Of a DNA stretch of 32,439 bases, positions 1 to 32,439 are shown piece by piece. Below the pieces are notes generated by a model, which did no database searches, was not told where the DNA came from, and worked only from the letters and a program-made list of their open reading frames with translations. Source of the stretch: a virus; the IMG/VR virus record IMGVR_UViG_3300034284_001649, positions 1-32,439 of that record; one strand, 5' to 3'. The position numbers were made by a program, and so were the translations under genes. Each line of letters begins with the position of its first letter. Within the stretch, counting starts at the first letter, position 1.

Positions 1-405
1 AATGTCGTCAGGATCGCATTCCTCATCGTCATTGGTGTGAAAAGTTGTCCAGACAGTGTCTTCGTGAACGAGAAGAACTCGCCGAGTTCCAGGCTGGGTA
101 ATTCCAGTGTGAGGAGCACGATAAGTTATAGCTCCTTCCTGTAGCGACCAAACCGAGACGACACCCTTGGAGATGACGAACGGGTGCTCGTATTTATGAG
201 TCCGACTTGTTAGAACAACCCCAGCCGGCATAAAAATTTCTCGGATGTAAAGACCGGGGGTGAATCGGTGCGTGACTGGCAGATCAACCAACACCAACCG
301 ATTGGCAATAGCTTCTTCGATGTCGTCGACGATCTTGTTCGCTTTGGCCTTAAACTCCTCCGGAGCGAGATCTTTGAATTCTGGAAAATCTAATTCGGCA
401 GTCAT
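1..405 (-). CDS. Cupin-like phage protein, 3' end outside window
   Basis: The frame opens with ATG at 405 and stays open to the left edge, so 135 residues are visible and the C terminus is missing. A short acidic helical start (MTAELDFPEFKDLAPEEF) is followed by a beta-rich segment. That segment reads VDLPVTHRFTPGLYIREIFM, then HKYEHPFVISKGVVSVW and later HTGITQPGTRRVLLVHED. The spaced His/Glu residues and alternating hydrophobics fit a single-domain cupin, a form I recall among small conserved phage proteins near tail genes. It is the most promoter-distal late gene seen. Its start follows one of the TAATAAC-type leaders and no Shine-Dalgarno is visible. The fold call is from pattern only; a virion decoration or sugar-binding role would be a guess. 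Confidence 0.6.
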   Translation of the reverse strand, partial: MTAELDFPEFKDLAPEEFKAKANKIVDDIEEAIANRLVLVDLPVTHRFTPGLYIREIFMPAGVVLTSRTHKYEHPFVISKGVVSVWSLQEGAITYRAPHTGITQPGTRRVLLVHEDTVWTTFHTNDDEECDPDDI

Positions 406-420
406 TTTATGCGGTTATTA
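406..420 (-). promoter_or_regulatory. Intercistronic leader motif, copy 1
   Basis: On the minus strand this reads TAATAACCGCATAAA directly before the ATG at 405. It is identical, all 15 bases, to the copy at 20900-20914. No purine-rich Shine-Dalgarno lies in the usual window, so this element may itself act in translation initiation. Confidence 0.6.
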
Positions 421-425
421 CTATA

Positions 426-2765
426 TCACCGAAATTGAAGAACGCGACGGGTGTGGGCGGCTCCGCGGTTTCCAGTAAAGCTCTGTTGGGCGATCTGGCC
501 GGCCAGCATCTCTTTGGCCTTGTCGATATGCGGGGTGATCTGGTCGCCGCCGAGAAGGATGCCCTTGGTCGCCTCGTAGATTGCTTGGTAGTTGCGCAGA
601 TACATCTTATCCGCGTCGGCGGCATGGGGCACGAAGCGGCGTTTGGCCAAAATCCGGACGGTCGGGACTACGTTCGGGAGGGTGATCCAATACTTTCGTT
701 TCAGGAATCCATCGGCCGGATCGATCACCTCCCCGCGATCGACCGCGCCTTCACGCCAGGAGTCGTCGGTCTCACGGTATCCGGTGCCGCCGCGGATCCA
801 CTCGTTGAGGCGATCGTGCACGGGCTTGGGGTCGCCGTCAAAGGATAGGAAAAGAATCGTCTCCACCTCACGGGGCAGGAAGAACTCACCCGTGGCGTTC
901 ACCGCGAGCGTATACTCAGCCACCGTGCCGACCCACTTGCCGGCAAACATCAGTTGCTCCTCGGCCGCGTTGACCATGCGTTTCACCGCAGAGTCGGAAA
1001 GTTTGTAAGCCTCGGGCAGTTCCAACCCGATCCGACCCCAGTGATACCCGAAGCTGTCATTGGCCGAAGCCAGCAAAGCCTCACGGGTCGTGCGGCGTGC
1101 GGCTTCGATCGCGGTCATCACATCGCGCTCGATCAAGGCCAAAGCCTGCTGCTTGAGCGCCGTCGCCACGTCCGGCTGACCAGCCGAGGTGGCGAGGTAG
1201 CTTTCGACCAGCATTTTCTTTTGCTCGTAGGTCGGTGTCGGTGCAGGACCGCTGTAGTCCTCACGGCGTTGCAGGAAATCTTGGTGGGCTCCGATCTCGG
1301 TCGAAGCCTGAGACAAATAGGTGGTCAAACGATTAGTCGGGATCGTGACCCCGTTGGGCAATTCGTTGTGGAGTTTGCCTTCATCGCCGGCCGTGGCCCG
1401 ACGGGCCGCTTCGACTTCGGCCATCAAATCCCGCTCGATCAACGCTTGCGCTTCGGCTTTGAGCGCCGCCGCGACTTCGATCGCACCAGCCCCGGTCGCG
1501 ACATAGGACTCCACGAATTTTTTGCGCACTTCATAAGTAAAAGGATTGGGTTTGGTTCCGCTCGCATAGTTCTCACGACGGGCCAAGAAGTCCCAGTGAG
1601 CGCCAGCCTCGGCGGCAGCTTGGCTTAGATACTCCGTCATTCGGCTCGTCGCGATCCGCACGCCCTCGGGCACTTCGTTGTGCAAGCGCCCCGCATCTCC
1701 GGCCGTGGCCCGGCGGGCGGCTTCGACGTTCTGCATCAGGTCGCGCTCGATGATCTGGAAAGCCTCTTGTTTTTTGGCTGCGGCCACATCGACCGCCCCC
1801 GCTGTGTTGGCGATCTGCGCTTCCACCAGCGGCTTGAGCACTTCGTAAGAGAAAGGGTTGGGTTTAACCCCACTCGAATAATCTTCGCGCCTCGCCAGAA
1901 AATCGTAGTGGGCTCCTGCCTCGGTCGCCGCCTGGGTAAGGAACGTCGTCAGCCGTGCCGTCGGGATTTGTAGACCCCCCGCCAGTTCATTGTGCAGCCG
2001 ACCCTCAGTCCCCGCCGCCGTGCGGCGAGCCCGCTCGACCGACGACATCACATTGCGCTCGATGAGTTCAAAGGCTTGTTGCTTGAGCCCTGCTCCGTCC
2101 GCCCCGTTGTCTGTCACGATGTTCGAAAGGGCCAAAAGCCGGACAACCTCATCGGGGAGCAATGGGTCGAACTGCTCCGCGTTATTGGTCAGCGTATTGT
2201 AGGTGATAGGCCCCCGTTCGAGGTTCTCGCGACGGGAGACAAAGTTGTGCTGGTCGATCGCCTGTTGGTAGGCGCGGTTGACGTAGCTCTGGATCCGGCT
2301 CACCGGCATCCGGTATTGGATCAAAGTCTCCAGCCCGACCCGACCGACCATGCCGCCGAAAGTATTCTGACTGTTGACCGTCAGCCCCTCGTAAGCCGTC
2401 CGTCGCTCGCGCTCCACCTCGTTGGTGATATTGCGCTCAACGTAGGAATACGCCTTGGTCTCAAGCCCTTGGGACAACTCAAGCTGGTTATTCTCCTCGC
2501 GCCAGATGGCGAGGATCATGTTCTTCGTCGCGTCGAGGTTGTCGAGGATGAGATTACCTGTAGTCGGGACACCCGTCGTGCCGCCCTGCTGCCAGACCAA
2601 CGCTGAGCGGGCACTCTCCTCGCGGCGGGAGAGGAAGTTGTAGTGATCGACCAGACGACGCTGAGCCTCATCGATCCTCTGGTCGATGCGTGTGGTATCG
2701 GTCACCGCCACGCCATTGTCGACGTAGGGTGCGAGTAAGTTACGCGCTTCGAGGTAGGTGGCCAT
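426..2765 (-). CDS. Repeat-containing tail/connector-like structural protein
   Basis: This is a 779-residue protein made of about five degenerate tandem units of roughly 100-120 residues, covering residues 1-555, plus a distinct C-terminal domain. Each unit carries a helix of the type R(I/L/M)xxxxxxAxxxxxxHxxFLxRRE and ends in a helix LIERDxMxxVExARR. The C-terminal part starts with GRIGLELPEAY and a helix VKRMVNAAEEQLMFAGKWVG. It then has a beta-rich segment (FFLPREVETILFLSFDG) like the tail-connector proteins I recall from podoviruses. Unit 2 contains GRVGLETLIQY, followed by a similar VN-A-Q helix, so the repeats seem to derive from the connector helix itself. The upstream gene ends in TAATG, so the start overlaps its stop. 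Tail or collar assembly is inferred. Confidence 0.6.
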   Translation of the reverse strand: MATYLEARNLLAPYVDNGVAVTDTTRIDQRIDEAQRRLVDHYNFLSRREESARSALVWQQGGTTGVPTTGNLILDNLDATKNMILAIWREENNQLELSQGLETKAYSYVERNITNEVERERRTAYEGLTVNSQNTFGGMVGRVGLETLIQYRMPVSRIQSYVNRAYQQAIDQHNFVSRRENLERGPITYNTLTNNAEQFDPLLPDEVVRLLALSNIVTDNGADGAGLKQQAFELIERNVMSSVERARRTAAGTEGRLHNELAGGLQIPTARLTTFLTQAATEAGAHYDFLARREDYSSGVKPNPFSYEVLKPLVEAQIANTAGAVDVAAAKKQEAFQIIERDLMQNVEAARRATAGDAGRLHNEVPEGVRIATSRMTEYLSQAAAEAGAHWDFLARRENYASGTKPNPFTYEVRKKFVESYVATGAGAIEVAAALKAEAQALIERDLMAEVEAARRATAGDEGKLHNELPNGVTIPTNRLTTYLSQASTEIGAHQDFLQRREDYSGPAPTPTYEQKKMLVESYLATSAGQPDVATALKQQALALIERDVMTAIEAARRTTREALLASANDSFGYHWGRIGLELPEAYKLSDSAVKRMVNAAEEQLMFAGKWVGTVAEYTLAVNATGEFFLPREVETILFLSFDGDPKPVHDRLNEWIRGGTGYRETDDSWREGAVDRGEVIDPADGFLKRKYWITLPNVVPTVRILAKRRFVPHAADADKMYLRNYQAIYEATKGILLGGDQITPHIDKAKEMLAGQIAQQSFTGNRGAAHTRRVLQFR

Positions 2766-3181
2766 TATTGGACTCTAACCCAAGTGTTCGCGGCGACCTT
2801 CTGCCATTCAGGACATTGGTTGGCCGTCAGCGCCGTCACCGCAGTGCCGCGCAAAGTCAAACCCGACGAAGAAACTGTGAGTGCCGTCACCGCACTGCGG
2901 GCGAAGATCCGCAAAGTCTGCCCCGTCACACTGTTCGAGTTACTCGGGAAGACAAACGTCATCGTCGCGATCGTGCTTCCGTGATCGAGATACACCGTCT
3001 CATCCAATCCGTTTGGACTCGCCGTGACCGTCGCTCCAGCGGCGGGAGTATAGACCGATACCGTCGGACGGTTCTTCTTGGCTTCAGGTGCGGTGAGAAA
3101 AGAGGCAAACGTATCCAGCAACGACTGCGGGTCGTTGGGATACTTGGTTCCGGTGGGGAGTGTTCCTGGGATGAGGGCCAT
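2765..3181 (-). CDS. Hypothetical structural protein (138 aa)
   Basis: The protein is Ser/Thr/Val rich with no Cys-based motif, signal peptide or membrane segment. The N terminus (MALIPGTLPTGTKYPNDPQSLLDTFASFL) looks helical, and the rest is predicted beta (VSVYTPAAGATVTAS, RIFARSAVTALTV). Its last bases form a TAATG with the start of the repeat protein, so the two are probably translationally coupled. Six bases separate it from the stop of the collar-domain fibre. This composition and position between a fibre and a connector-like gene suggest a small virion protein. I do not recognise a family. Confidence 0.6.
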   Translation of the reverse strand: MALIPGTLPTGTKYPNDPQSLLDTFASFLTAPEAKKNRPTVSVYTPAAGATVTASPNGLDETVYLDHGSTIATMTFVFPSNSNSVTGQTLRIFARSAVTALTVSSSGLTLRGTAVTALTANQCPEWQKVAANTWVRVQ

Positions 3182-3187
3182 AAGATT

Positions 3188-4606
3188 TTAGAACTTGATG
3201 CAATACAGCATGGCGATGTTCTTCGGCCGGGTTTCGGTGCCGCCAGTGTTAGCTACTGTAACAGTGTGGGTATGAGCACCTGCACTACTGGAGGTCAAAG
3301 ATCTTGTTGAGTTAAACCCAACATCTCCAGAAGAACCATGAAATGCCGAAGGATTTACACCATTGGCCCCATGGCGTGACCCTGACTGAGTGACGGTATG
3401 AGTGTGCGCTCCCGCAGATGCTGTGGTCGCTGTGTGTGTATGTGTCGCAAAAGCGTCTCCTTGTTTTGCACCGAACGCATCGCTTGTCGTTCCATCACCA
3501 TTTGTGCCGCTGCCGCGCAGAAAATACCCTCGCAAGTCAGGCAAGGCAAAGGTCGTGCTGCCGTCTCCTGCGCCGTATGTCGTTCCAATGGCGCTGAAAA
3601 GTGCGGCGTAAGTGCTGCGGCTGACATTAGAGCCATTACACGACAACCAGCCGGACGGGGCGGAGTTCATGGCAAACGACATCACGGCACCTGCTGGGAT
3701 GGCCGCTCCTGCCGCAAGTTTCCCTGCGGTCACGGCACCATCCACAATCTTACTGGTGCTTACGCTACCGTCCGCTATGGCACTGGCCGTGCCTGTAAGG
3801 TTGCCCGTCACGTTGCCCGTTACGTTGCCCGTCACGTTCCCTGTGAGGTTCGCCGTGATGGTGCTGGCCGAAAAATTTCCACTTCCATCCCGTGCCACGA
3901 TCGCGCTGTTCGTGTTGGCACTGGTCGCCGTGGTCGCGGAGTTGCTCACCTTGCCCGCCGTGGCGATCGTCGCCAACTTCGTGTCGACAATACCCGCCGC
4001 TGAATTGATGTCGGCGTTGACGATGGAGTCCGCAGTGATCGCTGCCGGAATTGTGATGTTGGCTCCTCCATTAAATGAGGTCGCCGTCCCCGTCACGTCA
4101 CCACTGATGGCAATGGTGCGGGCGGTTTGGAGTGTCGAAGCGGTCGCTGCATTCCCTGTGGCGCTCCCCGCCAAAGTCGCGGTAATGGTGCCCGCCGAGA
4201 AATTCCCACTGCCGTCCCGCGCTACAATCGCGTTGATGGTATTGGCGCTTGTTGCGGTCGTCGCGGAGTTCGAGACTTTACCCGCCGTCGCAATCGTCGC
4301 CAGCTTGGTATCCACAATCCCCGCCGAGGCGCTGACTTGGGCGTTGGTGATGTTGAGCGCCGGGACGATGTTTGACAGCGCAACCTGACGCAGCGTGTCG
4401 TCGGTCTGCCGGACAACCACCACTTCAGTTCCCGTGGGGGAAGATGTCGCCGTTTTTGCGTCGAACATCTTGGCCTCGATGGCACTCAGGGGTGTTTTAA
4501 GAATGTCCCCGTTCTGGTTGATGACCAGTTCGTTGGTCGCGGCCAAGGGCGTCGTGGCCAGATCAAGAGCCCCGATTTTGCGGTTGGACGTGTAAGCAGT
4601 CGGCAT
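3188..4606 (-). CDS. Tail fibre with C-terminal phage collar domain
   Basis: This is a 472-residue fibre. Two copies of a module (AGIVDTKLATIATAGKVSNS, then ATTATSANT and VARDGSGNFSA) fill roughly residues 90-250. Between and after them is a low-complexity TGNVTGNVTGN tract. From about residue 305 a collar domain follows: GAVMSFAMNSAPSGWLSCNG, YAALFSAIGTTYG and FALPDLRGYFLRG. Further on, several HTHT segments precede the end (TRPKNIAMLYCIKF), the layout of short-tail-fibre receptor tips of the T4 gp12 and lambdoid type. The His-x-His groups could bind metal in a trimeric needle. The same module occurs in the fibre at 7673-8833. The start has a TAATAAC-type leader. Confidence 0.85.
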   Translation of the reverse strand: MPTAYTSNRKIGALDLATTPLAATNELVINQNGDILKTPLSAIEAKMFDAKTATSSPTGTEVVVVRQTDDTLRQVALSNIVPALNITNAQVSASAGIVDTKLATIATAGKVSNSATTATSANTINAIVARDGSGNFSAGTITATLAGSATGNAATASTLQTARTIAISGDVTGTATSFNGGANITIPAAITADSIVNADINSAAGIVDTKLATIATAGKVSNSATTATSANTNSAIVARDGSGNFSASTITANLTGNVTGNVTGNVTGNLTGTASAIADGSVSTSKIVDGAVTAGKLAAGAAIPAGAVMSFAMNSAPSGWLSCNGSNVSRSTYAALFSAIGTTYGAGDGSTTFALPDLRGYFLRGSGTNGDGTTSDAFGAKQGDAFATHTHTATTASAGAHTHTVTQSGSRHGANGVNPSAFHGSSGDVGFNSTRSLTSSSAGAHTHTVTVANTGGTETRPKNIAMLYCIKF

Positions 4607-4614
4607 GTGTTAAG

Positions 4615-4628
4615 ATATGTGGTTATTA
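4615..4628 (-). promoter_or_regulatory. Intercistronic leader motif, copy 2
   Basis: On the minus strand this reads TAATAACCACATAT, 8 bases before the fibre start at 4606. Its first TAA is the stop codon of the 53-residue gene upstream and the next TAA is a second in-frame stop. Confidence 0.5.
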
Positions 4629-4787
4629 CTGGATGAGCAACTTGTAACCTTGGTCATCAATGAGCAGGCTGTAATCGGGAGCTTCTTGAATGAGAAGCTC
4701 AACCCCCGCTGGAGGCGTGCTCCATGAGTTCATCTCCGGCTCAATTTCCGTGTCGATGACGTAAATCTCTTTCAATGTCGCGCTCAT
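4626..4787 (-). CDS. Small hypothetical protein (53 aa)
   Basis: The gene starts with the ATG at 4787 that overlaps the TGA of the nozzle-like gene (ATGA), which supports coupled translation. It ends in tandem TAA stops. The sequence is MSATLKEIYVIDTEIEPE, then a Pro-rich turn, then VELLIQEAPDYSLLIDDQGY and KLLIQ. The last half is two short alternating hydrophobic strands, as in small beta proteins or oligomerising fibre adaptors. It lies between the nozzle-like gene and a fibre, so a joining role is possible but untested. Confidence 0.65.
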   Translation of the reverse strand: MSATLKEIYVIDTEIEPEMNSWSTPPAGVELLIQEAPDYSLLIDDQGYKLLIQ

Positions 4788-7624
4788 AAGGTGCCACCTC
4801 CCACATTTTCCACCAGTTTGTGCCCGTGCAACATGAGCCGCCCCAAGTGGGCGCGGCCGGTCCAGTTGACCCGCAACGTGAAGTCATGGCCCAAGTAAGC
4901 CGGAACATCGGTCGCCAGATTCGCCGTCCGGGGCGGGGCCGGAAACCTCACTTGGGGCGCATACCCGCGCTCATAGTTTAGCAACTGCGGAGGGTCGGGG
5001 TCGTAGGAGGTTGGGACATTATTCTGTTCCAACTGCGCACCCCAGACATAGATCCCCAGATTTTCGTTGCCCGCATAGCTGGTCGTGGTGCCGGAAGCGA
5101 CCAACCCAACTGTCACCCGCACGGTGCCCACGCCCGTGGTCGTCGCAGTCATGGAGACGCGATACCAACCGTCAGGTAAAGCGGTAATGATCCCCGTCGC
5201 ATTCGAGGTCATGCTGGTAATACTGCCGCCGCCCTCCCAGAGAAAATGCCCCGTTCGCGTTGCTGAAAAAGCGGACCCCGTGGTGGGAAACTGCAAGTAA
5301 ACTCGGCTGCGCCCCGCGGGTTTCACATAGACCGAGAAGGTGTAAGTCGCGGTCGAAATCAAGGTTGGGCTGCTGCGATACGTCTGGTGTATTGTCGTAG
5401 TTGCAGTCTCCCTTAGGAGGTCTACCGTCGGCTGCTGCTGGATCGGATCGGTCGCCGCATTGGGGGTGACTGTTACGTTGGTTTTGACCCACCCCACGTT
5501 GTCGATCGCTTCGGTGAAGGCCAGAAGGTTTTTGTCCTGCAATAGAAAATCCGTGGCAAACCTCCGCTCAAACCGCTGCCATGTGGTGAAGTTCGGGTAG
5601 TCGTCGGGTCGGTATGCCAATTCACACTCGAACGGAAAATCGTTACCCCCGCCCAAGTCATCAAACCACAGATCGCAACGGATCAATTTCTTGAGGCTCA
5701 TGGTGTCCTCGAAGTCGAACGCCTTGGTCACGATGCCCGCTTTGATTTGCCGCGCTCCCTCGACCGGAAAGTCATACTCATCCTCCTTGGTGATTTGCCA
5801 GATCTCTACCCGGCGACCGGAGTCATCTTCATGGAGACACACCGCATAGCAACGCGGGTCACCGTCGAAGGTTCCGGGCACGAGCTTGATGATGCGCAGT
5901 CCGGTCCAGACGCCGTCGAAGACGGCGGCAGCTTTCCCGCGCCCCGTGGAGACCGATTGAAAATCCAGCACGGCAAGACCGTCAAACAATGTCGGGATCG
6001 GCTGGGCCGCAAAAGTATCGGCTTGGGCGTCGTTGGCCGCACGGCGCGGGTATTGCCGCGGCAGACATGTCATCAGCAGACGGTTGTCGAAGTTGGCAAA
6101 GCTCACCCCATCGAGCATCCAAGGCGTATCTTGGTTCAACACCGGGTCGATCTCCGCGCTGATCGGGGTCTGACCATACCCGTCGGCCTCGGCGCGAGCA
6201 TTACGGTAGGTGCGGATGCCATTGCCTTCTTTACTGCGAAAGAAAAGGTCGCCGTTCACCGGGATGATGCTGTCGCTCACCGAGCCGATGTTGTCGAAAA
6301 GCACGCGCTGAAAGCCTTGGGTGTTTTTCCACTGGTCACGGGGTGCGGAGACCTGGAAAGTCACCGATCCCCGCTCGCAGAATGCGACCAAGTCGCCTTG
6401 CCCTGTTGCCGTGTCTTGCACGGGGAGAAAAACCAATCCGGTGACCCGTCCGACCTTTCCGGTCGGGGCGAAACTCCCGCCCTCGTTGAGGAACGTGGTC
6501 TCGGTGAACCGCAAAAGATCGCTGTCTTGGCCGGCGTTGAATCGGCTGACAAAGCCTCCACTGCCCGCACTGGTGATTGCGGTCGGGAGGGTGAAGGTCG
6601 TCGCAGTCGGTGCGGTTGCCACCGTGTAAGTCGAGTTGATCGGCGGTGTGCTGCTGTGGCCCTGAATCGTGATCTGATCGCCCGCGGCAAAGCCGTGGTC
6701 GCTGGCCGTGGTAATCACCGTCGGGTTGGCGGCGCTGGAACTGGTGATCCCGACATTGGTTGTCGAGCCACCGAAAACCAAGTCGCCAGCAAGGATTTCC
6801 GAACCCTCGTTGACGGTGACAAAAAGCCGCCCCTGCCCGTAAGCCATCTGCTTGCCGATCGGGACCACTTGGTCGCCGTAGTAACTGGCACGACGGAGGA
6901 CATAGCCGTCATAAACCCGAGGCTCATCTTGTCCGGTCTGGATGATGAGATACTTCTCGGCCTGCGTCATGTAGACCGGAACATCGGCCGAGATTTCGTC
7001 GGAAAGATTGAGGCGATAGACCGAGGCGTCGTTGAAATTGAGTGCCATGATCTTGCCGTCCGCGACCACGATCATCTGTGCAGGGTTCCCGCTGCGTGGA
7101 TCTTGGTAGACGATCGCCCCTTGGACATACGTCGCTCCGAGAATGTCGTTGGCGTAACGGGTGCGGCTGGTCGTGCTGTTGTTGAAATCTTCGGCGTAAG
7201 TCGCGTCGATATCTCGGCTCGCGGTGATCGTGCCCGTCACTGTGCCCGTGGCAGTGGTCGGAAAAGTAAAAGTATCGGCTCCAGTCACCGTGATCGTTTT
7301 GGTGCCGTTGACCCCCGCCGGACTGGCTCCTGCGATCGTGACTTTGTCGAGGTTGTCGTAACCATGCCCACCCGACACGGTCGCCGTGGCGATGCCGCCG
7401 GCGATCACAATCGTCGCCGTGCGCACGGGCTGTGGGTTGCGCCAATAGTCAGACGGGATCTCACGAAACCCCGGCCGCGTCTTTGGCCCGTTGCCGCCGC
7501 GGAAAGTCACATTCGTCGCATACCAAGCGGCTTCGCTCGGTGTCTGAGGCGGCTCCTTCGATCCGTCCATCCCCGCCGGAAGGCCGCGGAAGCCGTCGAT
7601 CAATCTTTCGGTGTCGGCGATCAT
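4784..7624 (-). CDS. Tail-nozzle-like protein with inserted adhesion modules
   Basis: This 946-residue protein begins in the style of podoviral tail-nozzle/stabilisation proteins: IDGFRGLPAGMDGSKEPPQT, then EAAWYATNVTFRGGNGPKTR and PGF. Repeating beta segments suited to a propeller follow (YLIIQTGQDEPRVYDG, DLFFRSKEGNGIRTYR). Three inserts interrupt it. Residues about 68-138 and 291-360 are two beta modules of the kind often seen in phage tail proteins (PTVITTASDHGFAAGDQITI, similar to the E1-FCCH-like class). Residues about 697-882 resemble a carbohydrate-binding module, from NLLAFTEAIDNVGWVKTN through YTFSVYVKPAGRSRVY and DGWYRVSMTAT to VWGAQLEQNNVPTSYDPD. The protein would sit at the tail tip. 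The start ATG is fixed by an in-frame stop shortly upstream. Confidence 0.75.
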   Translation of the reverse strand: MIADTERLIDGFRGLPAGMDGSKEPPQTPSEAAWYATNVTFRGGNGPKTRPGFREIPSDYWRNPQPVRTATIVIAGGIATATVSGGHGYDNLDKVTIAGASPAGVNGTKTITVTGADTFTFPTTATGTVTGTITASRDIDATYAEDFNNSTTSRTRYANDILGATYVQGAIVYQDPRSGNPAQMIVVADGKIMALNFNDASVYRLNLSDEISADVPVYMTQAEKYLIIQTGQDEPRVYDGYVLRRASYYGDQVVPIGKQMAYGQGRLFVTVNEGSEILAGDLVFGGSTTNVGITSSSAANPTVITTASDHGFAAGDQITIQGHSSTPPINSTYTVATAPTATTFTLPTAITSAGSGGFVSRFNAGQDSDLLRFTETTFLNEGGSFAPTGKVGRVTGLVFLPVQDTATGQGDLVAFCERGSVTFQVSAPRDQWKNTQGFQRVLFDNIGSVSDSIIPVNGDLFFRSKEGNGIRTYRNARAEADGYGQTPISAEIDPVLNQDTPWMLDGVSFANFDNRLLMTCLPRQYPRRAANDAQADTFAAQPIPTLFDGLAVLDFQSVSTGRGKAAAVFDGVWTGLRIIKLVPGTFDGDPRCYAVCLHEDDSGRRVEIWQITKEDEYDFPVEGARQIKAGIVTKAFDFEDTMSLKKLIRCDLWFDDLGGGNDFPFECELAYRPDDYPNFTTWQRFERRFATDFLLQDKNLLAFTEAIDNVGWVKTNVTVTPNAATDPIQQQPTVDLLRETATTTIHQTYRSSPTLISTATYTFSVYVKPAGRSRVYLQFPTTGSAFSATRTGHFLWEGGGSITSMTSNATGIITALPDGWYRVSMTATTTGVGTVRVTVGLVASGTTTSYAGNENLGIYVWGAQLEQNNVPTSYDPDPPQLLNYERGYAPQVRFPAPPRTANLATDVPAYLGHDFTLRVNWTGRAHLGRLMLHGHKLVENVGGGTL

Positions 7625-7672
7625 TTCAATTCGTTTTGACGTTTTGCCATGTCTCTTCTTATAGCCATGTGG

Positions 7673-8833
7673 TCACCGGAAAACGCACGCAGAAACATCC
7701 GATCTATTAGTCAACGCCAGCGAAGAAGAGTTGAAGGTATAAATCTTAAAAGATCCCACCAAACGGTTTGAGTTGTTGGTCGCCTCTCCAGGGGTTCCAC
7801 CATCTAAGTTTCCACTGTTTGCGACTGCCGTGTAGTTGGCGTCAGGCATTGCCGTAGTGAATGATATGACGTATATGCCTGCCGTCTCTCGAACCACCTT
7901 GCTCACATTGCCGCTTCCGCGAATTGTGCAAAGAAACTCTCCACCAACAGTAACTCCGGCAGTTCCATCAAAATTGACCCAAGCACGACACGCAAAGATC
8001 GGAGGCGCGTTGTCGGCGTTGAGTGCCTTTTTAATTTCACCGGCATTGGCGGCGAGGGATAGTTTGGCATCGGTAACAGAGTCGTCGGCAATCTTCACCG
8101 TGGTGACATTGGCATCAGCAATCTTCGCTGTGGTCACATTGGCATCAGCAATCTTCGCCGTTGTCACCGCCGCATCCGTGATGCCCCCCGTGGCAACCTG
8201 CCCGAATCCCAAGGTTGTCCCGCTGCGGCGCAGCACATGACCGTCAGTCGCGGCCGCAATGTCGGCTGGGTCTCCGCTGGAGTTGGCGCTGCGGCCGATC
8301 ACGGAAAGCGCGGCGCTATCGCGCAGCTTGGTGTTGTCCACCGCATCATTCGCAATCTTGGCCGTGGTCAGGTTGCTGTCGGCAATCTTCGCTGTGGTCA
8401 CATTGGCGTCGGCAATCTTCGCCGTGGTCACCGCATTGTTGGCAATCGTCGTCGCCGCGCTCACGTTGGCCGATCCGTTGAACGATCCCGTTGTTCCGGT
8501 GACATCGCCCGTCAGCGCAATAGTGCGTCCGGTAGCTAGTGTCGTGGCAGTGCTGGCATTGCCCGTCACGTTCGCCGTAATGGTGCCGGCCGAAAAATTG
8601 CCGCTGGCATCGCGGGCCACGATAGAATTGACCGTGTTGGCGCTGGTCGCCGTGGTGGCTGAGTTAGAGACCTTACCAGCCGTCGAAATGGTGGCTAGTT
8701 TCGTGTCGGCAATCGCCGCCGTGGCTGAGACATCGGCGTCGACGATCGAGGCCGGCTTCAAATCAAAGCCGCCACTGTTATCCCGCAGCACCAAAGTGCC
8801 CGGGATGTTGTCGGAGGTTGCGGGAATATCCAC
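7673..8833 (-). CDS. Tail fibre / fibre-like repeat protein
   Basis: The start is GTG (8831-8833) preceded by GGAGG eight bases upstream, one of the few clear Shine-Dalgarno sites here. This 386-residue protein starts with the module shared with the collar fibre (IADTKLATISTAGKVSNSAT, VARDASGNFSAGTITA, TGRTIALTGDVTGT). A run of short imperfect repeats follows (VTTAKIADANVTTAKIAD and variants, about residues 130-260). It closes with a C-terminal globular domain (PPIFACRAWVNFDGTAGVTV, IYVISFTTAMPDANYTAV, LALTNRSDVSACVF). This ending is of a type common at the tips of phage fibres. The repeat section is probably a trimeric shaft. It has no collar domain. Confidence 0.8.
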   Translation of the reverse strand: MDIPATSDNIPGTLVLRDNSGGFDLKPASIVDADVSATAAIADTKLATISTAGKVSNSATTATSANTVNSIVARDASGNFSAGTITANVTGNASTATTLATGRTIALTGDVTGTTGSFNGSANVSAATTIANNAVTTAKIADANVTTAKIADSNLTTAKIANDAVDNTKLRDSAALSVIGRSANSSGDPADIAAATDGHVLRRSGTTLGFGQVATGGITDAAVTTAKIADANVTTAKIADANVTTVKIADDSVTDAKLSLAANAGEIKKALNADNAPPIFACRAWVNFDGTAGVTVGGEFLCTIRGSGNVSKVVRETAGIYVISFTTAMPDANYTAVANSGNLDGGTPGEATNNSNRLVGSFKIYTFNSSSLALTNRSDVSACVFR

Positions 8834-8848
8834 CGCGAGTGCCTCCAG

Positions 8849-9076
8849 TTACTCCATCATTCCGCTGCGGATGGCTTCGTCGAAGCCCATCTCTTCGGCG
8901 GCTGCTTCAGCTTCAGGCTCGGGAGCTTCTTCGGCGGCACCTTCGACGGGGAGACCGTCGATGGCAATCAAAGTCAAACCATCCGCTTCGAGACGGACTG
9001 TGGCGAGTGCGTCAAAAGTGGAGCCTTCGGTCGCGCCATCGGGCGGGACCATACCTTCGGGAATAGGGAATTTCAT
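8849..9076 (-). CDS. Small acidic hypothetical protein (75 aa)
   Basis: The protein is very acidic in its second half (Glu/Ala run PVEGAAEEAPEPEAEAAAEE). The N terminus is short and Pro-rich (MKFPIPEGMVPPDGATEGST), and a small beta segment reads VRLEADGLTLIAIDGLPV. There is no membrane segment. The start is preceded by AATAACT, a weak version of the leader motif. Its stop lies inside the sequence that carries the Shine-Dalgarno of the next fibre gene. An assembly or chaperone-like role for that fibre is possible; I do not recognise a family. Confidence 0.6.
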   Translation of the reverse strand: MKFPIPEGMVPPDGATEGSTFDALATVRLEADGLTLIAIDGLPVEGAAEEAPEPEAEAAAEEMGFDEAIRSGMME

Positions 9077-9078
9077 AG

Positions 9079-9387
9079 TTATTGGTTTCTACTGGCAAGC
9101 CACGCCATCATCGGCGGGACAGAGTCTAATATAGCAGCATACGCCGCCGCGACTTCGGGAACTTCACGGATCGCGGCCCACAAGTCCTCGGTTGACATCT
9201 TTTGCACGAAAGCCTCGGGGGCGATCTGCTGGGTCTCGGCGTTGTAGGGGAGGAACTCGGCTTCCATCTTCCCTTGATCGACGGCGTTACTTTCCAAAAG
9301 CAGACGCTTGATCCACAGACTCGAAAACACCACCTCGGGGGTGGCGGGGAAAACCAAAGGACTTGGGGATGGAATGTTCATGCTCAA
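9079..9387 (-). CDS. Hypothetical protein (102 aa)
   Basis: The protein begins MSMNIPSPSPLVFPATPEVV and then shows helices WIKRLLLESNAVDQGKMEAE, EDLWAAIREVPEVAAAYAAI and a Trp-containing end (MMAWLASRNQ). There is no signal peptide or catalytic motif. It is the first gene after the capsid gene, separated by two hairpins, and is followed closely by the acidic protein and a fibre. A head-completion or tail-joining role would fit this position, but nothing in the sequence proves it. Confidence 0.6.
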   Translation of the reverse strand: MSMNIPSPSPLVFPATPEVVFSSLWIKRLLLESNAVDQGKMEAEFLPYNAETQQIAPEAFVQKMSTEDLWAAIREVPEVAAAYAAILDSVPPMMAWLASRNQ

Positions 9388-9408
9388 AATGCAGCGCCTC
9401 TTCTACCC

Positions 9409-9451
9409 TGGGGGCTGTGCAGGCCCCCAAGGCAGTGTGAGGTGCTACCTC
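9409..9451 (-). terminator. Tandem hairpins directly after the capsid gene
   Basis: Immediately after the capsid stop (minus strand) lies GAGGT-AGC-ACCTC (9439-9451). Eight bases on come perfect 7-bp arms TGGGGGC and GCCCCCA (9409-9429, 7-base loop). No clear T-run follows, so this is either a leaky terminator or an mRNA-stabilising structure that sets the capsid transcript apart from downstream genes. Confidence 0.5.
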
Positions 9452-10627
9452 TTAGTAGCAAGCGACGAGGTCGAGAGCGCGAGCGCAGCGTTTGTGGCGA
9501 ACCACAAAGCCGAGGTCGGGACGCTCCACCTTCGGGCCGTAGGCGAACAGGGCGCGGAAGAAGCCCACATTGCCGTCGACGTTGCAGTCGCGGCTGGGGA
9601 TGTTCCGCCAGACGAATTCGCCGGTCCAGCTATACTGCGGATTATACTTCATCGCACCGCTGGTCTTGGGCTTGGGAATGAGGACTTTCAGCACGTCAGC
9701 GTGGTAAATCACGGTGTCGGTGTATTCCGCATTCTTATACTCGTCGGAGACTTCCCACTTGTCGCCCTTGGTCGTCGGGGTCGAGGCAAACGGCTCACGC
9801 CGCACCCACGCACCGCCGACGAAGTCGTAGCGGGGAGGAAACTCCACGGTGAAGAAGCGATAGCCGCGATACACGCCGGAGAGGCCGGGCGCTCCGAGCA
9901 TCGGGGACTGAGTCTCCGAACCCTCGAAAGCGTAACGGAAATCGTCACGGGTGTTGGCGTCTTGGCGCTTGAGGTCATGGAACGTGAAACGCTCGCCGAC
10001 CGCCGCGTAGATCGGGGTCATCTCGTCGACGCGGGCAAACGGATTGAGACCGCCGCCGTTGTAGCCGAGTTGCTCGTAGACGTGCTCCAGGATGCCCCAA
10101 GTGAGCTTGGAGGTCGCCGGAGTCACGGGGAAGGACGAGCTACCAGTCGGGAGGTTCGGAGCCGCGACAATCTTGCTGCCGGCAGCGGCGATATACTCGT
10201 CCTGATAAGCGTTGGTCCACACCCATTTCGTGTTCTCCGAGAGAACGCGAACGATGTTTTTCACCTGATCTTCGACCTGCCAGGCGAACTGAAGATCGTC
10301 CAAGCAGATGTCGGGCGAGTTCAGTGCGGCCTTTTTCAGGCTGGCCGAGCGCAGGGTGATGCCGAAATTGTCGATCGACTGACCGGCCGTTCCGCAGGTG
10401 CCACCCTCTTCGCCGTCCGAAGATTCCCATGCGTTGAAAGTCACGGGGCTGGACGAGAGCGTGCGCTCGTAGATCGGGTATTGATATTCCGTCCCCTGCC
10501 CGTCCATCCACTGCTCACGCGGTAGATATTTCAGGTAGAAGTCAGAGTTGATGATGTTCTTCGCGACGTTGTTCCGGATCAGACCGGCGTGTTCGACGAA
10601 GAGAGCTTCGATATTATTACAAGCCAT
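9452..10627 (-). CDS. Major capsid protein, HK97-fold type
   Basis: A 391-residue protein in the expected position downstream of a scaffold-like gene. The N-terminal helix region reads LFVEHAGLIRNNVAKNIINS. It continues through YPIYERTLSSSPVTFNAWES, SASLKKAALNSPDICLDDLQ and helix EDQVKNIVRVLSENTKWVWT. Then comes a P-domain-like stretch (LTWGILEHVYEQLGYNGGGL, MTPIYAAVGERFTFHDL) and a beta-rich C terminus. The gene has the strongest Shine-Dalgarno of the late operon (AAGGAG, 10639-10644), its own putative promoter and a long leader. It is followed by hairpins, so high independent expression is likely. No protease domain is fused and no cleavage site is evident. Confidence 0.8.
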   Translation of the reverse strand: MACNNIEALFVEHAGLIRNNVAKNIINSDFYLKYLPREQWMDGQGTEYQYPIYERTLSSSPVTFNAWESSDGEEGGTCGTAGQSIDNFGITLRSASLKKAALNSPDICLDDLQFAWQVEDQVKNIVRVLSENTKWVWTNAYQDEYIAAAGSKIVAAPNLPTGSSSFPVTPATSKLTWGILEHVYEQLGYNGGGLNPFARVDEMTPIYAAVGERFTFHDLKRQDANTRDDFRYAFEGSETQSPMLGAPGLSGVYRGYRFFTVEFPPRYDFVGGAWVRREPFASTPTTKGDKWEVSDEYKNAEYTDTVIYHADVLKVLIPKPKTSGAMKYNPQYSWTGEFVWRNIPSRDCNVDGNVGFFRALFAYGPKVERPDLGFVVRHKRCARALDLVACY

Positions 10628-10638
10628 AGTGCTTGATT

Positions 10639-10662
10639 CTCCTTTTAAGTATGGCGTTATTA
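10639..10662 (-). promoter_or_regulatory. Capsid ribosome-binding site plus leader motif
   Basis: On the minus strand, TAATAACGCCATA (10650-10662) is followed by TTAAAAGGAG, with AAGGAG at 10639-10644 and 11 bases from there to the ATG. It is the only copy of the leader motif combined with a strong Shine-Dalgarno, matching the need for heavy capsid translation. Confidence 0.65.
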
Positions 10663-10818
10663 CTGCGCCTTGGTCGGAGATCGCACATGCGGTCCGGGCG
10701 CGGAAATAGACACCACGTTTGGTTTTCTCTTTCCCGTCGCGGACCAGGCTTTACACGCGAAGCTAACTTTTTTTCTGATTTCTACCGGATGATTGCCGCT
10801 ACCCGTAAACGTGAGGTT

Positions 10819-10846
10819 AAATTACGACTGTTTATGTGGTTGTCAA
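10819..10846 (-). promoter_or_regulatory. Putative sigma-70 promoter for the capsid gene
   Basis: On the minus strand a perfect -35 hexamer TTGACA (10841-10846) is followed after 16 bases by TAATTT (10819-10824), a moderate -10. It lies downstream of both terminator-like hairpins. Transcription from here gives a leader of about 190 nt before the capsid start. Confidence 0.45.
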
Positions 10847-10912
10847 ATTATGGGATTCTTACTCTAACCCTGTCTTTTTACCGCTCAGTAAAAACACGCC
10901 GTTCTAATGCAA

Positions 10913-10941
10913 AAGGAGGGGGACAAATTATCCCCCTCCTT
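10913..10941 (-). terminator. Perfect 11-bp hairpin upstream of capsid gene
   Basis: Arms AAGGAGGGGGA (10913-10923) and TCCCCCTCCTT (10931-10941) are fully complementary with a 7-base loop. On the minus strand the stem is followed by TT and GC, so the T-run is short. It may act as a second, weaker terminator or a pause and processing site between the scaffold and capsid genes. Confidence 0.5.
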
Positions 10942-11026
10942 CGCGTCCGGTCACCGAAGTTTCCGGAGAAGAAACCTCGGACCCTGCACCGTCGCAAAGG
11001 ACGGGAGAAGGGGACCCGAGGTGAAC

Positions 11027-11080
11027 AAGAAAAAGAATAACCCCGCCCGAGGCCGCGTCAAATCGGCGTGTCGGGCGGGG
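11027..11080 (-). terminator. Rho-independent terminator after scaffold gene
   Basis: On the minus strand a GC-rich hairpin with perfect 10-bp outer arms CCCCGCCCGA (11071-11080) and TCGGGCGGGG (11041-11050) is extended by an inner GCCG/CGGC pairing. It is followed directly by the T-rich tract TTATTCTTTTTCTT (11027-11040). It starts 8 bases after the stop of the scaffold-like gene. The full stem plus T-tract makes this the most convincing intrinsic terminator in the window. Confidence 0.8.
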
Positions 11081-11088
11081 AGTAATCT

Positions 11089-12363
11089 TTAAGCTAACCC
11101 CGATTTGATCGCCGAGAAGAAGTCTTCGTGCTCGGCTTTCTCCTCTTGGCCGGTGCCGACGATCGGATCAGCCGCTCCCCCACCCGCGCCGGGTTTGGCA
11201 CTCTGGTATTTGGAGAGGGTCTTTTGGAGTTCGGTCGTCTTGGCAAAGAGATTCTGCACCAGACCGTAGAGGAATGGCGAAGCCGCCGCCCGCAGGGCCA
11301 GTTCCGCCCGTGCCGCGTCGTTGTCGGCCACCGCATTCCAATCCAGCCCCGTGGCGAATTGCTCGATCTCCCCGATCTTCTGGTTCCACGCATCGTCGCC
11401 TTGGCGGCGGCGGAAGAGCGGAGCCTTCTCGGAGACATCGCCCCAGAGCTTTTCCAAAGCCCCGCGGTATTGCTTGTTCCTCTGCTCGATGAACGCTTTC
11501 TGCTGTTCCTCGTGATGGGCTTGGATCTTCTCCAAGGCCAGCTTGGCATTGTGGCGCACCTTGTTGGCGATGCCCTCCACCTTCTGCCACTCTTCGGCCA
11601 TCTCGTAAAAACGGAACCGATCGCGGTCGTTCATCCCGCTAGCCATATCGACCAAGAGTTCGGTCTGCTTCTCAGGATCGGCCTCGGCAAACGCCACGCG
11701 GGCATCCGTCTCGCGGAATTCATATTTCTTGGCGAAGGCTTCAAGCTGCTTGTTGATCCGTTCGCGGGGCACCGCGACCGCATCTTTGAACTCCTTGGTC
11801 GCTTCGACCCGCGCAATCTGCAACTCGCGCTCATACGCATCGACCGTCTCGCGGAGAGCTTTGACCTCGTCGGGGGCGACATCGGTCGATCGCTTCTCGA
11901 CCTCGGCGAGCTTGGCTTCAAGTTCCTCCCGCTTGCGGCGCTCTTCCTTGAGGGCTTTGCGCTGCTCGGCCCAGGCGTTCTTCGCCTTGTCGGTCGCCGC
12001 GATGTCCGCGGGCGGTTCCTCGTCAGCCTCGGGCTTGGCCTCGGCCTTCTTCGGTCCGCCCAAGAGTTCGGCCAAAGCGTCGGCATCGGCCGTGGCCGGG
12101 GCTTCCTCCTTGGTCGGTTCGGCCGTCTGTTCGGCTTTCGGAGCTTCGGTTTTGGTCTCGGGAGCTTTCGCTTCCGCCTTCGGGGCCTCGGGCGCGGGAG
12201 CGGTGGGCTCTTGGCCGATGCTGTTGAATGCTTCCGACAGCGACCGGGCCGCGTCGAAAGTCATGGTGCCGCCAGTCTCGGATAGCTCCGGACTGACCGC
12301 TTTGTTTGTGGCGTCCGCCGCAGGTGCGGACTCGGGTTTACTCTGCGTTTGGTTCTCTGCCAT
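11089..12363 (-). CDS. Putative capsid scaffolding protein
   Basis: A 424-residue, highly charged protein with three parts. A Pro/Ala/Glu-rich disordered N-terminal third (residues about 40-125, repeats of EAPKAE type) comes first. A long coiled-coil centre follows (WAEQRKALKEERRKREELEA, EVKALRETVDAYERELQIAR), then a helical C-terminal part ending EHEDFFSAIKSGLA. This composition and its place just upstream of the capsid gene match phage scaffolding proteins, which fill the procapsid and leave before maturation. No protease active site is visible. A strong terminator follows it, which would lower read-through to the separately promoted capsid gene. The call rests on context and composition. 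Confidence 0.65.
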   Translation of the reverse strand: MAENQTQSKPESAPAADATNKAVSPELSETGGTMTFDAARSLSEAFNSIGQEPTAPAPEAPKAEAKAPETKTEAPKAEQTAEPTKEEAPATADADALAELLGGPKKAEAKPEADEEPPADIAATDKAKNAWAEQRKALKEERRKREELEAKLAEVEKRSTDVAPDEVKALRETVDAYERELQIARVEATKEFKDAVAVPRERINKQLEAFAKKYEFRETDARVAFAEADPEKQTELLVDMASGMNDRDRFRFYEMAEEWQKVEGIANKVRHNAKLALEKIQAHHEEQQKAFIEQRNKQYRGALEKLWGDVSEKAPLFRRRQGDDAWNQKIGEIEQFATGLDWNAVADNDAARAELALRAAASPFLYGLVQNLFAKTTELQKTLSKYQSAKPGAGGGAADPIVGTGQEEKAEHEDFFSAIKSGLA

Positions 12364-12366
12364 AAA

Positions 12367-12654
12367 TTACTCGTCGACCAAGTTCGGCATCAGATCCTTG
12401 GTCGTCGGCACGGCCTTGAGCGGGGTGGCCAAGGCTTCGAGCGAGCGCAGCGCATGGAAAAATCCTTCCCTCCGCGCATTCTGCATCGCGTTGAAAATCA
12501 AAAAGTCGACTTCGCCCGGCACGGGCATCTCGGCCGGTTCGCCCAAATCACGCAGCACTTCGAGGGCAGCTTGCACCGCAGGATGGCGCATCACTTCGGC
12601 CAACCCCGTTTGCAGAAGTTCGTTTTTCCGGAAGCTGTTCAGGTTGTGTTTCAT
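12367..12654 (-). CDS. Hypothetical protein (95 aa)
   Basis: A small, mainly helical protein: LLQTGLAEVMRHPAVQAALE, VLRDLGEPAEMPVPGEVDFL, then IFNAMQNARREGFFHALRSL. There is no transmembrane segment, signal peptide or cysteine. It sits between the endolysin and the scaffold-like gene, ending 4 bases before the scaffold start. Its own start follows a leader motif that overlaps the endolysin stop. Small helical proteins are frequent between lysis and head genes in short-tailed phages, but I cannot assign a family. Confidence 0.6.
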   Translation of the reverse strand: MKHNLNSFRKNELLQTGLAEVMRHPAVQAALEVLRDLGEPAEMPVPGEVDFLIFNAMQNARREGFFHALRSLEALATPLKAVPTTKDLMPNLVDE

Positions 12655-12660
12655 AAAGTT

Positions 12661-12675
12661 GTTGTGGGGTTATTA
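12661..12675 (-). promoter_or_regulatory. Intercistronic leader motif, copy 3
   Basis: On the minus strand this reads TAATAACCCCACAAC. The first TAA is the stop codon of the endolysin gene (12673-12675). The ATG at 12654 follows 7 bases later (12655-12660 between), with no Shine-Dalgarno. Confidence 0.45.
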
Positions 12676-13254
12676 CAGCGTGGCTTGCATGTGCATCGCG
12701 TCCCGTCCCCAGAAGGCTCCGGCCGCGAGCCACCCTTCCCGCGCAAAAATTTCCATCACATCGAGCGGCATGTGCGCCCGTGTCGGCCAATGCGTATTGA
12801 GCCCGTTGCGGGGCGCATCAAAATCAATCGCCGCCGCCCGTGCGTGCAGACTCGGCAGACTGCCCCCGCGCATGTTGCGGTTGGCATAGACCCCGTAAAA
12901 CTTGTTGATCCCCGCCTCACTGCGAGCCTCGTCGGTCTTGTAGCGTTTGCCGAGTTCCAGAAGAATCCGCTCCAGGCTCGGGGCCAGTTTTTCATGCACC
13001 GAGATCGATTTGACGGTGCTGGGTCCTTGGTAAAGGAACATCTTGTAGGGCACAAAGACTGGGGCCATCGGCACGCTGCCCGCCGGACCATAGAATTTGG
13101 TTAGGCTCGCTTGATCGACCTTCGGCCAAGGATGCGGCTTGGGCATCAGTGCTCGCAAATGCCGCTGGCACGCAGCAACCGACTTCGGTCCCCAGAACCC
13201 ATCGGGCTCCGTGCCGACCGTTTCTTGAATGATCTTGATCTGGGTTTGGTTCAC
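12673..13254 (-). CDS. M15-family peptidoglycan endopeptidase (endolysin)
   Basis: The start is GTG at 13254, overlapping the TGA of the lipoprotein gene (GTGA). Residues about 8-35 (IIQETVGTEPDGFWGPKSVA) form a short peptidoglycan-binding-like domain. The catalytic part has SLHARAAAIDFD (residues 135-146: His137 and Asp144 as zinc ligands) and WGRDAMHMQ (Asp185 catalytic, His188 third zinc ligand). This is the SxHxxGxAxD and WxxDxxH pattern of VanY/L-Ala-D-Glu peptidases, with Ala in place of the usual Gly. It would cut peptide stems of Gram-negative peptidoglycan at lysis. The two upstream membrane-associated genes complete a lysis cassette. Confidence 0.85.
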   Translation of the reverse strand: MNQTQIKIIQETVGTEPDGFWGPKSVAACQRHLRALMPKPHPWPKVDQASLTKFYGPAGSVPMAPVFVPYKMFLYQGPSTVKSISVHEKLAPSLERILLELGKRYKTDEARSEAGINKFYGVYANRNMRGGSLPSLHARAAAIDFDAPRNGLNTHWPTRAHMPLDVMEIFAREGWLAAGAFWGRDAMHMQATL

Positions 13255-13397
13255 CGAGGCTTCACGACACGCTTGCCGTCGCCGGGCTCGACCGAGACCG
13301 TCACCCTCTTATTGAGGAAGTCATAGCCGAACCCGATCTTGGGAGTCACGCAGCCGGTCAAAAAGAAACCAGCCACCACCGCAAAAAATAACTTCAT
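13251..13397 (-). CDS. Small lipoprotein, o-spanin-like candidate
   Basis: A 48-residue product starting at the ATG that overlaps the previous TGA. The N terminus is Lys then hydrophobic (MKLFFAVVAGFFL) and ends in the lipobox LTGC with Cys16 as lipid acceptor, followed by VTPKIGFGYDFLNKRVTVSV and a basic tail. A lipoprotein this short, between a membrane protein and an endopeptidase, is what an outer-membrane spanin subunit looks like. It lacks the Pro-richness of classic Rz1. An entry-exclusion lipoprotein is the main alternative. Confidence 0.7.
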   Translation of the reverse strand: MKLFFAVVAGFFLTGCVTPKIGFGYDFLNKRVTVSVEPGDGKRVVKPR

Positions 13398-13570
13398 TTG
13401 CGGGAGAACTTGGCCAGAAAATCCGCCACCATACGCAGCGCCTTCTCCGGCTGGTCGCCAGGGATGAGTTCGAAGATGACAATGAGCGCGGCCAAAAGCC
13501 CGCTCACCGCACCGAGGATTTCCAGCCAGTTCAAGGAACTGACCACTTGGATGAGGTTGTTGATGTCCAT
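13394..13570 (-). CDS. Small one-TM protein, holin candidate
   Basis: The 58-residue sequence has one clear membrane segment at about residues 17-36 (LEILGAVSGLLAALIVIFEL). An amphipathic N terminus (MDINNLIQVVSSLNW) precedes it, and a Lys/Arg-containing tail (EKALRMVADFLAKFSRK) follows. It starts after a leader motif and ends in ATGA with the lipoprotein gene. Size, topology and position in front of the endolysin point to a class III-type holin or an accessory pore protein. The neighbouring coiled-coil/TM protein is a competing holin candidate. Confidence 0.7.
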   Translation of the reverse strand: MDINNLIQVVSSLNWLEILGAVSGLLAALIVIFELIPGDQPEKALRMVADFLAKFSRK

Positions 13571-13571
13571 A

Positions 13572-13586
13572 TTTATGTTGTTATTA
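13572..13586 (-). promoter_or_regulatory. Intercistronic leader motif, copy 4
   Basis: On the minus strand this reads TAATAACAACATAAA, directly after the TAG stop of the coiled-coil/TM gene (13587-13589) and one base before the ATG at 13570. There is no Shine-Dalgarno. Confidence 0.5.
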
Positions 13587-13877
13587 CTATCGTTGCAAAA
13601 TCGCTGCCCGCAACCCGTCCATCAAGAAAGCCGATAGCGCCCCGATCGCCGCCGCGATCCCGTAGATGGTGGACTTGGTATTTTCCAAATGCTTGAGCCG
13701 CTCGTCATGCTTCTCGAAAGACTTTCGAAACATCTCTTGGTGCTCCAAGATCAGATCGACCTTGGTCTCCAACCGCGCCAGTCTTTCACCATCCAAACTC
13801 ATGGACAGTGAGCTTTCTTTCCGGCGGCGTGGATAGCCGTCGGGATCCAAGAGATTGAGCGGGTCGCTGACATTCAT
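13587..13877 (-). CDS. XhlA-like coiled-coil/TM lysis protein
   Basis: The 96-residue product has a coiled coil of heptads (ERLARLETKVDLILEHQEMF, then HDERLKHLEN) and one C-terminal membrane helix (IYGIAAAIGALSAFLMDGL), closing with a basic end. This order, amphipathic coil then a single C-terminal TM, is that of XhlA-type haemolysin/holin accessory proteins. The first 25 residues are Pro/Arg-rich. A second ATG at MSLDGERLARL would give a tighter match to that family, so the true start is uncertain. It is the first gene of the lysis cassette. Confidence 0.7.
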   Translation of the reverse strand: MNVSDPLNLLDPDGYPRRRKESSLSMSLDGERLARLETKVDLILEHQEMFRKSFEKHDERLKHLENTKSTIYGIAAAIGALSAFLMDGLRAAILQR

Positions 13878-13895
13878 TGTTAATATGACGCGGGG

Positions 13896-14282
13896 TTATG
13901 AATCCCGCAAATCCTCCCAAGTCTGCACCAGCCCATCGCGCAGTTCGTCCGGCAGGCTCTCGCTGCTCACCACAAACGTCCGCGATCCCAAGGGCGCGGT
14001 GACGGACACGGCGGCGGTGATGACGGGGCGGTAGGCGGTCGCCACTTCGATCTCGTTGCCTTCCTCGTCGGTCTGCGTCTCGTAGGCCGTGGCCACTTGG
14101 CCCGAAGACTCCAGCACCACATCTGCCAGCGTTTCGCCGCTTGCAAGTTGAGCCGAGAGCCATGCGAGGAGGGACGCGGCGACTTCGCCCAATGCGCCTT
14201 CGAGCGGCACGTTCTCGGCGGCGGCGTAGCCTTGGCGGCCTACGTAGCGGGTTAGCGTTTGGTTGGCGAGGCGGAGGGTCAT
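13896..14282 (-). CDS. Fibre-accessory protein, copy B (128 aa)
   Basis: I place the start at the ATG at 14282 that overlaps the TGA of the fibre gene (ATGA), although the frame extends further upstream. From there it reads MTLRLANQTLTRYVGRQGYA, near-identical to the start of the 15405-15779 protein. The two share GSRTFVVSSESLPDELRDGL-type endings as well. Mixed helix/strand content with SGETLADVVLE and a Glu-rich loop; no membrane part. Each copy directly follows a fibre gene, so a fibre chaperone or fibre-cap role is the natural guess. This is the downstream unit of a two-gene duplication. Confidence 0.75.
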   Translation of the reverse strand: MTLRLANQTLTRYVGRQGYAAAENVPLEGALGEVAASLLAWLSAQLASGETLADVVLESSGQVATAYETQTDEEGNEIEVATAYRPVITAAVSVTAPLGSRTFVVSSESLPDELRDGLVQTWEDLRDS

Positions 14283-15412
14283 TGGATTAGAATTTCTGCG
14301 CGGTGGAAATCGGCATAAGACGTAGACGCGGCTCCTTCGGAATTTATAATGGACACAACCCAAGAGTCATAATTATTAAAAGCCTGCGTTGGCGATCCAG
14401 ACGCAGATCCTGCTGTCGCGCCGTTAATGCTTAGTGTTACAGACCCCAGTCCGTTGCTGGTAGCGGTGAGCTCATTTACGACAAGGCCGTTGATTGTCCC
14501 GCAGTCAGTTTCTACGTCTAGAATTTTTGTCCATGAACCGCCGCTGGTATAAGCTGCGTTTCCCACACTGTTATTGAGGCTAAACGTATTGGAATCGACG
14601 ACGGTGATCGACCACAGCCCGTTTGCTGCGGTGTTTCCGCCCAGCAAAGAAATATGCACCCTGTCGTTTGTGCTTAGACCGTGATTAGCACTCGTTATCA
14701 CGATTGGAGTTGCGTTGGTTGCGCCAGTAACGTTGCCGCTGGAAGTGCTGGAATTAGCGGTTATCAAACTGACAGGTAATGCCGACGCACTAGCGCCGCC
14801 TTTTACTCTAAGGCCAAAACCATAGCCTCCTAGACCGGGCGTGGTAAAAGCGCCAAGGCGACCACCACAATAATATGTCATCATTGCGTTGGAACCGAGA
14901 CTCAAAGATGTGAACCTCGCCCACAAAGATATAGTTTTATTAAAGGGAATCGCGTTGCTCGGCGCTGATCCGGCGGAAATGAATGTTCCCGCTAAAGCTG
15001 TTGTTGCATCGGTGTTCATGTTTAAGAGCAAGCCGATTTGATTTTGAAAGCGAGTGTTGCAATTTATCCTAATAGGACCGCCAGTTGTCCCACCCGAACC
15101 TTGAAAGTTAGCGTTTGCTCCCGCATAAGGTGAGTTTATTAGGTATCTATTGATATTTGCAGAGGCCGGAACCTCAATGTGGCTACTTCTAAATGGCCAT
15201 GTGTATCGCGCATCCCCAAGATCGCGGGTTAGCAGACTGCTCCCACTCGCCGCCGTTTGATTCGGCGCGACGTTGTTCGTGCCGTTGAGCGTTTGGTTTT
15301 GCGTGAAGGTGTTCGCCTGCCCGATATGCGCGGCACTCGCGCCATCGGCGTAGGTGCCGATGGTCGTGCCTGCAACGATAGGCGCGGGATAATATGCGGA
15401 AAGATTAGCCAT
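14279..15412 (-). CDS. Tail fibre / virion adhesin, copy B (377 aa)
   Basis: The short N-terminal anchor is MANLSAYYPAPIVAGTTIGT. Residues 34-70 (NTFTQNQTLNGTNNVAPNQT, LLTRDLGDARY) match the segment at about residues 257-295 of the 529-residue fibre. The middle is a lectin-like beta domain (KTISLWARFTSLSLGSNAMM, YGFGLRVKGG). An FCCH-like insert is at about 226-295 (ATPIVITSANHGLSTNDRVH), the class also found in the nozzle-like protein. The C terminus (VTLSINGATAGSAS, YDSWVVSIINSEG, FHRAEILIQ) is beta-rich. The gene overlaps the accessory gene upstream by 8 bases and the one downstream by ATGA. Receptor binding is inferred. Confidence 0.75.
   Translation of the reverse strand: MANLSAYYPAPIVAGTTIGTYADGASAAHIGQANTFTQNQTLNGTNNVAPNQTAASGSSLLTRDLGDARYTWPFRSSHIEVPASANINRYLINSPYAGANANFQGSGGTTGGPIRINCNTRFQNQIGLLLNMNTDATTALAGTFISAGSAPSNAIPFNKTISLWARFTSLSLGSNAMMTYYCGGRLGAFTTPGLGGYGFGLRVKGGASASALPVSLITANSSTSSGNVTGATNATPIVITSANHGLSTNDRVHISLLGGNTAANGLWSITVVDSNTFSLNNSVGNAAYTSGGSWTKILDVETDCGTINGLVVNELTATSNGLGSVTLSINGATAGSASGSPTQAFNNYDSWVVSIINSEGAASTSYADFHRAEILIQ
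15270..15317 (-). repeat. 48-bp identical fibre block, copy B
   Basis: These 48 bases (beginning ACGTTGTTCGTGCCGTTGAG on the plus strand) are identical to 16551-16598. They encode the shared NTFTQNQTLNGTNNV segment of the two fibres. Flanking DNA is only similar, so this is the sharpest remnant of the duplication or of recent recombination between the fibre genes. Confidence 0.85.
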
Positions 15413-15779
15413 TGGTTAGTGCCTCAAAGTTTTGTAGAAGACCGTCGCGGAGTTCTTCTGGGAGGTTTTCGCTGGAGACTATAAATGTCCGTGAGCCAAG
15501 CGGGGCCACCACCGAGATCGCCGCCGAAAGCACAGCACGGTATTCGCTGGGAATCGCTTCGCTATCTTCGTCCTCTTCATACGCCGTGACCACGCTCCCT
15601 GCGGGTTCGATGACGACATCGGCCAGCGTTTCGCCCGATGCAAGTTGCAGGGAGAGCCAGCCGAGGAGGCTTTGCGCGACTGTTGCTAGGTCGCCTGTAA
15701 GCAGGACTTGCTCCGCTGCGGCGTAACCCTGGCGCGAGACGTAGCGGGTAAGGCTGTTGTTGGCGAGGCGGAGGGTCAT
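15405..15779 (-). CDS. Fibre-accessory protein, copy A (124 aa)
   Basis: This is the paralogue of the 13896-14282 product: MTLRLANNSLTRYVSRQGYA, QLASGETLADVVIEPAGSVV, LGSRTFIVSSENLPEELRDG. The Glu/Asp-rich loop in the middle differs between the copies, so they have diverged there. It starts in an ATGA overlap with the 529-residue fibre gene and its last 8 bases overlap the start of the next fibre gene. The tight overlaps on both sides suggest stoichiometric translation with the fibres. I know no function for this family. Confidence 0.75.
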   Translation of the reverse strand: MTLRLANNSLTRYVSRQGYAAAEQVLLTGDLATVAQSLLGWLSLQLASGETLADVVIEPAGSVVTAYEEDEDSEAIPSEYRAVLSAAISVVAPLGSRTFIVSSENLPEELRDGLLQNFEALTNG

Positions 15780-17365
15780 GCTGGAAAGAAATTATATGTT
15801 TGTTTCACACGCTGAATTTCCGCGTAAATATTTGCCGCAGTGCCGCCAGCCGTCACCACTTGAAACGTTTGGTGTAATGACGAGCTTGTCAGAAAATTGT
15901 CACCGACAGTTGTGTTTATGAATGGTAACGCAGTAAATGTTTTAGGAGGCAGGACATTGGTGCCAATGCCTACAAAATACCCAATAATCTGGGTTCCCGT
16001 GTTAATAAACCAAACACGAAATTTGGCACTAGACTGATTTAAAGACCACGAACCTACGTGCGTTGTGGTTCCGTCGTTGTATAGTAGACGCATTCGGAAT
16101 GCTGTATTTCCTGTTCCCGCTAAACTGCGGTCAGTTTCAATCCCAAATCCCTTTGCAGTCAGCGTTCCAAGCGTGCGATCAGTGTTTGCAGATAAACCGC
16201 CGACAATCAGCCGTGTAAAACAGTCGTCTCTTGCTGGTGATTGGATAATGGCAGTCAAGCCAAAGCCAGCACCACAAAACACACTGGAACTAGACTGCGT
16301 TGCCCCGCTGTAATTGTTTGACCAAACAGCATACGAATTTGCTGCTGGTGCGGCTCCGCCTGTGAAAGTTGATGTAAATCCTTGGTTGCTGGCGATTGAA
16401 AAAGCATTTAGTCCGCTATTTGCGCCATTTGAGTTTGCTAATGGAATGTCGTAGAAATCCGTTAGAATCGCATTATTTAAGAAATACCGCGCATCGCCCA
16501 ACGCCCGAGTCATGAGGCTAGAATCGCTCGAGGCACTTTGGTTCGGCATGACGTTGTTCGTGCCGTTGAGCGTTTGGTTTTGCGTGAAGGTGTTCGCCGC
16601 GTCTTTGAGCGGCACGTTGGTGCTCAGGCGGGCGTCGGCGAGGGTGCCGGTGGTGAGGAGCGAGGCATCATTATTGGCCGTGGCGCTCTGCGCGACGATG
16701 CGCCAGCCCACGGAGCCACCGACCCAGACCAAGGTGAAGAGTGCGCGGTTCACGTTGGCGACGAGGTCTTCGGCCAAACTTTCGATCAAATTACCGTTGC
16801 GCCCAAGGGTGAGCGCGTTGCTGCCAAAGGTCGCAGCATGGTCGGCGATCTCGATGGTGTCGCCGCTCGCGGGACTTGCTGGCAGGGCAATCGTGAAAGC
16901 ACCCGCCGTGGTGTCGGCGGCAATGCGGTCGCCAATCACAGCGGTGGCCGTGGCGGAAAGAACGCGGAACTCACTGGGGGCGACAATGACGTTGCGATCC
17001 GGCACCGTCAGCGTGCGCGTCTGGCCTGAAGATATAGAAGCCGCGGAAAACGCGATCTCCTTACTGGCGTCCGCGTCGTTGATGACACGAAAATTGGAGT
17101 CTCTGTATAAGTCACTGAACGTCCCGGCATATTTCCAATCGTCGAGGTTACCGTTGTTCAATTCTCGCACCCAGACCCCCGCGGGTTTGCGGGAGAGAAA
17201 ATACAATCCACTGCCCTTGCGAACCAAATAGGCGGAATCGATCGGCGGGGTGCCGACCGTCACTGGCAAGTCGCCATGAAACTCCACCTCGCCGTCGATG
17301 TATTGATCGGGCGGAGCGTTGACGACATCAAGCGTGCCGGTAAAAGGATTGAACTTGAAAGGCAT
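15776..17365 (-). CDS. Large virion fibre protein, copy A (529 aa)
   Basis: The N terminus MPFKFNPFTGTLDVVNAPPD is of a type common in phage fibre or baseplate proteins. Residues about 30-120 form a beta segment (LPVTVGTPPIDSAYLVRKGS, GVWVRELNNGNLDDWKYAG). Next is a domain with PASPASGDTIEIADHAATFG and LTLGRNGNLIESLAEDL, then LVWVGGSVGWRIVAQ, a motif I recall in many phage fibre proteins. After the shared linker (about 257-295) a C-terminal lectin-like domain follows (YAVWSNNYSGATQSSSSVFC, TTHVGSWSLNQSSAKFRVWF). It ends in an ATGA overlap with its accessory gene. Its C-terminal domain differs from that of copy B, so the two fibres may see different receptors. Confidence 0.75.
   Translation of the reverse strand: MPFKFNPFTGTLDVVNAPPDQYIDGEVEFHGDLPVTVGTPPIDSAYLVRKGSGLYFLSRKPAGVWVRELNNGNLDDWKYAGTFSDLYRDSNFRVINDADASKEIAFSAASISSGQTRTLTVPDRNVIVAPSEFRVLSATATAVIGDRIAADTTAGAFTIALPASPASGDTIEIADHAATFGSNALTLGRNGNLIESLAEDLVANVNRALFTLVWVGGSVGWRIVAQSATANNDASLLTTGTLADARLSTNVPLKDAANTFTQNQTLNGTNNVMPNQSASSDSSLMTRALGDARYFLNNAILTDFYDIPLANSNGANSGLNAFSIASNQGFTSTFTGGAAPAANSYAVWSNNYSGATQSSSSVFCGAGFGLTAIIQSPARDDCFTRLIVGGLSANTDRTLGTLTAKGFGIETDRSLAGTGNTAFRMRLLYNDGTTTHVGSWSLNQSSAKFRVWFINTGTQIIGYFVGIGTNVLPPKTFTALPFINTTVGDNFLTSSSLHQTFQVVTAGGTAANIYAEIQRVKQTYNFFPA
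16551..16598 (-). repeat. 48-bp identical fibre block, copy A
   Basis: Partner of 15270-15317 with no mismatch over 48 bases. It lies about 1.28 kb away in the same orientation and reading frame. Homologous exchange between the two blocks would delete or swap one fibre tip together with an accessory gene. Confidence 0.85.
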
Positions 17366-17601
17366 TAGCTTTTCTGGACGTTTGTGAGGTTATTACCGCT
17401 ATAGCTAAAGTTGAGGGTCTGGAAGGCCGTGCCGTTCAACTTGTAGACCACTTGGGTGAGGTTTCCGTTGCCGTCGTAGGAAAGGTCAAGGTCGTCCCAC
17501 TCCGGACTCGAAGCATTCATCAACGCATTGATCTTCTGCAACGATCGCTCGGTGTAGTCCTCCCGTAGCGGTTGGTTTCCTTCTGGATAATAAGCTGGCA
17601 T
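17365..17601 (-). CDS. Small beta-repeat hypothetical protein (78 aa)
   Basis: The protein begins MPAYYPEGNQPLREDYTERS and then shows a beta pattern with two similar strands, LDLSYDGNGNLTQVVYKLNG and LNFSYSGNNLTNVQKS, in the style of short YD-type repeats. It lies between the HNH-like gene and the large fibre gene and overlaps the fibre start by one base (TAATG). A GGTAATAACCTCACAAACG stretch inside its 3' coding end resembles the leader motif but is read as Gly-Asn-Asn-Leu. Virion or neck association is plausible from position only. Confidence 0.6.
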   Translation of the reverse strand: MPAYYPEGNQPLREDYTERSLQKINALMNASSPEWDDLDLSYDGNGNLTQVVYKLNGTAFQTLNFSYSGNNLTNVQKS

Positions 17602-17608
17602 GTTATTA
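17602..17608 (-). promoter_or_regulatory. Minimal leader motif, copy 5
   Basis: Here only TAATAAC remains. The TAA at 17606-17608 is the stop of the HNH-like gene and the ATG at 17601 follows at once. It shows that the TAATAAC core can occur without the CATAA part. Confidence 0.4.
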
Positions 17609-17821
17609 CTTAATACTCCGGTTCACGGATCGGGGCAACACGGCCAGGTTACTGGAGTGGTTGCTCATTCCGTTTTTATGATGCACGTCTTTTCCGTCTC
17701 CTTTGCGCACGCGACCAGCCCGTTCCATTTTCCGGCGGGCGGCGTTACGCTGCGCACGACGCTTCTTCTGCTCGGGGGACGAGTGGTAAATATACTCTTT
17801 TGCGTAATCACGTTGGGACAT
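17606..17821 (-). CDS. HNH-like small basic protein
   Basis: The 71 residues are strongly basic. A helical Lys/Arg N-terminal half (PEQKKRRAQRNAARRKMERA) leads to GDGKDVHHKNGMSNHSSNLA (residues 41-60) and VLPRSVNRS. The DVHHKNG then N-x-x-x-NL order is that of the beta-beta-alpha metal finger of HNH nucleases. I recall the same short protein near portal and terminase genes in other phages, where it may help packaging. It is too short for a full nuclease with its own recognition domain. The gene lies 2 bases after the portal stop. Confidence 0.7.
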   Translation of the reverse strand: MSQRDYAKEYIYHSSPEQKKRRAQRNAARRKMERAGRVRKGDGKDVHHKNGMSNHSSNLAVLPRSVNRSIK

Positions 17822-17823
17822 AA

Positions 17824-20145
17824 TCAGGGCATCATCGGTTGGGCTGGACCGCCAATCTTCGCAGCGGTCTGGGCATCTTTGAGGGCAAGTTCCTGCATCG
17901 TCTTGGCTTGCTTGGTCTGCATATCGACTTGGTGTTTCTCGACCTGCATCTGCAACTTCGCCCTGCGTTCGGCCAAGTCGGCTTGGGCTTTGGGTGAAAG
18001 CATCTGGGCTTCGGCCAACTGACGCTCCATCTCGCCGATGCGGGCGCGTTCGGCCTCGATGGCCCGTGCTTGTTCGGCCTCTTGGGCTTTGGCCTGTTGC
18101 TCGGCGGCGGCTTGCAACTCGTCGGCGAGTCGCTGGGCCGAGGCGCTCAACTGCTGGAACCGCTGGCGCATGAGCGCCACCTGATCCTGCCGCGCCACGT
18201 CGGGAGCGAGTAACTGCAAGTGTTCGCCCAAGTGCGGCAGCATCATCTGGAATGCGGCAAGTGCGGCTTGCGGATCGGCCTGCCCCTGCGAGATGGCTTG
18301 CTCCATCGCATCGAGCGCGGTCAAGTGACGGCTGGCGTGAATAAAATGGTTCTCGCCGGAATTGACCGGCAACGTCGTGCCGGACGATAAATCGTTGTTT
18401 TCCAAAAGCGCGATCTTGTCGTCAATCGGCGTGCGCATGGTCGCCGTGGGCGAAGGCAGATACCGATCGACCACTTCCTGCCCGAATCTGGCCGCGATGC
18501 GGTCGCGCAAGAGATTGATCCGCCCCATCTCGTCGAGCGAACCGAAGATCGCCATCGTCTCGTCGATCGCCGCTTGGCGCATCCCCGGACTGCCGTAGCC
18601 GATCGCCCGCACGGGCTCGACGGTGGAAAAGCGGTGAATCGCCTCCTCCGGCACCCCGCGGGCCATGCAACGCTTTTTGAAATCGACCGCCTCGCGACCG
18701 CCGGGCTCGTTCGCCGCATAATCCCGCGCCGTGAGACGGCGGTAGGCTTCGCGCAAAAGACGCTTCCACGGATGGTAAAAAAGATTGATCGCCGCGGCCC
18801 CGAGCACCGCTTCCTGCTGCAACTGGGCACGGACTTCGTAAGCCGTGCGGGCTTGGCCGTCGGGCGTCATCGCACGCGACTGGTAGCCAACGGTGCGGTT
18901 CTGCATGTTCATCGTGAGGTCGTTGAGGACCGGGATGAGGTTCTGCTGGTAGTTCGGGATCGCCTTCTCGACGATCTTCAACCCTGGCGGAAACAGGGCA
19001 TAAGGGCCGTAGTAGGAAAGCGTGAGATCTTCGAGGGCACGGGAACCGTTGTCGCCGGGCTGGACGATCAACGCGCTCGAAAGCAAAGCCCCATCGACCA
19101 TTCCGCAGCGCAGACGATTGAGTAGCTGGATGTGCGGGTAGATCTTGTAGCCCAAACCGCGGATGCCGTGATACGTCCCGTTGCCAACACCGTAACAAAA
19201 CGTGACAAAACAATTCGTCGGGGCCGCAAAACGGTTGGGGCGTTTGAAAAGAAAGTCTTCTTCCTTGGCGTTCTCATCCGAACCGATCGGGTCTTTCAAG
19301 AAAATCAAATGCGAGACCTTGCCGTCGAACTCGCGCACCCACATGTGCACGACATGCACCTTCTTGCCACGGCTGTTGCCGTAGAGAAGGTCGTTGTTTT
19401 TAAGCTCCACTTCGAGCTTCTCCCACTCGCCCGCCTCTTCAAAGGCGCTCTCGCGGCAAGCGCGGATAAGGGCCTGCTTCACCATCTTCACATTCCACCC
19501 GAGGTCTTTGGCCACGGCAGGGTCTTCGATAAATTTGTATAACTGGTGCGCCTGATACTCGCGGTCGACAGTGGCGACTTCGATCTCCCACTCGGAAGCG
19601 CGGGTGCCGCGGGGCAGACGGAACTCGGAGAGTCCAGCCACGCGCCAACGCCAATCGACTTCGTCTTCAAAATAAGTGATCCCCACCCCGTGACTGACGA
19701 ATTGGTCGGTCAGCATTTGGTGATTGAACTCAAACTCCTGCCACTCTTTCAGCGTGCGGGTGAATTCCTCGGCCAAAATGCGCTCCCACTCGGCTTTCTG
19801 CTCGGGCGATCCGTAATTGATGGAAATACGGGCCAACACATCGACACTCGATGTGAGGTCATAATATCCGGCGAGAGCTTGCTCTTTGAGCGCGGCGGCT
19901 TCGCCGAAGTCGAGATTGGTGCGCTCACCCTGCCCCATCTCGGTCAAATCGGACTGGTTGAAGGGCGGTGCGCCGTTGAACATGGCATCGACCAAAGCGC
20001 GGTTTTTGCTGCTTCCTTGGTCGGAATCTTTGATCGCTTTGTAGATCGATCGTGCGGAGTTGACGTTATTGACGCGCAATTTGGGAGCACGTCCGTTTTC
20101 ATCCAGTCCGGCGAGTTCGAGGGGGGCTAATTCAGAATTGGTCAT
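17824..20145 (-). CDS. Portal protein
   Basis: I chose the ATG at 20145 (MTNSELAPLELAGLDENGRA), which overlaps the upstream TGA, instead of an upstream alternative codon in the same frame, giving 773 residues. The N-terminal two thirds are portal-like: ERTNLDFGEAAALKEQALAG, FNHQMLTDQFVSHGVGITYF, GIRGLGYKIYPHIQLLNRLR, LIPVLNDLTMNMQNRTVGYQ and ARTAYEVRAQLQQEAVLGAA. The last 150 residues are a Gln/Ala-rich coiled coil (QRLADELQAAAEQQAKAQEA, AERARIGEMERQLAEAQ), which could form the long barrel found in podoviral portals. It is the dodecameric head-tail gateway used by the terminase. Confidence 0.85.
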   Translation of the reverse strand: MTNSELAPLELAGLDENGRAPKLRVNNVNSARSIYKAIKDSDQGSSKNRALVDAMFNGAPPFNQSDLTEMGQGERTNLDFGEAAALKEQALAGYYDLTSSVDVLARISINYGSPEQKAEWERILAEEFTRTLKEWQEFEFNHQMLTDQFVSHGVGITYFEDEVDWRWRVAGLSEFRLPRGTRASEWEIEVATVDREYQAHQLYKFIEDPAVAKDLGWNVKMVKQALIRACRESAFEEAGEWEKLEVELKNNDLLYGNSRGKKVHVVHMWVREFDGKVSHLIFLKDPIGSDENAKEEDFLFKRPNRFAAPTNCFVTFCYGVGNGTYHGIRGLGYKIYPHIQLLNRLRCGMVDGALLSSALIVQPGDNGSRALEDLTLSYYGPYALFPPGLKIVEKAIPNYQQNLIPVLNDLTMNMQNRTVGYQSRAMTPDGQARTAYEVRAQLQQEAVLGAAAINLFYHPWKRLLREAYRRLTARDYAANEPGGREAVDFKKRCMARGVPEEAIHRFSTVEPVRAIGYGSPGMRQAAIDETMAIFGSLDEMGRINLLRDRIAARFGQEVVDRYLPSPTATMRTPIDDKIALLENNDLSSGTTLPVNSGENHFIHASRHLTALDAMEQAISQGQADPQAALAAFQMMLPHLGEHLQLLAPDVARQDQVALMRQRFQQLSASAQRLADELQAAAEQQAKAQEAEQARAIEAERARIGEMERQLAEAQMLSPKAQADLAERRAKLQMQVEKHQVDMQTKQAKTMQELALKDAQTAAKIGGPAQPMMP

Positions 20146-20897
20146 TTTTGCAGGGCTTCCATTAGGGTGCCGTCTTTGCATCCGTGCACGACGGCGGCTT
20201 GCGGGGGCACGGGTCCGTAAACCGATTTGTCGTCGATCGGGTCGCAGTAGATGCGGCCGTCGGCGTCGATCTCGTAGTTCTTCGTCCGCCAGTTGTTGTG
20301 GATCAGTTTGGAGACCGCCGTGTTCGGGCGCATCTCGTGCCGGAGATACACGTCGAAGGGCTCGACATTCGGGCCGTCATCGATGCGGACATAGCTCCAA
20401 AGAAGCGAGCGGGTCGGGAAATCAGCCGGATACACACAAGTGCCGATGACGTGCTCGCCGTCGACTTTGACAAATTCGCCCGTCTGGCGATCGAGCATCC
20501 TGGTCACTTGCACCGCTCCGAGGAACGGTTTTTGGGCTTGATTATACTCGGTCTCGATGGCGTCGAGCCAATCCTCGCGGATCGGCGTGTTGTCGGCCTC
20601 AAACCAATACCAAGCGTCTTTGTTCCCGCTGTGTTGGAGGTGACGCACCGTCCGCGCCCAGAGATGGTTGGCGCTCTGCGGCCAGCCGAGTTCGCACTCG
20701 CTGTCGGGAACAAAAAGCTCGGCCGAGGCAAACAGCGGAGCCAGCCGCTCTTTGAGCGCCGCGGCCTCGTCTTTGGTCTGGAGCGTGCCCACAACCAGCA
20801 GCTTATGGCGGCTCAACCCGCCCAAAGCCGGCAAATGCTCCGCCAAAAGATTGGCGAGCTTCAGGTCGGCTTTCGAGACAGGTAGGACGAGGAGCAT
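20142..20897 (-). CDS. Glycosyltransferase-like protein, GT-A type
   Basis: The 251-residue protein has an alternating core with MLLVLPVSKADLKLANLLAE at the start and KLLVVGTLQTKDEAAALKER after it. The segment AWYWFEADNTPIREDWLDAI (residues 95-114) looks like the acidic metal/nucleotide-sugar site of GT-A enzymes (Glu100, Asp102). Next is a long stretch of sugar-acceptor-type residues (GAVQVTRMLD, GTCVYPADFPTRSLLWSY). It has no membrane segment. It sits between the portal and a nuclease-like gene and follows an exact copy of the leader motif. Glycosylation of virion proteins or host surface sugars is inferred. The fold call is moderately sure. Confidence 0.55.
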   Translation of the reverse strand: MLLVLPVSKADLKLANLLAEHLPALGGLSRHKLLVVGTLQTKDEAAALKERLAPLFASAELFVPDSECELGWPQSANHLWARTVRHLQHSGNKDAWYWFEADNTPIREDWLDAIETEYNQAQKPFLGAVQVTRMLDRQTGEFVKVDGEHVIGTCVYPADFPTRSLLWSYVRIDDGPNVEPFDVYLRHEMRPNTAVSKLIHNNWRTKNYEIDADGRIYCDPIDDKSVYGPVPPQAAVVHGCKDGTLMEALQK

Positions 20898-20899
20898 GG

Positions 20900-20914
20900 T
20901 TTATGCGGTTATTA
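20900..20914 (-). promoter_or_regulatory. Intercistronic leader motif, copy 6
   Basis: TAATAACCGCATAAA on the minus strand, identical over 15 bases to 406-420 about 20 kb away. Its first TAA (20912-20914) is the stop of the nuclease-like gene and the ATG at 20897 follows after CC. Confidence 0.6.
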
Positions 20915-21304
20915 CTTTAGCACGGTCTCTAACAATTCCCAATTATCCGGCTGTCGATGCAGCCGCGGTGTGTAATAAATCTTTTTCCGCTCGCGGATCT
21001 CGTCAAACCGCCACAGCACAAATTTCTCCTCCTGCGGTAGCCAAGCCGCAAGAATGTCGAAGTCACCGGCACAGTAAGCCACCCGCGGCCCAAGACCTCG
21101 ACTCGCCATCACTCCATAACTGTCTTTCTGTGGATTGTAAGTGGCTGTCTTGATCTGCACGCTGACGGGGGACGCCGGAGGTTTGAAAATAATCACATCA
21201 GCGGCGTGTGAGTGACCGAGCGGCACATAAACATCCCAGCCCTTTTTACCAGCCTCGGCATAGAAAAACATCTCCACGACTGCTCCTTTTTGACAGGCAT
21301 TCAT
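20912..21304 (-). CDS. PD-(D/E)XK-like nuclease domain protein (130 aa)
   Basis: The residues line up with a small PD-(D/E)XK core: Glu11 in a first helix (GAVVEMFFYAEAGKKGWDVY), Asp36 in AADVIIFKPP, and Gln50-x-Lys52 in VSVQIKTATYNPQ. A beta strand AGDFDILAAWLPQEEKFVLW comes after. This matches the group that includes intron-type PD-(D/E)XK endonucleases. The final Asp/Glu of the motif is Gln here, which occurs in active members of that group. It starts in ATGA overlap with the GT-B gene. A packaging, DNA-repair or host-DNA role cannot be separated from sequence alone. Confidence 0.6.
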   Translation of the reverse strand: MNACQKGAVVEMFFYAEAGKKGWDVYVPLGHSHAADVIIFKPPASPVSVQIKTATYNPQKDSYGVMASRGLGPRVAYCAGDFDILAAWLPQEEKFVLWRFDEIRERKKIYYTPRLHRQPDNWELLETVLK

Positions 21305-22263
21305 GTCGAAAGTAGTCGGCGGATTTTGCCGAAAATCTGCTCGGCACTGTTGCGGCGGACTAATGTCGGGATGCGTAGGACATTCTGCCGATCGACTTCT
21401 TGTGCCGCCTTCTCCTCGGAAATATACCGATCAACTTTTTGCAGATAGCGGGTCGCCTGTGTGTGGCTTTTGAAAGCGATCCGCTCTCCGGAGTTTTTGG
21501 AGATAATCTGCCAACCCCCAGAAGGCATCATGTGCCGATCGATGTCGGGAGGCGGATTAAACCCCGGGATGTCGAACTCGGGGATCTCACCGTCGTAGCA
21601 ATAATACCCCTGCCTTCTCGGATACACGCAGTCCGGAGTCCACATGCACAACTCCTGGATAAACGGCACCCCGAGACCAATCGCCAGCGCCATCGGACTC
21701 GACTGGTTGCCGATAAAAAGATCTGCCCCCGCGATCAACTCTGCGAGTTCCAAGTAATCGCGGGTCTCCACATACTCAGCCTCAACCCCCGTCTCCCGAC
21801 GCAACGCCTCGGCCTCATGCGGCAGTCCGACAAACAGCATCTTCGTGCCGAGGGCTTCGCCCAACAGATCCCACCGAAAATAGGGGTTTTGGTAGCGCGG
21901 GCTGCGGTGACACACCACGCGCCCTCGTGCCCGCGCCGAGGGGGAAACTGTCAGCCACGGCTCCGGCGAGGCTCCGGCTTTCACCCAATCGCTTTGCAGC
22001 GTCATCAGGTTCACCCCGTAAATCAGCCCGCCATTGCGGAACGTGGAAAAATCAATAAAACGATCGTTTGAATTATCTCCGTGCACAACCTTGCCGACGT
22101 AGTCTTGGGCCTCGAGGAGCGGACGCAATACCGCCGCCCGCTCAGGGGTCATCTTCGCCGTCCACGGCCGCGAGTTGAGATAAAGATCCCCACGCCCGAG
22201 TTCCCTCATCGAGGGCAGCGCGTAGAGGACATCCCCCAAGTCTCCAGAGTGAAAATAATTCAC
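21301..22263 (-). CDS. Glycosyltransferase, GT-B type (GT9-like)
   Basis: The start is best placed at the GTG at 22263, which overlaps the TGA of the small upstream gene (GTGA). A TTG two codons earlier is the alternative. The first lobe begins NYFHSGDLGDVLYALPSMRE, the glycine-rich loop of ADP-heptose-type transferases. The second lobe has GRVVCHRSPRYQNPYFRWDL, MLFVGLPHEAEALRRETGVE and LFIGNQSSPMALAIGLGVPF with Gln-Glu after it, the nucleotide-binding end of the GT-B fold. With the GT-A-like gene it forms a pair of sugar transferases inside the packaging/head operon. The acceptor is unknown. Confidence 0.75.
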   Translation of the reverse strand: MNYFHSGDLGDVLYALPSMRELGRGDLYLNSRPWTAKMTPERAAVLRPLLEAQDYVGKVVHGDNSNDRFIDFSTFRNGGLIYGVNLMTLQSDWVKAGASPEPWLTVSPSARARGRVVCHRSPRYQNPYFRWDLLGEALGTKMLFVGLPHEAEALRRETGVEAEYVETRDYLELAELIAGADLFIGNQSSPMALAIGLGVPFIQELCMWTPDCVYPRRQGYYCYDGEIPEFDIPGFNPPPDIDRHMMPSGGWQIISKNSGERIAFKSHTQATRYLQKVDRYISEEKAAQEVDRQNVLRIPTLVRRNSAEQIFGKIRRLLST

Positions 22264-22448
22264 GACCAATCCGATGAATCACCAAACTCCGCGGCTTCCT
22301 TCTCGTCTTCTTTGAAGTAGGCATCCTCGCGAGAAAGGATCTCCGTCACCGCATCCACCGCCTGCAACCAATCCGGTGCCGTCAGCGAAATCATACGCAG
22401 CGGCGGCGCATCCTTGCGCAACTCCTCAACTGTGACGCGGTATGACAT
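22260..22448 (-). CDS. Small acidic hypothetical protein (62 aa)
   Basis: The sequence MSYRVTVEELRKDAPPLRMI runs into SLTAPDWLQAVDAVTEILSR and an acidic tail (EDEKEAAEFGDSSDWS). Predicted beta-beta-alpha; no metal or catalytic motif. It is the gene directly after the large terminase, a place where other phages may carry small packaging factors, but it does not resemble a small terminase with a helix-turn-helix. It has a leader motif copy in front and a GTGA overlap behind. Confidence 0.6.
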   Translation of the reverse strand: MSYRVTVEELRKDAPPLRMISLTAPDWLQAVDAVTEILSREDAYFKEDEKEAAEFGDSSDWS

Positions 22449-22450
22449 TG

Positions 22451-22464
22451 TTATGCTGTTATTA
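22451..22464 (-). promoter_or_regulatory. Intercistronic leader motif, copy 7
   Basis: TAATAACAGCATAA on the minus strand, 2 bases before the ATG at 22448 and downstream of the terminase TGA. The same 14 bases occur on the plus strand at 26490-26503 and 29803-29816. Confidence 0.6.
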
Positions 22465-22470
22465 TACCGC

Positions 22471-24243
22471 TCAAAATGACTGGAGCAAATGACCCGACCT
22501 CCGGGGATTGAATTTTGCCGACATCGTCTTCTTCCAACTGGTCATTCCTCCGCGGCTCCCGCTCCCACCCTCTTGGGGAGGACGCATCCCGAACCGCTCG
22601 CGCACGACATCGAGCATGACAAACGCGGCATCGGCCACGTCGGGGCTGCGGCCGATCCGGGCCTTCATGTCAGTCTTCGACTCGACAACCACCTTCATCG
22701 ATCCGCTCTTGCGGGTGTCGTAATTCCGGCTGGTCATTTCTTGCGCCAAATCAGGGCCGATCCCGCGCAACTGACCGTTCTGCAAAAACTCCTTGGCCCC
22801 GAACCACAACTCGGTCACGCGGTTCACATACTTGTCTTGGGCCGCGGTCGCATCATAAGCCGAGAGCGATCGACCCGAGGGAGCCCCGCCGAAGTGAACG
22901 CGCAGGAATTCATTCGACCCGCAGACCGTGGCCAGCGCATCGCAAAAGGGCACACCGCCGCCCGTCACGTCGACCCCGATGTTGCGCCAAGGCACGCCCG
23001 CTTTGACCACGATGTCTTTGATCTTCTTGGCAATCTGGAAGGTGCGCGGCTCGGGATTGCTCGCTTCTTCATCAATGAAGTGGAACTCGTCGAAGCTCAC
23101 TTGATCGACCCCGTCTTTGTTCTGCCCGAACGATCCCAGATAAACAACGCAGCGGTCGCCACCAGACACGAATGACGGGTCGATGCCGACCACCCGCTCG
23201 ACGCGCCCGCGCCAGAACGGCTTCTGGTCGGCTTGGAACCGGATGATCTCGGCCTCGGAGTAAATCGCTTTGCTGACCGCTTGAGGGGGCCAGAACCCGC
23301 GGTAGTCACGCCAAAAGATCGGGTTGTCCGCACCAAGCCGCTCCCGGGCCTCGTCGATCTTTTCCCACTTCTGGATCGGCCATTTGTTTTCGCCGGCCAA
23401 GTAATTCGGGTTGCGCAACGCATCGAAATGCAGACACACCCCGCCGAACTTCGTCTCCCACTTATCATCATTGACCGTGATGCTCCCCCACCCGTTGACC
23501 GGCTCGGCAAAACGCCCGAAGGGATCGTAGTAGGAGACAGGGTTCGCCGCGGCACAGATGTGAAGCTCGGGGTTGTTCGACAAGTTGGACATTGCCGTGT
23601 CGAGAAAGGCATGACCCAACTCGCTCAACTCGTCGGCCGCGACAATCACCCGCGGGGCCTTCATACCCCGCATCTTGCCCGTCACCTCCGAAGTCTTCTT
23701 CGCCTCGGCCGGAATCAGATACACCCCCGCCTGCTCCATCCTCTCCCCATTGCGGATCACGTAGATCGCCGGAGTGGGCGTGTCCGCCAGCTTCCCTGGG
23801 GCCACGGGCTTGATGCACGGCCAATACCGCTGCACCGCCCCCCAGACCCGCTTCTTCGCGTCACGGATGCTCGTGCTCGTGACCAACGAGAGCGTGTGGA
23901 ACGGGGCCGACAGCCAATTCAACAGCGCCCAGATCGCCATAAATTCCGACTTGCCCGACGAACCGCAGCCTGCGAAACCCACAAACTTCGAATGGCAGCA
24001 CTCATACAGCATGTCCTCGGCCCAGGGGTGCCAGATGAAATTTTCCGTCTTTTTGTGGAAAAACATCTTCGCCGCATTCTTGAAATGCTCCTCGCGGGAA
24101 AGCATGTCCGGAGCACGTTCCTTCTGCCGGAACGAAAACAACTCAACCGCCCAGTCCGCCGTCTGCGGCGGAAAATAAATCCCATATCGAAGCTGCCAAC
24201 CCGGCGGCGGCTCCGCTACTCGTGAAGCTAAAATCGGTGTCAT
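22471..24243 (-). CDS. terL: Terminase large subunit
   Basis: A 590-residue two-domain packaging motor. The ATPase has Walker A GCGSSGKS (residues 92-99) and Walker B VIVAADE (199-205, Asp204-Glu205), preceded by a coupling region with TSEVTGKMRGMKAP. The RNase H-like nuclease has VVGIDPSFVSGGD (Asp355), IGVDVTGGG (Asp425) and SPDVADAAFVMLD (Asp535/Asp538) as its acidic triad region. Length and motif order are normal. It is the first gene of the late operon, preceded by a promoter-like site. I find no small-terminase gene in the window; it may lie beyond an edge or be absent. Confidence 0.95.
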   Translation of the reverse strand: MTPILASRVAEPPPGWQLRYGIYFPPQTADWAVELFSFRQKERAPDMLSREEHFKNAAKMFFHKKTENFIWHPWAEDMLYECCHSKFVGFAGCGSSGKSEFMAIWALLNWLSAPFHTLSLVTSTSIRDAKKRVWGAVQRYWPCIKPVAPGKLADTPTPAIYVIRNGERMEQAGVYLIPAEAKKTSEVTGKMRGMKAPRVIVAADELSELGHAFLDTAMSNLSNNPELHICAAANPVSYYDPFGRFAEPVNGWGSITVNDDKWETKFGGVCLHFDALRNPNYLAGENKWPIQKWEKIDEARERLGADNPIFWRDYRGFWPPQAVSKAIYSEAEIIRFQADQKPFWRGRVERVVGIDPSFVSGGDRCVVYLGSFGQNKDGVDQVSFDEFHFIDEEASNPEPRTFQIAKKIKDIVVKAGVPWRNIGVDVTGGGVPFCDALATVCGSNEFLRVHFGGAPSGRSLSAYDATAAQDKYVNRVTELWFGAKEFLQNGQLRGIGPDLAQEMTSRNYDTRKSGSMKVVVESKTDMKARIGRSPDVADAAFVMLDVVRERFGMRPPQEGGSGSRGGMTSWKKTMSAKFNPRRSGHLLQSF

Positions 24244-24265
24244 CTTTGAAAAATTCCGTCCACAA

Positions 24266-24285
24266 TTTTACACAACCAGTCACAA
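24266..24285 (+). repeat. Direct-repeat element, left copy
   Basis: TTTTACACAA then CCAGTCACAA. The pair of words recurs at 24471-24493 in the same order with a slightly longer spacer. Placed on either side of the T-arm-like core, the two copies resemble integrase arm-type sites; paired operators are the alternative. Confidence 0.5.
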
Positions 24286-24291
24286 CCCAAT

Positions 24292-24320
24292 TTGATAGTT
24301 GGCAGTCTCATCATTTTCAA
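24292..24320 (-). promoter_or_regulatory. Putative late-operon promoter
   Basis: On the minus strand TTGAAA (24315-24320) and TATCAA (24292-24297) are separated by exactly 17 bases, 5/6 and 4/6 matches to sigma-70 hexamers. It would start about 40 bases upstream of the terminase ATG. It also overlaps the space between the putative arm site and core. Confidence 0.45.
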
Positions 24321-24342
24321 CGAGTTACAAAAAGCGTGTTAC

Positions 24343-24353
24343 GGGTTCGAATT
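24343..24353 (+). other. tRNA T-arm-like sequence, possible attP core
   Basis: GGGTTCGAATT matches the T-loop segment of bacterial tRNA genes (GGTTCGAAT). No tRNA can be folded around it: the bases after it do not pair with those before. Phages that integrate into tRNA genes carry such a piece in attP, and this one lies about 150 bases before the integrase start. Confidence 0.35.
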
Positions 24354-24470
24354 GTTATGTTTATGGCGATATTTAATCGTCGTAAGTTTGTCGAATTACT
24401 CTGTTAAATCAAAAGTTACAACGATTCGTGTTTTTACGAAAAGTATTACCTTATGAAAAATATTGAACAT

Positions 24471-24493
24471 TTTTACACAAAAATCAGTCACAA
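24471..24493 (+). repeat. Direct-repeat element, right copy
   Basis: TTTTACACAA, three or four A/T bases, then CAGTCACAA, ending 8 bases before the integrase ATG. It repeats the 24266-24285 element about 205 bases away. At this position a bound protein would block integrase expression. Confidence 0.5.
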
Positions 24494-24501
24494 GAAAAAC
24501 C

Positions 24502-25728
24502 ATGAGTATTGAAATTTTAGAGCGAAAAAATGAAGGCGCTGTGGTGCGGCTCAACAGCTCGACGGTGCAAGTCACGAAAATCAAAAACGGGGCCTACCGG
24601 CAATTTCTGCTGCGCTGGAAAGTTGGGCGCAAATCGATGCGGCGGGTTTTTGCCAAAAGGCCGAGCGCGTTGGAAGAGGCCCGACGTATCGTCGGGGACT
24701 TGGCACGCGCCGAGGGCGAAAAGACGGCGGTTCATTCAGACGATATTATATTCCTTCGCGAGTGTTTGCGCAAAGCGGGTGGGAAAAGTCGACTGCTGGA
24801 AGCGGTCAATCTTTACGTGCAGACGCACCCCATCGGGGCCGGGCGAAAATCGGTGACGGATGTCACGGACGAGTTCATGGACTGGATGCGCGAGCGCCAA
24901 GAGGTGAAGAAGCTCTCGAAGGCATACATCAACGATTTGAACTCGCTGACGGGACAGATGCGTAACTGGATGGGGCACCGGGCGATGGCGGAGGTGACCC
25001 ACAAAGACATGCAGGAGTTCATCTCCAAGGGCGCATGGTCTCCGTATACTTACCGAAACTTCGTGCGGGCTTGGCAAGCGGTGGAAAAATTTGCCAAGCG
25101 TTCGGGTTATCTCGGTAAAGACTTTGAGTCGATCACGACCGATCTTGCGTTGCCCCCGACCGACCGGCGGATTGTGCCGATCTTCAAGCCTTACGAGTTA
25201 GTCCATCTGCTGATCTTGGCGAAAAAAGACGAGATCCCTTACTTGGCGACCATGTGTTTTGCTGGTTCCCGCCGGGCTGAGTTCCAGCGGATGACCGCGG
25301 AACACCTCCGTTTCGACGAACACCACGCCGTTATCGACGAGACGATAGCCAAAACCGCGGCCCGTCGAACCTTGGACATTACCGACCAAGTGAAAGCCTG
25401 GCTGAGTGTGGCGGCACTGCCTGAGACTGGACGGCTGACATGTCATCGCCGGGTGGCGGCAATCAGCAGGGATGTTTCACGCCTCGGGATACTCGGGCTT
25501 GAATGGAAAAAGAACGTGCTGCGACATTCGTTCTGCTCTTACCACTACGCTAAATACCGCAACGCGAACGAAACCTCTTACTTGGCGGGGAATAGTCCGA
25601 AGACACTCCAAAGATATTATCGTGCGCTCGTAACCTCCGCGGAAGCAGATGAGTGGTTTAATATTACGCCGCAATACGTGAGGGACTACGCTACTGAAAA
25701 TGGCTTGTCAGCGTTAATAAAATGGTGA
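24502..25728 (+). CDS. int: Tyrosine integrase/recombinase
   Basis: I chose ATG 24502 (408 aa); an upstream in-frame TTG at 24463 would run through the direct repeat. Residues about 20-70 look like an arm-binding N-terminal domain, 115-215 a SAM-like core-binding domain (VTDEFMDWMRERQEVKKLSK). The catalytic domain has FAGSRRAEF (Arg257), a beta-hairpin Lys (Lys284), NVLRHSFCSYHY (Arg341), LAGNSPKTLQRYY (Tyr372 or Tyr373 as nucleophile). The usual His of HxxR and the later His/Trp are both Asn (338 and 364), as I recall in verrucomicrobial integrases, so it is probably active. It suggests a temperate life style. Confidence 0.85.
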   Translation: MSIEILERKNEGAVVRLNSSTVQVTKIKNGAYRQFLLRWKVGRKSMRRVFAKRPSALEEARRIVGDLARAEGEKTAVHSDDIIFLRECLRKAGGKSRLLEAVNLYVQTHPIGAGRKSVTDVTDEFMDWMRERQEVKKLSKAYINDLNSLTGQMRNWMGHRAMAEVTHKDMQEFISKGAWSPYTYRNFVRAWQAVEKFAKRSGYLGKDFESITTDLALPPTDRRIVPIFKPYELVHLLILAKKDEIPYLATMCFAGSRRAEFQRMTAEHLRFDEHHAVIDETIAKTAARRTLDITDQVKAWLSVAALPETGRLTCHRRVAAISRDVSRLGILGLEWKKNVLRHSFCSYHYAKYRNANETSYLAGNSPKTLQRYYRALVTSAEADEWFNITPQYVRDYATENGLSALIKW

Positions 25729-25743
25729 ACAACCGATGTATGA

Positions 25744-25758
25744 AACTGTCTAACAGTT
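25744..25758. promoter_or_regulatory. 15-bp inverted repeat, operator candidate
   Basis: AACTGT-CTA-ACAGTT is a perfect 6-bp inverted repeat with a 3-base centre. It lies 24 bases upstream of a ribbon-helix-helix-like gene, which may autoregulate through it. Between it and the ATG is AAGAAAGGAAA followed by six AC dinucleotides (25769-25780), which would set the ribosome-binding spacing. Confidence 0.45.
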
Positions 25759-25782
25759 AAGAAAGGAAACACACACACACCC

Positions 25783-26091
25783 ATGAAAACCCAAACAACT
25801 GGTCGCCTAAGACCCGGAACCGAAAGAGTCAGCTATGTAGAGGATAAAAGCTCCTCCGCAGCTCTGCGCCTTCTGGCCGCAGCTAAAAGAACGAACGTCT
25901 CTGCCTTGATTCGCGAGGCTGTTGCTCAGTTTCTCAAGAAAGAGGATCCTGATAAAGACTTGGCCAGAGTGGCGAATCACCTCGGAGCGATTATGGCCGA
26001 CTCGAAGGAAGCACGGGCGGCTGAGACGCTCGACGCGGAAACACAAAAAGCCATCGCGGAAATCTTCCGGAAACACCGCAAGAAGGTATAA
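25783..26091 (+). CDS. Ribbon-helix-helix-like small protein (102 aa)
   Basis: A short basic start (MKTQTTGRLRPGTERVSYVE) is followed by helix SAALRLLAAAKRTNVSALIR and EAVAQFLKKED. The order strand, helix, Asn-Val-Ser turn, helix (ALIREAVAQFL) is that of CopG/Arc-type ribbon-helix-helix proteins. The C-terminal third is a long charged helix (KEARAAETLDAETQKAIAEI, RKHRKKV). A good ribosome-binding region (AAAGGAAA) is present, though the spacer is a dinucleotide repeat. It is the second early gene after the integrase and may be a repressor or antitoxin-like regulator. No toxin gene is next to it. Confidence 0.65.
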   Translation: MKTQTTGRLRPGTERVSYVEDKSSSAALRLLAAAKRTNVSALIREAVAQFLKKEDPDKDLARVANHLGAIMADSKEARAAETLDAETQKAIAEIFRKHRKKV

Positions 26092-26125
26092 AAAAGTTAA
26101 TATAAACCCATCACCGCCAACCCTT

Positions 26126-26145
26126 TGTGTTTATTAATAAACACA
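26126..26145. promoter_or_regulatory. Perfect 20-bp palindrome, operator candidate
   Basis: TGTGTTTATTAATAAACACA is a fully self-complementary 20-mer. It has no GC-rich stem or T-run, so it is not terminator-like. It lies 40 bases upstream of the 26186 gene. Dimeric repressors bind sites of this form. Confidence 0.55.
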
Positions 26146-26185
26146 TACTCAGCAACACCTAATAACAATAAGCCCATACCATAAC

Positions 26186-26353
26186 ATGAACATTGCCCTA
26201 CCTGAGAACCTCACCACCGAACTCCACGAAGCCGCTCATTACTGCTCGATCCCCCCAGACCGACTTATCACTTTATTTGTGGAGGACGGGTTGAAGTTGT
26301 ATCGTGAGAGCTGTGACGAATTCCGAGGCACCCTTGACGGAGAAAATCAGTAA
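26186..26353 (+). CDS. Small RHH-like protein (55 aa)
   Basis: The sequence reads MNIALPENLTTELHEAAHYC and SIPPDRLITLFVEDGLKLYR, then an acidic tail (ESCDEFRGTLDGENQ). Strand-helix-turn-helix order with IPPDRLITLFVEDGL as second helix resembles a minimal ribbon-helix-helix repressor. It lies downstream of the palindrome and a TAATAACAA sequence, with no Shine-Dalgarno. Its 3' end overlaps the next frame by about 40-50 bases. The frame is short; the fitting fold and placement are the support. Confidence 0.55.
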   Translation: MNIALPENLTTELHEAAHYCSIPPDRLITLFVEDGLKLYRESCDEFRGTLDGENQ

Positions 26354-26492
26354 TCTGCGCAACCCCAAGTTGATACGTAGTTTCGCCAGCGACCCCGAGC
26401 TTGAAGACCGCCTCAAAAAGGAGTCCGAAAGCTCGGGGCGTTCAATGAGTTCGGTGATCCGGCAGGCACTGCGTAAACACTTCGGCTTGTAA
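26304..26492 (+). CDS. Ribbon-helix-helix protein (up to 62 aa)
   Basis: The C-terminal half, LIRSFASDPELEDRLKKESE and SSGRSMSSVIRQALRKHFGL, is a clear CopG-type ribbon-helix-helix: strand, helix, Ser-Met-Ser turn, helix. The start is uncertain. GTG at 26304 and GTG at 26313 are both in frame and both lie inside the previous gene; a further internal start is possible. The stop TAA is part of a leader motif for the excisionase-like gene. It probably regulates early promoters together with the other two small RHH proteins. Confidence 0.6.
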   Translation: MRAVTNSEAPLTEKISNLRNPKLIRSFASDPELEDRLKKESESSGRSMSSVIRQALRKHFGL

Positions 26493-26504
26493 TAACAGCA
26501 TAAA
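26490..26504 (+). promoter_or_regulatory. Intercistronic leader motif, copy 8
   Basis: TAATAACAGCATAAA on the plus strand. Its first TAA is the stop of the RHH gene (26490-26492) and the ATG at 26506 follows after one T. It is the plus-strand, early-gene counterpart of the late copies. Confidence 0.6.
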
Positions 26505-26505
26505 T

Positions 26506-26796
26506 ATGACTTCCATGACTCTCGAATGCGAGTCGTTTACCGCGACCCCGCTCGAAAGCGGCAAGATGCGTCTGGTCATCAAAGCCGCCAAACCCAGCCA
26601 AAGCGCGACACTGACCCCGCAAGAAGCGGTCGAGAGGTTGAGCGAACTCTTTGGCAAGCCTGTCAAAAAACACTCGCTCACCTATTGGCGTAAACGCGGA
26701 CTGCCCTACACCCAGGTCAGTGAGAAAAAATTCATCTACCACGCCGCCGAGATTAACCGCTGGGCCGAGGGGCTGATGCCCTCTTCATTGCTATGA
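26506..26796 (+). CDS. Excisionase-like winged-helix protein
   Basis: The 96-residue product has a short N-terminal beta part (CESFTATPLESGKMRLVIKA). Residues about 36-92 follow as LTPQEAVERLSELFGKPVKK, SLTYWRKRGLPYTQVSEKKF and IYHAAEINRWAEGLMP. The Tyr-Trp-Arg-Lys-Arg-Gly-Leu segment and the following strand are what MerR/excisionase-type winged helices show. In the integrase-containing early region this may be the directionality factor or a transcription regulator. It overlaps the next gene by ATGA. Confidence 0.6.
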   Translation: MTSMTLECESFTATPLESGKMRLVIKAAKPSQSATLTPQEAVERLSELFGKPVKKHSLTYWRKRGLPYTQVSEKKFIYHAAEINRWAEGLMPSSLL

Positions 26797-27263
26797 ACTC
26801 CCGGCAAAAAGGCAAACGGGTCGAGCGCCTCTGGCGCGATCAGCTTCGCGAGGCGGGGTTTCTCAAAGCATTCCGCGGGCAACAATACTGCGGAGCGGCC
26901 GGCAATGCGGATGTGGTTTGCCCTGAGTTGCCGACCGTGCACTTCGAAGTGAAGGGCGTGCAGAACTTGAACGTGTTAGCCGCGATGAAGCAAGCGATCG
27001 CCGACGCCGGAAATAAAACGCCGACTGTCGCCCACAAAAAGAACGGCGAGCCGTGGCTTGTGACCATGCTCGCCGATGATTGGCTGCGTCTGGTTCGCAG
27101 TTCCGACTGGGTTACCAGTCCGCCATCTCCCCAAGAAGCGCCCGAGTCGACGCCGACACCTCACGGCGACGTTCTCTATTCACACGGATTTGTTCCGTCA
27201 CCCCGTCTAGTTGATTGCCCGACGAGTAGTAATAGCGATTGCCCTGTTTCTGAACATAAGTAA
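26793..27263 (+). CDS. Holliday-junction-resolvase-like nuclease
   Basis: Residues 1-105 match the archaeal-type Hjc pattern: NSRQKGKRVERLWRDQLREA, AFRGQQYCGAAGNADVVCPE, VHFEVKGVQNLNVLAAMKQA, then HKKNGEPWLVTM. Catalytic positions are Glu11, Asp40 and Glu52-x-Lys54. Such enzymes cut branched DNA before packaging. From about residue 107 the sequence turns low in complexity (SPPSPQEAPESTPTPHGDVL). This tail is exactly the part that runs antisense to the secreted-protein gene at 27112-27366, so it may be non-functional read-through. The start overlaps the excisionase-like stop. Confidence 0.75.
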   Translation: MNSRQKGKRVERLWRDQLREAGFLKAFRGQQYCGAAGNADVVCPELPTVHFEVKGVQNLNVLAAMKQAIADAGNKTPTVAHKKNGEPWLVTMLADDWLRLVRSSDWVTSPPSPQEAPESTPTPHGDVLYSHGFVPSPRLVDCPTSSNSDCPVSEHK

Positions 27264-27366
27264 TCCCGTTCGGTTTCGAGAGATCGACTACATAAAAAGA
27301 CCCGTCGCCGGCCCAAGCGGTCCCGCCAAGCAGCCCCGCTACGATGAGTGAGTTAATAATTTTCAT
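27112..27366 (-). CDS. Secreted small protein gene on opposite strand
   Basis: This 84-residue frame runs against all neighbours. It starts with a textbook Sec signal peptide, MKIINSLIVAGLLGGTAWAG, with an AWA cleavage site, and continues DGSFYVVDLSKPNGITYVQK, GNRYYYSSGNQLDGVTEQIR and VNRERRREVSASTRALLGEM. No lipobox. The start at 27366 lies 18 bases before the divergently read helicase gene. The 3' part is antisense to the end of the resolvase gene. A reversed, exported gene in an early operon is typical of 'moron' cargo expressed in lysogens, for example for superinfection exclusion; that role is inferred. Confidence 0.6.
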   Translation of the reverse strand: MKIINSLIVAGLLGGTAWAGDGSFYVVDLSKPNGITYVQKQGNRYYYSSGNQLDGVTEQIRVNRERRREVSASTRALLGEMADW

Positions 27367-27384
27367 ACGGTTAAATAGACATAA

Positions 27385-29802
27385 ATGATAACCAAGGCGT
27401 TCAAACTTTTCCCCTACCAAGAGAAAGCCGTGGAACGGCACCTGAAGATCCTGGACTCGGTCGGAGCGTCACTCGACGGGACCGGGTGTGGTGGGGGCAA
27501 GACCATCATCGCCAGTGCTGTTGCTGCACGATATGCGCTAAAAGTGTGCGTTGTGTGTCCTAAAAGTGTCATTTTCAAATGGACAGAAACCCTGTCCAGC
27601 TTTGGGGTGAATCCTCTGTTCTGCTTGAACCCCGAAAAGTTACGGAACGGGAACACCCCGTGGCTCAAAAAGATACCCAAAGGAGGAAAGAAGATTGCCT
27701 TTGAGTGGCAGCTTCCCGAGCGGTGTCTTCTCATCTTCGATGAGGCGCACATGTTTGGGGCTTACAACTCCCAGAACGGGAAGATGCTGGAAGCCGCCGC
27801 GGGGGACCATACGGTCTTGATGCTCTCGGCCACGGCCGCGGAGTCGCCGCTCAAAATGAAGGCGATCGGGGTCAACCTCCGGCTCTTCACCTCCGGCTAC
27901 TTCTGGAAATGGGTCCGTGAGATGGGGGCCGAAGAAGGGCGCTGGGGTGGCCTCGAATGGAATCCCCGCCGCCCAGAGAACAAAGAAAAGATGGAGCGGC
28001 TTCACCATTCGGTATTCGCGAACCGCGGATACCGGGTAAGCGAGGACGAGCTTCGCGAGGAGTTGCCGGAATTGATGCTTTCAGACGAGCCGCTTTGGCT
28101 CTCAGACAAAGACCGCACTAAAATAAAAGAACTCTATGAAGAAATGGCAGATCCCGAAGATCCGGGCGGCGTCAAAAACCTCCGGCAGCGGCAAGCGATC
28201 GAGCTTGTCAAAATCCCCTACCTCGTCGAGAGGGCCAAGGAGATCGTCGAGTCCGGAGGGTCGGCGGTCGTCTTCCTCAACTTTCACGAAAGCATCGACG
28301 CCGCACGGATTCACTTTGAGGGAGGCTGCGTCATCGACGGACGGGAAAGCGCGAAAGCCAGGGCGGAAACCCAACGCCGTTTCCAAGCCAACGAACTCCG
28401 GACGATCATCGTGCAAATCGCGGCCGGCGGACAAAGCATCGACCTACACGACACTATGGGAGAGTTCCCGCGAGTGGCACTTCTCTGTCCACAATTCTCT
28501 GGCCTCGTGGAAGAGCAGGCTCTTGGACGTGTGCGAAGGGTGGGTGCCAGGTCTCGGGCACTGGCTCTGCGGCTCTACGCGCCGCGCTCGGTCGAGGAAG
28601 GTGCGCTCAAACTAACGGCCGAAAAACGGGAAAATGTAGGGATCTTAAATTTTGGTGAAAAAAATTTGAACAATGGGGTGATCACCCCTGTCTCATCTTC
28701 CGTGACGTTAATAACCCCACAAATTGATGCGCAGCAGCACAGCGAACATTCGCCAAGCTCCCTTAAAGAAAAAGCCAAATGTCCAGGATTCCGCAACGAC
28801 CAAACTCGCGATCAAACCGCCGCCAACCGAGGGACGCTCGGTCACCTCGCGGTGGAAAAAGAAAACCTCGACGTGATCCCGCCGGACGACCCGAAACTGC
28901 GCGAAGCGGCGGGTATGTGTCTGAAGTATCTCGCAGTGCTAAGAGCACCCCTCGTAAAAGCGCGGGAGCTTCGGGAGCAACGCTACACCATGCTCGACCA
29001 GTTCGGACACATCGACCACATCATCCTGCATGGGGAAAACAAGGCCGAGCTAGTCGACTACAAATTTGCTTTCGGGGAATACGTGGCGGATTCACCACAA
29101 TTTTGGGCGTATGCCGTCGGCTTGTGGGACGCTCATCCTGAAGTCGAGCAACTCACCGTTCATGTTCTTCTCCCCTTCCGAGGGGTCATCGACCGCGAGA
29201 CGTGGCACCGGGAAAGTGACTACGATCGTCTGTCTGCGCAAACTGCCGCCATCATCGCTGCGGCGAGGCGGGATGACCCCTCGGACTATTTGACCGGCGC
29301 ACATTGCGCATGGTGCGCCAAACAAGCCAAGTGCCCGAAACTCTCGTCACTCGCACTGACGATTGCCTCAAACTACAAGGCCGACGAACTCGTCCTGCCC
29401 GAGCCCTACGATCCGGCCAACATCACCGACCCGCACGTAATGGCGTTCGCCAAGAAAGCTGCGCCGATTATGAAGTCATGGGCCGAGAAGGTGGATGCCG
29501 CGGCTCTTGATATGCGGCTCAACCAAGGGATTGAGATTCCTGGGTTCGAACTGGCCGAGCGCAATCTTCCTTTCAAGATCACCGACGCTCAAGCCGCTTG
29601 GGATGTGGTCAAAGACAAAATTACCCCCGAAGCCTTCGCCGCCTGTGCGGAGGTCAAGATCGGGGACTTGGAGAAAGCCATCGCCCGGACTGCCAAGCGC
29701 GGCGAGATGGCCAAAGCCAAGGAACAGCTTCGTGACGCGCTGGTTGATGCCAGCGCGGCCAAGTCCGAGGGGACTTATCACTACCTCAAAAAGACTAAAT
29801 AG
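27385..29802 (+). CDS. SF2 helicase fused to RecB/Cas4-type nuclease
   Basis: An 805-residue fusion. Residues 1-430 are an SF2 (SNF2/DEAD-like) helicase: FPYQEKAVERH, Walker A DGTGCGGGKT (32-41), DEAH at 119-122, LMLSATAAES near 150, GGQSID and motif VI QALGRVRRVG. After a low-complexity linker, residues about 455-700 read like the phage DUF2800/RecB nuclease family. They show SPSSLKEKAKCPGF (first Cys near 466), GTLGHLAVE (His486), GHIDHII (Asp543), ELVDYKF (Asp557-x-Lys559) and CAWCAKQAKC (641, 644, 650). One early and three late Cys fit a 4Fe-4S nuclease. A DNA end-processing recombination machine is inferred. Confidence 0.8.
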   Translation: MITKAFKLFPYQEKAVERHLKILDSVGASLDGTGCGGGKTIIASAVAARYALKVCVVCPKSVIFKWTETLSSFGVNPLFCLNPEKLRNGNTPWLKKIPKGGKKIAFEWQLPERCLLIFDEAHMFGAYNSQNGKMLEAAAGDHTVLMLSATAAESPLKMKAIGVNLRLFTSGYFWKWVREMGAEEGRWGGLEWNPRRPENKEKMERLHHSVFANRGYRVSEDELREELPELMLSDEPLWLSDKDRTKIKELYEEMADPEDPGGVKNLRQRQAIELVKIPYLVERAKEIVESGGSAVVFLNFHESIDAARIHFEGGCVIDGRESAKARAETQRRFQANELRTIIVQIAAGGQSIDLHDTMGEFPRVALLCPQFSGLVEEQALGRVRRVGARSRALALRLYAPRSVEEGALKLTAEKRENVGILNFGEKNLNNGVITPVSSSVTLITPQIDAQQHSEHSPSSLKEKAKCPGFRNDQTRDQTAANRGTLGHLAVEKENLDVIPPDDPKLREAAGMCLKYLAVLRAPLVKARELREQRYTMLDQFGHIDHIILHGENKAELVDYKFAFGEYVADSPQFWAYAVGLWDAHPEVEQLTVHVLLPFRGVIDRETWHRESDYDRLSAQTAAIIAAARRDDPSDYLTGAHCAWCAKQAKCPKLSSLALTIASNYKADELVLPEPYDPANITDPHVMAFAKKAAPIMKSWAEKVDAAALDMRLNQGIEIPGFELAERNLPFKITDAQAAWDVVKDKITPEAFAACAEVKIGDLEKAIARTAKRGEMAKAKEQLRDALVDASAAKSEGTYHYLKKTK

Positions 29803-29816
29803 TAATAACAGCATAA
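29803..29816 (+). promoter_or_regulatory. Intercistronic leader motif, copy 9
   Basis: TAATAACAGCATAA on the plus strand, directly after the TAG stop of the helicase-nuclease gene. The ATG at 29831 follows after another AT-rich stretch, a longer distance than in other copies. Confidence 0.55.
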
Positions 29817-29830
29817 CAAATAATACGAAT

Positions 29831-30583
29831 ATGGGAAAAGTATCGTTCGACGAAATCGTGCCAACCTCCACCGAGGACAAGGCTATCGCAATCAAACCCG
29901 AGACGACGCTCACCGCGCCCATCATCGCCGACCCCGAAAAGGGCTTGGTCGGTGAATGGACCAGTGAGGACATCCGCCTCCCCCGCCTGAACTTGGTCAA
30001 CAAGTCCGGCGACCTCTCCAACAACTTCACGCCCGGATGCTGGGTGATCCAGAAGGAACACCAAATCTCCAACGTCGCGAAAGACAACAAGGAGAAAGGT
30101 GAACCGATCTTGGTCATCGGCGCACGCATGATGAAGCAATACCAAGAGAACATTCCTTACGATGAGCGCGAGTCGACTCCGACCAGGGTGTTCAACACCG
30201 CAGCCGAAGTTCGCGCTGAGAACGGCTTCATCTCCCGCAAGCGCGGCCTCGGCAACTTCAGTGAGATCGCGCACATCGAGTTTTTTGTGCAGGAATCCGA
30301 CGCGCTTTCCGAAGACGCCAAGGCTCTCTTCTTCTACACCTTCGGTGACAAGAAGTATGCCCGCGTCATCTACACGGCGAGCAGCACTTCGTTCTCCGCA
30401 GTCGCGGTCACGATGGCATCCGCCCTCCGCGGTCACCTCGCCAATACCGGCCTGATTGGCGGTTTTTGGCAACTCGGTTCGGTCCTAACCAAGGACACGA
30501 AGAACTCATGGTGGTCACCCACCCTTCGCACCGCGGGACTCGTTGAAGACTCCGTGCGCGAAGAGATCGCTGCCTTGATCTAA
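29831..30583 (+). CDS. Conserved-type phage protein, possible ssDNA-binding
   Basis: A 250-residue protein: MGKVSFDEIVPTSTEDKAIA, then IRLPRLNLVNKSGDLSNNFT, GEPILVIGARMMKQYQENIP, NFSEIAHIEFFVQESDALSE, ALFFYTFGDKKYARVIYTAS and a C-terminal AVAVTMASALRGHL. The beta pattern with aromatic residues and its place right after the recombination nuclease fit a replication or recombination accessory protein. I recall similar proteins in other phages as unknowns. The frame is open upstream, but the ATG after the leader motif is the sensible start. Function not assigned. Confidence 0.6.
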   Translation: MGKVSFDEIVPTSTEDKAIAIKPETTLTAPIIADPEKGLVGEWTSEDIRLPRLNLVNKSGDLSNNFTPGCWVIQKEHQISNVAKDNKEKGEPILVIGARMMKQYQENIPYDERESTPTRVFNTAAEVRAENGFISRKRGLGNFSEIAHIEFFVQESDALSEDAKALFFYTFGDKKYARVIYTASSTSFSAVAVTMASALRGHLANTGLIGGFWQLGSVLTKDTKNSWWSPTLRTAGLVEDSVREEIAALI

Positions 30584-30591
30584 CCCAATTT

Positions 30592-30667
30592 CCCCGGTGG
30601 GAGGCTTATTGCGGGTGTCGTGGGTCACCCGCCCGGCTATGGGCCGGCCTTTCTCCTCCTGCCGGGG
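30592..30667 (+). ncRNA. Three-way-junction RNA leader
   Basis: The RNA folds on paper into a closed three-way junction. A 13-bp outer stem joins 30592-30604 (CCCCGGUGGGAGG) to 30655-30667 (CCUCCUGCCGGGG), 11 Watson-Crick plus two G-U pairs. Hairpin A has 7-bp GCGGGUG/CACCCGC (30611-30617/30626-30632), loop of 8. Hairpin B has 5-bp CCGGC/GCCGG (30633-30637/30643-30647), loop of 5. The gene start is 15 bases after the stem and no T-run follows, so it is not a normal terminator. It may be a cis-regulatory or stabilising leader. I match it to no known riboswitch. Confidence 0.65.
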
Positions 30668-30682
30668 ACCCCTTTCAAAACT

Positions 30683-31045
30683 ATGGATTCCAACACTGAA
30701 ATTTTAACATACGACCCGGCGGCATTTGAACTGGACGCCGAGGGCTATATGGAAAAGACCGCCGAGGCTCTCGGCATCAAGACCGAGATGGGCCGCAAAG
30801 CCTTCCGGGCTTTCTGTGAGGCTTCTGTTCTCCTCGACACCAAGCAACGCGACTACGGCAGCGGAAACATCTCTGCCTTCGGCGAGAAGGGCATCGTCGT
30901 TCGCATGAACGACAAGATCGAACGGCTCAAAACACTCGTCTGGGGCGACAAGTCCCCTTCGCACGAAAAGGTCAGCGACACTTGGCTCGACATCGCCAAC
31001 TACGGCGTGATCGGACTCCTTTGTCATAGGGGGGAGTGGAAATGA
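30683..31045 (+). CDS. DUF1599/Nmad1-like protein
   Basis: The 120-residue protein has KQRDYGSGNISAFGEKGIVV, RMNDKIERLKTLVWGD and VSDTWLDIANYGVIGLL, the Asp-Tyr-Gly, Arg-Met-x-Asp-Lys and Asp-x-Ala-Asn-Tyr order of the DUF1599 family ('nucleotide modification associated domain 1'). That family is linked by context to phage nucleotide metabolism, and the all-helical MazG-like look agrees. The start is ATG 30683 after the structured leader; a GTG inside the RNA (30620) is unlikely because it would run through the stems. It ends in an ATGA overlap with the next gene. Confidence 0.75.
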   Translation: MDSNTEILTYDPAAFELDAEGYMEKTAEALGIKTEMGRKAFRAFCEASVLLDTKQRDYGSGNISAFGEKGIVVRMNDKIERLKTLVWGDKSPSHEKVSDTWLDIANYGVIGLLCHRGEWK

Positions 31046-31131
31046 CTCCCCTTATAGGAGTGCTCTTTTCGTGGCTCAGTTTGATCGCCTTCGGCGCTTG
31101 GCTCGCAATCAACGAGAACCATAAGCAATGA
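31042..31131 (+). CDS. 29-residue single-TM peptide
   Basis: MTPLIGVLFSWLSLIAFGAW is a membrane helix; LAINENHKQ is the tail. The frame starts in ATGA overlap with the DUF1599-like stop and its stop overlaps the next ATG in the same way. This double coupling supports translation despite the length. A small inner-membrane host-interaction peptide is possible. Confidence 0.5.
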   Translation: MTPLIGVLFSWLSLIAFGAWLAINENHKQ

Positions 31132-31403
31132 AAAAATACACCATCGTCATCGATGATGACATGCCGCTGGCGGAGAAACGTCCGGGGAAAAGCTCGAAAT
31201 ACATTCACCCGCTGACGTGGCTGCTCAAGAAAATGGCCGTCGGGGAGAGCTTGGCCTACCCCGTGGGAAACAAACTCCACATGAACCGTCTGCGCTCCTA
31301 CGGCGCAAACATGGGCCGGAAGCTCGGCCGTAAGTTCGCCACACGGCAAGTGATGTGCGACCGCGGCAAATCCATCGCACTGCGATTCTGGAGAACAGCA
31401 TGA
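31128..31403 (+). CDS. Basic hypothetical protein (91 aa)
   Basis: The start MKKYTIVIDDDMPLAEKRPG has a beta strand and acidic turn. The middle, HPLTWLLKKMAVGESLAYPV, is followed by a strongly basic stretch RLRSYGANMGRKLGRKFATR and an end of IALRFWRT. Basic charge and the Arg/Lys cluster suggest nucleic-acid contact. I recall similar small phage proteins ending in V/L-x-W-R-T without known function. It is coupled to the TM peptide by ATGA. Confidence 0.6.
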   Translation: MKKYTIVIDDDMPLAEKRPGKSSKYIHPLTWLLKKMAVGESLAYPVGNKLHMNRLRSYGANMGRKLGRKFATRQVMCDRGKSIALRFWRTA

Positions 31404-31415
31404 GGGAGGTCTTAT

Positions 31416-31673
31416 ATGCCAACCGCCAAACAAAACCTCTCTTTCCTCAAGGCTTGTTTGCGAAAGCGTCCATTCGGGTCCAAGGAGGCGGCACTCCTGG
31501 ATCGAGCGGAGGACTTCGACGCTTATCACTGCCCGTTCTGCAACAAGTGGCACCGGACTTCAAAGCGACATCTCAAAGCACGGCTGCGACAGAAGAAAAT
31601 ACAGGAGAAGGCTTACCGCAAAGCCCAGGCCCTACGCAAACGGGCTCTCATCAAACTATTCTATGAGCACTAA
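31416..31673 (+). CDS. Small zinc-finger-like basic protein (85 aa)
   Basis: After MPTAKQNLSFLKACLRKRPF comes AYHCPFCNKWHRTSKRH, giving Cys39-x2-Cys42-x3-His46-x5-His52, a compact zinc-binding layout. The C-terminal half is a Lys/Arg-rich helix (LKARLRQKKIQEKAYRKAQA). It has one of the few good Shine-Dalgarno sites (GGAGG, six bases before the ATG). I recall related short phage proteins with CPxCxxWH cores, probably nucleic-acid binding. The 3' end overlaps the next gene by 11 bases. Confidence 0.6.
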   Translation: MPTAKQNLSFLKACLRKRPFGSKEAALLDRAEDFDAYHCPFCNKWHRTSKRHLKARLRQKKIQEKAYRKAQALRKRALIKLFYEH

Positions 31674-31854
31674 CTTCACCATCGGCCGCGTCGACTTCGG
31701 CCCCCGCGACTCTTTCGTCACGCTGGGAAGCCTCATCGAGGCAATCTCAACCCAAGAGGAACTGGTCGAAGATCTCTGCATTTTCGCAGGGAACCTCCTG
31801 ACCGAGAACCTCTGGCTGCAAGAACATCTGCCCGCGGAGATCTACGAGCTATGA
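31663..31854 (+). CDS. Small acidic hypothetical protein (63 aa)
   Basis: The sequence is MSTNFTIGRVDFGPRDSFVT, then LGSLIEAISTQEELVEDLCI and FAGNLLTENLWLQEHLPAEI. Mostly helical, acidic, no metal site or membrane helix. Overlap by 11 bases with the zinc-finger-like gene and an ATGA overlap with the polymerase-exonuclease gene put it in the same transcript. No family recognised. Confidence 0.55.
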   Translation: MSTNFTIGRVDFGPRDSFVTLGSLIEAISTQEELVEDLCIFAGNLLTENLWLQEHLPAEIYEL

Positions 31855-32333
31855 ATTTGCCGGAGGGGACAACCATAACAACAAACCCAGGGGTGGGAGT
31901 TGCGCTAAACAACTGTCCTCTCCGGCACCCCTCGGTCGCGATCGACTTCGAGTCCTACTACGACAAGGACATCTCGGTCACGACGATGGGCGCGTGGAAG
32001 TATGCCCGCGAGACCGACATCTACATGGTCGCGATGTATTTCGATGATGGGACTTGTTTCGTCGGTGAGCCGATCGATGCCCCTTGGCTCAAGTGCCATA
32101 AGCGCGATTGGATCATGCACAACGCAGCCTTCGATCTGACCCTCTATGAGGCACTCACCGAGAAGGGTTGGGTGACCCGCGTGGAGCCCCGTTACGTCTT
32201 CGATACCGCCGATCTCGCCGCCTACCTCGGCTATCCCCGATCTCTTAAAGAAGCAGCCAAACATCTCCTCGGGATCGAGATGAGCAAATCGACCCGAGAC
32301 AACATGAAAGGACTCAAATGGAACAAACAATGA
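31851..32333 (+). CDS. Family A DNA polymerase 3'-5' exonuclease part, truncated
   Basis: The 160-residue product shows exonuclease motif I as VAIDFESYYD (Asp32, Glu34) and motif II as IMHNAAFDLTLYE (Asn91, Asp95). Then comes DTADLAAYLGYPRSLKEAAK and LLGIEMSKSTRDNMKGLKW. This order is that of the exonuclease domain of phage family A polymerases. There the GxxW segment normally leads on to a Tyr-x3-Asp motif III and then to the polymerase. Here the frame stops at NKQ before motif III. Either a separate gene or insertion encodes the rest, or it lies in another frame beyond the right edge. Confidence 0.75.
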   Translation: MNLPEGTTITTNPGVGVALNNCPLRHPSVAIDFESYYDKDISVTTMGAWKYARETDIYMVAMYFDDGTCFVGEPIDAPWLKCHKRDWIMHNAAFDLTLYEALTEKGWVTRVEPRYVFDTADLAAYLGYPRSLKEAAKHLLGIEMSKSTRDNMKGLKWNKQ

Positions 32334-32439
32334 CCCGGCTTTTCGAAGCCGCTTCAAACTGGAAAACACCCGAAAACTTCGGCCACGAAAACGACGGATA
32401 CGTCACTTTCGAAGAAGACCCGAAAACACACAAGCGCAC
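32318..32439 (+). CDS. Partial gene at right edge, unidentified
   Basis: An ATG at 32318 (or 32330, in frame) overlaps the end of the exonuclease gene in another frame and stays open to the edge: MEQTMTRLFEAASNWKTPEN, FGHENDGYVTFEEDPKTHKR. It does not read like the expected next part of the polymerase. DGYVTF...PKTHKR faintly resembles the start of an HNH homing endonuclease, but too little is visible to name it. Confidence 0.45.
   Translation, partial: MEQTMTRLFEAASNWKTPENFGHENDGYVTFEEDPKTHKR

Follow-up and report, generated by a model that had tools for sequence, protein, structure and literature searches.

A positional RNA hairpin between co-directional phage genes as a candidate intercistronic mRNA barrier

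A comparative analysis of the RNA structure located at positions 30592-30667 (+) of an uncultured phage (IMG/VR record IMGVR_UViG_3300034284_001649, positions 1 to 32,439; this whole stretch of 32,439 nt is called the window) has indicated that it is a positional, structure-only hairpin between cistrons. The best explanation, in which moderate confidence is placed, is that this intercistronic hairpin blocks mRNA decay, allows leaky termination in relatives where the stem is followed by a U-rich tract, and separates the expression of the two genes that flank it.

Fold and close relatives of the element

The element lies between two DNA replication genes, a Pam3 gp34-like gene (29831-30583, +; PF23977, just under the cut-off) and a gene for DUF1599, nucleotide modification associated domain 1 (30683-31045, +; PF07659, scoring 28 bits where the cut-off is 25), the latter already recognized as DUF1599-like in an earlier sequence-only reading. 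The AlphaFold model of the gp34-like protein has a pLDDT of 75, and its best PDB matches include OB-fold proteins (RPA, MCM) with E values of 0.03 or worse, which leaves an identity as SSB tentative. No tRNA or tmRNA genes were found in the window. The majority of the window genes lack a Shine-Dalgarno sequence and have AU-rich leaders, which may point to a host whose translation initiation does not need it.

The three-way junction is both the minimum-free-energy and the centroid fold of 30592-30667 (-49.1 kcal/mol, z -4.1), and none of 200 shuffles was equally stable. The sequence-only reading, which had made its case depend on the ensemble favouring this fold, had described a fully paired outer stem of 13 bp with two G-U pairs (T30598-G30661 and G30599-T30660) and two inner hairpins, and this description was right to the base. 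It had also expected better pairing as RNA than as DNA, in agreement with the values obtained for the same strand as DNA (-24.8 kcal/mol) and for the complementary strand as RNA (-43.2 kcal/mol). Addition of the T30591-A30668 pair extends the outer stem P1 to 14 bp and the energy to -51.7 kcal/mol (30591-30668), and the hairpin is retained in both the minimum-energy and the centroid folds of a 201 nt context. The P1 5' arm TCCCCGGTGGGAGG (30591-30604, +), which begins 7 nt past the stop codon of the gp34-like gene (30581-30583), pairs with the 3' arm CCTCCTGCCGGGGA (30655-30668, +), which ends 14 nt before the ATG at 30683. Between both arms are J1/2 (CUUAUU, 30605-30610, +), a pyrimidine-rich junction of UCUUA/UUUU type in close relatives only; the P2 hairpin with a variable loop (30611-30632, +); the P3 hairpin (CCGGC...GCCGG, 30633-30647, +); and J3/1 (CCUUUCU, 30648-30654, +), which joins P3 to the P1 3' arm. 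An unstructured pyrimidine-rich spacer without Shine-Dalgarno sequence (30669-30682, +) leads to the next start codon. In a whole-window scan with a simple score that counts only Watson-Crick and G-U pairs, P1 obtained the top stem score of the 32.4 kb, tied with one other stem at 31858-31927.

A search of viral contigs with the DUF1599 protein yielded 33 loci, the closest of which carry a hairpin with a nearly identical P1 immediately 5' of the gene. In 24 contigs, the window and two further variants from a P3 pattern scan (L035 and L036) among them, the covariance model R1 located the element a single time each; within this clade it always adjoins DUF1599 on the 5' side. With R1, credible further copies were absent from the same contigs, and no matches were obtained in the DUF1599 relatives L022-L034. 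A search of a phage collection found neither a close relative nor a hairpin match. Pattern matches in bacterial genomes were attributed to chance by their R1 score, and those in the viral loci L263, L270 and L274 were also chance, as the fold is absent from them.

Three subtypes were distinguished: P1-P2-P3 (this phage, L008, L012, L020, L021, L035 and L036), P1 with a long P2 (L005, with 13 bp, an asymmetric internal loop and 8 bp) and P1 with a short P2 (L002, L004, L009 and others), P3 being lost in the last two. Unpaired junctions are alike among close relatives only, and in L308 the UCUUA junction is replaced by AAAA and the loop has 22 nt. L308 also contains, between gp34 and the hairpin (L308:1250-1365), a nested stem pair TTGGCAGG...CCTGCCAA around GTTCCCG...CGGGAAC. 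Two other candidates were rejected: J1/2 as a leader peptide or as the site of a hidden start (GGGAGGTTTTATG in L008) is not conserved by eye, and sequestration of a Shine-Dalgarno sequence by P1 does not hold, since L020/L021 have lost the SD-like GGAGG and such a sequence is missing from most genes here.

Compensatory changes in homologues, proposed as a check in the sequence-only reading, were abundant. In the 16-sequence model alignment, 96.4% of the cells were paired, against 87.4% when shuffled; both sides had changed in 10 pairs, a number reached in 0 of 500 shuffles, and pairing fell to 53-61% when the 3' partners were slid by one column. Because the model alignment was fitted to the structure, P1 was also registered by hand, with 124 of 124 cells paired in 10 lineages and, including L308, L198 and L481, 150 of 150 in 12 lineages, 7 of 13 columns being compensatory. 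P2 likewise covaries (compensatory changes in 5 of 8 pairs), and P3, invariant wherever present, has no covariation support of its own. G-U outnumbered A-C by 28 to 3 in the model alignment and by 11 to 0 in the hand register of 12 lineages. This retention of G-U and not of A-C, an asymmetry that a DNA palindrome would lack, shows selection on the element as plus-strand RNA, as for an intercistronic stabilising stem-loop. That the element acts instead as DNA, through a palindrome that serves cruciform formation, recombination or replication, is very improbable on the same grounds and from its location, always between co-directional genes, although several relatives have perfect inverted repeats and the window strand folds well as DNA too.

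The sequence-only reading had called the shape riboswitch- or ribozyme-like, recognizing neither a hammerhead core nor another class that it could name. With the Rfam covariance models no match was obtained at gathering thresholds or at permissive E-values (the best chance match, on the other strand, had an E value of 0.66), and no known catalytic core of a self-cleaving ribozyme was found among these models. A conserved structured plus-strand RNA, folded here as a three-way junction upstream of DUF1599, stands from that description. The likeness itself fails in the comparison, in which the homologues share no conserved ligand-binding core, the junction and loops vary, P3 is missing from two subtypes, and the more distant lineages have plain hairpins of unrelated stem sequence. 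The three-way junction and the adjoining nucleotide-metabolism genes would suit a riboswitch or ribozyme that senses a nucleotide for DUF1599; with the same site also preceding the polymerase, this is regarded as scarcely credible and as already contradicted by the comparative data.

Location of the hairpin in distant relatives

The polymerase relatives L198 and L199 have no DUF1599 gene, yet they carry hairpins 7-10 nt past gp34, of 16 bp before DUF4406+DUF6378 in L198 and of 11 bp before DUF4406 in L199. More relatives, whose gp34-like genes share 32-60% identity, were obtained with the gp34 alignment as query, and in most of them a hairpin of 12-16 bp begins 5-10 nt past the gp34 stop, and 7-25 nt separate its end from the next start. 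After gp34 the hairpin is followed by DUF4406+DUF6378 also in L479-L481, by DUF4406 in L491 and by the polymerase in L482, L493, L496, L497, L537 and L538. In the distant phages L222, L253 and L205, hairpins of 14-17 bp are located 5' of the polymerase start, several with U-rich tails after them. Stem sequence turns over totally between lineages and loops range from 4 to 86 nt, and the hairpins are always found between co-directional genes.

In 18 of the 35 gp34 loci a stem scoring 31 or more lies no further than 130 nt past the stop, compared with 0.6% of random windows and with 3 of 275 (about 1%) ends of other genes from the window and the contigs of four relatives. In 32 of 36 distant loci a stem scoring 28 or more stands upstream of the DNA polymerase start, compared with 0.8% of random windows. 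Both locus counts take in near-identical loci and therefore represent fewer independent lineages. Distinct stems, judged by eye, are roughly 14 after gp34 and about 20 before the polymerase. In about 11 more gp34 loci the stem is found at a greater distance from the stop, a stretch or small gene having been inserted ahead of it. These insertions ahead of the hairpin include vwqk in most of this clade, 107 nt in L308 and about 245 nt in L498/L506, and the hairpin remains with the downstream start codon where they occur. A strong hairpin is absent from L500, L503, L539 and L542, so the element is dispensable.

The sequence-only reading had tied the structure to a nucleotide-modification gene. 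This link is not sustained by the distant loci, where hairpins at the same site precede DUF4406, DNA polymerase and unrelated genes, and a link to DUF1599 itself was rejected, as L022-L030 and other DUF1599 relatives have no hairpin and hairpins are present before other genes.

Possible functions of the hairpin

In the preferred explanation, the hairpin would act as stable double-stranded RNA at a fixed place, independently of its sequence, and would form a barrier within a polycistronic replication message. The upstream segment (gp34, or gp34 plus the small gene) would keep or gain a 3' end at the hairpin, shielded there from 3'-5' exonucleases, with leaky termination in those relatives that have a U-tract after the stem. 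The downstream gene, often the DNA polymerase, would be expressed independently of it and probably less strongly. In addition, the hairpin may leave the short leader that precedes the downstream start codon, and that has no Shine-Dalgarno sequence, unstructured, and the P2/P3 junction of this phage would be a decoration on the conserved P1. A stable hairpin does lie between the stop and the next start of what is, from its co-directional and closely spaced genes, a putative single operon.

The best precedent is that of stable stem-loops located within operons, between two genes. In the cip-cel operon of Clostridium cellulolyticum, a case of selective RNA processing and stabilisation, the more or less stable stem-loops go with different expression ratios of the genes on either side, and orthologous stem-loops vary in number and structure across species, like the phage element; processing and expression ratios were measured there, whereas the phage element is known from its comparative pattern alone (PMC4423207). 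Stem-loops of puf and papBA likewise shield the upstream mRNA and determine the ratio of the genes, and a 3' structure that protects an upstream gene is also on record (PMC5927463). The puf intercistronic stem-loop, to which the phage element is similar in location, is a terminator of mRNA decay according to Chen et al. 1988, as cited in PMC5927463. For the phage element such a decay role is putative, and it differs in having a site conserved across phages with complete sequence turnover, which one clade has expanded into a three-way junction.

Some observations argue against the barrier. The hairpin staying with the downstream start would fit a function for the downstream gene no less well, and some P1 3' ends, with only 7-9 nt between them and the start codon, are so near that they could affect initiation. 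A translational element has been considered, either an operator for a phage protein or an insulator or road-block against re-initiating ribosomes that would keep the SD-less start accessible. Its distance of 7-27 nt from the downstream start even with genes inserted upstream, the lack of Shine-Dalgarno sequences in most window genes and the preference for polymerase starts would all agree with it; the hairpins, however, offer no conserved loop or bulge for a specific protein to read and precede unrelated genes too, and this alternative is considered unlikely but, like RNase III processing, a serious rival.

An RNase III processing site like those of T7, at which the host enzyme would cut the stem and split the operon message into separate mRNAs, is rather unlikely but merits attention. 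A hairpin of 12-16 bp is short for a usual RNase III substrate, and many relatives have single perfect hairpins of this length with loops of 4-10 nt; in addition, a cut at the second hairpin described below would wreck the polymerase reading frame. The intergenic position and the maintenance of structure without sequence would be expected of such a site, and the two helices with an asymmetric internal loop of L005 resemble T7 R1.1, whose 60-nt RNA lies between genes 1.0 and 1.1 and contains an internal loop of 4/5 nt (PMC6121014). The likeness to the early-region sites of T7 comprises a phage intergenic hairpin with, in some subtypes, two helices and an internal loop, and differs in the many single perfect hairpins found here, for which cleavage is putative.

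The GC-rich hairpin near the upstream stop codon also recalls an intrinsic terminator, and a leaky one throughout, degenerate in this phage, would account for the U-rich tails of L198 (TCTTTTT), L482 (TTTTTTTC), L538 (CTTTTTTC) and L210 (TTTCTTAT). Unlike in terminators, however, the loops are large (up to 86 nt), and no U-tract directly follows the stem in this clade: the tail in this phage is ACCCCTTTCAAAACT, with 3 U in the first 8 nt and without a real T-run, as the sequence-only reading had stated. The clade has 2-4 U per 8 nt and some distant relatives 5-7, about half of the members having at most 4. A terminator scan detected here only P3 with CCTTTCT, a weak match among 15 sites when 12 are expected by chance. 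A terminator throughout is therefore improbable.

A second hairpin in the polymerase reading frame

The other top-scoring stem (31858-31927, +; arms 31858-31871 and 31914-31927) is a 14 bp hairpin of like style formed, in this phage and most relatives, by the N-terminal codons of the DNA polymerase exonuclease ORF. This ORF starts at the ATG 31851, just 5' of the hairpin, and overlaps the previous stop as ATGA (31851-31854). The arms are nearly all changed between lineages (TGCCGGAGGGGACA, CACTGGGAGACCGC and TGCCGGGGGACCAC), with compensatory changes in 10 of 14 pairs and a covariation score that was reached by 0 of 500 shuffles. The hairpin is in frame in all carriers, and it is very probably translated because all length differences are multiples of three and no stop occurs. 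L012 lacks it, and its ORF opens directly with MNQAVAIDF. As the hairpin of distant relatives precedes the polymerase start, the start codon appears to have shifted to the 5' side of the hairpin in this clade. This second hairpin is arguably stranger than the intergenic element, and a decay barrier makes less obvious sense at a translated hairpin.

Tentatively, these hairpins might form a positional class of phage mRNA elements, defined by place and pairing and not by sequence, that flags the start of the DNA polymerase, or of the gene put before it, in many lineages and that has been absorbed into the polymerase coding sequence in one clade, still paired. If so, replication-protein ratios would be set by a shared mechanism invisible to ordinary motif searches. 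Covariance searches miss such an element because its sequence turns over completely, and synteny (a hairpin after gp34, before the polymerase) recovered it in loci where the model gave a low score or none. Should the hairpins determine how much polymerase is made in proportion to the upstream replication proteins, they would constitute a simple and portable control of phage expression.

The polymerase exonuclease ORF (31851-32333) stops after 160 aa (STRDNMKGLKWNKQ*), whereas its L198 counterpart extends across the polymerase domain and reaches about 600 aa, which suggests a split or interrupted polymerase gene in this phage. A further palindrome, CCGAGGGGTCATC / GATGACCCCTCGG, with its arms 81 nt apart, is located within the helicase-exonuclease gene (29178-29284). 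In most relatives the three outermost positions covary (CGA/TCG, CAA/TTG, CGC/GCG and AGA/TCT), which is suggestive of a third paired element, though these positions are mismatched in L008 and L016 and protein constraint is an alternative.
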